Positions 1 to 64,000 of a DNA stretch of 64,000 nt are shown here, piece after piece; the stretch's first letter is position 1, and each line of letters opens with the position of its first letter. The notes under the pieces are model-generated. The model had not been told where the DNA came from. It did not search any database and saw only the letters and a program-made list of their open reading frames with translations. Origin of the DNA: Silvibacterium bohemicum. Its GTDB lineage: Bacteria > Acidobacteriota > Terriglobia > Terriglobales > Acidobacteriaceae. The stretch covers positions 372,001 to 436,000 of the forward strand of contig NZ_LBHJ01000001.1 of assembly GCF_001006305.1 (NCBI RefSeq). The letters are read 5' to 3'. A program made the translations under genes and the position numbers.

Positions 1-1
1 C

Positions 2-3000
2 ATCGCCGCCGGCAGCGGCGGAGCCAGCAATTGCGCCTTGGGAACGGGTACGGCAAGCAACGGCGGTTGGGCTACCTGCACGGGCGGATATCCCAAACCA
101 TCGTGGCAGACCGGCGCAGGTGTGCCCGCAGACAATGTGCGTGACATTCCTGACCTATCGCTCTTCGCTGCGGACGGCTTGAACTATAGCTTCTTCCCCG
201 TTTGCGCGGCGGACGGCGATTGCCAGTCTCCTTCCGGCAGTAATCCTGTTCAGATTACCGGGGTCGGCGGTACCTCGGGCGCAACACCTTCGTTTGCCGG
301 CATCATGGCCCTGGTCAATCAGAAATACGGTCCTCAGGGACAGGCGAACTTTGTTCTCTATCCACTCGCCGCGCAATTCCCCGCCGCTTTCCATGATGTG
401 ACCGTGGGAACGAATTCCGTGCCGTGCGAATTCCTACCGAGCGCTACCCCTGGCTGCATCAAGGTTTCCAATCCAATCACCGCAACCGATCCAAACCTGG
501 GCGCAGCTCAGGAAGGCCAGATCGGCACCGGAACCACGCCCGAATATAACGCAGGAACCGGTTACGACCTCGCTACCGGACTAGGGTCCATCGACGCCAA
601 TCAGCTGGTCACGAACTGGGGTAATGTCAAGTTCGCTTCGAGCGGCGTGACGCTAACCTCTCCCACGGCAGGTACAACCGTGACCCATGGCTCGCCGGTG
701 ACCTTTACGGGAACAGTTGCCGAGACCGGTACCGGGACGGCCACCCCAACGGGATCAGTAGCGATCGAAACCAGCAGCACCGGGACCTCGCAGCAGGGGC
801 AAATTACGCTTCCTCTGAGCGGCGGAGCATTCAGCGGTCCAACAAGCATTCTCCCTGGTGGCACTTATAACGTGTGGGCTCGCTATAGCGGAGATTCCAC
901 CAATACCGCGAGCCAATCCGCCCCGGTTCAGATCACGGTCAATCCCGAGGCCAGCAGCCTTAATCTGAATGTACTAAGCCCAAACAGCAGCGGAGCTTAC
1001 GTTGTTGTTCCCTCGGGCACTGCAAGCATTCCTTACGGAACGCAGCTGGTTCTTTCTGGGCGGGCATTTCCGACCACGTACTACAACCAGTGCGTTAACG
1101 TGGCGACTGCTCCGGCAAGCTGCAGCACAGCGAGCTTTACAAGCCCCACCGGAACCGTCACGTTCTCTGACAGCGGCACGGCGGTCAACACTGCGGTGGT
1201 CAATACCGAGGGAGACGCCGAATATAATCCCACCGATCCCGTCGCGGCACATCTCACGACGCAAATCGGTTCGCACTCGATCACTGCGGCATTCTCGGGC
1301 GATGGCAGCTACAGCCCGAGTACCGCTGCGGCAATTACCTATACTGTCACCCCGGCGCCCACGACGATTACGCCCACAGCCGCGGTCTCCACGCTATACG
1401 CGGGGCAGGCGACGACCTTCACGCTCGTCATCCAGTCCAGCGGCGTTGGCATGGCGCCGACTGGGACAGTCACAATCAGCGGCGGTCCATCGGGAACCCC
1501 GACCAGCGTTCCAGTTGCCTCTAGCGGTGTGGATGCTCAGGCCGGCACTACGTCGAGCTATGCGACGGTCGCTTTTCCGGCTTCCGTTGCAGCGAACACT
1601 TACACCATGACATTCACCTATAGCGGTGATGGCAACTACACCGGGTCGTCGACATCTGGAGGCCTTCAATTTGTAAGCCCGCCTTCGGGTCTTAAGGCCA
1701 GCAGCGCGGCTATTACGACCAGTGGCCCGGCGACTTCGCCCGATGCTGCGATCAATGTAACTGTCACAGTGACGGGAACGGGAACCACTGCTCCCACGGG
1801 GACAATAACTCTCGAGACGTCGGGTTACAACTTCAACCCATTGACCCTTGTTCCATCAACGACTGGTGTTACTTCCTCCGTAACAATCACCGTGGACAGT
1901 ACGTCACTCCTTCAGGGCGCAAATGTTCTAACGGCTGCTTATTCCGGCGACTCGGTCTATGCTCCCTCTTCTTCCCCTGCAGTGAGCATTGCCAACCCCC
2001 TCGCGGACTTCTCTCTGATCCCCACGGCTACCACGCTGACCATTCCCTCATCGGGCACCGTGCCAGATACCGTCAACATCAGCTCCGTCAACGGATTCAG
2101 CGGTGCGGTTAACCTCGCCTGTGCCAGTGCGGGCGGAGTGGAGTGCGTGTTTAGCAACGCTTCTCCCGTCCTCACGGCAGGTGGTAGCGCTGCTGTCGCG
2201 GTGACCGTAAACAACGACAACGTGACGACTGCCGGCACCTACAACCTCTTGATCACGGGCACCGATTCCACGGGTGCATATGTTCACACCCTGGGCCTTT
2301 CGGTGATTGCACCGGCCACCACCCTGCTCCCAGGACTGGCACTCTCAGGCCCAGCCGGTATCGCCATCCAGAATCCGGGCGATACCGCGACCGCCTCACT
2401 GACCGTCTTACCGCAGGGCGGCCTCACCGGCGTCACATCCATTTCCTGCACCGTCACGAACAGCCCTGCAGGTGTTACCTGCAGCGCACCGGCCACTGCC
2501 GCGAATGGCACCTCCTCCACGCTCACCGTAACCACCACTTCGGCGACACCTCCGGGCACCTACACCGCGGAGCTCGTTGCGACCCAGGGGAACACAACCA
2601 GCGCCACGTTGCCCATCCCCATCATTGTTAGCCCTGCGCTTGCAATTGCCCTCAGCGGAACGGCCCCTGCGGCAATCAGCCCCGGAGCCAGCGCAACCTC
2701 AACCATCTCAGTAGCTCCGGCTGGTGGATTTACCGGCACGGTCAACCTCTCCTGCTCGATCACAACCAGTCCTAGCGGCGCGAACGACGTACCGACCTGC
2801 TCGATTGCCAGCTCGGTCAGTGTCACGGCGGCGGCCGCTGTAACCACCCCACTGACCGTGAACACCACGGCAGCTACCACCAGTTCGCTCGACCGTCCGC
2901 TGAATAAGTTTTTTGCGGTCGGTGGAGGAATCGCGGTTGCCGGATTGCTCCTCTTCTCCATCCCGGCTCGCCGGCGTAGCTGGCGCTCCATCCTCGGGGT

Positions 3001-3190
3001 CCTGGTCTTCGCGGCCGTGGTTGGCCTGGGCATCGGGTGCGGCGGTAGCGGTAGCAGCAGTGGCGGAGGCGGTGGTGGCACCACCAACCCCGGCACGACT
3101 GCAGGAACTTACATGGTTACTGTAACCGGAGCCGACGCGTCGACCGGCAAGATCACGAATTCCACCACGGTCAGCGTTACCGTCAACTAG
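2..3190 (+). CDS. S53 (sedolisin/kumamolisin) protease, C-terminal part, with Ig-like repeats; 5' end outside window
   Basis: The frame is open to the left edge, so the start, prodomain and catalytic Glu/Asp lie outside. About the first 200 visible residues are the end of a sedolisin domain: GGTSGATPSFAGIMAL carries the catalytic Ser, and GTGYDLATGLGSID resembles the calcium-site region. A long Thr/Ser-rich tail of Ig-like repeats follows (recurrent YSGDxxY motifs), then a membrane segment with a basic stop (IPARRRSWR), a second hydrophobic stretch ending in GIGCGGSG, and a Gly-rich linker with a last beta repeat. S53 enzymes are secreted acid proteases; the tail suggests retention at the cell surface. 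A strong hairpin follows the stop codon. The family call is firm, the anchoring is inferred. Confidence 0.9.
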   Translation: MAAGSGGASNCALGTGTASNGGWATCTGGYPKPSWQTGAGVPADNVRDIPDLSLFAADGLNYSFFPVCAADGDCQSPSGSNPVQITGVGGTSGATPSFAGIMALVNQKYGPQGQANFVLYPLAAQFPAAFHDVTVGTNSVPCEFLPSATPGCIKVSNPITATDPNLGAAQEGQIGTGTTPEYNAGTGYDLATGLGSIDANQLVTNWGNVKFASSGVTLTSPTAGTTVTHGSPVTFTGTVAETGTGTATPTGSVAIETSSTGTSQQGQITLPLSGGAFSGPTSILPGGTYNVWARYSGDSTNTASQSAPVQITVNPEASSLNLNVLSPNSSGAYVVVPSGTASIPYGTQLVLSGRAFPTTYYNQCVNVATAPASCSTASFTSPTGTVTFSDSGTAVNTAVVNTEGDAEYNPTDPVAAHLTTQIGSHSITAAFSGDGSYSPSTAAAITYTVTPAPTTITPTAAVSTLYAGQATTFTLVIQSSGVGMAPTGTVTISGGPSGTPTSVPVASSGVDAQAGTTSSYATVAFPASVAANTYTMTFTYSGDGNYTGSSTSGGLQFVSPPSGLKASSAAITTSGPATSPDAAINVTVTVTGTGTTAPTGTITLETSGYNFNPLTLVPSTTGVTSSVTITVDSTSLLQGANVLTAAYSGDSVYAPSSSPAVSIANPLADFSLIPTATTLTIPSSGTVPDTVNISSVNGFSGAVNLACASAGGVECVFSNASPVLTAGGSAAVAVTVNNDNVTTAGTYNLLITGTDSTGAYVHTLGLSVIAPATTLLPGLALSGPAGIAIQNPGDTATASLTVLPQGGLTGVTSISCTVTNSPAGVTCSAPATAANGTSSTLTVTTTSATPPGTYTAELVATQGNTTSATLPIPIIVSPALAIALSGTAPAAISPGASATSTISVAPAGGFTGTVNLSCSITTSPSGANDVPTCSIASSVSVTAAAAVTTPLTVNTTAATTSSLDRPLNKFFAVGGGIAVAGLLLFSIPARRRSWRSILGVLVFAAVVGLGIGCGGSGSSSGGGGGGTTNPGTTAGTYMVTVTGADASTGKITNSTTVSVTVN

Positions 3191-3210
3191 CAAAGTCAAT
3201 CGGACACAAC

Positions 3211-3240
3211 AAAGGCCGCGCTCTCTCGAGCGCGGCCTTT
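3211..3240. terminator. Bidirectional hairpin terminator after the S53 protease gene
   Basis: A 13-bp perfect stem (AAAGGCCGCGCTC pairing with GAGCGCGGCCTTT) closes a TCTC loop 20 bp after the stop codon. A-rich and T-rich ends on the two sides allow termination on either strand. Confidence 0.85.
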
Positions 3241-3757
3241 GTCATTGAAGACCACTTCGATTTTTTTCTGAACTCAGGCCGATGAAAAGCCCATCGCCAG
3301 CCCTGCTTCCCTCTTCTTTAACTTCTCTATCAGCGCTTGCCGCACTTTGCCATGCTCTCCGGACCAAAGCCCAGCTCACCGATCCGGATCAAGCCCAGCC
3401 CATCGATTTGCTTTTTCCGGAGGGAGCGTGAGGCTTCAGCCTCACGAATAAGCCGACGAAATGAAGGAAGCTTCAAGCCCGGGCTTTTGCTTCTAGACCT
3501 AACTACTCCGGAGCAAAAGAAAAAGCGGCCATACTGCTGACCGCCTCAGGTTGCTGACCAAGTCTGGTCTTAGAAGGGTACGGCCATACGTAAATCAAGC
3601 AACTTAATTTTGGAAGGGTACGGCCTTCAGGCCGTACGTAAATTAAGCAAAATGAATGCGGCTTTAGCCGCTGAGGGAACACCCCCCTCGCACAACGAAG
3701 GCTCGTCATCAATCTCTCGCGGCCATACTCTGGCCGCGAGAGGCTCTGCAGTCATGC
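3241..3757. repeat. Gene-free gap with GGAAGGGTACGGCC-type palindromic repeats
   Basis: No coding sequence is credible here. The gap holds a hairpin at 3427-3446 (CGTGAGGC-TTCA-GCCTCACG), a partial copy of the dispersed TACGGCC element near 3572-3600, and a full copy at 3611-3678. The full copy has two hairpins, TACGGCC-TTCA-GGCCGTA and GCGGC-TTTA-GCCGC. Related copies occur near 8864, 18313, 31092 and 46571. The short open frames on both strands across this gap are translations of the repeats. Confidence 0.8.
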
Positions 3758-4960
3758 TTAATTCGACGGAGCGGGATTCTGCCGTGGCTGCAGCTGCGGC
3801 TGGCTGTCGTCGTTCTGCCGCGGAGCACCGATGGCCCGCGAGGTGGTCACCGTCACCGGAGATTGCAGGTGGAAATTCACCAGCGTCTCGGTCGGGATCT
3901 GTACCTGTTGTCCGCGGGTGACCGCGTTCACGCCCGCACCCGCACCGCCTCCGGCCACGGCTCCGATAGCCGCGCCCTTGCCGCCCCCGGCCAGCGCCCC
4001 GATGATGGCTCCCAGTGCCGCGCCGCCGCCGCTCTTCGCCAGCGTGTTCTTGCCCCGGCCCGGGCCCTCCTTGGTGTAGGTGTCGGTGACCAGAGGAATG
4101 GAGCGGCCGTGAACGTCGATCGCGGTCAGCTCAATCGAAAGCAGCGCGCTGCCCTTGAAGTGAGCAGCATCCTTGGCGTCCACAATGCGGCCGATGACCG
4201 TAGTGCCCTGCGGCAGCGCGATCATGCCGTCGGCAATCAGGTCCCCGGCCAGCGTTCCGCGGAAGCTCTCATTCGGCTGCGCCTTGGCGCTATCCAGCGA
4301 ATCAGTCATGCGCACCGGAACCACCGTGCCCTCCGGCAGGATGACGGTCTTGGCCACCGGCTTGGACGGCGCTGGAGGCGGAGCCGGAACGGGTGCTGGC
4401 GCGGGAGGCGGCGCAGCGACGGCCGTATCCTGCGCCGGCGCTGGCGGAGGAGCCGGCTGCTCCGCTTGTTCCATCGGTGGAGGCTCGGGCGCTGCGTCTT
4501 CATGATGCCGCGGCTTGCGCGGCGCGGGCTCCGGACGCGGCTTCGGTGGCCCCGACATCATCATCGCGGGAGCAGGAGCTGCCGCCACCTGCGGCGGGGC
4601 GACGGTCAGGTTGTTGACCACCGTCTTCACTCCGGCGATGGAGCCGGCATCATTGCCGGCCAGGGCGCGCGACGCATCGTCAGCCGCGTTGCCGCTCAGC
4701 GTAGCCACGCCGGCAACCACCGCAACCTGGATATTCTGGCCGTTCAATGCGCTTTCGCCATTGATCTTCGCCTGAATGTCGCTGGCCACCTGTTCGTCGG
4801 CCCGGGGTGCCGGCTGGCTGGCGGATTGCTTATTGCAGCCGGCAGAGAACATCAGCAGCCCGGCGAGCAAGGCAGCAGTCAGTTGGGTGGAAACGCGGGT
4901 CGGGGAATATGAACTTCGGGAAACGAATGGTGCGAAACTTAGCGCCTTGAGGTCTGGCAT
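3758..4960 (-). CDS. BON-domain lipoprotein with proline-rich linker and glycine zipper
   Basis: 400 residues. A hydrophobic signal ends in a lipobox-like LMFSAGC near residue 42, so the mature protein is probably a lipoprotein. A BON domain follows (about 55-118, DEQVASDIQAKI to VVNNLTV), then an Ala/Pro-rich linker (about 120-205), a beta-rich region beginning TVILPEGTVVPVRM, and a glycine-zipper segment (GGGAALGAIIGALAGGG) of the kind that inserts in or packs against membranes. The ATG at 4960 has AAGGAG 7 bases upstream. BON domains bind phospholipid or envelope components; an outer-envelope structural or stress role is an inference. It converges with the S53 gene across the repeat gap. 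Confidence 0.8.
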   Translation of the reverse strand: MPDLKALSFAPFVSRSSYSPTRVSTQLTAALLAGLLMFSAGCNKQSASQPAPRADEQVASDIQAKINGESALNGQNIQVAVVAGVATLSGNAADDASRALAGNDAGSIAGVKTVVNNLTVAPPQVAAAPAPAMMMSGPPKPRPEPAPRKPRHHEDAAPEPPPMEQAEQPAPPPAPAQDTAVAAPPPAPAPVPAPPPAPSKPVAKTVILPEGTVVPVRMTDSLDSAKAQPNESFRGTLAGDLIADGMIALPQGTTVIGRIVDAKDAAHFKGSALLSIELTAIDVHGRSIPLVTDTYTKEGPGRGKNTLAKSGGGAALGAIIGALAGGGKGAAIGAVAGGGAGAGVNAVTRGQQVQIPTETLVNFHLQSPVTVTTSRAIGAPRQNDDSQPQLQPRQNPAPSN

Positions 4961-5313
4961 CTTGGCTCTCCTTACGATCTTCTTTCCGATAGCGGTAAAT
5001 CACATTTTGCGCGGCAAATCCTTGCAGGGCAAGTTGCGGAATCAGGACGCCGGTTCATCGGCATGCATCCCGGTCATCCCGTTGATTCCCTTCCCTTGAT
5101 TCACAGAGACGTACATGGGACTCAGGAAGTAAGCTCCACGGCGCGAATCGAAGCCTCGTGCCAGACGTATGCCAATCCATGGGCAGCATTCGCCGCCGGC
5201 AAAGCATCTATTGAAATTGAATTAAAGTGAAACAAGCGCAAGTTGCCGGAGCGATTTCGATTTGGTACCATCCGAGCTTCCGGGGAAACTGCAGAATCCA
5301 CAGGAGAAAGACA
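4961..5313. other. Divergent intergenic region, no gene seen
   Basis: This 353-bp gap separates the minus-strand BON lipoprotein from the plus-strand YtxH gene and must hold both promoters. I see no convincing RNA gene, repeat copy or clear sigma-70 pair in it. Confidence 0.5.
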
Positions 5314-5721
5314 ATGTCCGAAGAAAAGCAGACAGGCGGTTTCAGTTGGTTCCTGGCGGGGCTGGGAATCGGCGCGCTGGTTGGCGTACTCTACGCTCCC
5401 AAATCGGGGAGAGAGACCCGCGAAGACCTGGTGACCGGAGCCCGCGAGGGCACCGACTACCTCAAACAGCGCTCACGCGACGCTGCGGAGCAGGTCAACC
5501 AGATCGTCGATCGCAGTAGGGTGCAGGTCACGGAATATGTCGATCGCGGCCGGGAATATGTAGAGCGCGGTAAGGCGCAATGGGAAGATTTCATCAACCA
5601 GAGCCGTCAGGTTGTGACTGAACAGAAGGAAAAGGTGACGGCCGCCGTCGGCGCTGGGCGCGAAGCCTATCGTCACACCGCGACCGTGCCTGAAACTCCG
5701 AGCGAACACCCCGTCGCTTAA
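5314..5721 (+). CDS. YtxH-like small membrane protein
   Basis: 135 residues. The ATG at 5314 is chosen because AGGAG lies 8 bases upstream and the protein then begins directly with SEEKQTGGFSWFLAGLGIGALVGVLYAPKSGRETRE, the typical YtxH layout: one N-terminal glycine-rich membrane helix, an AP-x-SG-x-ETR motif, then a long charged amphipathic helix (about 40-115). Upstream in-frame codons lack these features. YtxH proteins are general-stress-associated in Firmicutes, but their molecular role is unknown. The next gene, also a one-helix membrane protein with a coiled coil, is 102 bp downstream and probably cotranscribed. Confidence 0.8.
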   Translation: MSEEKQTGGFSWFLAGLGIGALVGVLYAPKSGRETREDLVTGAREGTDYLKQRSRDAAEQVNQIVDRSRVQVTEYVDRGREYVERGKAQWEDFINQSRQVVTEQKEKVTAAVGAGREAYRHTATVPETPSEHPVA

Positions 5722-5823
5722 ACGTTTTTAGAAGACGCCGAGGTTCTCTCGTCATCGTGGCCGCCTCGCGGCTTCTCGGAACGAGAGGACCTCGCACATG
5801 GATGCGGTACGACGGGAGTCTCG

Positions 5824-6357
5824 ATGCAGATGCAATTGCCGCAGATTTACTACATCATCTTCACAGCGATCACGGCCGCGGGCGTCCTGCTCCAGGCCTT
5901 CGTGCTGCTGGGGATGTTTCTTGCTATCCGGCAATCGATCAAGAAGATGCACGAAGTCACCGACGAAGTGAGAGGGCAACTTTTGCCCGTACTTTCCTCG
6001 TCAAAGCGGCTGATTGACGATCTCTCTCCCAAGCTGAAGATTGCCTCTTCCAATCTGGTTGAGGTGAGCCAGACACTCCGCCACCAGACCGGGCATCTGA
6101 ATTCCACCATCGACGACGTCCTCAACAAGACCAGCACGCAGGCTGCCCGGTTGAACGAGATGATGGGTGCGATTCTCAACTCGGTTGAGCACGCGACCGA
6201 AGTCTTGCAACACGCGGCGACGGTGCCTTATCGCCAGGTAACCGGGATCATGGCAGGGCTCAAGGCCGGCTTCGATGTGCTGCGGAGAAAAGAGAGACAG
6301 CCGGATGTAGCGGAAGAGCCGCCAGTCGTAAAAGTGGCCGAGGAAGTCATTCCTTAA
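5824..6357 (+). CDS. DUF948-like membrane-anchored coiled-coil protein
   Basis: 177 residues. One N-terminal membrane helix (about 10-32: IYYIIFTAITAAGVLLQAFVLLGM) is followed by an extended helical region with heptad-like spacing (IKKMHEVTDEVRGQLLPVL, then repeated Leu/Ile/Val every 3-4 residues to about 150) and a short acidic/proline tail. GGGAG lies 5 bases before the ATG. The layout resembles DUF948 proteins, which occur beside YtxH genes in several phyla, as here. It probably forms an envelope-anchored rod; no enzymatic motif is visible. Confidence 0.7.
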   Translation: MQMQLPQIYYIIFTAITAAGVLLQAFVLLGMFLAIRQSIKKMHEVTDEVRGQLLPVLSSSKRLIDDLSPKLKIASSNLVEVSQTLRHQTGHLNSTIDDVLNKTSTQAARLNEMMGAILNSVEHATEVLQHAATVPYRQVTGIMAGLKAGFDVLRRKERQPDVAEEPPVVKVAEEVIP

Positions 6358-6385
6358 ATCGGCAAAAGCCCAGCTTAAGCAGCGA

Positions 6386-7507
6386 TTAAACAATCCAGCC
6401 GCCGCCCACCACCTCATCCCCATCGTAAAAAACAGCAGCCTGACCCGGAGTAACCGCGCGCTGCGGCTCGTCGAACTCCGCTTCGACTACGCCATCCCCC
6501 AGAGAGCGCAACGTTGCTGGCGCAGGATCGTGCCGGTGCCGGATCTTCACTCGCACCCGCATCTCGACGCGCATCTCGGGAATCGAGATCCAGTTCAGGT
6601 CGCGTGCCCGCACCGTCTTCGATACCGCCTCCGAGTCTGACCCAACCGTGACGCGATGGCTGGCATTGTCGATCTGAATCACGTACAGCGGATTCGGCGA
6701 AGAAACTCCAAGCCCCTTGCGCTGGCCCACCGTGAAGTTGTGAATGCCGCCGTGCCGCCCCATGACTTCGCCCGACGTGCTCACCAGCTCGCCCGTAGTA
6801 TCCGGAATCGACTCGCCCTGCTCATCGAGATAGGCATCGATGAAGCGCTTGTAATCGCCGCCCGGGATGAAGCAGATCTCCTGCGAGTCCGGCTTTGCCG
6901 CCAGAGCCAGTCCATGCTCTGCCGCGATCTCCCGTACCTGCGGCTTCTGGTAGCCGCCCAGCGGAAAGATGGTCCGGGAAAGCTGCTCCTGCGTCAGGCC
7001 GAAAAGAAAGTAAGTCTGGTCCTTGCTCGCGTCCGCCGGCCGCTTGAGAACCCAGCGGTTGCGCTCCGGATCGTACTCGTTGCGCGCATAGTGGCCGGTC
7101 GCAATGCGGTCGGCGCCGATCTGCCGCGCGCGCAGCAGAAGCTGATCGAACTTCAGGTGATTGTTGCAGAGCGAGCAGGGGATCGGAGTTCTTCCCGCAA
7201 GATACTCGGAGACGAATGGCTTCACCACATCCCGCTCGAAGCGCTCCTGCTCATTGACCAGGTAGTAAGGAATGCCCAGCGCTTCGGCCACCCGGCGCGC
7301 GTCGTAAACATCGTCGATCGAACAACAGCGCCCCTGCACCGACTCCGGCATGCCTTCATGGCCGGCCAGCCGCCGCTGATTCCAAAGCTGCAGCGTCAGC
7401 CCGATGAGCTCGTAGCCCTCGTCCTTGAGCATCGCCGCCACCGTCGAGGAGTCCACTCCGCCGGACATGGCTACGGCAACCGTGTTGTTGAAGCCAGAAT
7501 TCACCAT
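6386..7507 (-). CDS. mnmA: tRNA-specific 2-thiouridylase MnmA
   Basis: 373 residues. MnmA adenylates and thiolates uridine 34 of tRNA-Lys/Glu/Gln, using sulfur relayed from a cysteine desulfurase. The PP-loop motif SGGVDSS is at residues 15-21. The first catalytic cysteine region is [12 protein letters not shown] and the second is [21 protein letters not shown] and [10 protein letters not shown] are further family motifs, and the C-terminal beta barrel ends VVGGGWIV. The ATG at 7507 gives the standard N terminus ([15 protein letters not shown]); a TTG at 7585 would add 26 unrelated residues and directly abut the upstream regulator gene. A cysteine desulfurase lies about 6.5 kb away. Confidence 0.95.
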
Positions 7508-7585
7508 ACTAAGTATGACAGCTGCGGGCGCGCCGATGCCAGCGTCGCCGGTAAGCCTGTCTTGCCAAGCACTTACGCCACGCAA

Positions 7586-7954
7586 TTAAGAAATGGGCTT
7601 CCTCTTACGCCCGGAGCGCCTGCGATCTCGCGATTGGATGTTGTGCGCGTTCACGATCGCGAGGATCAGGCCGGGGAAGCGCTGTTCGATCTCCGCGCAG
7701 CGCGACGTGTTGTGCATCTCCACGCCTTTCCGCTCGCCGCGAATGAGCCCGGCCTCGCGGAGCGCCTTGAAATGCTGCGACAGGGTCGACTTTGGAATAT
7801 CCTTGTCGTTCACCTGGAGAAAGTTCGAACAGTTCTGCGAACAGGCTGCGCCTACGATCTCCACCAGGATCGCAACCCGTACCGGATCGCTGAGCGCATG
7901 AAGAATCGCCTCTACGCTTACGTCTTCAATAGAGGGATGGAAGAGGGGGCGCAT
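7586..7954 (-). CDS. ArsR-family winged-helix transcriptional regulator
   Basis: 122 residues. Typical ArsR core: ILHALSDPVRVAILVEIV, then KSTLSQHFKALREAGLIRGERKGVEMHN (recognition helix and wing). Cysteines at 38 and 42 sit just before the recognition helix (AACSQNCSNF), with a third at 86. They could bind metal or react with thiol-active compounds, but the classical ELCVCDL site is absent. The C terminus is strongly basic (RDRRRSGRKRKP). It is divergent from the SDR gene, and an operator-like palindrome lies between them, so autoregulation and control of the SDR are likely. Its stop codon abuts the region upstream of mnmA. Confidence 0.85.
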   Translation of the reverse strand: MRPLFHPSIEDVSVEAILHALSDPVRVAILVEIVGAACSQNCSNFLQVNDKDIPKSTLSQHFKALREAGLIRGERKGVEMHNTSRCAEIEQRFPGLILAIVNAHNIQSRDRRRSGRKRKPIS

Positions 7955-7973
7955 GAATTCATGATAGCTGCGC

Positions 7974-8017
7974 TTGACATGGAGTTCAATAGTTCATAAA
8001 TTCAGAACTAATGAATT
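7974..8017. promoter_or_regulatory. Divergent promoter and ArsR-type operator palindromes
   Basis: A TTGACA at 7974-7979 is followed after 17 bases by TAAATT, a plausible promoter for the SDR gene. Overlapping it are two palindromes: TAGTTC-N9-GAACTA (7990-8010) and AATTCA-N7-TGAATT (7999-8017). Their position over the -10 region fits steric repression by the neighbouring ArsR protein. The binding is inferred. Confidence 0.55.
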
Positions 8018-8088
8018 AAGCTCTTCGCCGCCAGGTGCAGCGAAGCATCCTGAATGAATCACAGTCACGCAGTAAAGGAGAAATTCCG

Positions 8089-8841
8089 ATGTCGAAGAAG
8101 CTTGAAGGAAAGATCGCACTCGTAACCGGAGGAACGGAAGGCATAGGACTGGCCACGGCGAAGCGCTTCGTCGCCGAAGGCGCAACCGTCATCATCACCG
8201 GCCGTCGCAAAGAGGTGCTCGACGCCGCCGTGAAGGAAATCGGCTCCGGAGTGTCCGGCTTTCAAGGGGATGCGGGAAACCTCGCGGATCTCGACAAGCT
8301 CTACGCGCACATCAAACAACAGCATGGCCGGCTCGACATTCTCTTCGCGAATGCGGGCATCGGTGAATTCGCGAGCATCGACCAGGTCACCGAAGAGCAA
8401 TACAACAAGATCTTCAACGTGAATGTGAAAGGCGTCTTGTTCGGTGTGCAGAAGGCGCTCCCGCTTATTCCCGATGGCGGTGCGATCGTACTTAACGCCT
8501 CGATCGTATCTGTCAAAGGCATAGCTGGCTTCGGCGTTTACAGCGCCACCAAGGCCGCGGTCCGCTCCTTCGCCCGCACCTGGACCAGCGAACTCAAAAA
8601 CCGCAAGATTCGCGTAAATGTCGTCAGCCCCGGCCCCATCGAAACGCCCGCGATCAGCCGCCTGGTCGGAGACGAAGAGTCAGGCAAGCAGTTCAGGGCA
8701 GGTATGACTTCCCAGGTGCCTCTCGGCCGCATGGGCGAGGCCGACGAGATCGCAAAGGCCGTCGTCTTCCTCGCCTCTGACGACGCGAGCTTCGTCGCCG
8801 GTGTCGAGCTCTACGTCGACGGCGGAATGGTGCAGGTCTAA
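8089..8841 (+). CDS. SDR-family NAD(P)-dependent oxidoreductase
   Basis: 250 residues. Classical short-chain dehydrogenase: cofactor motif TGGTEGIG near residue 13, NAG in ILFANAGIGEF, the active-site Ser in VLNASIVSVKG, YSATK as catalytic YxxxK, and the C-terminal ASFVAGVELYVDGGMVQV. The ATG at 8089 has AAAGGAG 8 bases upstream; the longer frame from 8035 lacks this. The substrate cannot be read from sequence. The palindromic operator and divergent ArsR gene suggest induction by a small, possibly thiol-reactive compound that the enzyme reduces or oxidises. Confidence 0.9.
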   Translation: MSKKLEGKIALVTGGTEGIGLATAKRFVAEGATVIITGRRKEVLDAAVKEIGSGVSGFQGDAGNLADLDKLYAHIKQQHGRLDILFANAGIGEFASIDQVTEEQYNKIFNVNVKGVLFGVQKALPLIPDGGAIVLNASIVSVKGIAGFGVYSATKAAVRSFARTWTSELKNRKIRVNVVSPGPIETPAISRLVGDEESGKQFRAGMTSQVPLGRMGEADEIAKAVVFLASDDASFVAGVELYVDGGMVQV

Positions 8842-8863
8842 GCCCCTCCGATCGAGTCTGCAT

Positions 8864-8929
8864 TGGAAAGGTACGGCCTTAAGGTCGTACGTCAATCCCC
8901 GCCATCCATGCGGCTTCAGCCGCTGAGGG
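8864..8929. repeat. Dispersed two-hairpin repeat, TACGGCC family
   Basis: A diverged copy of the two-hairpin element between the SDR and ADOP genes. The first hairpin reads TACGGCC-TTAA-GGTCGTA (one G-T pair when transcribed) and the second GCGGC-TTCA-GCCGC followed by TGAGGG. The rest of the 8842-9102 gap shows nothing else. Confidence 0.75.
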
Positions 8930-9102
8930 CCCGCGACGAACCTGATCGCAGGGCCCTCCGCTTTTTGAGTCCGAGCCGCTCCCATCCAACGGAGCTTCTG
9001 GGGAATTCTGCATCGCGGTTGGGCAGAATGGTGGCTAACTAAGCTGGCGAAAAAGATTTCGCATATCCGCTCAGCATAAATTTGCGTGTCTCCGCGATTC
9101 AG

Positions 9103-11658
9103 CTACTCCGAGCGCAGAGCCTTCACCGGGTTGATCGAAGCCGCGCGTTGTGCCGGAATGATGCTGGCGAAAAACGCGCACACTCCCAGTGCCACGATTG
9201 ATCCGCCCAGCACCAGCGGATCCCAGCCCTTCACCTCATAAAGCTGTGCCGAGATCAGTCGCGAACATCCGATCGAGACTGGAATGCCGATAGCCAGTCC
9301 CAGAAGGATCTGCAGAAACGCTCCGCGCAGCACCAGCCTCATCACGTTGCCGCGATTCGCGCCCAATGCCATGCGTACGCCAATCTCGCTGGTGCGCCGC
9401 TCGACGGTGTATGCCGTCACACCGTAAAGCCCCACGGCAGCCAGGATCAGCGCGAGGATACCGAAGAGTCCCGTCATGTTTGCGACCGTGCGCTGCTGAT
9501 CAAAGTTCGAATCCACCTGCTCCTCCAACGTCTGGATGCCGAGCAGAGTCAGGTTAGGATCGACGTCGCTGAGCACGCGGCGAACCTGAGGTTCGAGTCC
9601 TTCCATGCTGCCGTGCAGGTGCAGCACCGCGCCTTCGATGAAGTGAGTGCTGTCGTCGATCGATTGCATGATGGCTGCGTCATAATGCGCACGCTGGGCA
9701 AGCGGCAGGAAAAACAGCGGGTTGGTAGGCTCCTTGTTGGCGGGGTCGGTGTACTTCGCGTTGCGCACTACGCCGACGATCTCGTAAGTGCTGCTGAACA
9801 TCGGCAGATCCAGCCCGAAGTGCGCACCTATCGGGTTTTCCCCTTGCTTGAAGAATCGATGGACAAAAGCCTCGTTCACTACGGCGATGCTCTGAGTTGA
9901 TGCCGTATCCTGCTCGGTGATCGAGCGGCCGCGAAGAATCGGCTCTCCCAGCGTTTCGAGATAGCCGGGGTTCACGTGGTCCCACGACGAGCCGGCGTCC
10001 TCATTCACATTCGGCATACCATGCCCCTGCCGGATGACAAATTCGCCCCAGTTATCCTGCAGCGGCGTATATTGCGCAAGCGCGGCACGCTCCACGCCGG
10101 GGATATGCGAGAGCCTGGCCTGCAGCTCGCGATACATCGCGTCCAGCTTCGCAGAGGGATATGAAGAGAATGGAGCCGTGAGGCTGATCGTGATGCGATG
10201 ATCGGTCTCATAGCCGAAGTCCTGGTGCTGAAGCTTCGTCAGGCTACGGGTCAAAAGGCCCGCGCCCGTGAGCAGCACGACCGACAACGTGGCTTGAACG
10301 ACGACCAGAACCTTCTGCGAAAGCGAAGAGCTGTCGCGCGTGCTGCGGTTCGCGCCACGCAACGCCTCTGCGGGGTCGGCATGCGAAGCGAGCCATGCGG
10401 GAGCCGTTCCGAAGAGCGCGCCGGTCACTAGGGAGAGCACAAAGGCGAAGGCCAGAACCGGCAGCGAAGGCCGCGCGTCGATGGGCACGAACTGCGCTCC
10501 ATGAAAGGCCAGCGCGACGATCGCTTTCACGCCCGCATACGCAACGGCCAATCCGGCGAGGCCACCCAGAACCGAAAGAACCAGGCTCTCCGTCAACGAT
10601 TGTCGAATGAGCCTCTGTCGCGAAGCACCCAGCGCCAGGCGAACCGAGGTCTGCGCGCGTCTCGCAGTACCGCGTGCAAGCAGTAGATTCGCAATGTTCG
10701 CGCAGGCGATGAGCAATACCATGCAGCAGACGGCGAGAAGAATACGCAGGCTGTCGGTGTAGTTGGCTTTCATGACTCCAATGCCGGTTCCGGCTGGAAT
10801 CACCTTGACGATCTGCTTCGGTAGGCTGGCCTTGACCCCGGTCATCCACTCCGCAGGCATGCCGCTGTCGTTCACCAGCCAGAGCTGCAGCAGGTTGGTA
10901 AGCCGCGCGGGCAAGGCATCTGGAGAAGCGCCAGGGCGAAGTCGTCCAATCACGCGCAGCCACGCCGAGAACTCGTTGAGGAGCGAATTCGTTCCGCGAA
11001 ACAACGGCTCCTGTTGAAGCGGCACCCACACTTCCGGAGGATTGCTGCGCAGAGTTTCGCCGAAGAAGCCGGGTGGAGTGATGCCGACGATGGTGAAGGG
11101 ATGGCCATCGAGAATGAACGAAGACCCCACCATGTGCGGATCAGATCCATACTCCTGCTGCCACGCGCGATAGCTAAGCATCGCTACCGGCGTCGCCGAG
11201 CGCTGATCGTCTATTGGAGTAAGCGTGCGACCGGCGAATGCGCCCACGCCGAACGTGGCAAAGTAATTTCCACTCACATACTCGCCGCGCAGCGGCTTGC
11301 TCACGCGGTCGTTCTCGCCTCGCCTTGCGCTGAACTCCGACCCACCGGCCTGGAACGCGGCCAACTCGGCGAACTCCGGCGTGTTTTCTTTCATGCGCTG
11401 GTAGAAACGGTAGGAAAACATTCCGTAGCTTCCCTGCGGACTGCCCTGGATGCAGCAGCTGGCCCCTTCGCCGATGCGATAGAGGCTTGCCGGATCGACC
11501 ACTGGCAGCGACTTCAGCATCACCGTGTTGATCAGCGAGAAGATGGCGGTAGTCGCGCCGATCCCCAGTGCCAGCGTAAGCATGGCGGTCAACGTGAAGA
11601 CGGGAGACTGGCGCATCTGGCGAAGTGCATAGGCGATATCTTGCCGCAATGTCTGCAT
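9103..11658 (-). CDS. Acidobacterial duplicated orphan permease (ADOP), FtsX/MacB type
   Basis: 851 residues. It starts with the family's short cytoplasmic segment MQTLRQDIAYALRQMRQSP and a first helix (FTLTAMLTLALGIGATTAIF). A MacB-like periplasmic domain follows (about 45-270), then a three-helix FtsX block (about 305-420), a second periplasmic domain (about 450-700) and a second FtsX block ending TSEIGVRMALGANRGNVMRLVLRG and INPVKALRSE. This duplicated architecture without an adjacent ATPase gene defines the ADOP family, known as large paralogous sets in Acidobacteria; no ATP-binding cassette gene is nearby here. The transported substrate is unknown. AGAGG lies 6 bases before the ATG. Confidence 0.9.
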   Translation of the reverse strand: MQTLRQDIAYALRQMRQSPVFTLTAMLTLALGIGATTAIFSLINTVMLKSLPVVDPASLYRIGEGASCCIQGSPQGSYGMFSYRFYQRMKENTPEFAELAAFQAGGSEFSARRGENDRVSKPLRGEYVSGNYFATFGVGAFAGRTLTPIDDQRSATPVAMLSYRAWQQEYGSDPHMVGSSFILDGHPFTIVGITPPGFFGETLRSNPPEVWVPLQQEPLFRGTNSLLNEFSAWLRVIGRLRPGASPDALPARLTNLLQLWLVNDSGMPAEWMTGVKASLPKQIVKVIPAGTGIGVMKANYTDSLRILLAVCCMVLLIACANIANLLLARGTARRAQTSVRLALGASRQRLIRQSLTESLVLSVLGGLAGLAVAYAGVKAIVALAFHGAQFVPIDARPSLPVLAFAFVLSLVTGALFGTAPAWLASHADPAEALRGANRSTRDSSSLSQKVLVVVQATLSVVLLTGAGLLTRSLTKLQHQDFGYETDHRITISLTAPFSSYPSAKLDAMYRELQARLSHIPGVERAALAQYTPLQDNWGEFVIRQGHGMPNVNEDAGSSWDHVNPGYLETLGEPILRGRSITEQDTASTQSIAVVNEAFVHRFFKQGENPIGAHFGLDLPMFSSTYEIVGVVRNAKYTDPANKEPTNPLFFLPLAQRAHYDAAIMQSIDDSTHFIEGAVLHLHGSMEGLEPQVRRVLSDVDPNLTLLGIQTLEEQVDSNFDQQRTVANMTGLFGILALILAAVGLYGVTAYTVERRTSEIGVRMALGANRGNVMRLVLRGAFLQILLGLAIGIPVSIGCSRLISAQLYEVKGWDPLVLGGSIVALGVCAFFASIIPAQRAASINPVKALRSE

Positions 11659-11736
11659 GAAAGCCTCTCACCCGAGACATACGCGGAGGGGAGCAGAGAG
11701 GTTCCGGAAAGAACGGAAAAGAATTGCAGCGTGCGC

Positions 11737-13899
11737 CTAGATTGCGCGACGGCGCAGTGCGTCGTCCAGTGAATCGACTACCGCCTCGATCACCGCCGCC
11801 CAATCTCCGGGCGCAGGTTGCCGGAAGAGCCGCGCGGTTGGATACCACGGATTGTCGTCGCGTCCTTGCAGCCACCGCCAGTCGGCCAGATACGGCAGCA
11901 TCACCCACACCGGCAGTCCCATGGCTCCGGCCAGGTGCGTGATCGATGTGTCTACGCTGATCACCAGGTCCAGCGTCGCGGCGAGAGCCGCCGTCTCGGC
12001 AAAATCTTTACATTGCGAAGATGCATCGATGAGCGGGAAGCGATCTTGCAGCGATGCAATTTGCTCCGTCGCAGGGCCGAACTGCAGCGAATAGAAATCC
12101 ACATTGTCTAACTCGGCCAGCGGCAGCAGCTGTCCGAGTGCCATGGATCGCTGCATGTCTCCCTTGTAGCGTGGATTGCCGGACCACGCCAGCCCCACCC
12201 GCAATCGGGTTTCATTGCGCGGATAAGCCCGCCACGCGGCAGCAACAGCATCGGGATCAACATGCACATAGGGCACCTGCGCCGGAATGCTTTCAACCGA
12301 CGTGGTGAAGGCCAGCGGCAGGCTCATCAAGGGGCAGTGACAGGAGAACTCCGGCAGCGCATCCCCGTGGGTGATGACCCGCTCCACGCCTTCTGTTCGT
12401 TGGAGCAGCTCCTGCAGCCGCGGCTGTACTTCGAGGATGACCCGCCCGCCCCGCGCGGCCACCAGGGACGCGTAGCGGACAAACTGCAGCGTGTCGCCCA
12501 GTCCCTGCTCGGCATGCAGCAGGATGACGGCTCCATTCAGCGGAGCTCCGCGCCATTGCGGCTGGGGGAAGCTGCGCCGCGTCTGGTGCAGTTCATGGAA
12601 GTCCCAGCGCCATTCGTGCCGCAGCCAGCCCTCAGGATAGGTGCCCTCGCGCAGCAACAGCAGCGCCAGGTTGTACTGGCCGCCAGCGCTCGATGGGTCG
12701 AGCTCGACACCGCGTAGATAGTGGCGCTTCATCTCCTTGGCGCGTCCCAGCTGCAGCAGCGTATTCGCCATGTTGATGTGCGCTGCCGCGTAGTCCGGCT
12801 TGAGCTCGAGAGCCCTGGCGTAAGAAGATTCCGCTTCTTCCTGGCGCCACTGTTGCAGCAGAGCATTGCCCAGGCTGTTGTGGTGCTCCGACCGGTCCGG
12901 CTCCAACCGGAGGGCGAGGCGAAAGCATTCCTCGGCTCGAAGGTACTCGCGCTGATGCAACATGGCATTGCCAAGATTGTGCTGCGCAGCTACGGCTTCG
13001 GGATCGATCGCCGTCGCTTTTTCGTAGCTCTCGATCGCCTGCTCGTAGCGGCCCATCGCAGAAAGCGCGTTGCCCAGGTTGCAGTGGGCCTTCGCGTATT
13101 CAGGCCGCAAGGCGAGGGCACGGGAGTAGGAGGCAGCAGCGACTGGAAAATTTCCCGCGTCATAGAACAGGTTGCCGAGATTGAGATGAACCTCGGGAAA
13201 CTCCGGCCTGCATCGCAACGCCTTGAGGTACGAGGCTTGTGCTTCGCGCGCCTGGCCCAGCATGGCCGCCGCAGCTCCCATCGATGCGTGCAGTTCGGCG
13301 CTTGCCGGCTCCGCGGCGATGCCCCGCGCATACACCCGCAACGCCATCTCGTAGCGCTGCTCCCGGCAGAGCTGGTTGCCCAGAGCCAACGCCGCTCTCG
13401 CTGCGCCCGAAGGCAGCTTCAACGCCTGGATATAAGCTTCATAAGCAGCCTTGAAGTTGGAGCGCCTGCTCTCAATCTCAGCGGCGCAGCACCACGCCTT
13501 GCCATTCTGCGGATCGAACGTGAGTGCCTCGCGGCAGGCTGCGTGTGCGTGCTCCAGGTCGCCCGCTCCCAAGAGCGCCAGTGCCAGGTTGAAGTAAATG
13601 TGCGCTGCGCCCGGCCTTCGCACCGCGGCGGTCGAAATCAATCGGATCGCAGCAGGGAACTGCCCCGTCTGCCGCGCCACGATTCCCAGCAGCAAAAGCG
13701 CATCGGGGTCATCGTGATCCTCGTCGTAGACGCGCTGGTAGTATCGCGCCGCCTCCGCCATCCGCCCAGCGGCATGGTGCGACAGCCCTTCGCCCAACAA
13801 AGGCGAGAGGGTTGCGGCGGGCAGCTCTTCGAGCTCAGGCATAGTGCAAAGATCGCCCGCAAGGTGATAACCAAAAACGCGTGCTACCGCATTAGACAT
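11737..13899 (-). CDS. TPR protein with C-terminal GT-B-like glycosyltransferase domain
   Basis: 720 residues. About 11-12 tetratricopeptide repeats span residues 25-430, with recurring signatures such as AKAHCNLGNALSAMGRYEQAI and AAQHNLGNAMLHQREY. The last 280 residues form a GT-B-like domain: HAEQGLGDTLQFVRYASLV, VGLAWSGNPRYKGD, then DLVISVDTSITHLAGAMGLPVWVMLP, a nucleotide-binding pattern shared with GT9/GT41 enzymes. Such TPR-GT fusions glycosylate proteins or lipids; the acceptor is unknown here. The start may be 13899 or the in-frame ATG at 13842; neither has a clear ribosome site. It lies 63 bp downstream of the cysteine desulfurase gene on the same strand. Confidence 0.85.
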   Translation of the reverse strand: MSNAVARVFGYHLAGDLCTMPELEELPAATLSPLLGEGLSHHAAGRMAEAARYYQRVYDEDHDDPDALLLLGIVARQTGQFPAAIRLISTAAVRRPGAAHIYFNLALALLGAGDLEHAHAACREALTFDPQNGKAWCCAAEIESRRSNFKAAYEAYIQALKLPSGAARAALALGNQLCREQRYEMALRVYARGIAAEPASAELHASMGAAAAMLGQAREAQASYLKALRCRPEFPEVHLNLGNLFYDAGNFPVAAASYSRALALRPEYAKAHCNLGNALSAMGRYEQAIESYEKATAIDPEAVAAQHNLGNAMLHQREYLRAEECFRLALRLEPDRSEHHNSLGNALLQQWRQEEAESSYARALELKPDYAAAHINMANTLLQLGRAKEMKRHYLRGVELDPSSAGGQYNLALLLLREGTYPEGWLRHEWRWDFHELHQTRRSFPQPQWRGAPLNGAVILLHAEQGLGDTLQFVRYASLVAARGGRVILEVQPRLQELLQRTEGVERVITHGDALPEFSCHCPLMSLPLAFTTSVESIPAQVPYVHVDPDAVAAAWRAYPRNETRLRVGLAWSGNPRYKGDMQRSMALGQLLPLAELDNVDFYSLQFGPATEQIASLQDRFPLIDASSQCKDFAETAALAATLDLVISVDTSITHLAGAMGLPVWVMLPYLADWRWLQGRDDNPWYPTARLFRQPAPGDWAAVIEAVVDSLDDALRRRAI

Positions 13900-13962
13900 T
13901 GTTAAAGTTGGCGTGTTTCCGATGGAAGACCGTCTGCACTCGCGGCATATCGAACTGGCGAC

Positions 13963-15141
13963 TCAACCCAGCGTTCCCGCATTCACCGGAGCCAGCTCCC
14001 GCAAGCGGCTCACCGCGGTGGGAACGATCTCCAGCGCCGCATCCACATCCGCATCCGTGTTCAGCTTGGTCAGCGAGAAGCGCAGGCTGGCGCGCGACCG
14101 CTGCGAGGCGAGCCCCATGGCCTGCAGCACATGCGAGGGTTCGGTTGCGCCCGACATGCAGGCCGAGCCGCCGGAGACGGCCAGTCCCTTGAGGTCGAGC
14201 GCAATCACCAGCGCCTCGCCTTCGAGATCGTCGAAATAAAGATTCGTAGTATTCGGAACTCGCTCGACTGCGGAGCCATTCACGCCGCAGCCTTGCACGC
14301 GCTCCAGAATGCCTCGCTCCAGCCGGTCGCGCAGCGCTGCCACTCGATCCAGCGAGCCAGCCTTCAGCGATTCAATTGCAAGCTCGGCCGCGCGTCCCAG
14401 TCCAACAATACCGGCGACATTCTCCGTGCCAGCCCGGCGCTGCCGCTCATGTGCTCCGCCAAAGAACAGCGGCTCGATATGTGTGCCACGGCGGATGTAA
14501 AGAATTCCCGTTCCCTGCGGCGCGTGCATTTTGTGTCCCGAAATGCTGAGCAGATCGCATCCGATCGCTTTTACATCGATAGGCAGCTTACCCGCGGCCT
14601 GCACCGCATCGGTGTGAAACCAGACATCGGCCTCCTGCGCAATACGGCCGATCTCTGCGACGGGTTGGATCACACCGGTCTCGTTGTTGGCCATCATCAC
14701 GCTGATCAGCTTGGTATTCGGGCGCAGCGAGCGCTTAACTTCACCCGGATCGACCGCGCCGCCTGCGTTCACAGGGAGAAACGTCACCTCGACGCCGCGA
14801 TCCCGCAGGCGTTCGGCCGCATGCAGCACCGCATGGTGCTCGATTGACGAAGTGATGAGATGATCTCCGGATTGGATCAGGCCGCCCTGCTGCATGATTC
14901 CGAAGAGCGCCATGTTGTCGCTCTCCGTGCCGCCCGAGGTGAAGACAATCTCCGACTCGCGGCAGTTCAGCAGCCGCGCAACGCTCTCCCGGGCATGCTC
15001 GACAGCCGCCCGCGCCTGCTGCCCATGCTGATGGATCGACGACGCGTTGCCAAAGCTCTCCAGCAGCCACGGACGCATCACCTCCAGCACCTCCGGCAAC
15101 AGAGGAGTCGTGGCATTCGCATCCATGTAGATTCGACGCAT
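13963..15141 (-). CDS. Cysteine desulfurase (NifS/IscS type)
   Basis: 392 residues, the usual size. This PLP enzyme removes sulfur from cysteine for Fe-S clusters, thiamine and tRNA thiolation. Visible: YMDANATTPLLPEV at the start, SGGTESDNMAL, ANNETGVIQP, HTDAVQAAGK, the PLP lysine K204 in SISGHKMHAPQG, and the catalytic Cys328 in AVSGGSACMSG. The loop around the Cys is short compared with E. coli IscS, closer to NifS-type proteins. It probably supplies sulfur to MnmA and to the thiamine pathway (ThiO is also in the window). No iscU or suf scaffold gene adjoins it. Confidence 0.92.
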   Translation of the reverse strand: MRRIYMDANATTPLLPEVLEVMRPWLLESFGNASSIHQHGQQARAAVEHARESVARLLNCRESEIVFTSGGTESDNMALFGIMQQGGLIQSGDHLITSSIEHHAVLHAAERLRDRGVEVTFLPVNAGGAVDPGEVKRSLRPNTKLISVMMANNETGVIQPVAEIGRIAQEADVWFHTDAVQAAGKLPIDVKAIGCDLLSISGHKMHAPQGTGILYIRRGTHIEPLFFGGAHERQRRAGTENVAGIVGLGRAAELAIESLKAGSLDRVAALRDRLERGILERVQGCGVNGSAVERVPNTTNLYFDDLEGEALVIALDLKGLAVSGGSACMSGATEPSHVLQAMGLASQRSRASLRFSLTKLNTDADVDAALEIVPTAVSRLRELAPVNAGTLG

Positions 15142-15206
15142 AGTTTTATTTTACTGGACCTGCCGTTCAGGCAACCGCGTCTTCGCCGCTTCCTGTGGTG
15201 CCCGGC

Positions 15207-15980
15207 CTATCGAGCTGTCCATCCGCCATCGATCAGGATCGTATGCCCGGTAATCAGCGAAGCGGCAGGCGATGCCAGGAACACGACGGCTCCCGTCACT
15301 TCGACTGGCTCACCAATGCGGTGCAGCGCAGCGATACGCTCTTCGACATCGGCGCGAAAGGCGGGATCGGACAGCACCGGCGCGGTTCCATCGGTGCGGA
15401 TGAAAGTAGGCGCAACTGCGTTCACATTGATGCCGTATTTTCCCCACTCCACCGCCAGGCACTTGGTCAGGTGCGCGATGCCGGCTTTCGTCATGCAGTA
15501 GATCGATTCGGTCGGCAGCGCTGCGAATCCGGCCTGCGAGCCCATGTTGATGATGCGCCCTCCGCCTTTGTGAGCCATCATGTGGCGAGCCGCAGCCTGC
15601 GAGGCGAAGAACGTTCCCTTCAGGTTGACCGCCAGCGTACGGTCGAAGTCCTCTTCGGTTACGTCTTCGGCAAGGTTGGTGGGAGCAATGCCGGCATTGT
15701 TCACCAGGATGTCGATGCGTCCCCAATGATGTACCGTCGCATCGATGGCCGATCGCACCTGCTGTAGGTCCATCATGTCCATCTGCAGGGGCAGGCAGCG
15801 GCGGCCAAGCGCGGCAATTTCATCCGGCAGATTGCCATGCTGTTCGACGTCGCGCAGTCCAAGGGCAACATCGGCTCCGGCATGAGCCAGAGCAAGAGCG
15901 GTGGCGCGGCCGAGTCCGCGTCCGGCGGCAGTAACGAGAGCGATCTGTCCGGTAAGGTCGAAGCTGGGATAAGTATTCAT
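15207..15980 (-). CDS. SDR-family oxidoreductase, gluconate 5-dehydrogenase-like
   Basis: 257 residues from the ATG at 15980; a longer frame reaches 16022, but the shorter form gives the standard N terminus NTYPSFDLTGQIALVTAAGRGLG. Motifs: a TAAGRGLG cofactor loop, NNAGIAPT, the Ser in INMGSQAGF, YCMTK as catalytic YxxxK, and LITGHTILIDGGW at the end. The sequence style resembles sugar-acid dehydrogenases such as gluconate 5-dehydrogenase, but the substrate remains open. It is divergent from the DinB-like gene. Confidence 0.85.
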   Translation of the reverse strand: MNTYPSFDLTGQIALVTAAGRGLGRATALALAHAGADVALGLRDVEQHGNLPDEIAALGRRCLPLQMDMMDLQQVRSAIDATVHHWGRIDILVNNAGIAPTNLAEDVTEEDFDRTLAVNLKGTFFASQAAARHMMAHKGGGRIINMGSQAGFAALPTESIYCMTKAGIAHLTKCLAVEWGKYGINVNAVAPTFIRTDGTAPVLSDPAFRADVEERIAALHRIGEPVEVTGAVVFLASPAASLITGHTILIDGGWTAR

Positions 15981-16088
15981 GACGAGGTCCAGAATATCGT
16001 GCCCGAGCCTTCTGTTTCCCATTGATGCTGGATGCGATCATCGCGATGGATTTCTGATACGCTGGCTGCGCAGTCCAGGAGAATTTGC

Positions 16089-16682
16089 ATGAACATGAAA
16101 CGATGTCTGGCAATGGCGGCTTGTTGCGCGATGTTGACGCTGCCGCTGAGCGGTTGGGGGCAGGGGCAGAAACCGAAGATGGCGGTCGAAGGCCAGCCGA
16201 TTCCTCCGGCCGAGAGCCTGAATGCGGTGTTGACCATCATGGAGCACCAGATCGTCAGCGCGGCCGATGCCATGCCCGCCGAAAAATACGACTTCGCACC
16301 CTCGGTTCCCGGTGGCGAATTTACCGGCGTCAACACCTTCGCCAAACATGTGCGCCATCTGGCGCAATCGAATTACGAGTTCTTCCAGGGATGGGGAATT
16401 CCGGGCGAGGTCGACCCCAAGACGCTGTCTTCACTCAAGACCAAAGACGAGCTCATGAAGGCTCTGCGCGACAGCTATAAATTCGCCCATGCCGCCGTCG
16501 ACTCCATCACCCCGCAGAACGCATTTCTTTCCGTGACGGGGCCGGAGGCATACAAGTCGACGCGCGCGTCGATGGCCGCCTTCTGCATGGCTCACTCCAT
16601 GGATCACTACGGCCAGATGGTCGAATACCTGCGCATGAACGGCATCATCCCGCCCGCCAGCCGTCCCGGCGCCCAGATGTAG
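16089..16682 (+). CDS. Secreted DinB-fold protein
   Basis: 197 residues. AGGAG lies 7 bases before the ATG at 16089. A signal peptide (MKRCLAMAACCAMLTLPLSGWGQ) precedes a DinB-like four-helix domain. Candidate metal-ligand histidines are in TIMEHQIV, TFAKHVRHLAQ and MAHSMDHYGQMVEYLRMNGIIPP, the last being the family's C-terminal signature. DinB/YfiT proteins are metal-dependent; some are thiol S-transferases, including bacillithiol-dependent ones, and bshC occurs 12 kb away. Export is unusual relative to the cytosolic model enzymes. A paralogue lies at 43839-44411. Confidence 0.8.
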   Translation: MNMKRCLAMAACCAMLTLPLSGWGQGQKPKMAVEGQPIPPAESLNAVLTIMEHQIVSAADAMPAEKYDFAPSVPGGEFTGVNTFAKHVRHLAQSNYEFFQGWGIPGEVDPKTLSSLKTKDELMKALRDSYKFAHAAVDSITPQNAFLSVTGPEAYKSTRASMAAFCMAHSMDHYGQMVEYLRMNGIIPPASRPGAQM

Positions 16683-17060
16683 GGACTCGCCGTCCAGGCC
16701 TCCGCGCCTTTGGCGCATGGCATTCCCCTCGGTCGTCATTTTTCCCTGGCGGCCGAGGGAGTGAAACGCCTCGCCGATTGGAAACGACACGACCATCCGA
16801 GTCGGTCGACACTCAGCGGCCGCAAAGTTGGGTGTTCCGGCGCGGGCCCTCGAGTCAAAAATCAAGCGTTTGAGAACCGGCAAATACCGATTCAAATCTA
16901 CAGACACGCTGACGTTTCAAACATGGCTGATCACGAGCGCCACCGATCCTGAAAGACAGTGCATGATTCTTCGGTTTCACCCGGCACTGTCCTTTATCAA
17001 AGCCAGCGCCGAGACGGAATCATGAAGGTAAAATCTCCTCTGTGACTCGCACTTGTAAGA
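16683..17060. other. Intergenic region, no gene seen
   Basis: 378 bp between the DinB-like and patatin-like genes. The base composition falls toward the right half. Short open frames on both strands have no start context or recognisable protein features. No repeat copy is present. Confidence 0.5.
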
Positions 17061-18011
17061 ATGCAGACCCGACGGGTTGGAATGGAGAAGATTACGGTGT
17101 CTGAGATCCGAAGCACAGCGGAGAGGAAGCGCGCACTTGTCTTGGGTGGGGGAGGACCGGTCGGCCGCGCTTGGCAAACAGGGTTGCTATCGAAGTTCGT
17201 CGCCGAAGGAGTGATGCTCAGGTCCGCTGACTTGATCGTCGGCACCTCTGCTGGCGCAATTTCCGGAGCTCAACTTGCCCTTGAGATAGAGGTAGATCTT
17301 ACCGTTCCCGTGCCGACTCCTCAACGACCCGGCACCCCAAAACCAAGCGGCATGGCTCTCCTGATCAAGGCTGTCGCAGAAGCGTCTCAGTCGTCCACTC
17401 CCGAAATCCAGCGTCGGGCAATTGGGCGAATGGCTTTAGCCGCGCCGACGCCTAGCGAAGAAGAGTCGATTCGGCGGGTAAATTTTCTGGCGCAACGGGA
17501 ATGGCCTGAAAATTTTCGAACCACCGCGGTGAACGTCCATACGGGAGAAAGCGTCGTTTGGCATAGTGAGTCGGGCGTACCTTTGGAACTCGCCGTAGCT
17601 TCCAGTTGTGCGCTGCCGGGAGTTTGGCCTCCGGTCACAATCAATGGCGATCAGTATATGGATGGGGGTATGCGCAGCGCGCTAAACGCGAATTTGGCAG
17701 CGGGCTATGAAGACGTGATAGTTGTATCGTGCTTCCCTTTGGTTCTGCCGCCGGGAGTCAACGATTCGGACCGAGTGATCCTGAACGCCAGTCTCAACGC
17801 AGAGATCGCAGGCCTTATGGAACAAGGAGCCCACGTCAATTTGATTACGCCAAGTGCAGAATTTCTGAAGCTGACGGAATACGGGACGAGGATGCTGGAC
17901 GGCAGCCTCATACCGGAATCCTTCCAGCTTGGCGCGCGCCAAGCAATTCAGGAAGCGCTCCGCATTGATGCAGCGTGGAGAATCTTCCCGGGTACTTGGG
18001 CGACAAATTAA
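17061..18011 (+). CDS. Patatin-like phospholipase family protein
   Basis: 316 residues. Oxyanion-hole motif ALVLGGGGPVGRAW (about 25-38), nucleophile motif GTSAG in LIVGTSAGAISG, and the catalytic Asp in QYMDGGMRS: the Ser-Asp dyad of patatin hydrolases is complete. No signal peptide or membrane segment, so it is probably a cytosolic lipid acyl hydrolase. The start may be 17061 or the in-frame ATG at 17082. Codon use and composition look less GC-rich than the neighbours, which may hint at later acquisition. Nothing in the context fixes its substrate. Confidence 0.87.
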   Translation: MQTRRVGMEKITVSEIRSTAERKRALVLGGGGPVGRAWQTGLLSKFVAEGVMLRSADLIVGTSAGAISGAQLALEIEVDLTVPVPTPQRPGTPKPSGMALLIKAVAEASQSSTPEIQRRAIGRMALAAPTPSEEESIRRVNFLAQREWPENFRTTAVNVHTGESVVWHSESGVPLELAVASSCALPGVWPPVTINGDQYMDGGMRSALNANLAAGYEDVIVVSCFPLVLPPGVNDSDRVILNASLNAEIAGLMEQGAHVNLITPSAEFLKLTEYGTRMLDGSLIPESFQLGARQAIQEALRIDAAWRIFPGTWATN

Positions 18012-18466
18012 GGGTCTGGCGCCTCTTTCCATCTCAAATTCCGCACTTGTGATTTGCTAAGGCATCTCGTGGTAATACAGCACTGCTCAATATCGAGATT
18101 CTCGCCAAGATCGAATACCGATATAAGGTTGCATCGCCGAATAGAGGGATGGGTTGGCCGTGCCCATCCTTCACGGTTTCATCGTGAAGGGGGGGTGGGA
18201 GACCATAGTCAGACGAATCTCGTACACGACATGACAACTCCCGCGCCTCACTCAGAAAAATAAAAGAGGCGTCCAATTCGGACGCCTCTGGTTGCGAACA
18301 AAGTCCTGGCGTTGGAAGGGTACGGCCTTCAGGCCATACGTAAATCAAGCAAAGAAGTGCGGCTTCAGCCGCTGAGGGAAAGCCCGCCCGCACTGCAAAA
18401 GTTCATCATCAATCGCAAAAGAGGCGTCCGATTCGGACGCCTCTTTTGCATGATTGAAAGTTGATC
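18012..18466. repeat. Repeat-rich gap: two palindrome families and twin hairpins
   Basis: The gap contains a CCCATCCTTCACG-type hairpin (18162-18200), a full TACGGCC element (18313-18379), and two near-identical hairpins with stem GAGGCGTCC at 18266-18288 and 18421-18443 that bracket it. Open frames here are repeat translations, not genes. Confidence 0.8.
18417..18447. terminator. Terminator downstream of citrate synthase
   Basis: A 10-bp stem (GAGGCGTCCG pairing with CGGACGCCTC, three-base loop) with AAAA before and TTTT after can terminate both strands. It sits 20 bp beyond the citrate synthase stop. Confidence 0.8.
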
Positions 18467-19609
18467 CTAGCCGCGCTTTTCGATCGCCACATATTGCGCA
18501 GGATATTCCGGTCCGATGTACTCGGCGCGCGGACGAATCAGCCGATTGTCGTCAAGCTGCTCGATCACGTGCGCGGCCCAGCCCGCAATGCGGCTGACGG
18601 CAAAGATCGGCGTGAACAGATCGATGTCGATGCCCAGCGTCGTATAGGTCGAAGCCGAGTAGAAGTCCACATTGGCGTTCAGCTTCTTTTCGTCCTTCAC
18701 AAAAAGCTCGATGGCCCGCGACATCTCGAACCACTTCGCGTTGTTTGCCGAACGGCCCAGGTCTTCGGACATCTTGCGCAGGTGCGTCGCGCGCGGATCT
18801 TCGGTGTGATACACGCGGTGGCCGAAGCCCGAGACCTTCTTCTTCTGCGCCAGCATGTTCTTCACATACTCGGTCGCATCGGCGCCTTCTTTGTCGATGG
18901 CGAAGAGCATCCGCATCACCGCCTCGTTCGCGCCGCCGTGCAACGGCCCCTTGAGCGCGCCGATAGCGCCGGTAATTGCCGAGTGAACATCCGACAAAGT
19001 GGCCGCGATCACGCGAGCCGCGAAGGTCGAAGCATTCAACTCATGGTCGGCGTGCAGGATCAGCGCCACATCGAACGCACGCGTTGCCGTCTCCGACGGC
19101 TTCTCGCCATTCACATTCAGCAGGTAAAGGAAGTTCGCAGCGTGCGACAGCGAGGCATCGGGCGTGACCACAGCCTTGCCCTTGCGAATGCGGTCGAAAG
19201 CCGCTACCAGCATGGGAATCTGCGCAGTCAGAGCGAACGATTTGCGGATATTCGTGTCGTGATCGACCGCCTTCTCATCCGCGTCGTACATGCTCAGCGC
19301 GGAGACAGCCGTGCGCACCACTTCCATCGGCGTCGCTGTCTTCGGAAAAGATTTGAGGAGATCGAGGATTGCAGGAGGGAGGGTTCGTGCGGCGGCTAAC
19401 TTCTTCGTGAATTCATCCAGCTCAGCCTTGGTCGGCAGCTTGCCGTGCCACAGCAGATAGGTCGTCTCCTCGAAATTCGATTTCTCCGCCAGCTCGTGAA
19501 TATCGATGCCGCGGTAGGCCAACACTCCCGCATCGCCGTCGATCCAGCAGATGCCAGAGTTGGCTGCAACAATTCCTTCCAGTCCTTTTGCCGCTACCGC
19601 AGTCGCCAT
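18467..19609 (-). CDS. Citrate synthase (or 2-methylcitrate synthase)
   Basis: 380 residues. The enzyme condenses oxaloacetate with acetyl-CoA (or propionyl-CoA) in the cytosol. The catalytic set is present: H224 in GPLHGGANEA, H264 in GFGHRVYHTEDPRA, D315 in NANVDFYSAS; HADHELNAS is also conserved. The length matches the short dimeric form, to which both citrate and methylcitrate synthases belong; no prpB or prpD neighbour favours the methylcitrate option. The ATG at 19609 is preferred over a TTG at 19630; GAGAG lies just upstream. It is monocistronic, ending at a clear hairpin. Confidence 0.92.
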   Translation of the reverse strand: MATAVAAKGLEGIVAANSGICWIDGDAGVLAYRGIDIHELAEKSNFEETTYLLWHGKLPTKAELDEFTKKLAAARTLPPAILDLLKSFPKTATPMEVVRTAVSALSMYDADEKAVDHDTNIRKSFALTAQIPMLVAAFDRIRKGKAVVTPDASLSHAANFLYLLNVNGEKPSETATRAFDVALILHADHELNASTFAARVIAATLSDVHSAITGAIGALKGPLHGGANEAVMRMLFAIDKEGADATEYVKNMLAQKKKVSGFGHRVYHTEDPRATHLRKMSEDLGRSANNAKWFEMSRAIELFVKDEKKLNANVDFYSASTYTTLGIDIDLFTPIFAVSRIAGWAAHVIEQLDDNRLIRPRAEYIGPEYPAQYVAIEKRG

Positions 19610-19833
19610 ACGCTTCTCTCGTTCTCCCAACTTGAATACGGGTTATCTGCTCATCATTAAAACGGATGAGCTTCTTATCGGCTCTTCGCGCCGCCTTCTC
19701 CTGAAAGAGATGCCAAATTGCCCGGGTATGATGCAGGGCTAGGAATTACCTTTGCGGACGAAGGAGAGCTAAAGATTGTTTATAACTTAGTGCGGTAACG
19801 ATTGTCATGCACCGTCTGCGCACATCCGGGTGT

Positions 19834-20913
19834 TCATTGGCCGGATGAGAGGGCAAAGCGGTCGCATCGAAACGGTGCAGGATCGACGCTCGGCGTAGCG
19901 CCGGTAATCATCTGCCGCATCAGCCGTGCCGTTCCCGGAGCCAACAGGATGCCGTTGCGGAAATGTCCGGCAGCCAGCCAGATGCGTTGCTCCCGCCGCT
20001 TCTTTTGCTCAGCGCCATTTTCCAGCGGGCCGATCATCGGCAGTTCGTCGGGCGAGGCTGGCCGAAGTCCAGCCCAGGTCTCGACGATCTCCGCTCCGCG
20101 CACCGGCGGCCATAACGAAGCCGCCGTGGCCATCAATTCCTCAATGGCGCGAGGGTCGATCTCCTTATCGAAGCCCGCATCTTCCACCGTCGCGCCGATG
20201 ACCACGCGACCTTGGCCGCGCGGGATCAGGTAAATCTCTTCCGTACGCAGAACCACATCCAGTTGCGCCGATTGCGGCAGCTGAACCTCGATCATCTGTC
20301 CCTTGCGTGGCGTCGAAGGCGCACCGGTAAGCTCAGCAGTCCAGGCTCCGGTCGCATGAATCAGAATATCCGCGGTCCATTCACCCTGCGCGGTGGCTAG
20401 CTTCACATGGCTGCCGTTCTCCTGAGCGCTCAGAACGGGGCAGTCTTCGTGCAGGGCAACGCCCGCCGCTCGGACCGCCGGAGGCAGGGCGCGAGCCAGA
20501 TCGCGCGGGCTGAGGCTGTCTTCCTCGAGGAGAAAAAAACTTCGCCCATCCGTCTCGATACCGGGAGCCAGCGTGTTCAGTGTCGTCGCATCGAGCGTAA
20601 AAAATCCGTAAGGAAGATGGCTCGTCCCCTGAATCGTCTGGCGTGTGCGGATGGGAACCTTCATCCCCGAAAGCTCTGCGACCCGCGCCAGGAATTGCGG
20701 ATAGAGGCTGCGGCTCAGCTCCGACAATGAGTGTAGCGCTGGAGGATTCTCCGGATCGGCTGCCGCCAGCATGCCGCCTGCAGCCCATGAAGCCTCGGAC
20801 ATCGCCCGCTGACGCTCGAAGACTGTGACTTGCCGTCCCATCGAGGCCAGTTCGAGCGCTATCGTGAGACCAACAATCCCGCCGCCTGCAACTGCCACTT
20901 CTGTGTGCTTCAC
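19834..20913 (-). CDS. thiO: Glycine oxidase ThiO
   Basis: 359 residues, GTG start. FAD-dependent oxidase that converts glycine to iminoglycine for the thiazole half of thiamine in aerobes. FAD motif GGGIVGL at 10-16 and the following FERQRAMSEASWAAGGMLAAADPENPP are typical of ThiO. RGQGRVVIGATVEDAGFDKEIDP, WAGLRPASPDELPMIGP and AAGHFRNGILLAPGTARLM are the C-terminal DAO signatures. No thiS, thiG or thiC is adjacent, so the thiamine genes are scattered. Another DAO-family amine oxidase is possible but less likely. Confidence 0.88.
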   Translation of the reverse strand: MKHTEVAVAGGGIVGLTIALELASMGRQVTVFERQRAMSEASWAAGGMLAAADPENPPALHSLSELSRSLYPQFLARVAELSGMKVPIRTRQTIQGTSHLPYGFFTLDATTLNTLAPGIETDGRSFFLLEEDSLSPRDLARALPPAVRAAGVALHEDCPVLSAQENGSHVKLATAQGEWTADILIHATGAWTAELTGAPSTPRKGQMIEVQLPQSAQLDVVLRTEEIYLIPRGQGRVVIGATVEDAGFDKEIDPRAIEELMATAASLWPPVRGAEIVETWAGLRPASPDELPMIGPLENGAEQKKRREQRIWLAAGHFRNGILLAPGTARLMRQMITGATPSVDPAPFRCDRFALSSGQ

Positions 20914-21102
20914 TCGTCTATTCTATTGCGCGTTCGAGACGGGCAGTGTGACCCTGCGCACACCGCCAGGCGTTAGCATAGTGAAATAACGGGCCAATGC
21001 CGCCACTTTGCTGCTGACAGGCAGCGGTGGATGCTCTAATCTCGGGCAAATGCTGAGCGGTGCGAATGCACCCTGTGAACTGGAAATACGAGAGGAAGAA
21101 CG

Positions 21103-21951
21103 ATGAGTGACGAAACAACGGTAGTAGGCGAGCAGCGTAGTTTTTCCGGACTATTCCTTGGGCTGCTGGCAGTGGCAGTGGTCCTCGCGATTGCGGGATT
21201 GGGATGGAGCTATTATCTTTCCGGACGGTTGACCCATGCCGAGACTCAGCTCTCTCAGGCGCAGCAGCAGAATGACAAGCTGGCCACCGCTCTGGACGAG
21301 ACCAACGCGCGCCTCAAGGTCACCAGCGACACGCTCGGTCACTCGCTCGGCCTGACCCAGAAGCAGCTCGAGCTCAAGGCTCAGGAACTGCTGCGCCGTC
21401 AACAGGCCGACGCCACCCGCATCCAGAGCGTGGAGACTCAGCAGCAGGCCACGCAGAAGGCGGTCAGCACCGTCTCCAGCGATGTCTCCAGCGTGAAGAC
21501 CGATGTCGGCGGAGTGAAGAGCGACCTGACCAACACGCAGTCTGAGCTCAAGACCGCTGAAACCCAGCTGCAAAGCATGAAGGGCGACCTCGGCCTGCAG
21601 AGCGGCCTGATCGCGACCAACCACGACGAACTGGAGATCCTGAAGCACAAGGGCGACCGCAACTACTACGAGTTCACCCTCAGCAAAGGCCAGCGCAAGC
21701 CCGTCTCGACGGTCAGCCTGGAGCTGAAGAAGGCCGACATCAAGCACAGCCGCTACACGCTCGATGTCTACGCGGACGACAAGAAAATCGAGAAGAAGGA
21801 TCGTGGATTGAACGAGCCGGTGCAGTTCTACACCGGCAAGGACAATTTTCTCTACGAGCTGGTAGTGAACAGCATCGACAAGAACACGATCAAGGGATAC
21901 ATCTCGACGCCCAAGTCAGCGCCGGCCCCGGTAAGCACCTCGGGCCAGTAG
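21103..21951 (+). CDS. Membrane-anchored coiled-coil protein of unknown function
   Basis: 282 residues; GAGAGGAAG lies before the ATG. A short cytoplasmic N terminus leads into one membrane helix (about 17-38), then a long coiled coil (about 45-180) rich in Gln, Ser and Thr with repeated SSVKTDVGGVKSD-like heptads, and a compact beta-rich C-terminal domain (about 190-270: YYEFTLSKGQRKPVSTVSLELKKADIKHSRYTLDVYADDKKIEKKD). I do not recognise the C-terminal domain. The layout suggests a periplasmic rod carrying a small binding domain. It is divergent from thiO. Confidence 0.75.
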   Translation: MSDETTVVGEQRSFSGLFLGLLAVAVVLAIAGLGWSYYLSGRLTHAETQLSQAQQQNDKLATALDETNARLKVTSDTLGHSLGLTQKQLELKAQELLRRQQADATRIQSVETQQQATQKAVSTVSSDVSSVKTDVGGVKSDLTNTQSELKTAETQLQSMKGDLGLQSGLIATNHDELEILKHKGDRNYYEFTLSKGQRKPVSTVSLELKKADIKHSRYTLDVYADDKKIEKKDRGLNEPVQFYTGKDNFLYELVVNSIDKNTIKGYISTPKSAPAPVSTSGQ

Positions 21952-21978
21952 ACAACGCCAGGCCAGTAAAGAACGGGC

Positions 21979-22018
21979 GGGTGCCCCATCCTTCACGGAT
22001 TCATCGTGAAGGGTGGGA
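21979..22018. repeat. Palindromic repeat, GGGTGCCCCATCCTT family
   Basis: A hairpin with arms CATCCTTCACG and CGTGAAGGGTG around a GATTCAT loop, preceded by GGGTGCCC. It lies between the convergent coiled-coil gene and uppP, where it could also end transcription. Confidence 0.75.
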
Positions 22019-22034
22019 GATCACGAACCCGAAC

Positions 22035-22904
22035 TCAATACCCACGTTGGTGCAACATGAACACCACCACCGAAGCCACCAGGCAATAGATTCCGAACAG
22101 ATACCACTTGCCGCTCTCCAGCCACTGGCTCAGCCATTTCAACGCCAGCAGTCCGGCCAGGAACGCGAAGACCATCCCCAGCAGGCTCATCGCCACCGGC
22201 ATCCCCACAGCATTTGTCCCGGCCTCGGCATGAACGTGAGCCAGGCGCAGCGCCTCGCGGCCCACTACGGCAGGCGTCAGCACCACCGCCAAGGCGAAGC
22301 TGAAAGCCTCTGCCCGTCCGCGCGCCACACCGGCCAGCATTCCGGCCGAGATGGTAGCGCCCGAGCGTGAGAAGCCGCGGAAGGGAAGGCAGAGTCCCTG
22401 CACGAAACCGATCAGGCTGGCCTGTCCCAGGCTGAGCTCAGGCCCCTCCGTAACCGAACGGTGGACGGCCTTTCTCTCCGCGAGCCCGGCGATCAGGATC
22501 AGTATCCCCGCCGCCAGCAATGCCGGAGCCACGATCTCCAGATGTCCGAACAGGTCCTCGATCTGCGCATGCGGCGTCCCTTTGAACACCGTCTTCTCCA
22601 AAACCTTGATGATCGCTTCACCCACGATGCCGGTCAGCAGCGTGGCAGCGATCACCCGCACCGCAAAGCGCTTGAAGTTTTCCATGCTGTCGAAGTAGGC
22701 CTTCATCCACTGCCGCCAGAAGTAGACGATCACGGCGAACATGGTCCCGGTATGCAGCATCACCAGCACCAGCGTCATCTCCGGCGAAGAAGGGTCAAGC
22801 CCCATCAACTTCTCGGCCACAACCACGTGAGCGGAGCTGGAAACAGGCAGCAGTTCGGCAAGTCCCTGAATCACCGCAAGGATAATGATTTTAAGAATGG
22901 GCAT
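22035..22904 (-). CDS. uppP: Undecaprenyl-diphosphatase UppP (BacA)
   Basis: 289 residues. An integral membrane enzyme that dephosphorylates undecaprenyl pyrophosphate to recycle the peptidoglycan lipid carrier, conferring bacitracin tolerance. The two family motifs are present: QGLAELLPVSSSAH (residues 13-26, catalytic Glu and Ser) and PFRGFSRSGATI (about 178-189, essential Arg). About eight hydrophobic helices. The first motif has ELLPVSSSAH rather than the common EFLPVSSTGH, a conservative change. It is monocistronic. Confidence 0.95.
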   Translation of the reverse strand: MPILKIIILAVIQGLAELLPVSSSAHVVVAEKLMGLDPSSPEMTLVLVMLHTGTMFAVIVYFWRQWMKAYFDSMENFKRFAVRVIAATLLTGIVGEAIIKVLEKTVFKGTPHAQIEDLFGHLEIVAPALLAAGILILIAGLAERKAVHRSVTEGPELSLGQASLIGFVQGLCLPFRGFSRSGATISAGMLAGVARGRAEAFSFALAVVLTPAVVGREALRLAHVHAEAGTNAVGMPVAMSLLGMVFAFLAGLLALKWLSQWLESGKWYLFGIYCLVASVVVFMLHQRGY

Positions 22905-23058
22905 GGGCCGATTGTAACCAGCCGAGATGACAGGACAAAGATCGAAATGCCGTCAACGCGCCCACGCCATTTTCCCCTGCTGTCTTTAGCCAACCGCTTT
23001 GCCGCGACCCGAACTTAAGCAACCCGGTTTTAAGCCGCCCGGAGTTAAGCCGCCCGCG

Positions 23059-23622
23059 TCATAGCCGCTTCGGAACCGTGATCACCAGCGAGTTCTGGTG
23101 CTGGAAGCTCACGTGAATCTCCATGTCCTGGCGCGCGTCCCACTGTGCCTTGGGAATATCGAAGTGAAAAATCATCAAGCCGTCCACCCTCTGGCCGGCC
23201 GGCAGGGTCAGGTCGCGCAGTATCGGATCCTTGCGGTACTGCCGTACATCCGGATAGGCGACGAAGACCTTGTTGAAGTCCGTCAGCGACGCCGCGCCGT
23301 TGCGCTGCGGCCCATCCGGCAAATCGAGGATGGCCCACATATCCTGCAGAAAGAGAGGAATGTCCGTCTGGTTGGTGATGCGCACATTCGCGAAAACCAG
23401 CACCTCGTCATAGACCTCGCTCTCGCCGCCCAGGCCGTTCGTTGAGGATGGCGTCGAAAGATCGCGATGGATGGGATAAACATTCAGGCTGAGCACCTGC
23501 CCCGCGCTGACCGGCGGCTTCTGGTTAATGAGGACATAGGCTCCAATCGCCAGGGAAACGATCGCGAAGGCCGCCAGTACGGTGAGCAAAGGGTGATTGA
23601 AGGAGCGGGAGTCGTCAGCCAT
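23059..23622 (-). CDS. Membrane-anchored protein of unknown function
   Basis: 187 residues. One N-terminal helix (about 13-33: LLTVLAAFAIVSLAIGAYVLI), then a beta-rich extracytoplasmic domain with VYDEVLVFANVRITNQTDIPLFLQDMWAILDLPDG and LPAGQRVDGLMIFHFDIPKAQWDARQDMEIHVSFQH. The pattern of alternating hydrophobics and the late RVDGLMIFHF segment resembles DUF4352/Ig-like accessory domains, but I cannot name the family. polX lies downstream across 155 bp on the uppP side; no operon partner is obvious. Confidence 0.65.
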   Translation of the reverse strand: MADDSRSFNHPLLTVLAAFAIVSLAIGAYVLINQKPPVSAGQVLSLNVYPIHRDLSTPSSTNGLGGESEVYDEVLVFANVRITNQTDIPLFLQDMWAILDLPDGPQRNGAASLTDFNKVFVAYPDVRQYRKDPILRDLTLPAGQRVDGLMIFHFDIPKAQWDARQDMEIHVSFQHQNSLVITVPKRL

Positions 23623-23694
23623 GTCGGGGATGGAGCCTCTTGCTACAAACGCATTCTATCGTGCGAATTTTTTTGACCCGAATTCTCAAATCGT

Positions 23695-25437
23695 TCAAGG
23701 CCGCGGACGCAATGCAGCCAGGAATTCCTTCGCCGGCAGCGTGTTGAGCACATCGGCCTTGGTCAGCCAGGCTCGCCGCAGCTGCTTGATGCCGTAGCGC
23801 ATCTTTTCCATGTGGCTGGTGTGGTGCGCGTCGGTGTTGATGCTGATCTTGCACCCCACCTCCTTGGCCAGCCGCAGATCCCGGTCGCAGAGATCCAGCC
23901 GGTCGGGATAGGCATTGTGCTCCACTGCCACGCCCAGCTCTGCAGCCCTGCGGATCACCGCGCCGATATCGATCTGATAGCCCTCGCGGCGCAGCAGCAG
24001 TCTTCCCGTGGGATGCCCCAGTATCCGCACATAGGGATTCTCGATCGCGCGCAGCACTCGTGCCGTCATCTCCGCCTCCGGCTGGTTGAAGAGCGAGTGG
24101 ACGCTGGCGATCACCACGTCCATCTGCGCCAGCACTTCGTTCGACAAATCTAGCTCGCCGTCGCCGAGAATATCCACCTCGATGCCGGGAAAGACGCGAA
24201 TCTGCCCCTCCATCTCCGCATCCACCTCGCGTATCCGCTGAATGTGTTCGAGCGCCCGCGCATCGTCGAGGCCGTTGGTCATGGCCAGATTCTTCGAGTG
24301 GTCGGTGATGGCGATGTACTCATAGCCGCGTGCAACGGCAGCATCGGCCATCTCCCGGATGGTATTTTTCCCATCCGTCGCCACGGTGTGCATGTGCACG
24401 TCGCCGCGGATATCGCGCTGCTCGATCAGGAAGGGCAGCGTGTGCTTCTCCGCCGCTTCCAGCTCGCCGTTATTCTCGCGCAGCTCCGGAGGAATCCAGT
24501 CCAGCCCCAGCGCCGCATAAATTTCTTCCTCAGTTGCCCCCGCCACAAACGATCCGTCTTCCACCCGCGCCAGCGCATACTCGCTCAACGTGTAGCCGCG
24601 CTTCAGCGCCCGCTGCCGCACCGTAACGTTGTGCATCTTCGATCCCGAGAAATACTGCAGTGCCGCACCATACGATCCTTTGGGCAGCAGACGCACGTCC
24701 ACCTGCAGTCCGCTGCGCAGGTTGAAGCTGACCTTGTTCTGTCCCTTGGCGATAAGGTTCGCAATCGGCGGATACGCCGCGGTGTGATCGACCGCTGCCT
24801 GCACCACGTCTTCCGCGCATGCCGGGCCGGTGACCAGGATGTCCAGATCGCCCACCGTCTCTCGCCCGCGCCGCAGCGATCCCGCCGGCTCGATGGTTTC
24901 AATTCCCGGAAATGTGCGCAGGTAAGCGATCAGCTTTTCCGCCGCCACCTCCGCCTCGTCGATCAGGAAGCGCCCGCTGTTCTTCTTGTAGTCCTCGATC
25001 CCTTTGCGCAGCTTCTCGATCTGCTTCTCGCCGAAGCGCGGCAGGTCTTTGAGTTTTCCTTCCGAAATCGCCGTCTCCAGCTCGGCCACCGACGACACCT
25101 GGAGCGCCTCCCAGAACAGCGCCACGCTCTTCGGACCCATCCCCGGCAGCTTGAGCAGCTCCAGCATCGACGGCCGGTACTTCACCAGCAGCTCTTCGCG
25201 CAGCGGAAGCGTCCCTGCCTTCTCGATCTCCTGGATATTCGCCGCCATCCCCTTGCCGATGCCCGGAATCTCCTGCAGCTTTTTGGCGTCCCCGGCAATT
25301 GCGCTCAGCTGGACGGTGGTGGACTCAACGGCTTCGGCAGCCCGGCGGTAGGAGCGGATGCGAAAGGGATCACCGCTGCCGATTTCGAGCAGGTCCGCGG
25401 TTTCGGAAAGAAGCTGGGCGATCGAGCGATTGTCCAT
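23695..25437 (-). CDS. polX: DNA polymerase X with C-terminal PHP exonuclease domain (PolX)
   Basis: 580 residues, the normal bacterial PolX size. Order: an 8-kDa-like helical region with HhH motifs (IPGIGKGMAANIQEIEKAG; LPGMGPKSVALFW), the nucleotidyltransferase core with GSLRRG at 186-191 and catalytic Asp 197/199 in GDLDILVTG, then a PHP domain from about 340 (DVHMHTVATDG, AITDHSKN, EVDILGDG, ASVHSLFNQ, ILGHPTGR, INTDAHHT). PolX fills gaps in base-excision repair and has 3'-5' exonuclease activity. All PHP metal ligands appear intact. Confidence 0.95.
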   Translation of the reverse strand: MDNRSIAQLLSETADLLEIGSGDPFRIRSYRRAAEAVESTTVQLSAIAGDAKKLQEIPGIGKGMAANIQEIEKAGTLPLREELLVKYRPSMLELLKLPGMGPKSVALFWEALQVSSVAELETAISEGKLKDLPRFGEKQIEKLRKGIEDYKKNSGRFLIDEAEVAAEKLIAYLRTFPGIETIEPAGSLRRGRETVGDLDILVTGPACAEDVVQAAVDHTAAYPPIANLIAKGQNKVSFNLRSGLQVDVRLLPKGSYGAALQYFSGSKMHNVTVRQRALKRGYTLSEYALARVEDGSFVAGATEEEIYAALGLDWIPPELRENNGELEAAEKHTLPFLIEQRDIRGDVHMHTVATDGKNTIREMADAAVARGYEYIAITDHSKNLAMTNGLDDARALEHIQRIREVDAEMEGQIRVFPGIEVDILGDGELDLSNEVLAQMDVVIASVHSLFNQPEAEMTARVLRAIENPYVRILGHPTGRLLLRREGYQIDIGAVIRRAAELGVAVEHNAYPDRLDLCDRDLRLAKEVGCKISINTDAHHTSHMEKMRYGIKQLRRAWLTKADVLNTLPAKEFLAALRPRP

Positions 25438-25480
25438 AACAGGTCATTATCGCCTGCCCGGGTTTTCTGTCGGCAAGCCC

Positions 25481-25509
25481 AAAAGAAAACCCAGCCTGAA
25501 CAGGCTGGG
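25481..25509 (-). terminator. Terminator of the cold-shock gene
   Basis: Read on the minus strand, a 9-bp stem CCCAGCCTG/CAGGCTGGG is followed by TTTTCTTTT, a Rho-independent terminator about 105 bp after the csp stop and just upstream of polX. Confidence 0.8.
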
Positions 25510-25614
25510 CATCATTGCGGAGAGCTGAAAACTTCGTTTTATACGCTGCGCACGTTTACGCAGACCCGATGGAACGGGTATCGCGGAAGCCCATCTCCGG
25601 TTCAGAAAGACGGC

Positions 25615-25833
25615 TTAGGCAATCTGCTCGGCGCGCGTAACCTGATCGGCTTGCGGGCCTTTCTGGCCCTGCACGATGTCGAAATCGACCTCGTCGCCCT
25701 CCTTGAGGCTCTTATATCCATCGATCTGGATCGCACTGTAGTGGACGAAGACATCCGGTCCATCGTCCCTTCCGATAAAACCATAGCCCTTCGCGTTATT
25801 GAACCACTTGACCTTGCCTTTATATTGAGCCAC
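25615..25833 (-). CDS. Cold-shock protein (CspA family)
   Basis: 72 residues, GTG start with AGGAAGG upstream. A single OB-fold RNA/ssDNA chaperone with RNP1 (KGYGFI) and RNP2 (VFVHY) both intact: [29 protein letters not shown]. It probably destabilises RNA structure at low temperature or under stress. The 5' leader contains a small hairpin (GGTTGG/CCAACC at 25864-25881), and a terminator follows the gene, so it is a one-gene transcript. Confidence 0.95.
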
Positions 25834-26156
25834 GAGCCGTTAACCTTCCTAACAACAAAGTGCGGTTGGGGGTGACCAACCCGTCTGTCATTAGAGACGC
25901 AACTATTCGCCCTTTGGTTTTCTAGCCGGATGGGGAGACTTTAGCAGCCAGGTGGAGAAAGGTAACCAAAAGGAAAGCCCGGAAGATTTCCGGGCCATTT
26001 TCCCACTTTCTCGGCCAGTCACATGAGTCATTGATTGCTTGCATAAATTTTGTCATCCCGACCGTAGCGAAGCGGAGCGGAGGGACCTGCAGTTTCCCTC
26101 AAGCTTACTGCCATTACCGAGCTGGTAAATATACGGCGCACTTCTGACTCCGGAGA
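25834..26156. repeat. csp leader region plus TGTCATCCCGA-type dispersed repeat
   Basis: The left part is the csp 5' region. From about 26051 to 26150 lies a copy of the element beginning TGTCATCCCGACCGTAGCGA, with AGGGACCTGCAGT and the tail GGTAAATATACGGCGCACTT. The tail ends at the Nudix stop codon. The same element, including the tail, is tandemly repeated at 51540-52020. Confidence 0.75.
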
Positions 26157-26789
26157 CTAGCGTTTCTTCTTCGCCGCCTGCCGGCGCGCGTAAAGCATCA
26201 CCGAAACCAGCGTTTTGCCGTCGCGAATCTCCCCGGCGTCAATCAGCCGCAGCACCTCGGAGAGCCGGACCAAATAAATCTCCAGCTTTTCGTCCGGCTC
26301 CGGCTGCGCCTCGCCCGGCGTAAGCCCTTCCGCCAGATACACCTGCATCCACTCCCCGAGAAAACCCGGGCTGGCGAAATAGCGCGTCAGCTTCGTCCAT
26401 TTCTTGGCCCGGAAACCTGTCTCCTCGATCAGCTCACGCTTGGCCGCAGCCAGGCGCTCCTCGTCGCCGTCGACCTTGCCGGCAGGGACCTCATACAGAT
26501 ATTGCCCCGCCGCGTGACGGTACTGCCGTTCGATGACGATGAAAGGATCCTTCTTGCTCTTCGAGTCGTCCACGGCCAGGATCACCACCGATCCGTTGTG
26601 CCGGATGACGTCCCGGTTCACCGGCTCCGTGCCCGGCTCATGAACCTCTTCCTTGATCACGCTGAACAGCGGGCCCTTGTATGCCACTTCGGACGAGCTG
26701 ACCGGCGCCGGTTTCCCGGCCTTGATCTTGAGCTCTCCCTTGACGGTGATGACTGCATCGGTCTGTTTTTCAGCTTTCTTCTTCGCCAT
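26157..26789 (-). CDS. Nudix hydrolase, ADP-ribose pyrophosphatase-like
   Basis: 210 residues from the ATG at 26789 (AGGAAGGG 6 bases upstream); the longer frame to 26906 lacks support. The Nudix box is complete: GKVDGDEERLAAAKRELIEETGF, matching G-x5-E-x7-REUxEExGU. Preceding YEVPAG and following YFASPGFLGEWMQVYLAEGL are the typical ADP-ribose pyrophosphatase surroundings. It hydrolyses nucleoside-diphosphate-linked substrates such as ADP-ribose. Lys-rich termini (MAKKKAEKQ; RRQAAKKKR) are unusual. It is divergent from the DUF2520 gene. Confidence 0.9.
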   Translation of the reverse strand: MAKKKAEKQTDAVITVKGELKIKAGKPAPVSSSEVAYKGPLFSVIKEEVHEPGTEPVNRDVIRHNGSVVILAVDDSKSKKDPFIVIERQYRHAAGQYLYEVPAGKVDGDEERLAAAKRELIEETGFRAKKWTKLTRYFASPGFLGEWMQVYLAEGLTPGEAQPEPDEKLEIYLVRLSEVLRLIDAGEIRDGKTLVSVMLYARRQAAKKKR

Positions 26790-26992
26790 GAAATTCCCTT
26801 CCTGATCAACCTGCAATCTCAACCTCGAAAACCCGGACGATGTCCGATTTCCGGACAACCACTCCGGAGAACCACTTCGGACCATCGCTTCTGACAATCG
26901 CGTCATTCCCGGCGAACCCGCACAGCAGACGCCGGAAAGCGCATCTCCCTTACTGGGTTAAGCCCACACTCCCTTACGGTACCATCCGGAAG

Positions 26993-27865
26993 ATGGCCGC
27001 TCGCTCTCGGAAGATCGTAGATATCTCGGTGATCGGACTCGGCAATTGGGGCAGCTCCCTCGTCCCCGCGCTGACCTCAGCGGGCATTCCGCTCCGCGAA
27101 GTGATCGTTCGCAGAAAACGGCGCTCCCGGCTTCCGCTCACCACTTGGCGGGACGCGAATCTCGAAGCCGGCATCCTCTGGCTCTGCGTGCCCGATTCCG
27201 CCATTCCTGCGGCTGTTAAGGAGATCGTTAGACGCCGCCCAAGCCTCTCCGGACAGATCGTCGTCCACTCCAGCGGCGCGCTGACCGTCGCCGCTCTGGA
27301 GACCGCGAAACGCGCCGGAGCCCAAGTGGCCTCGGTTCATCCCGTGATGACCTTCCCCACGCGGGATGTTATCTCGCTCCACGGCGTCTTCTTCGGCATC
27401 GAAGTAGAAGATGCCGTCACACGCAAAATCCTGTACTCGCTCCTTCGCAGGCTGGGCGGGAAGCCCTTCGATCTCCGCTCCGAGGACAAGGCGATGTATC
27501 ACGCCGCCGGCACATTGGCCTCGCCGCTTCTGGTCTCCGCCCTGACCGTCGCAATGGAGGCAGCGCGGCTCGCCGGCCTCGATGAAAAGACCTCCCGCCG
27601 CTGGGTCCAGTCGCTGGCCGAGCCCACCATGCGCAACGTTTTCGCCCGCGGTCCCGAAAAAAGCTTCAGCGGTCCCTTCGCCCGCGGAGATGCCGAAACA
27701 ATTCGTCTGCATCTTCAGGCCCTCCAGGAGCATCCGATTCTCGCGGCGGTATATCGCTCTCTCGCCGGATTCGCGCTGGATGCGCTGCCAGTAAAAAAAT
27801 CTGAAACTTTGGCGAAGACTCTTCATTTTGTATCAAGGCCGAGAAGAGAAAAGTCCAACGAATGA
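26993..27865 (+). CDS. Rossmann-fold DUF2520-domain protein
   Basis: 290 residues from the ATG at 26993. An N-terminal NAD(P)-binding fold (ISVIGLGNWGSSLVPALTSAGIPL; WLCVPDSAIPAAVKEI; VVHSSGALTVAALE) joins an all-helical C-terminal DUF2520 domain (KAMYHAAGTLASPLLVSALTVAMEAARLAGL, GPFARGDAETIRLHLQAL). Members are predicted oxidoreductases of the 6-phosphogluconate dehydrogenase-like superfamily. Their substrate is unestablished; the gene often sits near pantothenate genes in other bacteria, but not here. Confidence 0.82.
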   Translation: MAARSRKIVDISVIGLGNWGSSLVPALTSAGIPLREVIVRRKRRSRLPLTTWRDANLEAGILWLCVPDSAIPAAVKEIVRRRPSLSGQIVVHSSGALTVAALETAKRAGAQVASVHPVMTFPTRDVISLHGVFFGIEVEDAVTRKILYSLLRRLGGKPFDLRSEDKAMYHAAGTLASPLLVSALTVAMEAARLAGLDEKTSRRWVQSLAEPTMRNVFARGPEKSFSGPFARGDAETIRLHLQALQEHPILAAVYRSLAGFALDALPVKKSETLAKTLHFVSRPRREKSNE

Positions 27866-28013
27866 TCGGTCGCCGAGGTCTTGCTGGGAGCGGCGGCGGG
27901 AACCGGCCTTGATTCCGTCAAAGATGACAACTCGTCGGTGGCCTTGCCGTTACACCGTCGTGAGAAACTGAAACGGCTTGTAGTGGCTTGAATATTTAGG
28001 GAGAGCTGACGCG

Positions 28014-29615
28014 GTGCACAGCGAGTGTTATCCAATCTCGATCCTTCCCCGGCTCAGCCGGCTCTTTCTGGAGTACACGGAGAGCCGCGAGCCGCTGGCG
28101 CCGTTCTACCCAACCAGCCCCTACTCTCCGCAGTGGTCGCAGCAATCGCACTCCCAGGACGCTGCTCTTCGTTCCAGCATCGCTGACCTTCTGGAAGCAC
28201 AGAACCGCGGCTTCGACGCGAGTCCGGCCACGATGGCCAACATCCAGAAACTGCGCGAGGGCGCTTCTGCTGTCGTCACCGGCCAGCAGGTAACCATCTT
28301 TGGTGGACCGCTATTCACGCTGTTGAAAGCCGCAACAGCCATCCGGAAGGCCAACGATGCCGGCGCGGTTCCCATCTTCTGGCTGGCCACGGAAGATCAC
28401 GACCTCGAAGAGGCCGATCACCTCTCGCTGCCCTCCCGCCATGAGCTGCACACGCTGCGCGCCACCCACGATCCCGCCGACGCGCATAAGCCGGTTGGAA
28501 ATGTAAAGTTAGGTGACGGCATACTCGCTGTTCTGGATCAAGCGGCCGAACTGCTTGGACCCTCGCCAATCCTCGACGCGATCCAGGCTGCCTACACGCC
28601 GGACGCCACCTACGCCGAAGCCTTCGGCCGTCTCATGGCCGCCATCTTCGCCGATCAGGGACTGATTCTGATCGACGCTGCGTCGCGCCCTTTTCATGCT
28701 CTCGGCGCTCCTGTCCTTCGCGAGGCTATCGAGCGGGCCGCCGAGCTCGAAGCCGCGCTGCTCGACCGCAGCAAGCTGCTTGAATCCCGCGGCTATGGCT
28801 CGCAGGTACTGGTCACACCCTCCAGCAGCCTGCTCTTCCTCATCGACGAACAGGGCCAGCGCCTCGCGCTCAAGCGCCGCGATTCGGCCACCGACGCGGA
28901 AACATGGATTGCCGGCAAAAAGAGCTACACCCAGGCCGAGCTGCTCGCCATCCTCGAAGCCGAGCCCGAGCGCCTCAGCCCCAACGCCCTGCTTCGCCCC
29001 GTCTTTCAGGACTACATCCTGCCCACGGCCGCCTACATCGGAGGCCCCGCGGAGATCGCCTATTTCGCGCAGTCGCAGGTGCTCTATGAAAAAATTCTCG
29101 GCCGCATCACGCCCATTCTTCCCCGGTTGAGCGCCACACTGATCGAGCCCGCCATCGCCGATGTGCTGGCGCAGCACGAGCTCTCTCTCGGCGACATCCT
29201 TCACACCGCACCCGATGACCTGGCGCAGCGCCTCGGCGCCCGCTCCATGCCCATCGAGGGCAAGCGCAAGCTCGCTGCCGCAGGCAACGCTCTCGATGCA
29301 GAACTGTCAGAGGTCAAGCAGTGGATGGCCGCGCTCGATCCGGGCCTGGGCCGCTCCGCCGAAGTCGCGGCGTCGAAGATGCTCTATCAGATGAACCGCC
29401 TGCGCCGCCTCGCCGCCAACTATCAGCTGCAGAAAGAGAGCAGCCTGCGCCGCCATGTCGACGCCATCTATCTCGCGCTCTTCCCCGAGCAGCATCCGCA
29501 GGAGCGCATCGTCGGAGCCGCCGCCTTTTTAGCGCGCTATGGCGACGCTCTCATCCCGCAGCTCGTCGAACACGCCGCGCAGGAATGTCCCGGGCACCGC
29601 GCCATCTACCTCTAG
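28014..29615 (+). CDS. bshC: Bacillithiol synthase BshC (cysteine-adding enzyme)
   Basis: 533 residues, GTG start with GGGAGAGC upstream. BshC adds cysteine to glucosaminyl-malate, the last step of bacillithiol synthesis. Family signatures: VVTGQQVTIFGGPLFTLLKAATAIRKA, PIFWLATEDHDLEEADHL (HxGH-like region degenerate, as usual in BshC), a central coiled-coil insertion and the C-terminal LRRLAANYQLQKESSLRRHVDAIYLALFPEQHPQERI. bshA and bshB are not in the window. Its stop overlaps the stop of the convergent gene by 3-4 bases. Confidence 0.92.
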   Translation: MHSECYPISILPRLSRLFLEYTESREPLAPFYPTSPYSPQWSQQSHSQDAALRSSIADLLEAQNRGFDASPATMANIQKLREGASAVVTGQQVTIFGGPLFTLLKAATAIRKANDAGAVPIFWLATEDHDLEEADHLSLPSRHELHTLRATHDPADAHKPVGNVKLGDGILAVLDQAAELLGPSPILDAIQAAYTPDATYAEAFGRLMAAIFADQGLILIDAASRPFHALGAPVLREAIERAAELEAALLDRSKLLESRGYGSQVLVTPSSSLLFLIDEQGQRLALKRRDSATDAETWIAGKKSYTQAELLAILEAEPERLSPNALLRPVFQDYILPTAAYIGGPAEIAYFAQSQVLYEKILGRITPILPRLSATLIEPAIADVLAQHELSLGDILHTAPDDLAQRLGARSMPIEGKRKLAAAGNALDAELSEVKQWMAALDPGLGRSAEVAASKMLYQMNRLRRLAANYQLQKESSLRRHVDAIYLALFPEQHPQERIVGAAAFLARYGDALIPQLVEHAAQECPGHRAIYL

Positions 29616-30019
29616 CTTTTTGCGTCCGCCGGAGGCTTCACGGCTGCCGCAACCGCTTGTTCCGCGCCCGCAATGCCGCTGGCAATCCCGCCAAGGTTGG
29701 CTGAGGCAATGGCTGTCGCGAGACTGACACCAGCCGATACGATCGCTGCAATCTGATCGAAACGCTTCACTGCCTTCACCGCATGGACCAGGTCGGCGGT
29801 GCATTTCGCCAGCGCCGTTTGATCGATTTTCAATTGCCCCAGTGCGGCCTGCACGTCGGCGGTGATCATCACATCCGCTTTGTCCTGCAACGTATCGCGT
29901 TGCTGCTCCAGCTTGCCGTAGCTGGCGTCATCGAGCGTCGAGCCTTCGTTGGTCAGCCGGGTTTCAATGTCGTCGGCCATCTGCTCGAACTGCTTCGCCT
30001 GATCGGAATAAAAAGACAT
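29612..30019 (-). CDS. Small helical protein of unknown function
   Basis: 135 residues from the ATG at 30019, which has GGGAG 7 bases upstream. It is mostly helical: DQAKQFEQMADDIETRLTNEGSTLDDASYGKLEQQRDTLQDKADVMI, then an Ala/Gly-rich hydrophobic C terminus (AAIVSAGVSLATAIASANLGGIASGIAGAEQAVAAAV) that could pack against a membrane. It is the second gene of a pair with the lipoprotein 25 bp upstream, so the two probably act together. I do not recognise the family. Confidence 0.65.
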   Translation of the reverse strand: MSFYSDQAKQFEQMADDIETRLTNEGSTLDDASYGKLEQQRDTLQDKADVMITADVQAALGQLKIDQTALAKCTADLVHAVKAVKRFDQIAAIVSAGVSLATAIASANLGGIASGIAGAEQAVAAAVKPPADAKS

Positions 30020-30044
30020 TGCTTTCTCCCTCGGAGAATCCTGA

Positions 30045-30905
30045 TTAGTAGGCCTTTGCCACGGCCACGCTTTGTTTCGCGATATCTTCCACGTACGGCT
30101 CAACCAGTTTTCCCAGTTGTTTGGGATTCATATGCTCGCTGTCGGCCAGCTTCTGGTGGCCCTCGCCGATATCGGTCAGGATTTTCATATACGCCGTGGC
30201 CGCCTGCTCCCGCTTCTTGATCCCGTCGAGATCCTGCTGCATCTGCACGCGAATCGTCACCGCCGCCAGAGGCTCTTTCTCGCCGTACCGGTGCAGCAGC
30301 CCCTGGTAGTAGCCTTCCGCGGAAATCCTCTCGTTGTTCAGGACCAACGGATAGTCCGTGCCCACGATCTGCTCCAGGCCTTTCAGGTAATCCTGCAGCA
30401 GCGGATTGCAGTCGCGGATCACCTTGCCCGCCTTGTTGCTCCGATATCCGGCGGTCAGCGCATCGACTACTTTGGTAGCCAGCCCCACACCGGCAGCAGC
30501 CTGAGCCGAAGACATGCCGATCTTCTTCAGGCCGTCCTCCGTGGCCTTCACCGAGGCGTCGCGGCTGGTCGCGCTATCGGTCGAGATCGCGGCCAGCGCG
30601 GCGATGTAGTCGACCAGCACCTTCTGCGCCGCCAGCATCTCCGGCTGCAAAGCTTTGTATGTCTCGGCCTGCTTCTCGACTACGGGCTTCTCTTCGTCGC
30701 TGACATACAGCGCACGCCGCTCCGCCGAGCCGGCAAAGTCGTTGGCGATATCGGAGAAACCAGTGGACGCGTTCTTCGCCGTCGCGGCAAACTTCGCCAC
30801 CGCCGAGAGATCGGCACAAGAGGTGCAAGCGAAGACGAGTACGAAGCCGAGCGCGATCGCCGCGCGGGAGTTCAGGCGCCGTTCATGGATGAGTGGGCGG
30901 GACAT
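30045..30905 (-). CDS. Probable lipoprotein of unknown function
   Basis: 286 residues from the ATG at 30905 (AGGA about 10 bases upstream). A signal-like N terminus ends ALGFVLVFACTSCADLSAV; the Cys near residue 30 could be lipidated, though the lipobox is not classical. The rest is helical (KNASTGFSDIANDFAGSAERRALYV; VLVDYIAALAAISTDSATSRD; QAAAGVGLATKVVDALTAGYRSNKAGKVIRDCNPLLQDYLKGL). The gene after it, 25 bp away, encodes a helical protein with a similar Ala-rich end, suggesting a two-component envelope assembly. The function is unknown. Confidence 0.68.
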   Translation of the reverse strand: MSRPLIHERRLNSRAAIALGFVLVFACTSCADLSAVAKFAATAKNASTGFSDIANDFAGSAERRALYVSDEEKPVVEKQAETYKALQPEMLAAQKVLVDYIAALAAISTDSATSRDASVKATEDGLKKIGMSSAQAAAGVGLATKVVDALTAGYRSNKAGKVIRDCNPLLQDYLKGLEQIVGTDYPLVLNNERISAEGYYQGLLHRYGEKEPLAAVTIRVQMQQDLDGIKKREQAATAYMKILTDIGEGHQKLADSEHMNPKQLGKLVEPYVEDIAKQSVAVAKAY

Positions 30906-30914
30906 AAGCAACAC

Positions 30915-31192
30915 ATCCTACCCATCGCAAACACAAAGCACAATGACATTTGATAGCTCAAACAAGAAAAGGGAACGGCCTCAGGCCCCTCCCCCTCAGG
31001 CTGCTGACAAAGGCTCGGCCTTGTTGCAGACAAAGTCTCGGCCTTGAAGGGTCCAGCCATCAGGCGGTACTTAACTCAAACAGCTTGCTCTTGGAAGGGT
31101 ACGGCCTTCAGGCCGTACGTCAATCAGGCCAAAGGAGTGCGGCTTCAGCCGCTGAGGGAACGGTTTTAGGCACCGTTCCCTTCAGATGAGCG
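30915..31192. repeat. Repeat-filled gap, TACGGCC family
   Basis: A degenerate half copy (about 31047-31075) precedes a full two-hairpin copy (31092-31159: TACGGCC-TTCA-GGCCGTA and GCGGC-TTCA-GCCGC). Upstream flanking words GCTGACAAAG and GGCCTTG also recur beside the 3.5 kb and 18.3 kb copies, so the family is longer than its hairpins. Confidence 0.75.
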
Positions 31193-32143
31193 CTACTGAG
31201 CGGGAGCCGACCGCCGCCGCCGTCCGCTGATGAGGTATACCGCAGCCCGCAATTCCAGCAGCGGATCGGCCGAAGGCTCGATCCCATCCACGCGCGGAAT
31301 CGGATCGAAGATGATGCGCTGCTGCTCGTGGTCGTTATCCGCAACCACCGCGGTCAGGCTCACCGTCCCAAACTCCACCAGCTTGCGATCTTCCGGCCAG
31401 TGGATGGTCGCGTCATCGGCCACATCACCATCGTTCGCCACCTGGACTACGATCTTGAACTTCACCGGTTCCTTGCCGATGCGCTTCGCAATCTCCTCGA
31501 AGAGATAGTTCGCGCTCTTCGCCTTCGTCGTCGCGTCGTCCAGGTGCTGATTGCCGGCTTCAGGAATGATCCGGTAGCGCCCGAACTTTTTCACGCCATC
31601 CTTGTTGATGAACTGCATCGCCGTCACGCCGAAATAGCTCTCCGTTGCGAAGCTTGCCGGGGCCGGCTTGGGAGCCTGCACAAACGCCAGTGCAGCGGGA
31701 TGGCTTCCCAGAAATGCCTCCAGCGGCGATCCCGCCAGGTTCGCCGGATCGCTCGCCGCCAGCGCGCGCAGAAGCTCCAGAAACTCCTGCCCCGTGTGCG
31801 TGGGAAAGCCGTCGGTCGAGTGGCTGATGATATCGGTGTGCACATGCTCGGCCAGGTTGAAGCGAATCGCGAGACCGCGCGGATTGGCGTTGGGATCGGT
31901 GTCCGGAATTAGCGGAATGCCGGTCGAATTAGAAAAGCGCACCGTCACGGGAGTCGACTCATGCGCGATATGCGGGGCCTTGGTCAGCGCCTCCGCGCCG
32001 GGTGCGGGCGTAAATGTTCCCGCCAGCAGAATGCCCTTGGCATGGGCCGGACGGAAGCCGGGATGCTCGCCAAAAATCGTGTCGAACTGCTTGATAAAGT
32101 CATTGCTCAGGGCTAAAAGCTTCTCGTCGGTGGGAAGTGGCAT
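31193..32143 (-). CDS. Small catalase-family (SrpA-like) heme peroxidase
   Basis: 316 residues from the ATG at 32143 (GAGGAG upstream). It matches the short catalase-related class rather than full catalases of about 480 residues: GFRPAHAKGILLAGTFTPAPGAEALTKAPH, the heme-pocket segment TPVTVRFSNSTGIPLIPDTDPNANPRGLAIRF, TDGFPTHTGQEFLELL, and YFGVTAMQFINKDG(V)KKFGRYRI. Such proteins reduce organic peroxides or retain weak catalase activity. No signal peptide is seen, so it is cytosolic. It is divergent from a small zinc-ribbon-like gene. Confidence 0.83.
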   Translation of the reverse strand: MPLPTDEKLLALSNDFIKQFDTIFGEHPGFRPAHAKGILLAGTFTPAPGAEALTKAPHIAHESTPVTVRFSNSTGIPLIPDTDPNANPRGLAIRFNLAEHVHTDIISHSTDGFPTHTGQEFLELLRALAASDPANLAGSPLEAFLGSHPAALAFVQAPKPAPASFATESYFGVTAMQFINKDGVKKFGRYRIIPEAGNQHLDDATTKAKSANYLFEEIAKRIGKEPVKFKIVVQVANDGDVADDATIHWPEDRKLVEFGTVSLTAVVADNDHEQQRIIFDPIPRVDGIEPSADPLLELRAAVYLISGRRRRSAPAQ

Positions 32144-32339
32144 TGCTCGTGCTCCTCGAAAGTTGGCCGTGACACCCGCCAAAGCGGTTCTCACAGTGTG
32201 ACATCTCCATCTCTGGAATGCAGCGTCGCCGCCGAACGGTTCATGAATTTCTACCTGACGAGACATTCCTCCCGCCGCCGCAGTAGACTGAACTCACTCC
32301 GCAGAGGCATCGAGTCCCCGGCGACCAGAGCAGTGAACC

Positions 32340-32651
32340 ATGAGCCCTAAGCAGAATTCGACCATCGAAGTAGCCTGCCCCGAGTGCGGCTCCACAATGA
32401 AGATCGATGTCGCCACCGGCGCGGTCATCGCGCACACTCCGGCCCCGCGCAAGCGTACCTTCGAAGACTTCGAGACCGCGGCCAAGGCCATGCGCGAGCA
32501 GGACGAGCGCAAGGAAAGCCTCTTCCGCCAGTCGGTGGAGGCGCACAAGAATAACAACGACGTGCTAGAGAAAAAATTTGCCGAGGCCCTGCGCAAAGCC
32601 AAGGAAACACCCGACCAGGGCAAGCCCCTCCGCGATTTCGATCTGGATTAG
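32340..32651 (+). CDS. Small protein with one CPEC zinc-ribbon-like knuckle
   Basis: 103 residues. An N-terminal CPECGSTMKID knuckle provides one Cys pair; no second pair is present, so metal binding would need a partner or dimer. The rest is a charged helix (EDFETAAKAMREQDERKESLFRQSVEAHKNNNDVLEKKFAEALRKAKE) ending in an acidic tail. The family is not recognised. A MITE-like inverted-repeat element begins exactly at its stop codon. Confidence 0.6.
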   Translation: MSPKQNSTIEVACPECGSTMKIDVATGAVIAHTPAPRKRTFEDFETAAKAMREQDERKESLFRQSVEAHKNNNDVLEKKFAEALRKAKETPDQGKPLRDFDLD

Positions 32652-32765
32652 AGCTCTTTCCTACAGGTGCTGGCCGAAGAGAGACGCTCTACGCAGCTTT
32701 TCCGCTAAGAAAAGCTGCACGTATCGAATCTCTAAAACGACACGGGAATAGGAAAAATGCTCTAA
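32648..32765. mobile_element. MITE-like 118-bp element with terminal inverted repeats
   Basis: The ends read TTAGAGCTCTTTCCTA and TAGGAAAAATGCTCTAA, imperfect inverted repeats of about 16 bp. In the centre is a perfect 10-bp hairpin GCAGCTTTTC/GAAAAGCTGC. It has no coding capacity. The left end supplies the TAG stop of the preceding gene. The structure fits a non-autonomous transposon remnant; a structured RNA is the alternative. Confidence 0.5.
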
Positions 32766-32801
32766 ACTTGCATCTCACTCAGTGATTACTGGATACAGGA
32801 A

Positions 32802-33125
32802 ATGAACCTGATGAAACTGCCCTATAAGATCGATGCCCGCGTGCCCGAGATCGTCACCGAATTTCCCTGGACCCGCGCCGTTGCTGCCGGCTCGCTCATC
32901 GCCGGAGCCTACCTGCTCATCGCCGGACGCCGTAAGTCCGCGCTGGCCGTAGCCGCGGCTGGAGCGACCGTGGCTCTGCTCGAGCATCCCGATACCGCCC
33001 GCGAAATCTGGGAAAAGGTCCCCGGCTATCTCCGCGCTGGACAGGACTTTCTGGTGCGCGCCGAGGATTTTGTCGAAGACCTCGCCAAGAAGGGCGAAAA
33101 ATTCCGCCAGGCCGTCACCCGCTAA
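32802..33125 (+). CDS. Small hydrophobic-segment protein of unknown function
   Basis: 107 residues. It has a central hydrophobic region (about 26-60: AVAAGSLIAGAYLLIAGRRKSALAVAAAGATVALL) that may form a membrane hairpin, followed by an amphipathic helix (REIWEKVPGYLRAGQDFLVRAEDFVEDLAKKGEKFRQAV). AGGA precedes both possible ATGs (32802, 32811); the spacing favours 32811. It resembles small YtxH-like envelope proteins in general layout only. Confidence 0.6.
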   Translation: MNLMKLPYKIDARVPEIVTEFPWTRAVAAGSLIAGAYLLIAGRRKSALAVAAAGATVALLEHPDTAREIWEKVPGYLRAGQDFLVRAEDFVEDLAKKGEKFRQAVTR

Positions 33126-33131
33126 GCATTC

Positions 33132-33251
33132 GGGTGCGCCACATCTCGCGTCTGAGATGTGGGATTCCAATATGGTCATTGCGACCACGGATCAAGCGCC
33201 TGGACGGCCAGTCCTGCCCCGCGTCTGGATTTTCAGAGGTCGGGATACCGC
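33132..33251. repeat. Palindromic repeat, GGGTGCSCCACATCTC family, with 3' companion
   Basis: A hairpin with arms CACATCTC/GAGATGTG and loop GCGTCT (33132-33163) is followed by a companion segment GCGCCTGGACGGCCAGTC. The same order (hairpin, then companion) occurs near 38923-39015, and the companion alone forms the 3' end of plsC near 53946-53990. Confidence 0.75.
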
Positions 33252-33599
33252 CTAGCCGATCCCCAGCTGCTTCCGCGCGGCCGCGCTGATGCGCTGCGGG
33301 CCCCAGGCCGGCTCCCACACCAGATTTACCTTGGTCGCACTGATCGCCTGCACCCCCGCGAGCCGGTTCTTGACCTTCTCGATAATCACTTCATGCGCCG
33401 GACAGCCCTGCGACGTCATGGTCACATCGATCTCCACGCGATGCCGCGCAGGTACACCGGAAATCCCCGCTCCCGGAGCATTGGCATCGACGGCCACATC
33501 CACGCGATACACCAGGCCGAGATCCACAATGTTCACCGGCAGCTCGGGATCGTAGACATCACGCAGCGCGGTCAACACGTCTTCTTCTGTAAACGCCAT
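33252..33599 (-). CDS. DUF59/MIP18-type Fe-S assembly protein (SufT-like)
   Basis: 115 residues, one DUF59 domain: MAFTEEDVLTALRDVYDPELPVNIVDLGLVYRV at the start, then the conserved TMTSQGCPAHEVIIEKVKNRL with the family Cys, and VNLVWEPAWGPQRISAAARKQLGIG at the end. These proteins help mature Fe-S clusters (SufT), or act in phenylacetate degradation (PaaD); no paa genes are present, so Fe-S maturation is more likely. It lies about 90 bp downstream of the polyprenyl synthase on the same strand. Confidence 0.87.
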   Translation of the reverse strand: MAFTEEDVLTALRDVYDPELPVNIVDLGLVYRVDVAVDANAPGAGISGVPARHRVEIDVTMTSQGCPAHEVIIEKVKNRLAGVQAISATKVNLVWEPAWGPQRISAAARKQLGIG

Positions 33600-33691
33600 T
33601 TCGAAATTCCTAAATCAAGCCGGCGTGAGAACCACGCCAGCCGTTCTACAAAAGCTTTTCATCCTGAACGACGTAATCACTATGCGATTGC

Positions 33692-34615
33692 TTAGTGCGT
33701 CCGCTCCACCAGATAGCGCGCGACCGCCTTCAATCCCTCCGCTGCGCCTCCGTAAGGAGCAAGCGCGGCAAAGGCCTCGTCGACCAGCTTCGCGGCATGA
33801 ACCCGCGACTCCTCGATGCCGAAAACCGCCGGCCATGTAGCCTTGTCGCTGGCCAGGTCTTTGCCCGCCGTCTTGCCCAGCTGCTCGGAGTCCTGCGTTA
33901 CATCGAGGATGTCGTCGACGATCTGGAACGCCAGTCCCGCCTTGCGTCCGAACTCCGTCAGCCGTTGCACGTCTTCGCGATCACCACCCGCATACACTCC
34001 GCCGCTTACCACGCTCACGCGGATCAGCGCGCCGGTCTTCGCGCGATGGATCGCATCCACGCTCTCTGCCGTCGGCTTCGAATGCTCGCCTTCGAGATCC
34101 AGCACCTGGCCGCCGATCATGCCCTCGACCGTTCCCGTTGCATCCGCCACCAGGCGAACAATCTCGACCGCAGCCATCGCCGGGCAGCGCAGCCTGGAGA
34201 GGGTCTGATAGGCCAGCGTCTGCAGCGCATCTCCCGCGAGGATGGCGATGGCCTCGCCGAAGACCACGTGGCAGGTCGGCTTGCCGCGCCGCAGCTCGTC
34301 GTTGTCCAGCGCCGGCAGGTCGTCGTGGATCAGCGAATAGGTGTGCAGCATCTCGATGGCCGCACCCAGCTCTTCCACGCCCTCCGGCAATTCTCCGCCG
34401 CCGTTTTGATGGCAGTGGATCATCCGTGCCGCTTCCATCACCAGGATCGGCCGCAGCCGCTTGCCTCCGGCAAAGGTGCTGTGGCGCATGGCGCGATGAA
34501 TCGACGAGGGTGTGGCATCGCCCGGCGGCAGCAGACGTTCGAGCGCCAGATCGGTCAGCTCGGCGCCTGTCTGCAAAATCTCTTTCACATGAACTTCGGC
34601 TTGCATTCGCTTCAT
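33692..34615 (-). CDS. Polyprenyl (farnesyl-type) diphosphate synthase
   Basis: 307 residues. It condenses isopentenyl diphosphate with allylic diphosphates. First Asp-rich motif DDLPALD at 98-104 (the DDxxxxD form of bacterial FPP/GPP synthases), second DDILD at 234-238, plus GGKRLRPIL, EMLHTYSLIHDD and GGQVLDLEGE. The product is probably C15. The start at 34615 overlaps the upstream stop as ATGA, indicating translational coupling; an in-frame ATG at 34606 is the alternative. It probably supplies the isoprenoid chain for undecaprenyl carrier or quinones; uppP is 11 kb away. Confidence 0.93.
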   Translation of the reverse strand: MKRMQAEVHVKEILQTGAELTDLALERLLPPGDATPSSIHRAMRHSTFAGGKRLRPILVMEAARMIHCHQNGGGELPEGVEELGAAIEMLHTYSLIHDDLPALDNDELRRGKPTCHVVFGEAIAILAGDALQTLAYQTLSRLRCPAMAAVEIVRLVADATGTVEGMIGGQVLDLEGEHSKPTAESVDAIHRAKTGALIRVSVVSGGVYAGGDREDVQRLTEFGRKAGLAFQIVDDILDVTQDSEQLGKTAGKDLASDKATWPAVFGIEESRVHAAKLVDEAFAALAPYGGAAEGLKAVARYLVERTH

Positions 34616-36387
34616 GATACCTGCTGCCGCGGCCCCCACCCAACCTGCTTCGGGAAGCAAATCAGAAAAAATACGATGCAAACCAGCGAGACCAGCCGCC
34701 CCACCCAGACATCCGCCGTCGCCGCGTAGCGAACGTCGATCTGCGCATGGCCGGCAGGGATTGGAGCCACCATCAGCCCGTCTTCACGCCGCGGCCGCGA
34801 AGAAACCATCCGTCCGTTGACCCGCACCTGCCACGCCGGATAATCCATCAGCCGCAAAACAGCAAAGGCCGGCGCGGAGGTATCGACCGTCGCCGTCATG
34901 CGTTCCACACCCCAGCGCTCGATATGTATCTGCGACGGTTGCAAATTTGACATGCTGGCCTGCCACGCGGGGTTTTCCGCGACCGAGCTGTCCGCCTCGT
35001 CGCCCCCAGCCTCACGCAGCACGCGAATCTGTGGCAGACCCTGCTGGATGTCTCCGTTGTCGGCTGGCGCGGAAGTATATTCATCGGTGCCTTCGAAGCC
35101 TCCCGCGTGAAAGGTCGCAAGCTGGGCGTGAACATTGTCTTCGTCATCGCAGGGCTGCCAGAAAGAAATGCAGGCCAGTCCCGACATCGCGCAGGCCAGC
35201 ATCAGAACTACGCCGGTTCGAAGGGAGATATCCCGCTGCCGTCGCACCTCGCCGCGCAGGCAGAAGCCAGCCAGCAGGGAAGCGATCATGCCCAGGACCA
35301 GCAGCCATCGCCAGGGAAACTGCAGGAACCTCAGCTCCGGCGCATAGCGCCACACCGCATCGCTGAAGGGCAGCAGCAGGCAGGCGATCATGGCAGCGAG
35401 TGCGATCATCCCATCGCGGAGCGTAGCGGAGGATTGCGAGACAGGACGCGCTTCCTCGTATCTTCTCGACAGCATCGCCGCAGCCGCAGTCGCGATCAGC
35501 AGCACAACCGCAATCCACGAAGCCGTATGCAGCACCTGGTCGTGAAACGGCTCGCCGGTATGCCCGAAGAGAAAGCTGTCTTCGACTCGCATCCCTGAGC
35601 CGATGGCGCGCGCAATTTCTACCCATCGCTGCTCATAGATTGCGGGCGCCAGATAGAACGCGGCCAGTCCTAACCCCAGCGCCGTCGCTCCCACCGCGCG
35701 CGCCAGCAGCATCCATCGCCGTTCGGCAATCGCCGTCCACAGCACCAGCAGCGCCATCGCATAGCAGCCCATCACCGCACCTGGAGCATTCGTGAGCCAG
35801 ATGGCTGCGACCGTCAACGCCAGCGGCACAAGCCCCGGAGTTCGCCGCAGCGCGTAAAGCACCAGCAGCGGCAGCCACGCCCCGGCCAGCAGCTCTCCAT
35901 ACGCGGTGCGCTCATAGGCCACGAACAGCACATAAGGATTGATCACATAGAGGCACGCGGCCAGCGCGGCATTGTCCTCGGGCATCCACTCCCGCGCCAT
36001 GTGGAAGAAGCTTGCCGCCATCGCCAGCAGCGCCAGCAGCGTGAATGCGAGAGGCGCCCAGGTCCACGGCAGGAGCAGGCCAAGCAACGCGCCCAGCGCC
36101 CATGAAAGCGGCGGATAGAAGACGAATCGCGGCTCGCCCGCTCCGTAATTCGCCGACCCCACCCAGTGCGGATAGAACGCGCCTCCGCCCGAAAATGCCT
36201 GATGCCACTGCCGCACCACCTCCAGCCACGACTCGAGATGGAAATCGAAGTCGTGTCCGCACGAAGGCCCGCGCCAGGCCAGCGGCAGCAAAACAATGCC
36301 CACGGACGCCAGCATCAGCGACCGTTGCCGTCTGCGCCGTCCTGCCTCGCCGCTCAGAGAGTCGCAATGCGGAAGCGAAATCTTCAC
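34612..36387 (-). CDS. Polytopic membrane protein, GT-C/PTPS-related-like
   Basis: 591 residues, GTG start overlapping the upstream stop as GTGA and its own stop overlapping the next start as ATGA. About ten hydrophobic helices. The first loop has HDFDFHLESWLEVVRQW and YPHWVGSANYGAGEPRFVFYPPLSW, the pattern of YfhO/6-pyruvoyl-tetrahydropterin-synthase-related GT-C membrane proteins; the C-terminal extracytoplasmic domain ends YPAWQVRVNGRMVSSRPRREDGLMVAPIPAGHAQIDVRY. It is probably a lipid-linked glycosyltransferase or related enzyme. Adjacent polyprenyl synthase supports a polyprenyl-linked substrate; this is inference. Confidence 0.75.
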   Translation of the reverse strand: MKISLPHCDSLSGEAGRRRRQRSLMLASVGIVLLPLAWRGPSCGHDFDFHLESWLEVVRQWHQAFSGGGAFYPHWVGSANYGAGEPRFVFYPPLSWALGALLGLLLPWTWAPLAFTLLALLAMAASFFHMAREWMPEDNAALAACLYVINPYVLFVAYERTAYGELLAGAWLPLLVLYALRRTPGLVPLALTVAAIWLTNAPGAVMGCYAMALLVLWTAIAERRWMLLARAVGATALGLGLAAFYLAPAIYEQRWVEIARAIGSGMRVEDSFLFGHTGEPFHDQVLHTASWIAVVLLIATAAAAMLSRRYEEARPVSQSSATLRDGMIALAAMIACLLLPFSDAVWRYAPELRFLQFPWRWLLVLGMIASLLAGFCLRGEVRRQRDISLRTGVVLMLACAMSGLACISFWQPCDDEDNVHAQLATFHAGGFEGTDEYTSAPADNGDIQQGLPQIRVLREAGGDEADSSVAENPAWQASMSNLQPSQIHIERWGVERMTATVDTSAPAFAVLRLMDYPAWQVRVNGRMVSSRPRREDGLMVAPIPAGHAQIDVRYAATADVWVGRLVSLVCIVFFLICFPKQVGWGPRQQVS

Positions 36388-38813
36388 GGCGTCAGCTGCA
36401 GCGTATGCGTGGTCTCGGCCGCAATTGCATGATCGCTGAAGGGCAGGGCGAAGGTCGTTCCGCCATACCAGTACGGCCACTGGTCGCGGTAGTAGTCGCT
36501 CAAGGGATCGCCCGACTCGCCCATCACGATGTTCTCGGTCGACTTGTCCGGATCGCTCCAGTCCATCGTAAAACGCTGCGACGGACCGAGGCTGCGTCCC
36601 GCCTGCTTCACCGTTGTGGTGTCGCCTGCCTGGGGCTGCTCGCCGGTGCCGGTCCAGTCTTTGAACCATGGCAGCAGGCTGTAGAGCGGATGTTCGACCA
36701 CCACCGGGTGCTGCGCTCCGTACTTCCACTTCGCCACGCTGTCCAGCTCATGCTGCTCACTCATGCCCTGCCTGACTACCGCGGCGAGGAAATCATCCCA
36801 CGTCGCGTAGCCCGCAGGCAGCCACGCAGCAGGCGCGTGCATGATCAGCTCTTCGCGCGCGAAGCCGCTCTCCGGCCATTGATACAGCTCCCAGTCGCCG
36901 CCGATCTTCGGCTTCAGCAGCATGGGCCAGAAGGCGGATTTCGTCGCCGCCAGAATCGCCGCCGGAGCCGAATCGATCCCCACCACGCCATCCCAGGTGC
37001 GCAGCAGGTCGGCCGCCTCACGCAGCCGCCCATCGGTCTTGTGGGCGTGGTCGATGGCGTAGGCGAAGCGCTGGGCCAGCTCCTGATCGACCTCGGAATA
37101 CACATCCGTCTGCAGCTTCAGCATGTCTGCGGGCGTGAGCTTGTCTTTGCCCGCCAGCCACTTCCAGATGCGCTCATTGCGATAGGGATCGGCCCACTCA
37201 TCGGTGAGAGGAAACGGATATCCATCCGGTGTGATGCGCGCATTCGCCGTGGCCAGGATGCCGTTCGCCGGGTCCTGAGCCGAAGGCAGCTGCTCAAAGG
37301 GGATGAAGCCTGCCCACTCATGATTTCCATCCGTGATGACAGTCCCCGCAATTCCATTCGGCCGCATGGGGATGTAGCCCACCGTCTGATAGCCGATGTG
37401 CCCCGCGTCGTCGGCGTAGACGACATTCTGCGACGGCGCAAACCACTTGCTCAGGGCGTTACGAAATTCCTGCCCGCTCGCCGCCGCGTTCATATCGAAC
37501 AGCGGAAAGCCGCTGCTCTTCGAATCGTAAATATTCCAGCGCAGCGCCAACACTCGCCTTTCATGGGGCAGCAGCGGAGTAATCACCGGACCATGGCCGG
37601 TGCGCGCCACATCCAGCACCACATCCTTGCCGCCGCGCACGTGGATGATCTCCCGGCTGTGTTCGATAGGCTGCCAGCCGTTCGCCGTGCGGTACTGGTC
37701 CTGTCCATTCACCTGCTCCGCGTAGATGTCCTGCATATCGGCGTAAAGCGCGGTGAATCCCCACGCGACATGCTCGTTGTGCCCCGCAGTGATATAAGGA
37801 ATGCCCGGCACCGAGACGCCCGCCGCGTGAAAATCGCCGGCCTTCAGATCGCTCTCATACCAGATATTCGGAATCTGGTGTCCGAGATGCATATCGTTCG
37901 ACAGCATCGGCTTGCCCGAAGCCGTATGCGCCCCGGAAATCACCCACTGATTCGAGCCCGCAGTGCAGCCGTCGCACGCTTGTCCCGCTCTCGCCAGCAG
38001 CGAGTGCAGATGCAGCAGATCCTCGGTGCTCGATTGCGTCTCGTCCAGCGGCACGTCAGGAATATTCTGCTGCGGCGCGGTCAAGTCCGGAGCCGCCTGG
38101 GTCGGTGGATGATCGCGCCACGAGCCGTTCGGATAAAGCGAAGCCGCCAGCGTCGGACCCAGCCGCGCCGTCACGTGCTCCCTCGCCATCTTGGTGTCCC
38201 AGCGCTGGTCCAGCATCTGGATCATGTTCATGACCACCAGCAGCGAGTCGACCGGCTGCCACGGCTTGGGCTTGTACATCAGCAGACGGAACTCGGGTGA
38301 AAGATGATCCTGGCTGGCATCGATGAAGGCGTTGACACCCCGCGCGTAGTCTTCGAAATAGCGGCGGTCGCGATCGCTTAACGTAGTCGCCAGCCGCTCC
38401 GCCGTAGCGCGCACCTGCAGCACCCGCTGCACGCGGTCGTGCTCCACAAGCTTGGAGCCGAGAATCTCCGCGCCTTCGCCGGCAGCCATGCGCCGCGCCA
38501 TGTCCATCTCCCAAAGCCGGTCCTGCGCCGTGACGTAACCCTGCGCTTCGAAGAGGTCATCGAGCGAAGCAGCTTCGATATGCGGAACGCCATGCCGGTC
38601 GCGCCGCACCGTGACCGGAGCCGTAAGTCCGGGCAGACGAATCTGGCCGTCAAGCTGCGGAAGCGACGCCACCATAGCATGCTTCAGCCAGAGGCCGCTC
38701 CCCAACACCGCGCCAGCAACAACCAGGATCAGCAAAACAAGAAAAACCAGCGTCCAGCGCAGGATCGGACGCCTGCGCGCTTCCTGTACTTCCACATTTC
38801 TTCCGAGAGGCAT
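36384..38813 (-). CDS. Penicillin acylase family (Ntn-hydrolase) protein
   Basis: 809 residues. One N-terminal membrane helix (about 18-42) serves as signal or anchor. The alpha-subunit region carries VRRDRHGVPHIEAASLDDLFEAQGYVTAQDRLWEMD. The autocatalytic cleavage site and nucleophile Ser287 lie in CDGCTAGSNQWVISG, and the beta subunit follows (LSNDMHLGHQIPNIWYE). The family includes penicillin, cephalosporin and acyl-homoserine-lactone acylases; the substrate cannot be fixed from sequence. Two Cys (280 and 283) just before the Ser are unusual. It is the first gene of a coupled trio with the membrane protein and the polyprenyl synthase. Confidence 0.9.
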   Translation of the reverse strand: MPLGRNVEVQEARRRPILRWTLVFLVLLILVVAGAVLGSGLWLKHAMVASLPQLDGQIRLPGLTAPVTVRRDRHGVPHIEAASLDDLFEAQGYVTAQDRLWEMDMARRMAAGEGAEILGSKLVEHDRVQRVLQVRATAERLATTLSDRDRRYFEDYARGVNAFIDASQDHLSPEFRLLMYKPKPWQPVDSLLVVMNMIQMLDQRWDTKMAREHVTARLGPTLAASLYPNGSWRDHPPTQAAPDLTAPQQNIPDVPLDETQSSTEDLLHLHSLLARAGQACDGCTAGSNQWVISGAHTASGKPMLSNDMHLGHQIPNIWYESDLKAGDFHAAGVSVPGIPYITAGHNEHVAWGFTALYADMQDIYAEQVNGQDQYRTANGWQPIEHSREIIHVRGGKDVVLDVARTGHGPVITPLLPHERRVLALRWNIYDSKSSGFPLFDMNAAASGQEFRNALSKWFAPSQNVVYADDAGHIGYQTVGYIPMRPNGIAGTVITDGNHEWAGFIPFEQLPSAQDPANGILATANARITPDGYPFPLTDEWADPYRNERIWKWLAGKDKLTPADMLKLQTDVYSEVDQELAQRFAYAIDHAHKTDGRLREAADLLRTWDGVVGIDSAPAAILAATKSAFWPMLLKPKIGGDWELYQWPESGFAREELIMHAPAAWLPAGYATWDDFLAAVVRQGMSEQHELDSVAKWKYGAQHPVVVEHPLYSLLPWFKDWTGTGEQPQAGDTTTVKQAGRSLGPSQRFTMDWSDPDKSTENIVMGESGDPLSDYYRDQWPYWYGGTTFALPFSDHAIAAETTHTLQLTP

Positions 38814-39145
38814 ATCGAGGACATTGTCTCATCGCAGCAAGGCACGCCGCTGGCGCTCTTCCATCCGTTAATACTGTCCACGAGAACAACCGCGTTTTGA
38901 GCGGTTAGAAAAGCTCCAAAATGGGTGCCCCACATCTCGATTTTGAGATGTGGGATTCCACAATCGCTGTCACACCGCGGATCAGGCGCCGAAGGCGCAA
39001 CCGCCTGGACAGCCAGTCCCATCTCGCATCTGAGATGTGGGGAAAACGCATGCCGGTCCGAATACCCGATCTTCCATATCGGGGACATCCGTATCCACGA
39101 CGAACGCCGCAGCGATCCGGTTATGCCGGAGCGACTCGGCCCCGT
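38814..39145. repeat. Repeat-filled gap with two CACATCTC-type palindromes
   Basis: Hairpins at 38923-38953 (arms CACATCTC/GAGATGTG) and 39017-39041 flank the companion GGATCAGGCGCC...GCCTGGACAGCCAGTCCC. No gene is credible in the gap. Confidence 0.75.
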
Positions 39146-39955
39146 TCAGCCCACTTTGGCAAGCTTCCCGGAATAACCGAAATGCTCCGGCCAGTTGACC
39201 TCGGGCAGCGCTTCGAACACAGGTTTGGCAAACAGATATCCCTGCATCAGAGAAATGCCGCAGCGGCGAAGCGCCTCGTATTCCTCCAGCGTCTCTACGC
39301 CTTCCGCGATGAGCTCCACGCCCATCGTTCGGGATAGCTTCGCCATCGCCATCACGATAGCCATCGCCGAACTCCGATGCGAGAGGTTGCGGATCAGCGC
39401 CTTGTCTAGCTTGATGATGTCGGTGGGAAGATCGGCCAGCAGGTTGAGCCCCGAATGAGCCGCGCCGAAATCATCGAGCGCCACCTTCAAGCCGCGCTGG
39501 CGATAGTCGTTGACAATGCGGCGCAGGTGATCGAGATCGGGCGCTTCCTCGGTCTCGACCATCTCGAGAATAATCCTGTCGTGGGCCAGGCCATAAATTT
39601 GGGCGGTCTGCAAAGTCAGTTGTATGCAGGATGACGGACGGAGCACCGCCCGGGGGAGAAAGTTGATCGAAAGCCGGGCCTCGGTCTTCGCGAGTCCAAG
39701 TTGCGCGGCCAGAGAGATGGCCCTTACGCGGCAACTCTGGTCGAAGGCATAACGGTTTTCCGGTGTCACCCGGCATAGAACCGCGGCGGCGGACTGGCCT
39801 TCGAGACCTCGCACCAGCGCTTCATAGGCATAGACCGTGCGCGATTCAATGTCGACGATCGGTTGAAAGGCCATGCTGAATGGGAACGGCTGTCGAACGC
39901 CGTCTTTACACGCGACGCAGCGGAAATTGGCAGTTACTTCGTTCCTCGGGCTCAT
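39146..39955 (-). CDS. EAL-domain protein (probable c-di-GMP phosphodiesterase)
   Basis: 269 residues, AAGGAG upstream. A short N terminus with a CVAC pair precedes a single EAL domain: YEALVRG, SINFLPRAVL, ILEMVETEE, VALDDFGAAHSGLNLL, DIIKLDKALI, AEGVETLEEYEAL and MQGYLFAKP. The residues for metal and general base (Glu, Asn, Glu, DD, Lys, Glu) appear intact, so hydrolysis of c-di-GMP is plausible. No GGDEF or receiver domain is attached. The CxxC near residues 13-16 might bind metal or sense redox, which is inference. Confidence 0.88.
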   Translation of the reverse strand: MSPRNEVTANFRCVACKDGVRQPFPFSMAFQPIVDIESRTVYAYEALVRGLEGQSAAAVLCRVTPENRYAFDQSCRVRAISLAAQLGLAKTEARLSINFLPRAVLRPSSCIQLTLQTAQIYGLAHDRIILEMVETEEAPDLDHLRRIVNDYRQRGLKVALDDFGAAHSGLNLLADLPTDIIKLDKALIRNLSHRSSAMAIVMAMAKLSRTMGVELIAEGVETLEEYEALRRCGISLMQGYLFAKPVFEALPEVNWPEHFGYSGKLAKVG

Positions 39956-40626
39956 CGGGCTCCTTTTCGCAAACCTAGTTGCAAACTAGGGCGTTGTTGC
40001 TGAGCAGACGCGAGGGAAAGTCTACCAACCACTCTTTGAGCCTTGCTTTCCCGGCTATGACCGGTTAAGCAGACGGAAATTCTGTCCACTAGGTTTACAG
40101 GCTCACTGTAGAACTGCCATTTCATCCCCTGGGATCGGTTCTGAAATAGCCGGGTGCACGATTACTGACGATTCAACAATTTATTTCCATCTTCTACGTT
40201 TAAGAGGACTTCAATGCACGCTCTGATGCCCGAAGAATTCCCCGAGGATGTCCATAATTTGTTGAGATCTCCTGAACTCTCAATAATTAAGCACATTTTG
40301 TTCACGTGATCCGAATCCTTAACCATCCCGTCAATTGACCCGGCCCGCCTCTCCGGAGAAGCTGGCCCTGTGATCGACCGCCCTTCATTCACGAGCTCCC
40401 GCGGTAGGCGAGAAAAAATACTCGCATTCGCGTCCATCCAATTTGCGCCAATGAAACAACCGGAAAATCACAAAACAATTGTCATCCCGAGCGAAGCGAA
40501 ACGCAGCCGAGGGACCTGCAGTCAGCTCGCAGCGCGACCATTATCAGTCCGGCCGCAATAGTCGTAAGCGCCGGAACTGCCATGCTCGCCCCACGGTTGA
40601 TAAACTGAGGCCAATCGAGGGTCAAG
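39956..40626. other. Long gap with one doubtful ORF and one TGTCATCCCGA repeat
   Basis: AT-richer than its surroundings in the middle. A copy of the TGTCATCCCGAGCGAAGCGA repeat lies at about 40479-40529. The only open frame of note is 40162-40437 on the minus strand (listed separately). No RNA gene is recognisable. Confidence 0.55.
40162..40437 (-). CDS. Doubtful small ORF, unknown
   Basis: 91 residues, containing GSIDGMVKDSDHVNKMCLIIESSGDLNKLWTSSGNSSGIRACIEVLLNVEDGNKLLNRQ in its second part. The sequence is less GC-rich than nearby genes, and no ribosome site precedes the ATG. It may be a small acquired or decaying gene, or chance. No family is recognised. Confidence 0.25.
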   Translation of the reverse strand: MDANASIFSRLPRELVNEGRSITGPASPERRAGSIDGMVKDSDHVNKMCLIIESSGDLNKLWTSSGNSSGIRACIEVLLNVEDGNKLLNRQ

Positions 40627-42345
40627 TTGAACGTCTCAGTTGCGCGCCGAACCATCCCTCTCTGGATCGTCTTTCCCGCCATCTTCCTTGCCATCACCGC
40701 AGCGCACGGACCGCTTCTGCGCCTGCCCTATTACTGGGACGAAGCTGGCTACTACATCCCCGCAGCCTTTGACTTCTTCCGCACCGGCGCGCTCATCCCC
40801 TACAGCACGCTCTCCAACGCGCACCCGCCGCTCCCCGCCATTTATCTGACTCTCTGGTGGAAGCTCTTCGGCTTCTCGCCGCTGGTCACACGCATCGCCA
40901 TGTGCTTCATGGCGTCGATCGCGCTTACGGCAGTCTGGAAGATTGCGCTTCTCACCACAGCAAGAAACAGCGTCGCGTCCTTTACCGTACTGCTCACCGC
41001 CCTCTATCCGGTGTTCTTCGCGCAAAGCTCGCTCGCTCACGCCGACCTTACCGCCGCTGCCGCCAGTCTGTGGGCCATAGCGTTCCTGCTGCGGCGAACC
41101 AGCTCCGGCATATGGCTCTCCGCCTTCTGCTTTTCATTGGCGGCACTCAGCAAAGAAACAGCCATTGTCACGCCGCTAGCCCTGGCGCTGTGCGAGCTGC
41201 GAAAAGCACTTGGGCGATCCAAGGAAAATAGCGTCGCCTCCACCCAGGCGGCGGGTGCCCCAGGTCTCGCTTCTGAGACCTGGGATAACAGTCCCCGGGT
41301 GCCCCAGGTCTCGCGTCTGAGACCTGGGATACCTCCCCGCGAGGTGCCCAATACCTCGCGTTTGAGACCTGGGATCACCGCGGCCATTCTCTCTCTTCCA
41401 GTCCTCCCGCTCGTCCTCTGGTATCTCTACCACCGGCATCGCACCGGCTTCGTCTTCGGAAACCCCGAATACCTCCGCTACAACGCCGGAGCCACCCTCG
41501 ATCCGCTGCGCATTCTGCTCGCCCTCGGCCATCGCATCCTGCATATCACCGCGCACATGAACCTCTTCGTCCCCGTGCTGCTCATGATCGCCTGCATGCT
41601 GCTGCCTCCTTTAAAGGAGAGCGATGGCTCGGGGCGCGAGCGCATCTCCTTTGCCGATCAGGCCATCTTCTATGTCGTCATTGCCGCGAACATCCTCTTC
41701 TTTTCCATCCTGGGAGGAGCGCTGCTCACCCGCTATCTTCTGCCGCTCTATCCCCTGGTCATCCTGCTCTGCGTCAACACCTTTCGCCGCCGCTTCGAAT
41801 GGTGGCCCTCGCTGGTGGCCCTCAGCGCCGTGGCCTTCGTCGCCGGCCTCTTCGTCAATCCGCCCTATCGCTTTGCGCCCGAAGACAATCTCGCCTACGC
41901 CAACGTCATCCGGCTGCATCAGGAGGGCATCGCGCACATCGTCGACCATTACTCGCACGACACCATCCTGACCGCCTGGCCGGCGACCGACGAACTCAGC
42001 AAGCCGGAACTGGGCTACGTCTCGCAGCCCATCAAAGTAGCGGCCATCGATAACTTCTCCTTCGGCCAGATCCAGAAAGCGAAGCAAGAGCCCGAGGCCT
42101 ACTCCGTCGCCTTTCTCTTCTCGACCAAGTACGATCCGCCGCACCTGCTCATGAGCCTGGGACCGAAGAACGAACAGCTAGACCGGCGCTTCTTCGACTT
42201 CCATCGCGACCTGGAGCCGCAGACCGTCACCCGCATCCTCGACGGAGACATGGTCTGGCGCGCCCAGCGCAAAGGCCAGTGGGCCGCCCTCATACACCTC
42301 AACCGCGCCGCCGAAGCAGAGCTGCAACCGGTGATTCAACCCTAA
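40627..42345 (+). CDS. GT-C (PMT/ArnT-like) glycosyltransferase with in-frame palindromic repeats
   Basis: 572 residues, TTG start with GAGGG 5 bases upstream. About ten helices; the first loop has the acidic motif LPYYWDEAGYYIPAAFDFF, typical of Dol-P-mannose/ArnT-like enzymes that use lipid-linked sugars, and HPPLPAIYLTLWW follows. Between a cytoplasmic helix end (LGRSKENSVASTQ) and the next helix (AAILSLPVLPLVLWYLY) lie about 42 residues translated from three copies of the CAGGTCTC/GAGACCTG palindrome (41253-41377), read without a stop. The function is probably intact if the insert is a loop. Confidence 0.82.
   Translation: MNVSVARRTIPLWIVFPAIFLAITAAHGPLLRLPYYWDEAGYYIPAAFDFFRTGALIPYSTLSNAHPPLPAIYLTLWWKLFGFSPLVTRIAMCFMASIALTAVWKIALLTTARNSVASFTVLLTALYPVFFAQSSLAHADLTAAAASLWAIAFLLRRTSSGIWLSAFCFSLAALSKETAIVTPLALALCELRKALGRSKENSVASTQAAGAPGLASETWDNSPRVPQVSRLRPGIPPREVPNTSRLRPGITAAILSLPVLPLVLWYLYHRHRTGFVFGNPEYLRYNAGATLDPLRILLALGHRILHITAHMNLFVPVLLMIACMLLPPLKESDGSGRERISFADQAIFYVVIAANILFFSILGGALLTRYLLPLYPLVILLCVNTFRRRFEWWPSLVALSAVAFVAGLFVNPPYRFAPEDNLAYANVIRLHQEGIAHIVDHYSHDTILTAWPATDELSKPELGYVSQPIKVAAIDNFSFGQIQKAKQEPEAYSVAFLFSTKYDPPHLLMSLGPKNEQLDRRFFDFHRDLEPQTVTRILDGDMVWRAQRKGQWAALIHLNRAAEAELQPVIQP
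41253..41377. repeat. Three tandem palindromes inside a coding sequence
   Basis: Units start at 41253, 41297 and 41342, spacings of 44 and 45 bp. Units 1 and 2 have perfect 10-bp arms CCCAGGTCTC/GAGACCTGGG with loops GCTTCT and GCGTCT; unit 3 has a decayed left arm. They belong to the family seen in intergenic gaps at 33132, 38923 and 56234. Units 1 and 2 are read in different frames, so the protein sequence itself was not conserved between copies. Confidence 0.9.
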
Positions 42346-42425
42346 GTTTCCGACGGATCGGAATCCACGAAAAGCGTCGATATTTCGCAGTTGTCCGGCG
42401 AGTGAGCCGGGCGGATACTCTTGGC

Positions 42426-43709
42426 ATGAACCTCAGGTATTCAGGCCCGAATCGCACGCACGCGGTGTTCCTCGCTCTGTCCATCCTTTCCATTGCATTC
42501 GCGCAAGCACAGAAGCCAGCAGAAGATCCGAAAAGCTCTTCGTCGCCTACCGGTTCCGTGACAGGCCATGTGCTCGACGACGAAACTAGCCTGCCAATCC
42601 GCTTTGCGGAGATTCGTCTCGTTCCGAATCCGGTCGCCCCGGATCGCACTATCGAGCATACGGAAGGGACGACGAAATGGCAGAAAGTGGAACCGCATTT
42701 GGCCATATTCCTCGGCGCTTCGGGCATGGATGGCAGCTTCCGCCTGGACAATGTGCCCGCCGGAGATTACCTCGTCGCGGCAGTGATGGCAGGTTATGTA
42801 GCACGCGGTACGGCTGCAGATCCGTTCATCCCGGACGATCAAATCAAGCGCCTGCTCGCGTCGATTCCGACGGTGCATGTCTCCGCCGGTCAGACAGCGA
42901 CAGTAAACTTGTCCTTACATCACGGCGCGGTTATTTCTGGGCGTGTGCAATTTGCGGATGGCAGTCCAGCGATCGGGATGCAGGTATCATGGGAAGCCGC
43001 TGAGCGGGACGCTGGCATAAAAGCCATACGCTTGGCCCGGCCCTCCACATGGGGAAGCACGATGCAGGAGTTCGATTTCTATACCGGACACCGTCTCCAG
43101 GCCGTTACCGACGATGAAGGCCGCTACCGCATCTTTGGTCTGCTGCCTGGCCGATATATTTTGGGCATTCAGATCGCTTCAGGAATCAATTCCGGGCATG
43201 GACAAATGAGCGACGGGAGTTTTTTGCCTTCAAACGACGAGCTGCGAATCTATCCCGACTTGACGCCGGTCTATGCTCCGGGAGTTTTTCGCCGCAGCGA
43301 CTCCAAGGTCTTCGAGGTCCGCGCAGAGGAACAGGTGGCAAACGCGGATTTGAAAATCGACCTGGCCGGTCTCTGTACCATTAAGGGCACCATCGTAGCA
43401 GGAGAGGATCATCATGTGCCCTCTCAGGCGATGTTGCGCCTTTTTGAAGATGGGAAGGATACCCTCCGGCTTGTCATGATTGAAGAAGACGGTTCCTTTC
43501 AGATGAAGTATGTCCCGCCTGGACGTTACTCCCTCGTCATTTTTGCGGTATTTGACCAGATCAAATCCCCGGGCTCCTCTGATATCGGGAAGGTTTCGCG
43601 AAATTACCAGACTCTGCGAATGCCCGTGGTGGTGGAGCAGCATGATGTAATGCTCGACAAGGTGCTGGTGAATGAACTGAAACCCGGCGAGGAGATGGAT
43701 TGGCCCTGA
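42426..43709 (+). CDS. Secreted carboxypeptidase-regulatory-like domain protein
   Basis: 427 residues from the ATG at 42426; the longer frame from 42279 lacks a signal. A signal peptide (THAVFLALSILSIAFAQA) precedes Ig-like CarboxypepD_reg domains: SVTGHVLDDETSLPIRFAEIRLVPNP, DGSFRLDNVPAGDYLVAAVMAGYV, AVISGRVQFADGSPAIGMQVSWEA, DDEGRYRIFGLLPGRYILGI, EDGSFQMKYVPPGRYSLVIF. Such domains occur in large numbers in Acidobacteria, often on TonB-type receptors; here they stand alone, without a barrel. The role is probably structural or binding at the cell surface. Confidence 0.85.
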   Translation: MNLRYSGPNRTHAVFLALSILSIAFAQAQKPAEDPKSSSSPTGSVTGHVLDDETSLPIRFAEIRLVPNPVAPDRTIEHTEGTTKWQKVEPHLAIFLGASGMDGSFRLDNVPAGDYLVAAVMAGYVARGTAADPFIPDDQIKRLLASIPTVHVSAGQTATVNLSLHHGAVISGRVQFADGSPAIGMQVSWEAAERDAGIKAIRLARPSTWGSTMQEFDFYTGHRLQAVTDDEGRYRIFGLLPGRYILGIQIASGINSGHGQMSDGSFLPSNDELRIYPDLTPVYAPGVFRRSDSKVFEVRAEEQVANADLKIDLAGLCTIKGTIVAGEDHHVPSQAMLRLFEDGKDTLRLVMIEEDGSFQMKYVPPGRYSLVIFAVFDQIKSPGSSDIGKVSRNYQTLRMPVVVEQHDVMLDKVLVNELKPGEEMDWP

Positions 43710-43838
43710 GGAGAAAGACTTGATTGCGGAGTTGCATCCTCGACATAGAACAAGCGGGCTTTCTTAGCTCAGGCCACGTTTTAACCATCGTCGTCACCAT
43801 GGAATAAAGGTCCGCGAAGCTGTCATGTGAGAGGTGTG

Positions 43839-44411
43839 ATGAAAAGATCGATGCTGCAATCTCTGCTGCTGTCCATTGTTGTGTGGATTCCGCTTGGAAG
43901 CGTGACAGCTCTCCGCGCCCAGGCCGCCCAAACTCACGCCGACTCCCTCGAAGGCCTATGGGAGGGATACGACGGTGAGTGGGGTCACGTCTCCCGGCAA
44001 TTGATCGCGCTCGCCGAGGCCATCCCCGCGGAAAAGTATGCCTGGAGACCCGCGCCCGGAGTCCGTTCGACCAGCGAAGTCTTCATGCACATTGCGATTG
44101 CCAACTTTTACCTGCTGAGTACGACCGGCCTCAAAGAACCCGATCTGTCTGAGGATCTCCAAAATAAGGTGACGCAGAAAGCCGAGGTCCTCGACTGGCT
44201 GAAGCGTTCTTTAGAAGCGGTAAAGACCGCTCGTGCCCAGTTAAAACCTGGAGACCTGCAAAAGAGCGTGACCATCGAGCATAAAAAGGCGACCGTCGAC
44301 GGCATCTACCTGCGCATCATCGTTCACGCCAACGAACACATGGGCCAGCTGATCGCCTACGCCCGCATGAACGGCGTCGTTCCGCCGTGGTCGCAGCCGG
44401 CAGGGCACTGA
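43839..44411 (+). CDS. Secreted DinB-fold protein, paralogue
   Basis: 190 residues from the ATG at 43839. Signal peptide (MLQSLLLSIVVWIPLGSVTALRAQA), then a DinB four-helix domain: LIALAEAIPAEKYAWRPAPGVRSTSEVFMHIAIANFYLL, and the C-terminal IIVHANEHMGQLIAYARMNGVVPPW matching the first DinB-like protein ([21 protein letters not shown]). The His residues suited to bind a metal are in MHIAIAN and VHANEHMG. The function is uncertain, as for the first copy. Confidence 0.8.
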   Translation: MKRSMLQSLLLSIVVWIPLGSVTALRAQAAQTHADSLEGLWEGYDGEWGHVSRQLIALAEAIPAEKYAWRPAPGVRSTSEVFMHIAIANFYLLSTTGLKEPDLSEDLQNKVTQKAEVLDWLKRSLEAVKTARAQLKPGDLQKSVTIEHKKATVDGIYLRIIVHANEHMGQLIAYARMNGVVPPWSQPAGH

Positions 44412-44472
44412 CCGGCCCGGCGGCCCATGTTGCAACGCCTCGAAGCGAGCCGCCCAACTATAATCCAATCCT

Positions 44473-46107
44473 GTGCGGGCCAAGTTTCTTCTCTCCACTG
44501 TCGTAGTCTTGATCGCCGCTCTCGCCGGCTTTGCTCCGGGCCGGGCAGCGGCTCAGCAGGTCAGCGCCTTAGCGGACCAGGCCGACGAGCATGGACGTCT
44601 GCTGCTGGTTCTGCCCTTTGAAAACCAGACCGGGCAGCCCAACCTCGATTGGATCGGCGAGGCTGCCGCCGACATCCTCAACCGCCGCCTGAACTCCGCC
44701 GGATTTCTCACCATCGGCCGCGGAGACCGCCTCTACGCCCTCGACCGGCTGGGACTGCCGCTGAACTTCGAGCCTTCCCGCGCCACCACCGTGCGCATCG
44801 CCGAGACCCTCGACGCCAACTACGTCATCGTCGGCTCCTATGTGGAGCAAAGCGACCGGCTCACCGCCAAGGCCCAGATCCTCGACGTCAGCGCGCTCAC
44901 CCTGAGCTCGCCGCTCACCCGCGATGCTGACCTCAAAAGTCTGATGGACACCCTCAACGGACTAGCCTGGGATGTCGCCCGCAAGCTCGATCCCACCTAC
45001 TCCGTCGCCGAGCAGACATTTCTCGCGGCCGACGCGCCCCTGCGGGTCGATGCCTTCGAAGACTACATCCGCGGCGTCGTCGACGAGGCCCCCCTCGACC
45101 GCATCGTTCACTTGAAAGAATCCGTCCGGCTGAGCCCAGCCTTCGTGCCCGCCCGGCTTGCCTTAGGCCGAGCCTATTTCGCGAATCAGGACTACGACGC
45201 CGCGGCCACAGCCTTCGGACAGCTTCCCAAGGACGATCCCAACGCGCTCGAAGCCGACTTCTACCGCGGCCTGTCCTTCTTCTATACCGCGAATTACATG
45301 AAGGCCGAGGATGCCTTCGCCTTCGTCAGCCTGCGCCTGCCCCTGCCCGAGGTGGTCAACAACCAGGGAGTCGCCGCCAGCCGCCGCAATCGCGACGGCG
45401 CACCGCAGTTCCAGCAGGCCAGCGCCGCCGATCCCAAGGATGAGGATTACCACTTCAACCTCGCCGTCTCTCTCCGCCGCCGCAACGACACCGCCGGTGC
45501 GATCAAGGAGATTGATCAGGCCCTCAAGCTCCGCCCCAATGACACCGAGGCCCAGGCCTTCGCCACCGTCCTCAAAGATCCCGCATCGGTGAAGATCAAT
45601 CCCGACCCCGGCAAGGCCATTCCCGACGACACCCTGCCCCTCGAGCGCATCAAGCGCTCTTATAGTGAAACCGGCTTCCGCCAGGCCGCCTTCGAGATGG
45701 AGCAAGTGCAGGCCCTGCGCCTCGCCACCCTCCCGCCGGCGCAGCAGGCCGACTCGCTGGTGAAAGATGGCGAACAGTTTCTGAACCGCGGGCTTATCCT
45801 GGAGGCCGAGCGCGAATTCCAGTCCGCGCTCAAGGCCGATCCGTCATCGGCCATGGCTCACGCCGGCCTCGCCGAGGTCCGCGAACATAGCCGCGACACC
45901 GAAGCCGCCCGGCAGGAGGCGCAAAAGTCTTTGACCCTTTCGCCCAACGTGCCCGCTCACCTGGTCCTCGCCCGCCTCGACCTGGCCGGCAACCAGCTCG
46001 CCCCCGCCGCCAGCGAAGTCAGCCAGGCCCTCAAGATCGACCCCGCCAGCGCCAACGCCCGGGGAATGAAGCAGGCCATAGAATCCAGAGGCCAGCAGGT
46101 GCCATGA
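44473..46107 (+). CDS. Secreted TPR protein with N-terminal TolB/FlgO-like domain
   Basis: 544 residues, GTG start. Signal peptide (FLLSTVVVLIAALAGFAPGRAAAQ), then a domain of about 150 residues of the kind that assembles at the envelope (LLLVLPFENQTGQPNLDWIGEAAADILNRRLNSAGFLTIGR, ANYVIVGSYVEQSDRLTAKAQILDV), and about 8 TPRs to the C terminus (SAMAHAGLAEVREHSRDTEAARQEA). Its stop overlaps an ATG as ATGA (46104-46107), which opens a repeat-filled frame continuous with nfeD. It may once have been directly coupled to nfeD. Confidence 0.82.
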   Translation: MRAKFLLSTVVVLIAALAGFAPGRAAAQQVSALADQADEHGRLLLVLPFENQTGQPNLDWIGEAAADILNRRLNSAGFLTIGRGDRLYALDRLGLPLNFEPSRATTVRIAETLDANYVIVGSYVEQSDRLTAKAQILDVSALTLSSPLTRDADLKSLMDTLNGLAWDVARKLDPTYSVAEQTFLAADAPLRVDAFEDYIRGVVDEAPLDRIVHLKESVRLSPAFVPARLALGRAYFANQDYDAAATAFGQLPKDDPNALEADFYRGLSFFYTANYMKAEDAFAFVSLRLPLPEVVNNQGVAASRRNRDGAPQFQQASAADPKDEDYHFNLAVSLRRRNDTAGAIKEIDQALKLRPNDTEAQAFATVLKDPASVKINPDPGKAIPDDTLPLERIKRSYSETGFRQAAFEMEQVQALRLATLPPAQQADSLVKDGEQFLNRGLILEAEREFQSALKADPSSAMAHAGLAEVREHSRDTEAARQEAQKSLTLSPNVPAHLVLARLDLAGNQLAPAASEVSQALKIDPASANARGMKQAIESRGQQVP

Positions 46108-46709
46108 AGCCAGATCCCACGAAACCCGATCCCCTGCCTCGGCAACTGGCAGGGAAGCTCCAATCTCCAGCGAAGCTCCAATCCCCAGGAGAGCGCCAAT
46201 CCCCAGGAGAGCGCCGATCTTTAGGAGAGCGCCAATCTTTAGGAGAGCTCCGATCTATAGGGAAGCTCCAACAGGCTTGTCATCCCGAGCGAGCGAAGCG
46301 AGCCGAGGGACCTGCAGTCAGCCCACACCACCACCGAACCGGGTGCCCCACATCCCGCACTTGGGATGTGGGGTTTTTCGCCAAACACCCCACATCCAGC
46401 CTCTGGGACCTGGCAAAAACAGCCGGGTGCCCCATCCTTTGCGCGGACGTTGCGCAAAGGGTGGGAATCCACCAATCGGAATATCCCAAACCCAGCCTCT
46501 GGGATAGAGCACCGAAAGCATCGAAGCTCAGCGGGCAAACGAAGCGAACCGAAGAACCAATCCCGTTCCTTGAAGGGTACGGGCTTCAGCCCGTACGAAA
46601 AACTCCAGCCAGGAAACGGGCGTTAGCCCCTGACCGAACCGGGTGCCCCACATCCCGCACTTGGGATGTGGGGTTTTTCGCCGGACACCCCACATCCCGC
46701 CTCTGGGAC
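46108..46709. repeat. Composite repeat tract upstream of nfeD
   Basis: In order: seven 18-bp tandem units (46151-46276, e.g. AGGAGAGCGCCAATCCCC), a TGTCATCCCGAGCGAGCGAA element (46277-46320), a CCCCACATCCC palindrome (46341-46373) with a GGGACCTGGCAAAAACAGCC tail, a CCCATCCTTTGCGC hairpin (46425-46466), a TACGGGC-TTCA-GCCCGTA element (46571-46635) and a second CCCCACATCCC palindrome (46641-46673). One plus-strand frame remains open through all of it from 46104. Confidence 0.85.
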
Positions 46710-48011
46710 ATGGCAAAAACAGCCCTCCTCGCTCTCGCGCTCCTCATCCTGTTCACCATGGCAGCCCAGGCCCAAACCCCCAAAGTCGTCATCCTCAAGC
46801 TCGACGACACCATCCAGCCCATCAGCGAGGAATATCTCACCCGCGGCCTCGCCCAGGGCGAGGTCACCCACGCCTCAGCCGTCCTCATCGAGCTCAACAC
46901 GCCCGGCGGCCTCCTCGACACCACCCGCTCCATGGTCGCGAAGATCCTAGCCTCGCCGGTTCCCGTCATCGTCTACATCGCGCCCTCCGGCAGCCGCGCC
47001 GGATCGGCCGGCTTCTTCCTCCTCGAAGCTGCCGACATCGCCGCCATGGCTCCCGGAACCAATGCCGGAGCATCCCACCCCGTCATCGAAGGCGGCCAGC
47101 TCGACCCCATCATGAAACAGAAGCTCGAGAATGACACCACGGCCTTCATGCGCTCCTTCGTATCGAGACGCAATCGCAATGTAGACGCCGCCCAGGACGC
47201 CATCCTCAACTCCAAGTCCTACACCGTCGACGAAGCCCAAAAACTGAATCTATTAGACGCCGTCGCCCCTACCGTCACCGATCTGCTGAATCAAATCGAC
47301 GGCCGCACCCTCCACCGCTTCGACGGAACCACCGTCACCCTCCACACCCGCAACGCCGCCCGGATCGAGCTCAACCCCACCCTCCGCGAACAGATCCTCG
47401 ACCGCCTCATGGACCCCAACCTCGCCGTCCTCATCCTCGTCCTCGGCGGCCTGCTCATCTATCTCGAGTTCAACGTCCCCGGCACCATCATCCCCGGAGC
47501 CCTCGGCACCCTGCTGCTGGTCACCGCCCTCTTCGCGCTCAACCTCCTGCCCGTCCACTACACCTCGGTCATGCTGCTCCTCGCCGCCTTCGCCCTGCTG
47601 CTGCTCGAGGCCAAATTTCCCAGCCATGGAGTGCTCGCCTCCGTCGGCATCGTCGCCCTCATCTTCGGAACCCTCACCCTCGTCGACGGTCCCATCCCCG
47701 AACTGCGCGTAGCCCTGCTCACCGCCATCGCCTGCGGATTGGCCTTCGGCCTCATCACCGTCTTCCTCGTCCGCATCGCCATGCTCGCGAGGAAAAACAA
47801 GGTCATGACCGGCGCCGGCGCGCTGGTCGGAACCCTCGGCATAGCCCAGGAGACCCTCGCCCCCCGCGGCCAGATCCTCATCCACGGAGAGCTATGGCAA
47901 GCCGAATCCCCCGAAAGCATCCCCGCCGGAGAAATGGTGAAGGTCCGCGCCGTAAGCGGACTAACCCTGATGGTCGATCGAGTCCCAGCCATAACCGGCC
48001 CAGCGAACTAA
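46710..48011 (+). CDS. NfeD-family membrane serine protease (ClpP-class)
   Basis: 433 residues from the ATG at 46710, chosen because it begins a clean signal peptide (MAKTALLALALLILFTMAAQA). A ClpP-like protease domain follows (VVILKLDDTIQPISEEYLTRGL; INTPGGLL-type segment ELNTPGGLLDTTRSMV; catalytic Ser in SGSRAGSAGFFLLEAADIAAMAPGTNAGA). Four to five helices (about 235-340) and a C-terminal OB-like NfeD domain (GALVGTLGIAQETLAPRGQILIHGELW) complete it. Such proteins cleave slipin/stomatin partners; the slipin here is 4.2 kb downstream, not adjacent. The frame extends upstream to 46104 through repeats. Confidence 0.88.
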   Translation: MAKTALLALALLILFTMAAQAQTPKVVILKLDDTIQPISEEYLTRGLAQGEVTHASAVLIELNTPGGLLDTTRSMVAKILASPVPVIVYIAPSGSRAGSAGFFLLEAADIAAMAPGTNAGASHPVIEGGQLDPIMKQKLENDTTAFMRSFVSRRNRNVDAAQDAILNSKSYTVDEAQKLNLLDAVAPTVTDLLNQIDGRTLHRFDGTTVTLHTRNAARIELNPTLREQILDRLMDPNLAVLILVLGGLLIYLEFNVPGTIIPGALGTLLLVTALFALNLLPVHYTSVMLLLAAFALLLLEAKFPSHGVLASVGIVALIFGTLTLVDGPIPELRVALLTAIACGLAFGLITVFLVRIAMLARKNKVMTGAGALVGTLGIAQETLAPRGQILIHGELWQAESPESIPAGEMVKVRAVSGLTLMVDRVPAITGPAN

Positions 48012-48275
48012 CCTTCGGAACACAGCGAAGTTATGGGCACGCAGTTTTGAGAAATGCCAATTCCGACCATAACTACCGATATGCCGTCATATCGATACTG
48101 ATCCGAACCTCGTTGCCGTCTAGTCTGCATTGGCCGGCCGGACTGAAAGCGGCAAACCTCATCTATTGCCAGGATGACTCTTTGTTTACTTAAGTAGAAT
48201 CAGCGTGAGATGCCTGCCTGCCCAATCCCACTGTAATGCTGCTTCGAGAATAGGGCTCAACTCCTATTTCCCCTC

Positions 48276-50603
48276 TTACTCGCTCAACGCCAACGCAGAG
48301 ACGAATGCTGCGTTGATCTGGTATACGACTCCGCTGGTCTCAAGCTTTCGGATGATGCCATTAAGAATTGGCATTTCGTAATTGACGTCGTTGATCGAGG
48401 TTACGGCGCCGTCGGACCGCTTCACACCAATCACTCCATACCACAATAAGGTCTTGATGATTTCATCGATCTTCGATATCGGCATGCCGCTCTGTTCTAG
48501 AAGCTTCCTTAATGCAGCAGATGGCAGCGTTTGGGCTTCGCCTATGAAGGCGTACAGTACGTTTTCTGCCTCGGGAAGGACATCGCTTATTTCAAATCCT
48601 ATGTCCCTGACCAAGTCTGAAGAGAACGCTGAGACGCCCTTCTCAATGTCCGTGACTTGAATCTTGGGGTGTCCTAAATTTACAGCGCTCGCTAAGCAGT
48701 GACTTGCCAGGTCAATCAGAGCTCGGGGTCGCATCAGACATCTTTCGATCAAATATTGGAAAGAATCTTCTCCCGCAACGTGGCTCACGCAGATCTGCGG
48801 CCAGAGTTCCTCAAACGGACGATCTGGCATACCGCTGTAGATGAGACGGCGGCGGATCATCTCGCGCAACATATCCTGATCAGACCAATCCAGGGCGACA
48901 TGCCCCTCCTTGCCTCTATCGGAAGTTTCTCGCACCAGAAGTTCGTAGACGTCGTTTCGCAGGAAGGTCAAAGCAAAACAGTCGATCTCAGCTTTGGCGA
49001 GCTGCCGCTCGACTTTACGTGTGGCCTCTATCAGAGCTCGCACTATGGCGATGTCATCTGTAGTAAGCCCATGGGTTGGCCAGCCCTTGTCGATGTTGTC
49101 GAAGAGGATGAACAGCCCATCTTTAAAACGAAGATATTCAGTAACGTGCGAACGGAGGGTCCCGACATCATGTCGGTACAGTAGTTCTGTCACGTCCTGT
49201 TGCCTCAAAGAGCGATTCGTCTCCTCACCATATTTCGCTTGATAATCATCGGTGATGTGCTGGAGTAAAGTTGAAAGACGTTCCGAAAAATCGCCTTCTA
49301 CAACATACTCATCCGTCTGGTAAAGTTCTACGAGCTTACGATACGGCTCAGTGAGCCGTCGATCCCGCATATGGAATGCTTGATCTTTCTGCAATAGTTT
49401 GTGACAAACTTCCAAGAGCAGGAGGTATTCCCAAAACGCTGTGATTGTGTGCTCTAACGACCCGGCACCCAGGAACTTAAGAACCAGCTCTTTGAATTTC
49501 AGTAACTGATACCCATCCGGAAGAAGATCTAGAACAATGTTCTTCGCGTTCTGTCTCTTTCGATCTCGGACCTGAGAAAAGACTGCGGTCTTGCCTGCAC
49601 CTTTCCTCCCGACGACCAACCGCACTTCTCCGCGCATCGCTCGATGAAACTGTTCGGTGTCCAGATAATAACTGGACAGGACGCGGAACTCATTTTCTGC
49701 CGCTGAGGCACCGAATGTCACCGATTCGAGGATCGTCGAAGCGCGTGCAGCCTCGGCAGGCTGCGCTTGTTGCGTGGCTTCGATTACTTTTGGCGCGAAC
49801 TCCCCGATCGCCTCATCGATCTGTGATGGGTCCAGAAATGCGGTCACAAGGTCTCGATAATCAATAGGGACCGGCTCTTCTCCATCTTGGAGAAAGAGAA
49901 GCACCTTGTCGAAGCCCTCGGCCAATCCAGCAATGAATGCCGCTTGAATGTTATGAATACTCGCGTCGGTAAATCGATCTGGCAGCAGATGCAGCAGAAC
50001 TCCGAAAGATTGAGACACCTGTTCAAATGCTTGTGTGGCAGACAGCCGTGGTGATTCTGCCGGATCAAACTGGCGAAAAAACAATCTTGCTTTCTTCACG
50101 CGAGAGATGATACGAGTCACTTGATCTGTTCGGATTCTTGCAGCGATCAGGTAAACGGGAGCCCGCCTATTCAGTGGATAAACACTCTTGATCGACGGAG
50201 AAAAATCTGTGATGTCGCGTAAAGCCGCCTCGAGCTCGTTGCTGTTTTGATATTCTTTCCAGCCGATGGTGTCGAATATGCCTACATCTTTAATCAACGG
50301 ATCCAGTTGCTGAATGCCTTTGTGGCGGGTGAGAACAACTCTCTTCCCCTGAGCGAGAGCGTACCCGACTTCGTAGGCCACATTGAAGTTCAGCTGTGTG
50401 ATATCGGCAACGAAGACTTCAACCTCATCAATCTTATTGAGAATCTGATCTGCGATGAAATGCCCAGCAACATCGAGCTGACGCCAAGACTCCACACTGT
50501 CGACACCCGCCATTTTGAAATTCGATACAACTTGTTCCACTACGGCAGTTATCTCCGGAGGTGAGGACGGGTAGGCGAAGAAGGTCTTGGCAATCGAAGG
50601 CAT
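48276..50603 (-). CDS. Sll1717-type P-loop ATPase with TIR/deoxyribosyltransferase-like N-terminal modules
   Basis: 775 residues. Residues 1-95 form a Rossmann-like module ending FVADITQLNFNVAYEVGYALAQGKRVVLTRHK, the pattern of nucleoside 2-deoxyribosyltransferase/TIR-like domains with a candidate catalytic Glu78. Residues about 149-255 are a second related module (APVYLIAARIRT to FDKVLLFLQDGEE). A P-loop ATPase follows: Walker A GRKGAGKT at 332-339, Walker B-like LFILFDNIDKGW at 497-508. The last 80 residues look like a winged helix (SGMPISKIDEIIKTLLWYGVIGVKR). The composition is visibly less GC-rich than the flanks. The combination suggests a NAD-acting or nucleotide-acting effector gated by an ATPase switch, as in antiphage proteins; this is inferred. 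Confidence 0.8.
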   Translation of the reverse strand: MPSIAKTFFAYPSSPPEITAVVEQVVSNFKMAGVDSVESWRQLDVAGHFIADQILNKIDEVEVFVADITQLNFNVAYEVGYALAQGKRVVLTRHKGIQQLDPLIKDVGIFDTIGWKEYQNSNELEAALRDITDFSPSIKSVYPLNRRAPVYLIAARIRTDQVTRIISRVKKARLFFRQFDPAESPRLSATQAFEQVSQSFGVLLHLLPDRFTDASIHNIQAAFIAGLAEGFDKVLLFLQDGEEPVPIDYRDLVTAFLDPSQIDEAIGEFAPKVIEATQQAQPAEAARASTILESVTFGASAAENEFRVLSSYYLDTEQFHRAMRGEVRLVVGRKGAGKTAVFSQVRDRKRQNAKNIVLDLLPDGYQLLKFKELVLKFLGAGSLEHTITAFWEYLLLLEVCHKLLQKDQAFHMRDRRLTEPYRKLVELYQTDEYVVEGDFSERLSTLLQHITDDYQAKYGEETNRSLRQQDVTELLYRHDVGTLRSHVTEYLRFKDGLFILFDNIDKGWPTHGLTTDDIAIVRALIEATRKVERQLAKAEIDCFALTFLRNDVYELLVRETSDRGKEGHVALDWSDQDMLREMIRRRLIYSGMPDRPFEELWPQICVSHVAGEDSFQYLIERCLMRPRALIDLASHCLASAVNLGHPKIQVTDIEKGVSAFSSDLVRDIGFEISDVLPEAENVLYAFIGEAQTLPSAALRKLLEQSGMPISKIDEIIKTLLWYGVIGVKRSDGAVTSINDVNYEMPILNGIIRKLETSGVVYQINAAFVSALALSE

Positions 50604-51019
50604 AGCTGATGGTCTCGGGTGTGATCGAAGAGATTGTACTATCGGTTATTAAACTGAGATTTCGTGAAGCGTGGGCAGAAATTCCGAGCCTATAGACACT
50701 TCGCTGCGGAGATAAGCCATTCTGGCGTTTTTTGAGCCGCGCTTTTGACGTTGCGTGTACAGCTAAATTACTCATCTCAGGCTAAGACTCCCGAAAAACG
50801 CCCTTCCCACCACTTAGAAGCGTTCACGCCGTCAATAAAGCCACAGAAGGGTAGCAGTAGAACGCCTAACCATAGCCAAAATACCTGGCACATAATTAAG
50901 CCCTAACTCACTAAAATAGAGATAGAGAACAAAAAGGACCGCACCCCGGGCAACGCAACCAGCCCGGGCGCGGTCCTTTTCCATTTCCGGCACACCCGTT
51001 CACCAGGAAAGGAAAGCCG
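50604..51019. other. AT-richer gap with leader hairpin
   Basis: 416 bp between divergent genes (ATPase on minus, Cys/His protein on plus). No gene is seen. TAAAAT-like sequence near 50911 could be a promoter element for the plus-strand gene. The strong hairpin at its right end is listed separately. Confidence 0.5.
50934..50979. terminator. Long terminator-like hairpin in the leader of a small gene
   Basis: Arms AAGGACCGCACCCCGGGC and GCCCGGGCGCGGTCCTT (one mismatch region) close a loop of about ten bases, followed by TTTT on the plus strand. It lies only 40 bp before the 51020 start, so it could be an attenuator, or end transcription entering from either side. Confidence 0.65.
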
Positions 51020-51484
51020 ATGCCCAACCTCGCCCTCTGCGAATACGAGCTGCCCAACGGACGCATCTGCCGTCAGCCGCGTCTCCGAACGGAATCGCGC
51101 TGCCGCTTCCACATCCGCTGGCAGACCGAACACGACTTCGACCGGAGCATGGACGACCTCAACGACGAACTCGAAGCCATGGACACGCCGCAGCTCCTTG
51201 AGGCCCTCCGCGCCAGGCTCGAAAACATACGCTGTTACATGCGCTGCTATCCCGAGGCCCTGCTCGCCCTCATCGTAGCCATCGATCGCCTCACCGACCC
51301 GGGTCGAGAGCCTTCCCTAAGTGATGAGCCTTTCCTAAGAGGCGGACATTCGCTAAGTGCTGTTCCTTCAATGACCGGACCACAACCCGAACGAAATCAA
51401 TCACCGCCATCTATCCACCACATTCCTCAGGACCTCTGGGAAAGTCTCACCGAATTAATGAGTTACGGCGAGGAAGACGAGTGA
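51020..51484 (+). CDS. Small Cys/His putative metal-binding protein
   Basis: 154 residues, AGGAAAGGA before the ATG. The N terminus has CEYELPNGRICRQPRLRTESRCRFH, i.e. C-x9-C-x10-C-x3-H, a plausible zinc site. A charged helical segment follows (DRSMDDLNDELEAMDTPQLLEALRARLENIRCYMRCYPEALLALIVAIDRL) and then a low-complexity tail. I do not recognise a characterised family. It lies in the accessory-looking segment between nfeD and slipin, after a strong hairpin, divergent from the large ATPase. Confidence 0.65.
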   Translation: MPNLALCEYELPNGRICRQPRLRTESRCRFHIRWQTEHDFDRSMDDLNDELEAMDTPQLLEALRARLENIRCYMRCYPEALLALIVAIDRLTDPGREPSLSDEPFLRGGHSLSAVPSMTGPQPERNQSPPSIHHIPQDLWESLTELMSYGEEDE

Positions 51485-52256
51485 AAATCCAATCAAACCA
51501 ATGACGAGGGAGTTCTGCCAATCGTTAATTATTTCTACAACTTGTCATCCCGACCGCAGCGAAATCGGGGTCCCTGGAGCGCCTTCTTTTGGCGCGCCGG
51601 GGTGATGAAGCGAAGCGGAGGGACCCGCAGTTTCCCGCAAGCTCGCTGCCCGTACAGATCTGGTAAATATACGGCGCACTTCTGACTCAGGAGGCCAAAG
51701 CTGGTCTCAGAAATGATTCGTATCAGGCAGACCTCAGTCGTGCCGCTTCCAACCTTTCATAACTTGTCAGCCGTAACTTGTCATCCCCGCGAAGCGAAGC
51801 GGAGGGACCTGCAGTTTCTCTCAAGCTCGCTGCCCTTACAGATCTGGTAAATATACGTCGCACTTCTGACTCAAGAGGCCAGAGCTGGTCTCAGAAATGA
51901 TTCGTATCAGGCAGACTTCAGTCGTGCCGCTTCCAACCTCTCATAAGTTGTCAGCTCATAAATTGTCATCCCGACCGTAGCGAAGCGAAGTGGAGGGAGC
52001 TGCAGTTTCCCCTAAGCCCGGGAGTGCAGCAGAGTCGCGTAAAGTTCTCACGCACGTCTGCTAGAGGACACCCGCTCAATTTTTTTCCGGAAATCCAACC
52101 CGAGAGCCGCCCGCCGCCGCACTCCAATTTCCATCGCCGAATCGAGAACGCCCGCGCCCTAAGCGGCCTCCGGCTATTAGTGGAGCGGGTTCCCGCCGCC
52201 GAATAGAGCATCTTCGCCGATGCCGCTGCGATACAATCGCATCCGGGTGATGCTCG
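51485..52256. repeat. Tandem repeat tract of about 185-bp units
   Basis: The motif GCGAAGCGGAGGGA recurs at about 51610 and 51794, with a variant near 51981, a period near 185 bp. Each full unit carries CTCGCTGCCC, GATCTGGTAAATATAC, CACTTCTGACTCA and GGTCTCAGAAATGATTCGTA. Part of the unit also occurs at 26051-26150. No coding sequence; the last 200 bp are unique and must contain the slipin promoter. Confidence 0.85.
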
Positions 52257-53057
52257 ATGCTTAGTATTCCGGCTCTGATTGTTGTCTTGGTCGTGGTGTT
52301 CTATCTCTTCAGCTCGATCAAGATACTGCGCGAGTACGAGCGCGGAGTCATCTTTCGCCTGGGCCGTGCGCTGCCCCAGCCCAAAGGCCCCGGCCTCATC
52401 GCCGTCTTCCGCCCCTTCGATCAGATCGTCCGCGTCTCCCTGCGCCAGGAAGTCCTCGAAGTTCCGCCCCAGGACGTGATCACCCGCGACAACGTTACGA
52501 TTAAAGTCAATGCTGTCATAACTTTACGCGTGCTCGACCCGGCCAAGGCGGTTATCGAAGTCGCCAACTACGTCTACCAGACCTCGCAGTTCGCGCAGAC
52601 CACACTCCGCTCCGTTCTCGGCGAAGTCGAGCTCGACGGCCTGCTCTCGCACCGCGACGCGCTCAACCAGCGCATTCAGAGCATCATCGATCAGCGCACC
52701 GAACCCTGGGGAGTCAAAGTGGTCAGCGTCGAAGTCAAACAGGTCGATCTCCCCGAATCCATGCTGCGCGCCATGGCCAAGCAGGCCGAGGCCGAGCGCG
52801 AAAAGCGCTCCAAGATCATCAACGCCGAAGGCGAGTTTGCCGCGGCACAGAAGCTGGTCGAGGCCGGAGATCTGCTCGCCGCCCAGCCCATCACCTTGCA
52901 GCTGAAGTATTTGCAGACCCTGACCGACATCGGTACTGAGAAGAACACCACGGTCATCTTCCCCCTGCCCATGGAACTGCTGGCCTTGCTGAACCGGTTC
53001 ACCCCGCCCACGCCGCCCCCCGTACAGAAAAATTCTCCGCTACAAGAGCAAAAATAA
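52257..53057 (+). CDS. Slipin (SPFH/stomatin-family membrane protein)
   Basis: 266 residues. One N-terminal membrane segment ([20 protein letters not shown]), then an SPFH domain: [71 protein letters not shown], and a helical oligomerisation part ([36 protein letters not shown]) with LQYLQTL-like [12 protein letters not shown]. The Pro-rich C terminus is typical. Slipins pair with NfeD proteases in membrane quality control; here the NfeD gene is upstream across the accessory segment. A SPOR gene follows 15 bp later. Confidence 0.92.
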
Positions 53058-53072
53058 CGGGTTCACCAGCCT

Positions 53073-53888
53073 ATGAGATCGATGGTCGAGGAAGAAGAAG
53101 AGACCGCAACCCACGCCGCCAGCGCCGATACTGAAATCACGCTCGGCATGCGAACACTGCTCGGCGTCTTCTTCGGCGCCGTGCTGGTGTGCGCCATTTT
53201 TTTCGGTTTTGGATACTCTCTCGGCCGCACCGGCTCCCACGCCGCGCCGGCACCGGTAAATCCGGCAAACGCCGCCAGTCGCGCCACCAGCGACGACTCC
53301 GCTTCCTCTACGAATCCGGCTTCGACGGCCAGTCCGGTTGTCAAAACGGTGGTCAGCGACGATCAGTCCGCTTCCAGCGCGAACACAAGCCAGCCGGCCC
53401 CAGCCGAGAACGGCACGCAGTATGAATATGTGGCAACGCCCGACGGCCCGGCGCGCCGCCCTGCAGGCGCCCCCCTGAAAGCCTCAGCGAAGCCCAGCCC
53501 GGAACTGGTAGCACAATCCGTCGCTCCTCCCGTCGTGCCAGCGGCCAAGCCGCCAGCCGCAATTAGCCGGCCAACGGTAGAAACTCCAGGCATGACGGCG
53601 AACCCCGCGGCGCAACCAGCCGCCCTCACCACCAGCCGGCCGGCAGCGGAACAGCCGCCAGCAACCGGTGCGACTCCGACCATGGTCCAGATCGCCGCCG
53701 TCTCGCATCAGGAAGACGCGAACATCCTGGTGTCGGCTCTCAAACGCCACGGCTATACCGTAATCGTTCGCAACGATCCTAAAGACAGCCTCCTCCACGT
53801 CCAGATAGGCCCTTTCGCCAACCGCGATGAAGCGAAAGCCATGCGTACCCGGCTCCTCGCCGACGGCTACAACGCCATTCTTAAGTAG
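53073..53888 (+). CDS. SPOR-domain membrane protein
   Basis: 271 residues, 15 bp after slipin, probably cotranscribed. One membrane helix (about 30-50: LGVFFGAVLVCAIFFGFGYSL), a long Ala/Pro/Ser-rich spacer (about 55-205), and a C-terminal SPOR domain (TMVQIAAVSHQEDANILVSALKRHGYTVIVRNDPKDSLLHVQIGPFANRDEAKAMRTRLLADGYNAILK). SPOR domains bind denuded peptidoglycan, often at division sites. It does not resemble FtsN beyond this layout. Confidence 0.88.
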   Translation: MRSMVEEEEETATHAASADTEITLGMRTLLGVFFGAVLVCAIFFGFGYSLGRTGSHAAPAPVNPANAASRATSDDSASSTNPASTASPVVKTVVSDDQSASSANTSQPAPAENGTQYEYVATPDGPARRPAGAPLKASAKPSPELVAQSVAPPVVPAAKPPAAISRPTVETPGMTANPAAQPAALTTSRPAAEQPPATGATPTMVQIAAVSHQEDANILVSALKRHGYTVIVRNDPKDSLLHVQIGPFANRDEAKAMRTRLLADGYNAILK

Positions 53889-53945
53889 TTTTTAGCCAGT
53901 TCCCTAACGAATTTCCCCACCCGAGTAAGGCGAGGGCAAGAGGAA

Positions 53946-54689
53946 TCAGGCGCCAAGGGCGCGCCCGCCCGGGACGGCCAGTCCCCACATCCATTCGGGG
54001 AGGCCGGATTCGATTGCCTTCCGCACTGCTTCCATTAGCTCTTCGCGGGTCGCGAAGTCGCCGGGGAAGAGCGGGGCATGAAACGTAACGTGCGCCACTC
54101 CAGGATAGAGCCGCATGCTCCCTTTTTTCATCATCGTTTCCGTGCCCCAGATCGACACCGGAACGATTGGCGCTCCCGTCTCCATCGCTAGATAGAACGG
54201 GCCTTTCTTGAAGGGCAGCAGACGGCCGTCCTTCGAACGTGTCCCTTCGGCGAACGTCAGCACATGCACTCCCGCCGCGATCACGCGCGCCGCAACGGCG
54301 ATGCTCTCCTTCGCGCTCTCCACCCGCCCATCGCGATCCACCGGGATGAAATCCGCCAGCTTCATGCCGTAGCCGAGAAGGGGAAGCTTGAGCAGCGAGC
54401 GCTTGATGAAGACCGAAGCGCGTCCCGGCAGCAGCGGCAGCAGGATCGGGGGATCGAGGTTCGAGATGTGATTCGAGAGAAAGAGGTAGTGCTTTGCGGG
54501 ATCGAGCGGAGCACGCCACTGCGCGTCGATGCGAATCCCCGCCGCCCGCGTTCCCAGCCGCATGATGCGCATGGCCCAGCCATAGAGCACCGAGATATCG
54601 CCGGTGATCAGAGTCCACGGCACGCCGAAGACCGCCGCTGGGATGGTCAGGACAGCATAGACAAAAACGATGATGAGGGCAGGCAGCAT
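53946..54689 (-). CDS. plsC: 1-acyl-sn-glycerol-3-phosphate acyltransferase (PlsC)
   Basis: 247 residues. It makes phosphatidic acid from lysophosphatidic acid. N-terminal hydrophobic helix, catalytic NHISNLD (HX4D), FAEGTRSKDGRLLPFKKG with the EGTR motif, and APIVPVSIWGT. The last 12-16 residues (GLAVPGGRALGA) are encoded by DNA matching the repeat companion seen at 33180 and 38985, so the C-terminal end seems to be repeat-derived. It lies 6 bp downstream of mpl. Confidence 0.9.
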   Translation of the reverse strand: MLPALIIVFVYAVLTIPAAVFGVPWTLITGDISVLYGWAMRIMRLGTRAAGIRIDAQWRAPLDPAKHYLFLSNHISNLDPPILLPLLPGRASVFIKRSLLKLPLLGYGMKLADFIPVDRDGRVESAKESIAVAARVIAAGVHVLTFAEGTRSKDGRLLPFKKGPFYLAMETGAPIVPVSIWGTETMMKKGSMRLYPGVAHVTFHAPLFPGDFATREELMEAVRKAIESGLPEWMWGLAVPGGRALGA

Positions 54690-54695
54690 GGCAGG

Positions 54696-56162
54696 TTAAC
54701 CGCGCTTCGCCGCACGAGCCGACAGTTGCCGCGGAAGCTTTTCATAAATTCCATCGAAGCCGCCATTGGAAAGGATCGCCACAACATCGCCCGAGCGCAG
54801 CCGCGGCGCAATCGATTCCACAATTGCATTTGCATCCTGCAGTAGCTCTGCCGGGATGCCGCGCGCCTTCAGCCCATTCACTACCGACTCGGGATGCAGC
54901 CGTTCTCCCTCGGGAATGCTCTCCATCTTGAACACGCCTGCCATTACCACCTCATCTGCCAGTGCCAGCGAATCGACCAGCTCATGTTCAAACACATTTC
55001 GCCGCAAAGTATTCGATCGGGGCTCCAGGACAGCCCACAACCTCGTCCCTGGATGCGCATCGCGAAGCGCCTTCAATGTCTCTCGAATTGCCGTGGGGTG
55101 GTGCGCGAAGTCGTCGATGATGGTCACGCCATCGATCGTATCCACTACTTCCAGCCGCCGCTTCACGCTGCGAAAGGTGGCGAGCGCTTTCACAATCGAC
55201 TCCAGCGGAACGCCCTGCCCTGCGGCCAGAGCCGCAGCAGCCGTCGCATTCAGCGCATTATGCGCACCCGCGACCGGCATGGAGAATTCCGTCCACGGCT
55301 CACCCGCTCGCAGCACCCGCCAGCTCGATCGCGATCCTTCGTGAGCAAGGTCTACGATACGCCACATCGAATTGGCCTTGAATCCGTAACGCTCAACGTT
55401 ACAAAAAGCGCGGCTCACGCACTCGTCGACATGATTCGGGGAGCCGCTTTCCGCGGCGTTATGGGCGGTCGCGTCGAAGGCCACTATCCGGCCTCGGCGC
55501 GGCACCAGATTCACCAACCGCTTGAATGCCGTTTTCACAGCGTCGAGATCCTTATAGATGTCCGCATGATCGAACTCGACATGGGTCAGGATCAGCGCAT
55601 CCGGGAAGTAGTGCATGAACTTCGGCCCCTTATCGAAGAAGGCTGTGTCGTACTCGTCGCCTTCCAGAATGAACGGCTGCCCATCGCCAAGCTGAAAGCT
55701 GGTGCCGAAGTTCTCCGCCACTCCGCCGATCAGAAACGAAGGCGCGAACTCCGGACGCTGCTTCGCTGCTGTCTCGTAAATCCAGGCCAGCATGCTCGTC
55801 GTTGTCGTTTTGCCATGCGTCCCTGCGACCACCAGCGACTCGCGGCCGCGTAGAAACTCGTCGTGAATCACCGCCGCCAGAGAGGCAAAGGGAATGCGCT
55901 GGTCGAGCACGTATTCGAGCTCTACGTTCCCGCGCGACATCGCGTTGCCCACAATCACCAGGTCCGGATGCGGCTCGAGATTCACCTCCGCAAACGGCTC
56001 GGCAATCGGAATACGAAGCCGCTCCAGCAGCTCCGACATCGGCGGATACGCCGCCTGGTCCGATCCCGTAATGCGATGCCCTTTGAGTTGCAGCAGCCCG
56101 GCCAGCGAAGCCATCGCCGTTCCGCAAATCCCAATCAAATGAATATGTTTTCTATCCCGCAT
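54696..56162 (-). CDS. mpl: UDP-MurNAc:L-Ala-gamma-D-Glu-meso-DAP ligase Mpl
   Basis: 488 residues. It attaches recovered tripeptide L-Ala-gamma-D-Glu-meso-DAP to UDP-MurNAc in peptidoglycan recycling. N terminus HIHLIGICGTAMASLAGLLQLKGH, VSGSD-like ITGSDQAAYPPMS, ATP site VVAGTHGKTTTTSMLAWI, EGDEYDTAFFDKGPKFMHYFPDALILTHVEFDHADIY and DFAHHPTAIRETLKALR. The GTAMASLA and FFDKGPKF features separate Mpl from MurC. It heads a pair with plsC, following ldcA after a repeat-filled gap of 211 bp. Confidence 0.94.
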   Translation of the reverse strand: MRDRKHIHLIGICGTAMASLAGLLQLKGHRITGSDQAAYPPMSELLERLRIPIAEPFAEVNLEPHPDLVIVGNAMSRGNVELEYVLDQRIPFASLAAVIHDEFLRGRESLVVAGTHGKTTTTSMLAWIYETAAKQRPEFAPSFLIGGVAENFGTSFQLGDGQPFILEGDEYDTAFFDKGPKFMHYFPDALILTHVEFDHADIYKDLDAVKTAFKRLVNLVPRRGRIVAFDATAHNAAESGSPNHVDECVSRAFCNVERYGFKANSMWRIVDLAHEGSRSSWRVLRAGEPWTEFSMPVAGAHNALNATAAAALAAGQGVPLESIVKALATFRSVKRRLEVVDTIDGVTIIDDFAHHPTAIRETLKALRDAHPGTRLWAVLEPRSNTLRRNVFEHELVDSLALADEVVMAGVFKMESIPEGERLHPESVVNGLKARGIPAELLQDANAIVESIAPRLRSGDVVAILSNGGFDGIYEKLPRQLSARAAKRG

Positions 56163-56373
56163 GCTCTCGCCACAATATCAGTTACAAATTCAAATTTTTT
56201 CGCTCAATCGACTCGTCATCCTGCCACAGAACCGGGTGTCCCACGTCTCGCATTTGAGACGTGGGATTAACGCGAATCCACTGCCGGGTGCCCCATCCTT
56301 TCGCGCAATTTGCGAAAGGGTGGGAGACCACCCAAATCCACACGAAGTGCCCGGATTCCGGATTTTCGGACGG
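56163..56373. repeat. Palindromic repeats between ldcA and mpl
   Basis: A hairpin with arms CCCACGTCTC/GAGACGTGGG (56234-56265) and another with CCATCCTTTCGC/GCGAAAGGGTGG (56286-56325). Each follows GGGTG. They separate otherwise collinear cell-wall genes and could reduce read-through. Confidence 0.8.
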
Positions 56374-57303
56374 TTAGTCCACCGCAGACTCCAGATATCG
56401 CAACACCGGCTCTTCTTCGGCAACAATCTCCGCTTCAATCCCCATCGGCAGCGTCACGTTCCCGCGCGAAACATGACCCGACCGTAGTCCAATCGCAATC
56501 GGCCCGTCGAACCAGTCAAGCACACGCAGGATCACCTGGTCGAGCAGGTCGGGGCTGGTATTCGGCGATGCGCACTCCAGCATCTCCCCGAAAATGAATC
56601 CGGTCACGCCATCGAACTTACCCGCCAGCACCATCTGACGCAGCATGCGGTCGATCTGGTAAGGCTTCGCTCCCACGTCTTCGATGAACAGCAGGCGTCC
56701 CTCGGTCTGCGGAGCAAAGCGCGTGCCCAGCGTCGACACCAGCATGCTCAGGCAGCCGCCGTGCATCACGCCCTGTGCGCGCCCCGGCTTCAAAATACGC
56801 AGCCCCTGCGGAACTCCCGCAGTCACCTTAACGCCATTCAACGCATCCGAGAAGCTGGCTTCGTCCACCCCGTCCTCGCGATAAAAGTCTGCCGCAGCCA
56901 TCGGGCCATGAAACCCGACCAGCCCCAGCTCATCGAGCAGCCAAGTTTGCACCACCGTCAGATCGCTGTATCCGAACAAGGGCTTAGGATGCTTCGCAAT
57001 CAGCTCCAGATCGAGGTCTTCCAGCAGATAATTCGATCCGTAACCGCCACGGGTACAAAATATCGCTTCAATGTCAGGATCGGCAAAAGCTTCGTGCAAA
57101 TCCGCAAGCCGCTCTTCCGCGGTGCCGGAGAAATACGGTGCGCTCTTGCCGGTGGCATGCGGAAAGGGAATCACCTGGAAGCCATGTCGCCGCAGCGCCG
57201 CGATCCCGCCCTCGATGCGCTCGATCTTGGCATTGCTTGCCGGAGCCACCACGGCCACACGCGCTCCTGCTGCCACTGCCGCGGGCTTCCGTGCCGCGCT
57301 CAC
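56374..57303 (-). CDS. LD-carboxypeptidase (peptidase S66, LdcA-like)
   Basis: 309 residues, GTG start overlapping the dapF stop as GTGA; a longer frame to 57372 has no support. It removes the terminal D-Ala from murein tetrapeptides, giving the tripeptide that Mpl uses. Motifs: VAVVAPAS at the N terminus, IEAIFCTRGGYGSNYLLEDLD, the nucleophile Ser in LFGYSDLTVV, the Glu region FIFGEM and the His in RSGHVSRGNVTLPMG. No signal peptide, as for cytosolic LdcA. MccF-like immunity is the other S66 role but does not fit the neighbours. Confidence 0.9.
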   Translation of the reverse strand: MSAARKPAAVAAGARVAVVAPASNAKIERIEGGIAALRRHGFQVIPFPHATGKSAPYFSGTAEERLADLHEAFADPDIEAIFCTRGGYGSNYLLEDLDLELIAKHPKPLFGYSDLTVVQTWLLDELGLVGFHGPMAAADFYREDGVDEASFSDALNGVKVTAGVPQGLRILKPGRAQGVMHGGCLSMLVSTLGTRFAPQTEGRLLFIEDVGAKPYQIDRMLRQMVLAGKFDGVTGFIFGEMLECASPNTSPDLLDQVILRVLDWFDGPIAIGLRSGHVSRGNVTLPMGIEAEIVAEEEPVLRYLESAVD

Positions 57304-58109
57304 CAGGCTTGGCCCTCGCAGATCAGCTGCGCCGGCCCAGTCAAAATCAGCTCCGCTTCGCGATTCGCCCAATCCACGCGCTGCTCACCGCCGGGAGCTT
57401 TGACCAGCAAATGCCTGCCGCCACCACGCGTCGCCATGGTCGCCGAAGCGGTCGCGCATGTTCCCGTGCCCGACGAAGTCGTAGGCCCAACCCCGCGCTC
57501 ATAGATGCGAATTGCGATATGCTCCGCGTCCAGCACCTGTACAAACTCGACGTTTGTCTGTTCTGGGAAATCGCGATGAAAACAGATCTGCCGTCCCAGC
57601 TCTTCCCAGGCCCGGTCGTGAACGCAGAAGTCGTCATTATCGACGAAGATCACAAAGTGAGGATTGCCCGTCGATACCTCGATACCGTCGACGCCGGTCC
57701 CGTCATTCAAAGTCACGCGACGGTGACGAATGACCGGCGCGCCCATATTCGCGGCGAACTCATAGTTGTTTCCGTCGGCTCGCATCAGTGTGCAGCGCCG
57801 CAGCCCGGCATCGGTTTCAATCTCGATCACTGCGCCGGGCTGAAGAGGCTTGCCGGTCTTCGCGCTTTCGTGTGCCATCCACGCGGCGACGCAGCGCGTG
57901 CCGTTTCCCGAAATCTCAGCAATTGAACCATCGGCGTTTGCCAGACGAATCCGCCCTGAGCGTTCGCCCGTCCACGAGAAAAACTCCACGCCGTCGGCGC
58001 CCACACCGGTGTTGCGTGCGCACAGTCTTACCGCCAATGCAGGATCGCACTCGCCCTGGACGATCAGAAAATCATTGCCGCAGGCGTGCGCCTTGGCGAA
58101 ACGCGTCAT
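57300..58109 (-). CDS. dapF: Diaminopimelate epimerase DapF
   Basis: 269 residues. It converts LL-DAP to meso-DAP for lysine and peptidoglycan. The N terminus FAKAHACGNDFLIVQGE and the two catalytic cysteines in ISGNGTRCVAAW and SGTGTCATAS are present. AGGAGG lies 4 bases before the ATG, and the start overlaps the mgtC stop as ATGA. Coupled with ldcA downstream. Confidence 0.95.
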   Translation of the reverse strand: MTRFAKAHACGNDFLIVQGECDPALAVRLCARNTGVGADGVEFFSWTGERSGRIRLANADGSIAEISGNGTRCVAAWMAHESAKTGKPLQPGAVIEIETDAGLRRCTLMRADGNNYEFAANMGAPVIRHRRVTLNDGTGVDGIEVSTGNPHFVIFVDNDDFCVHDRAWEELGRQICFHRDFPEQTNVEFVQVLDAEHIAIRIYERGVGPTTSSGTGTCATASATMATRGGGRHLLVKAPGGEQRVDWANREAELILTGPAQLICEGQAW

Positions 58110-58843
58110 TCATCCTCCTGGCTGCGGAAAGTAAAGACCTGCGCAATCGGCGCGGCTGACTTGAACGAAGCCAGCAGGCGCTTATGTACGCGGCTGGTCG
58201 CAGTCACGGAAAACGACAGCCTCTGTATCTCGCCCATTGATTCATCCTCGATGCTCGTGAGTTGGCGCTTCTCGCTGTCCATCGAGGCGAGAAGCGACAG
58301 CTTCATGTTCTCTGCATCCACGCCGCGCGCTTCATAGACCACCGTGTACGACTTGAGATTGCCCTCGCGCTCCAGCACTCCCACTACTTCCAGCACCACG
58401 ATCACCAGCACTGCGGACATCACCGCCGGCCCGTAAAGTCCAGCGCCGCAAGCCATGCCGATCGATGCTACGGCCCAGACCGTGGCCGCACTGGTCAGGC
58501 CGCTCACCCGGTCGCGATTGTGCAGGATCAGCCCCGCCCCCAGAAAGCCAATGCCCTGGACGACGTTCGATGCGATCTGTCCTTTATTGGTGCTGCCCTC
58601 GCCGGCGACGATGGCAGAGAGAAAGGTGAACAGCGCCGCGCCAAAGCAGATCAACAGGTTGGTCCGCACGCCCGAAGGCTTGTGGTGATATTCGCGGTCG
58701 ATGCCGATCACGCCGCCCAGCACCGCTGCCAGCAGCAACCGCCCGATGACGCCTCCGGTGAAGTGCATCTGCTGCAGATTGTTGAAGCTGAGCATGTGCC
58801 CGGTTTCCTGCATGGCGGCGGCGATATGGGCGAGAAACTTCAT
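58106..58843 (-). CDS. MgtC/SapB-family membrane protein
   Basis: 245 residues. Four or five helices; the family signature is clear: LLLAAVLGGVIGIDREYHHKPSGVRTNLLICFGAALFTFLSAIVAGEG and VVQGIGFLGAGLILHNRDRVSGLTSAATVWAVASIGMACGAGLY. The C-terminal cytoplasmic domain (about 165-245) is of the ACT-like type found in longer MgtC proteins. MgtC is linked to magnesium limitation and ATP synthase control in Salmonella; in free-living bacteria its role is unclear. Its start overlaps the upstream stop as ATGA, and its stop overlaps dapF. Confidence 0.88.
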   Translation of the reverse strand: MKFLAHIAAAMQETGHMLSFNNLQQMHFTGGVIGRLLLAAVLGGVIGIDREYHHKPSGVRTNLLICFGAALFTFLSAIVAGEGSTNKGQIASNVVQGIGFLGAGLILHNRDRVSGLTSAATVWAVASIGMACGAGLYGPAVMSAVLVIVVLEVVGVLEREGNLKSYTVVYEARGVDAENMKLSLLASMDSEKRQLTSIEDESMGEIQRLSFSVTATSRVHKRLLASFKSAAPIAQVFTFRSQEDE

Positions 58844-60588
58844 TTCTGGGTGATGCTACCATTCACGCCGTGCCGGTCAGAACGATAAATGCGTATGCAG
58901 GGTTGACCAGTCGAGCACACGATGTTGATCAGCGTCAGCCCCAGCGGATGCTCGGCTACGGCCTGCGCCACGCGATCTCCGTCGGAGGCGATCACATAAT
59001 CCGCTGCCCTCGTAGGATCCTTCAACGCCGGCGTCCACTCGTAGTAGTCCGCCTCGTTGATGGTGTGCTTTAACGCGATGCCTGCCCGCTGATAAGCTCC
59101 GGGATGTTCCGAGGTATAAGCCAGGATGGTGCTATTGGGCGGCAGCTCTTCGAGCGCCCGCGCATACGCTACCTCGAAGGGAATCCGTGTCCGCGAATTT
59201 GCAATTGCCTCGCCCATCACCAGCGGAGTCGCCCGCAACAGCACAGCGTCATTGGCCACCAGAAGCGCTATCACCACCCACGGCAGCGACGCGCCGACTA
59301 TGGGAAGCCACTTCTTCCACAGAGCCGGGTGCGCCACATCTCGCGTCTGAGATGTGGGGAAATTCTTTTCGATCAATACCATTAGCCATGCCACAAAGAA
59401 TGCCGGAAACAGCGCAAAGACCGGCAGCAATTCCATCCCGTAGCGCACGTTGTAGAACGAATGCGGCCACCATAGCGGGATGAAGATCGGCACCGATCCG
59501 TAGGCCACCGAGTACGCATAGAACGGCAGCGGAACCCACAGCAGCAGCGCCGGCAACACGCCCTTCCACTTGATGGCAGCAGCTACGGTGCCGGCAATCG
59601 AGAGCAGAAAGAGCAGGTTCGCGCAGCGAAGGACTGTCGCGCCCAACTCTGCCGCTTTCAGAAAATACAGCGCCGCCACCGGCATGCTGTGCCAGCCCGG
59701 ATAGTGCGGCGAGCCCGGTTTAGAGGTGCGCGCATCGATGGCTTTTGCGGAATACGGTCCGCGCATAAAATCCAGCGGATCGCCAAACTGCTTCGCGCAA
59801 TATCCAAACCACAGCAGCGGAGCCACCGCCACCATTGCCGTGAAGAGCACGAACGCTCCGCCCGCCTGCGATTGCCAGCGCTTGCGGCTGAGCATGGGCA
59901 GCAAGGCGATGCCCCACGCGAAGGCCGCGAAGATCCATCCGTCGTAGCGCGTGAAGACCGCACCCACAAGAACGGCTCCGGTCAAAGTCAGCAGCATCGA
60001 CGCCCGCTTGAACTCATCCGCGTCGAGCGCGCGTCTGTATTCGACCAGCAGCAGCGTCGTCCAGATCATCTCCGCCAGAAACAGCGGCTCGTTCATCGCC
60101 GTAGTCTGCATGTAGAGCAGCCCAGGATTCAGCGCGTAAAAAACCAGCGCTACCAATGAAGCCTGCGCCGTGAGCCACTGCCGCGCCAGCCGATAGATGC
60201 CGGCCGCGCCCAGCACATACGCGCCCATCGACGGAAACGCGCCGGCCAGTCCGGACTGCCACCATTCGAGTCGCCATACAAACGGGATCAGCAGCAGATG
60301 CGGCAACGGCAGCCACACCGAGCCCATCTGCCGGAAGCCCGGCTCGATGGAATCGATGATCCGCCGTGCGATCGCCAGATGCGCCACCGCGTCGCCATAG
60401 AGAAGCAGCAGGCTCCGCGAGTAACAATAGGAGAGCGCCAGCAGCGAGAGCAGCAGCACACTCCACGCCACCACAAAGCCTTCGGTGCGCAGTTGCAGCC
60501 GCTGCTGTTCGGCTTCGCTCAAGCTGGCGATATCCAGCTTCGCGCGTCGCGGCTTGGACGGTTTGTCGTTCTTAAGCTGCTTATTCAA
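58840..60588 (-). CDS. GT-C family glycosyltransferase-like membrane protein with one in-frame palindrome
   Basis: About 582 residues if it starts at the TTG at 60588, which overlaps the kinase stop by 8 bases; the start is uncertain because no ribosome site or ATG is near. About eleven helices; LLLYGDAVAHLAIARRIIDSIEPGFRQMGSVWLPLPHLLLIPFVW has the acidic first-loop layout of GT-C enzymes. NFPTSQTRDVAHPALWKKW in a cytoplasmic loop is translated from a CCACATCTC/GAGATGTGG palindrome (59327-59359). It is coupled to mgtC by an ATGA overlap. The sugar substrate is unknown. Confidence 0.78.
   Translation of the reverse strand: MNKQLKNDKPSKPRRAKLDIASLSEAEQQRLQLRTEGFVVAWSVLLLSLLALSYCYSRSLLLLYGDAVAHLAIARRIIDSIEPGFRQMGSVWLPLPHLLLIPFVWRLEWWQSGLAGAFPSMGAYVLGAAGIYRLARQWLTAQASLVALVFYALNPGLLYMQTTAMNEPLFLAEMIWTTLLLVEYRRALDADEFKRASMLLTLTGAVLVGAVFTRYDGWIFAAFAWGIALLPMLSRKRWQSQAGGAFVLFTAMVAVAPLLWFGYCAKQFGDPLDFMRGPYSAKAIDARTSKPGSPHYPGWHSMPVAALYFLKAAELGATVLRCANLLFLLSIAGTVAAAIKWKGVLPALLLWVPLPFYAYSVAYGSVPIFIPLWWPHSFYNVRYGMELLPVFALFPAFFVAWLMVLIEKNFPTSQTRDVAHPALWKKWLPIVGASLPWVVIALLVANDAVLLRATPLVMGEAIANSRTRIPFEVAYARALEELPPNSTILAYTSEHPGAYQRAGIALKHTINEADYYEWTPALKDPTRAADYVIASDGDRVAQAVAEHPLGLTLINIVCSTGQPCIRIYRSDRHGVNGSITQK
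59327..59359. repeat. Palindromic repeat inside a coding sequence
   Basis: GGGTGCGCCACATCTC, loop GCGTCT, then GAGATGTGGGG: nearly identical to the intergenic copy at 33132-33163. Read antisense by the glycosyltransferase gene it encodes FPTSQTRDVAHPA, without a stop or frameshift. Confidence 0.9.
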
Positions 60589-61525
60589 GGTGCGAGAGTT
60601 CGCGGAAGAGCGCGAAGCGCTCCTCAATCTCCTTCGGATCGAGCTGTGCCAGCCGTTCTGTTCCGAAACGCTCCACGGCAAACGATCCCATCACGCCGCC
60701 GTAGAACATGGCCTTCTTAAAGATGGCCGGCGTTAGCTCCTTTTGCGAAGCGATATAGCCGAAGAAGCCGCCGGCAAAGGAGTCGCCCGCACCCGTAGGA
60801 TCGACCACCTCCGACAACGGCAGGGCCGGCGCGCGGAAGGGAAGAAATACTTTGCTAGGAGGAGTGCCGTTCTTTTCAAACGAGCGCTCGCTGAAGAAAG
60901 CGGTCGCGCCGTACTCGCCGTGCTTCACCACCAGACTCTTGGGCCCCATGGCCAGGATCTTGTCCGCAGCCTTCACCAGATTCGTATCGTGCGCCAGCAG
61001 CTTGGCCTCGGTGTCGTTGATCAGCAGGCCGTCCAGCCCCTTCAGCACCTTCTTGAGATTCTCGCTGTGATCGTTGATCCAGTAATTCATGGTGTCGCCG
61101 CAGACCAGCTTCACCTTCGGCATCTTGGCGCGAACATCGGCCTGCAGCACGGGATCGATATTGGCCAGAAAAAGGAATTCGCTATCCTGATATTCGACCG
61201 GAATCTTGGGGCTGAAGCTCTGGAAGACATTCAGTTCCGTCTTGAGCGTCTGCGCCTCATTCAGGTTATTCAGGTATGACCCGGCCCAGAAGAAGCTTTT
61301 GCCCGAAGTATGCTCGATGCCCCGGGTATCGATGCCGCGATTGGTGAAGACGGCCTCGTTCTCCGCGGTGAAATCCTCACCCACCACTGCGATCACACGC
61401 ACATCGGTAAAGTAGCTTGCCGCCAGCGAAAAGTGCGTCGCCGCGCCACCCAGCACCCGTTCCACCCGCCCTGAAGGCGTCTCAATTCCATCGAATGCCA
61501 CACTGCCAACCACCAGAATCGCCAT
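60581..61525 (-). CDS. PfkB-family sugar/nucleoside kinase
   Basis: 314 residues. A ribokinase-fold kinase: MAILVVGSVAFDGIETPSGRVERVLGGAATHFSLAASYF at the start and DPTGAGDSFAGGFFGYIAS, with catalytic Asp and anion-hole Gly residues, near the C terminus. The substrate is not certain; three bases after mtnP, a role in 5-methylthioribose or adenosine salvage is reasonable but inferred. It has no second PfkB signature divergence or extra domain. Confidence 0.87.
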   Translation of the reverse strand: MAILVVGSVAFDGIETPSGRVERVLGGAATHFSLAASYFTDVRVIAVVGEDFTAENEAVFTNRGIDTRGIEHTSGKSFFWAGSYLNNLNEAQTLKTELNVFQSFSPKIPVEYQDSEFLFLANIDPVLQADVRAKMPKVKLVCGDTMNYWINDHSENLKKVLKGLDGLLINDTEAKLLAHDTNLVKAADKILAMGPKSLVVKHGEYGATAFFSERSFEKNGTPPSKVFLPFRAPALPLSEVVDPTGAGDSFAGGFFGYIASQKELTPAIFKKAMFYGGVMGSFAVERFGTERLAQLDPKEIEERFALFRELSHLE

Positions 61526-61528
61526 CTA

Positions 61529-62413
61529 CTAATTCGTCTCCGTTTTGCTGATGTATTTGCCGATCAACAGATCCAACTTCACTTTTGTGGCTGCGGGAAT
61601 CACCGCAGGATTGGTAAGAATCGCAAACTTCAATGCCGACGCACACGCGCAGCCGCGTTCCTTCGGCATAGCAGCCACTGCCGCCTTCACTACCAGGGCC
61701 GCGTTCGCCGCGTTCTGGTTCAACACCGCGACAATCTGATCGACCGTCACATCGTCATGACCTTCGCGCCAGCAGTCGTAGTCGGTAACCATGGCCATCG
61801 TCGCATAGCAGATCTCCGCCTCGCGAGCCAGCTTCGCCTCCTGCAGATTGGTCATGCCGATCACGTCCGCGCCCCAGCTCCTATAGAGGTTCGACTCCGC
61901 GCGCGTCGAAAACTGCGGGCCCTCTATGCAGATGTACGTGCCGCCTAGCTTGCCAACCACTCCTTGCGAGGCGCAGGCTCCCTCGATCGCACGTGCCGCC
62001 GTCGCGCATACAGGATCGCCAAAAGACACATGCCCGACAATCCCATCGCCGAAGAAGGTTGCGTTACGCGCGAAGGTGCGGTCGATGAACTGGTCGGGGA
62101 TCACAAAGTCCGTCGGCTTGTGCTCTTCCTTGAGTGAGCCCACAGCAGAGACGGAGAGTATCCGCTCCACGCCCAGCTTCTTCATGGCATAAATGTTGGC
62201 GCGAAAGTTCAGCTCCGAAGGAAGAAGCCGATGGCCGCGTCCATGCCGCGCAAGAAAAGCCACCTTGCGGCCTTCGAGTTCGCCCAGGACAAAGGCGTCG
62301 CTGGGATCGCCGAAGGGAGTTTCCACGCGCTCTTCATGGATTCCGGTTAAGCCGGGCATGGCATACAGGCCGCTGCCGCCGATAATTCCGATTTCTGCCA
62401 GTTGCAAATTCAA
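61529..62413 (-). CDS. mtnP: S-methyl-5'-thioadenosine phosphorylase (MtnP)
   Basis: 294 residues, probable TTG start at 62413. It cleaves methylthioadenosine from polyamine synthesis to adenine and methylthioribose-1-phosphate. Motifs: IGIIGGSGLYAMPGL, FLARHGRGHRLLPSELNFRANIYAMKKLGVERILSVSAVGSL, CIEGPQFSTRAESNLYRSWGADVIGMTNLQEAKLAREAEICYATMAMVTDYDCW. The MTNLQEA motif fits MTA rather than inosine specificity. First of the coupled minus-strand series. Confidence 0.93.
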   Translation of the reverse strand: MNLQLAEIGIIGGSGLYAMPGLTGIHEERVETPFGDPSDAFVLGELEGRKVAFLARHGRGHRLLPSELNFRANIYAMKKLGVERILSVSAVGSLKEEHKPTDFVIPDQFIDRTFARNATFFGDGIVGHVSFGDPVCATAARAIEGACASQGVVGKLGGTYICIEGPQFSTRAESNLYRSWGADVIGMTNLQEAKLAREAEICYATMAMVTDYDCWREGHDDVTVDQIVAVLNQNAANAALVVKAAVAAMPKERGCACASALKFAILTNPAVIPAATKVKLDLLIGKYISKTETN

Positions 62414-62582
62414 GCTCCGCCGCGAAGATTGCGGCTGTTATCGAAAGGTATGGAAAGAAACAGAACCTCCAGTATAAATGCGCGATGGCCCCAGCAGCAT
62501 CTTCAGCGAGGCAGTCTGTGGCAGGGGAGAAAACCTTGCCCCGCTGAAAACTAAATTCGCGATAACAACTCCTCAAGACCGC

Positions 62583-62630
62583 AAAAAAAGATGCTCACCC
62601 CACCGCAAACAACGCGGAAGGATGAGCATC
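62583..62630 (-). terminator. Terminator of the xylanase gene
   Basis: On the minus strand the arms GATGCTCA and TGAGCATC enclose about 25 bases with internal pairing, followed by TTTTTTT. It is about 30 bp after the xylanase stop. Confidence 0.8.
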
Positions 62631-62658
62631 GGCAGTTCGTCTGGAAATCGAACCGGTT

Positions 62659-64000
62659 TTACCAGCCGAGTTGTCTGTTCACATACAGTACCGGCAGAAA
62701 AAACGTGCCGGTGTGGTAGACGGACGAATTCCACGGCGCACTCAGCGTAAACAGTGCGTCTTCGCCGCATCCGGTGAAGTTCACCTCGAAGGTGGTGCTG
62801 GCCGCGCCGCTGGCCGGGATATCTCCCAGCACAACCGGGAAGGAGCTTTGCGGCGTCACCACCGGCGAGCAGTGCTTGCCGAAAATCTGCTTCAGCGTGA
62901 AGCCGGTAATCTGGGTGGCGTACGCCGGGCCCACGTCGCCGTTGGTTGCGGTCATCGTGAATACGCGCGTGTTCTTGTCTCCCTTGCCGCCGTTTGTTTC
63001 GGTAATCGAGAACTTCAATCCGTAACCGGGCAGCTTGGTGTGATCGATAATGCCCCAGTAGGCCGGCTTGGCCTGCAGGTTCATGTCGAACGGTAGAGGA
63101 TAGTCGGTGCGATCCACCGGAAAGCTATCCAGCCAGGTATCGTTGTCGGCCATACCCCAGATGGTGACCGCGCTGAGCTTGCCCTTCAGCTCGCGGAACA
63201 CATCGAAGTATTTGTCATACAGCCAGCCTTGCTCGGCCAGAACCGAGGCTGGGATGCTATTGCCGAAGTTCGAGACGGTGTCGCCTCCGTTGTAGACGCT
63301 CACGTCGAGCTCCGTCACCTGCTGGTCGATGCCGGGGAAGTTCCTGGCTACCGTTTCCACCGCCTGCTTCACTGACTCGGGCGTTGGGAAGTTGATGTCG
63401 TTGTGCATCTCGTGCCCGATCGCATCCACCGGCACGCCCCGCTCGCGAAGTTCCCGCACTACCTTGATCAGGCAGGCCTGGCGATTCGCGACGGTCGTGC
63501 TGAATTCGTTGATGAAGAGCTTCGTTCCCGCCGGCGCATACTGCTTCGCCGCCTTGAACGCGACATCGATGTAGCTCGGCCCCAGCACCTGATAGAACGG
63601 TCCATGAACCAGGCAGTCGGACTGCGTTGGATCGAGCGGTTCGTTCACCACATCCCATGCATAGACTGCGGTGCCGAAGTGCTGCACCTCGTTTTGGATG
63701 TGCTCCTGGATGTTGGCTATCACCACCGTCTGGTTGGCAGCGGAGTTGGTGCCATCGCCGGTGGCATAGGCCGGAGTCTGCTCGCCGGTTGCCCAGACCA
63801 GGTTCTGTCCGCGCACCCGCATGTTGTGGCACTCAGCGAGACCAACTTCGCTGTCGCCGGTCGCATAAGTGTAAACGCCCTTGGTGTTTTCGACCGAGCT
63901 CCACTTCAGGTCGTTCCCCGGAGTCATGCTGTCGAAGTGCATCGTCAGCAGCTGCATATTCGGCCCGGAGAGATCGGTCGTATCGACCGCCGCGCCGATG
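62659..64000 (-). CDS. GH10 endo-1,4-beta-xylanase, 5' end outside window
   Basis: At least 446 residues; the frame is open to the right edge, so the signal peptide is outside. The GH10 barrel shows the early MHFDSMTPGNDLKWSSVE, acid/base Glu in YAWDVVNEPLD, nucleophile Glu in VTELDVSVY and AVTIWGMADNDTWLDSFP. After the barrel a beta-sandwich of about 120 residues (GLKFSITETNGGKGDKNTRVFTMTATNGDVGPAYATQITGF to the end) may bind carbohydrate or act as a spacer. It hydrolyses xylan outside the cell. It is monocistronic, ending at the terminator. Confidence 0.93.
   Translation of the reverse strand, partial: IGAAVDTTDLSGPNMQLLTMHFDSMTPGNDLKWSSVENTKGVYTYATGDSEVGLAECHNMRVRGQNLVWATGEQTPAYATGDGTNSAANQTVVIANIQEHIQNEVQHFGTAVYAWDVVNEPLDPTQSDCLVHGPFYQVLGPSYIDVAFKAAKQYAPAGTKLFINEFSTTVANRQACLIKVVRELRERGVPVDAIGHEMHNDINFPTPESVKQAVETVARNFPGIDQQVTELDVSVYNGGDTVSNFGNSIPASVLAEQGWLYDKYFDVFRELKGKLSAVTIWGMADNDTWLDSFPVDRTDYPLPFDMNLQAKPAYWGIIDHTKLPGYGLKFSITETNGGKGDKNTRVFTMTATNGDVGPAYATQITGFTLKQIFGKHCSPVVTPQSSFPVVLGDIPASGAASTTFEVNFTGCGEDALFTLSAPWNSSVYHTGTFFLPVLYVNRQLGW

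Follow-up and report, generated by a model that had tools for sequence, protein, structure and literature searches.

The window, a stretch of 64,000 nt from a Silvibacterium-type genome, contains a reading frame at 40627-42345 that is open throughout and codes for a membrane protein of 572 amino acids (ORF list), and three copies of a dispersed palindromic element lie inside this gene. The features referred to below are listed here; the nhmmer E-values of the three units come from a search of 1.97 Mb of the source genome, using a profile that includes this gene's own copies.

33133..33164, + strand: family copy outside called genes (pattern match C1:405133-405164, 1 mismatch)
38924..38955, + strand: intergenic family copy (pattern match C1:410924-410955, 0 mismatches)
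40480..40519, + strand: second dispersed family (TGTCATCCCGAGCGAAGCG...), one copy upstream of the transferase gene, read in the sequence
40627..42345, + strand: GT-C glycosyltransferase gene, 572 aa, PMT_2 domain, ArnT-like fold; start codon TTG uncertain
41252..41290, + strand: palindromic unit 1, intact hairpin; frame +1 (GAPGLASETWD); E 1.3e-9; fold -20.8 kcal/mol
41295..41333, + strand: palindromic unit 2, intact hairpin; frame +2 (VPQVSRLRPGI); E 4.8e-9; fold -24.6 kcal/mol
41342..41377, + strand: palindromic unit 3, left arm decayed; frame +2 (VPNTSRLRPGI); E 1.7e-6; fold -8.9 kcal/mol
46342..46373, + strand: family copy with a variant stem, outside called genes (regex match C1:418342-418373)
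46642..46673, + strand: family copy with a variant stem, at the edge of a called gene (regex match C1:418642-418673)
56235..56266, + strand: intergenic family copy (pattern match C1:428235-428266, 1 mismatch)
59328..59359, + strand: one family unit, frame -3, within the second GT-C-like gene of the window (minus strand, 58840-60588)

The 572-aa protein carries a PMT_2 domain (PF13231, E 5.3e-10). When the predicted model was used as the query, the best Foldseek match among solved structures was ArnT (5f15; E 3.4e-7, TM-score 0.53), and the protein is therefore regarded as a glycosyltransferase of the GT-C type. The model was built with 40 aligned sequences and reached a mean pLDDT of 80.6 and a pTM of 0.82. 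A PHROGs search with the transferase gave no match, and neither did Rfam, at the gathering threshold, anywhere in the 64-kb window. W37-D38-E39 and the other columns that are invariant in the 40 sequences were intact in the window's transferase, and over 510 gap-free codons it had 7 unique residues among ten near relatives, versus 3 to 13 in the other nine. From its sequence the gene shows no sign of decay, the unique-residue test being one that cannot date the insert.

The initial annotation had described three hairpin repeats at a spacing of 44-45 within this gene, had assigned them to an intergenic repeat family, and had noted that they do not stop translation and that the reading frame differs between units 1 and 2. 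The repeats were recovered as direct copies of one palindromic family, spaced 44 and 45 nt apart, and the reading frame indeed runs through them. The description as hairpins held for units 1 and 2 and not for unit 3, in which the right arm is intact, the left arm is altered and most of the hairpin is gone. The difference in frame between units 1 and 2 was also found, but units 2 and 3 share one frame. In a comparison that made no use of the profile, unit 1 was 100% identical over 35 bases to a place on another contig (E 4e-11).

The intergenic character of the family was likewise borne out. The whole source genome (G000; 6.46 Mb in 25 contigs) contained 106 matches to a 32-base family pattern at ≤3 mismatches, and the reversed pattern, used as a control, gave 0. 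The same pattern matched 141 times in G001, 22 times in G005, 21 times in G006 and 0 to 4 times in five other genomes. A profile was then built from up to 67 copies found with the pattern, the transferase copies among them, and applied to a 1.97-Mb sample of the source genome, consisting of contigs C1 and C4 as a whole and of other parts picked because repeats had been seen there. Genes in this sample were called with our own codon model (1304 genes, 80% coding). At E ≤0.05 the profile gave 93 matches, representing 88 distinct units, of which 76 were intergenic, 5 were at gene edges and 7 were within five genes, an intergenic share of 76/88 despite the 80% of the sample called coding. For 74 intergenic units both neighbours were available; their spacers were unidirectional in 41 cases, convergent in 27 and divergent in 6, while the bases in spacers longer than 60 nt were 56% unidirectional, 15% convergent and 29% divergent; the intergenic copies favour convergent spacers and shun divergent ones.

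Frame and stem counts were based on 83 of the 88 units, the other 5 being dropped as not registrable. A variable pair in the stem covaried (CA/TG in 55, CG/CG in 10 and GG/CC in 3 of the 83), and the remaining 15 had rarer combinations, some of them mismatched. The consensus head CCGGGTGC precedes the stem CCCA, and the units are 36-40 nt long. With this length, the 106 matches and the 76 of 88 intergenic units, the family agrees with a REP in the broad sense, that is, a palindrome of 20-40 bp that is scattered in many copies, chiefly between genes. When units separated by under 250 nt were compared across the 1.97 Mb, the transferase alone had a spacing of 44-45 nt. Direct pairs of units 95 nt apart were seen at several other places in the source genome (C4:3188-3314, C12:1024959-1025085 and C9:46753-46879), and in these pairs one unit starts CCTGCCCC instead of GGTGCCCC, as if a dimer were a spreading form. 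The same sample contained 52 units of a second family (GTCATCCCGAGCG), 51 of them intergenic and 1 inside pheT, and a sister family with a TCCTTC stem, all 21 units of which were intergenic. The pheT gene (contig C4 of G000, L187:6311-8434, + strand) holds its unit in frame, with the peptide LSSRPERSEVEGPAVS; since the start of pheT is uncertain, this unit may sit nearer the true N-terminus than is apparent.

To return to the transferase, the loop between positions 188 and 261 was 74 residues long in the window's protein versus a median of 31 in 102 distinct sequences (the window's own counted), a gain of 43 residues. Excised as DNA, the site measured 312 nt in the window versus 174 or 177 in eight near relatives, a gain of 45-46 residues; a ninth relative was unmatched, and lengths alone were used in this comparison because the DNA alignment was badly gapped. 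The earlier figure was about 42 added residues. Loops of at least 45 aa occurred in 11 of the 102 sequences, the window's included. The alignment of these sequences had been set beforehand as the refuting test, and it contained no conserved peptide of this sequence at the insert site in the orthologues, so that a conserved peptide was rejected as an explanation. The initial annotation had also placed the insert in a loop between helices and had suggested structure prediction as a check. In the model, residues 210-247 form a coil between helices 177-209 and 248-255, with a pLDDT of 47-51 at residues 211-240 and of 86-97 at 181-200 and 251-270, which agrees with that placement; the end of the first helix, residues 201-210, was also weakly modelled (pLDDT 61). 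The loop with the insert follows the sixth predicted membrane helix of the transferase, and helix counting would make it a cytoplasmic loop, remote from the conserved WDE motif.

As the orthologues show, other repeats have entered this loop elsewhere. In G045, which belongs to another genus, the orthologue (locus L041) holds an 87-nt segment in this loop that gave 16 match rows in its own genome, itself included. The orthologue in G059, from yet another genus (locus L044), holds a 95-nt segment with 58 match rows, which include the segment itself and some of which are two strands of one place. Both inserts self-fold, and neither showed a special likeness to the window's units (the score was reached by 64 and 172 of 200 shuffles, respectively). 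Their likeness to each other was weak (score reached by 9 of 200 shuffles), and these two may therefore be related. The L041 insert also has 21 of 21 bases in common with L009, the locus holding the window's stretch upstream of the gene, and a repeat of the same type as the copy at 40480..40519 lies inside the G045 orthologue. Inserts were searched in their own genome for 3 of the 11 long-loop sequences (the window's own, L041 and L044). Among the loci compared, the insert of L040 matched three times in loci from other genomes, at best with 97% identity over 34 nt, which suggests that it is a repeat, and that of L102 matched, besides orthologues, the transposase locus L318 (27 nt at 93%). The L114 insert matched orthologues alone, and for L032, L033, L036, L048 and L051 nothing else matched among these loci. 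The orthologues L114:1275-1475 and L048:2062-2256 were also noted for having this loop lengthened by about 30 residues.

The seven intragenic units in the 1.97 Mb were distributed over the transferase (three), the second GT-C-like gene, mutS2, purK and murI, the last three being named by NCBIfam models TIGR01069, TIGR01161 and TIGR00067, all above cut-off. The second GT-C-like gene scored 25.1 bits with PMT_2, just under the cut-off of 26.1, and the peptide of its unit was present in 0 of 20 other orthologues aligned, some of which, most notably L309, have different residues at this place. In purK, a segment of approximately 15 residues was missing in all 9 other orthologues, two of which were 1-3 residues longer there than the rest, and at the DNA level this was a clean 45-nt insert, missing in 6/6 same-genus orthologues. 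Comparison with this empty site gave no clear target-site duplication of the kind expected of a MITE. The mutS2 unit is part of a longer stretch that was missing in 16 of 16 others, although four of these carried additional residues of their own. The murI site was variable among 14 sequences with the length hardly altered, and a replacement, not a simple insertion, is therefore possible.

The in-register frames +1, +2, +3, -1, -2 and -3 were open in 90, 96, 11, 92, 82 and 98% of the 83 units, respectively, and in 62 to 67% of shuffled units. By agreement of the host-gene peptides with the translated consensus, frame +1 is used by transferase unit 1 and mutS2, +2 by transferase units 2 and 3, -1 by murI, -2 by purK and -3 by the second transferase, so that the host genes use all five mostly open frames and leave the mostly closed +3 unused. 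Since five genes read the element in five frames, no single peptide has been selected. All 7 intragenic units were open in the frame used, a result favoured by our homemade gene caller, which recognises open frames only and will therefore undercount frame-breaking insertions. We also looked for genes split by a unit, but no pair of neighbours resembled the halves of one gene in the scan, which covered the neighbours of 5 of the 43 units with same-strand neighbours, and the reading of broken genes was rejected on this scope. The five came from the tightest spacings, with C4:151883 and a pair of units at a single locus passed over; one neighbour protein had no Pfam match and one had a sub-cut-off match only.

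The source genome has two Y1_Tnp matches. Of these, L026:1462-1932 is intact and represents a REP-associated tyrosine transposase, or RAYT (NF047646, 105.6 bits versus a cut-off of 80), flanked by inverted hairpins that start GCGGGTGCCCCA and end GTGGGA. The second match, L027:1450-1716 on the minus strand, seems truncated, with an 88-aa ORF and the remainder in another frame. Among the 12 Y1_Tnp loci of the genus, five (L026, L318, L322, L324 and L327) were bordered on each side by inverted hairpins that have the head GGGTGCCCCA, at ≤1 mismatch, and a TGGG tail, the base after the tail being A, T or G. The two hairpins of a pair have a common stem, and about three stem types were seen over the five loci, as if the stems had changed with the transposase and the head had stayed. 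Paired hairpins were missing at the other seven loci: L325 had a hairpin on one side only, near the gene, L323 a distant head-like match only, and L027 a match inside the coding sequence, and no head-bearing hairpin was found at L319, L320, L321 and L326. None of the 12 loci had a transposase flanked by the exact family stem CATCTCG, the intact L026 RAYT carrying a TCCTTTCGC stem, and in G001, with its 141 family matches, the Y1_Tnp locus was without such a head within about 1500 bases. The window's family has the head and tail of the RAYT-flanking hairpins but other stems. This likeness points to mobilisation of the family by a RAYT, perhaps in trans, as the likeliest, if unproven, step.

REPs inside coding regions have already been described in many bacteria (Di Nocera et al. 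2013, PMC3733652), including grouped intragenic copies with a coding length of 43 to 82 residues and the recB genes of two Xanthomonas species, in which different REPs occupy nearly the same position. The family described here resembles the intragenic GTAG/CGTC REPs of that study in being composed of short interspersed palindromes that are mostly intergenic, in mostly convergent or unidirectional spacers, and sometimes in frame inside genes, in hosts that include DNA repair and tRNA enzymes, and perhaps in a RAYT association such as is reported for the GTAG type. It differs in its head, GGGTGCCCCA with GTGC adjoining the stem, in which neither tag is present, and the consensus head does not have the unpaired tag at the hairpin end that defines this super-family. 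The text of PMC3733652, its supplementary list and figures aside, names no acidobacterial intragenic case. The same paper describes TIRYT transposases of Acidobacteria, which are also Y1 transposase genes of this phylum with flanking inverted repeats, some of them self-complementary. The motif GGGGWSAS reported there for some of these repeats was not seen when our head was read by eye on both strands (TGGGGCACCC on the other strand), and the family, which may be identical with the TIRYT type, is thus set apart by the motif description. In the open-licence literature, supplements aside, we found no report of intragenic palindromes in Acidobacteria.

Rickettsia palindromic elements (RPEs) lie in frame within Rickettsia genes, and a guanylate kinase that bears one is reported to be translated and active, with a changed substrate affinity (PMC2229807, PMC3767692). 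The initial annotation had compared the transferase insert with these elements. In the way of working the likeness is real: in both cases palindromes lie in frame inside conserved genes, the family's intragenic units keep the frame and are missing in orthologues, and pheT holds a palindromic insert in R. japonica (PMC2229807, PMC3767692) and, from the second family, here. It does not extend to membership, since RPEs are elements of 100-150 bp found in Rickettsia and Wolbachia (PMC2229807, PMC3767692), whereas the units here are REPs of 36-40 nt with a RAYT-type head in an Acidobacteriaceae genome of the Silvibacterium type. RPE-4 and RPE-6 have themselves been filed as CGTC REPs (PMC3733652).

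We consider it likely, with a probability of roughly 85%, that REP-like elements, probably spread by a RAYT, survive in a tolerant loop of this transferase as translated spacers. The three units are copies of the dispersed palindromic element of this genome. A RAYT (HUH) transposase with single-stranded hairpins as its substrate would mobilise this element, one copy of which would have been inserted into the loop behind the sixth predicted membrane helix, where local duplication or repeated insertion at a spacing of 44-45 nt may have given rise to three copies. The frame runs through the insert because the element is usually stop-free in five of six frames and the added length is a multiple of three. 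Provided that the insert is translated in the cell, the protein would be longer by about 43 residues, in the form of a disordered loop. The insert would be neutral, and its persistence would be owed to the tolerance of the loop and not to any function of the peptide. That site tolerance, and not the peptide, explains retention was also the view of the initial annotation, and it is upheld by the five frames in five genes and by the other dispersed repeats at the same loop in two other genera; these relatives argue that the loop is a safe landing place.

It is improbable that the insert is translated and useful, with selection maintaining an arginine-rich loop for the binding of a partner or the tuning of the transferase. 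The gene without decay signs and the 11 long loops of at least 45 aa among the 102 sequences (the window's included) would fit such a function, but the long loops share no sequence when aligned, five genes use five different frames of the same element, unit 3 is decaying, and no structure is modelled there. The decay of unit 3, which is without most of its hairpin, and the small number of intragenic copies (7 of 88) also speak against a role as RNA, in which the hairpins would be kept because they delay ribosomes at a helix boundary or control how stable the mRNA is. We think this very unlikely, even with hairpins of -20.8 and -24.6 kcal/mol and a preference of the intergenic copies for convergent (27 of 74) over divergent (6 of 74) spacers.

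A membrane protein could suffer from an insert of 129-138 nt, and the transferase gene might accordingly be a pseudogene or a recently damaged copy that has kept its frame by chance. Yet the 572-aa frame is open, W37-D38-E39 and the other invariant columns of the 40 sequences are kept, and unique changes are not in excess, by a test that cannot date the insert, and a damaged gene has still less to commend it than a role as RNA. The least credible explanation is translational bypassing, in which the ribosome skips the hairpins and the segment is missing from the protein. Two strong hairpins in the mRNA would suit it, but bypassing needs neither open frames nor multiples of three, and yet 7/7 intragenic units were open, an outcome that the gene caller favours.

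A doubtful but more far-reaching idea is that palindromes of different origin are repeatedly drawn to the same Acidobacteriaceae protein loops because the DNA there is a preferred landing site for HUH transposases, for instance single-stranded or hairpin-prone DNA of the lagging strand. If the loops were indeed preferred landing sites, the elements would continually supply housekeeping enzymes with new loop sequence and would not be chance survivors.

With the probable survival of translated spacers in a tolerant loop, this Acidobacteriaceae case joins a kind that has already been published, the in-frame intragenic REPs and the Rickettsia elements. What it adds to these is the set of frames in which one element is read, the clean empty site in purK, and the presence of other repeats at the same loop in two other genera. 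The R. japonica paper leaves open whether differing palindromes at one orthologous site are hotspot insertions or one diverged insertion (PMC3767692). In the loop described here, the window's family is unlike the two other repeats, over three genera, which favours separate insertions. With a free-living genus of several genomes, the purK empty site and a transposase with matching ends, the cost that such inserts impose on housekeeping enzymes may be studied.
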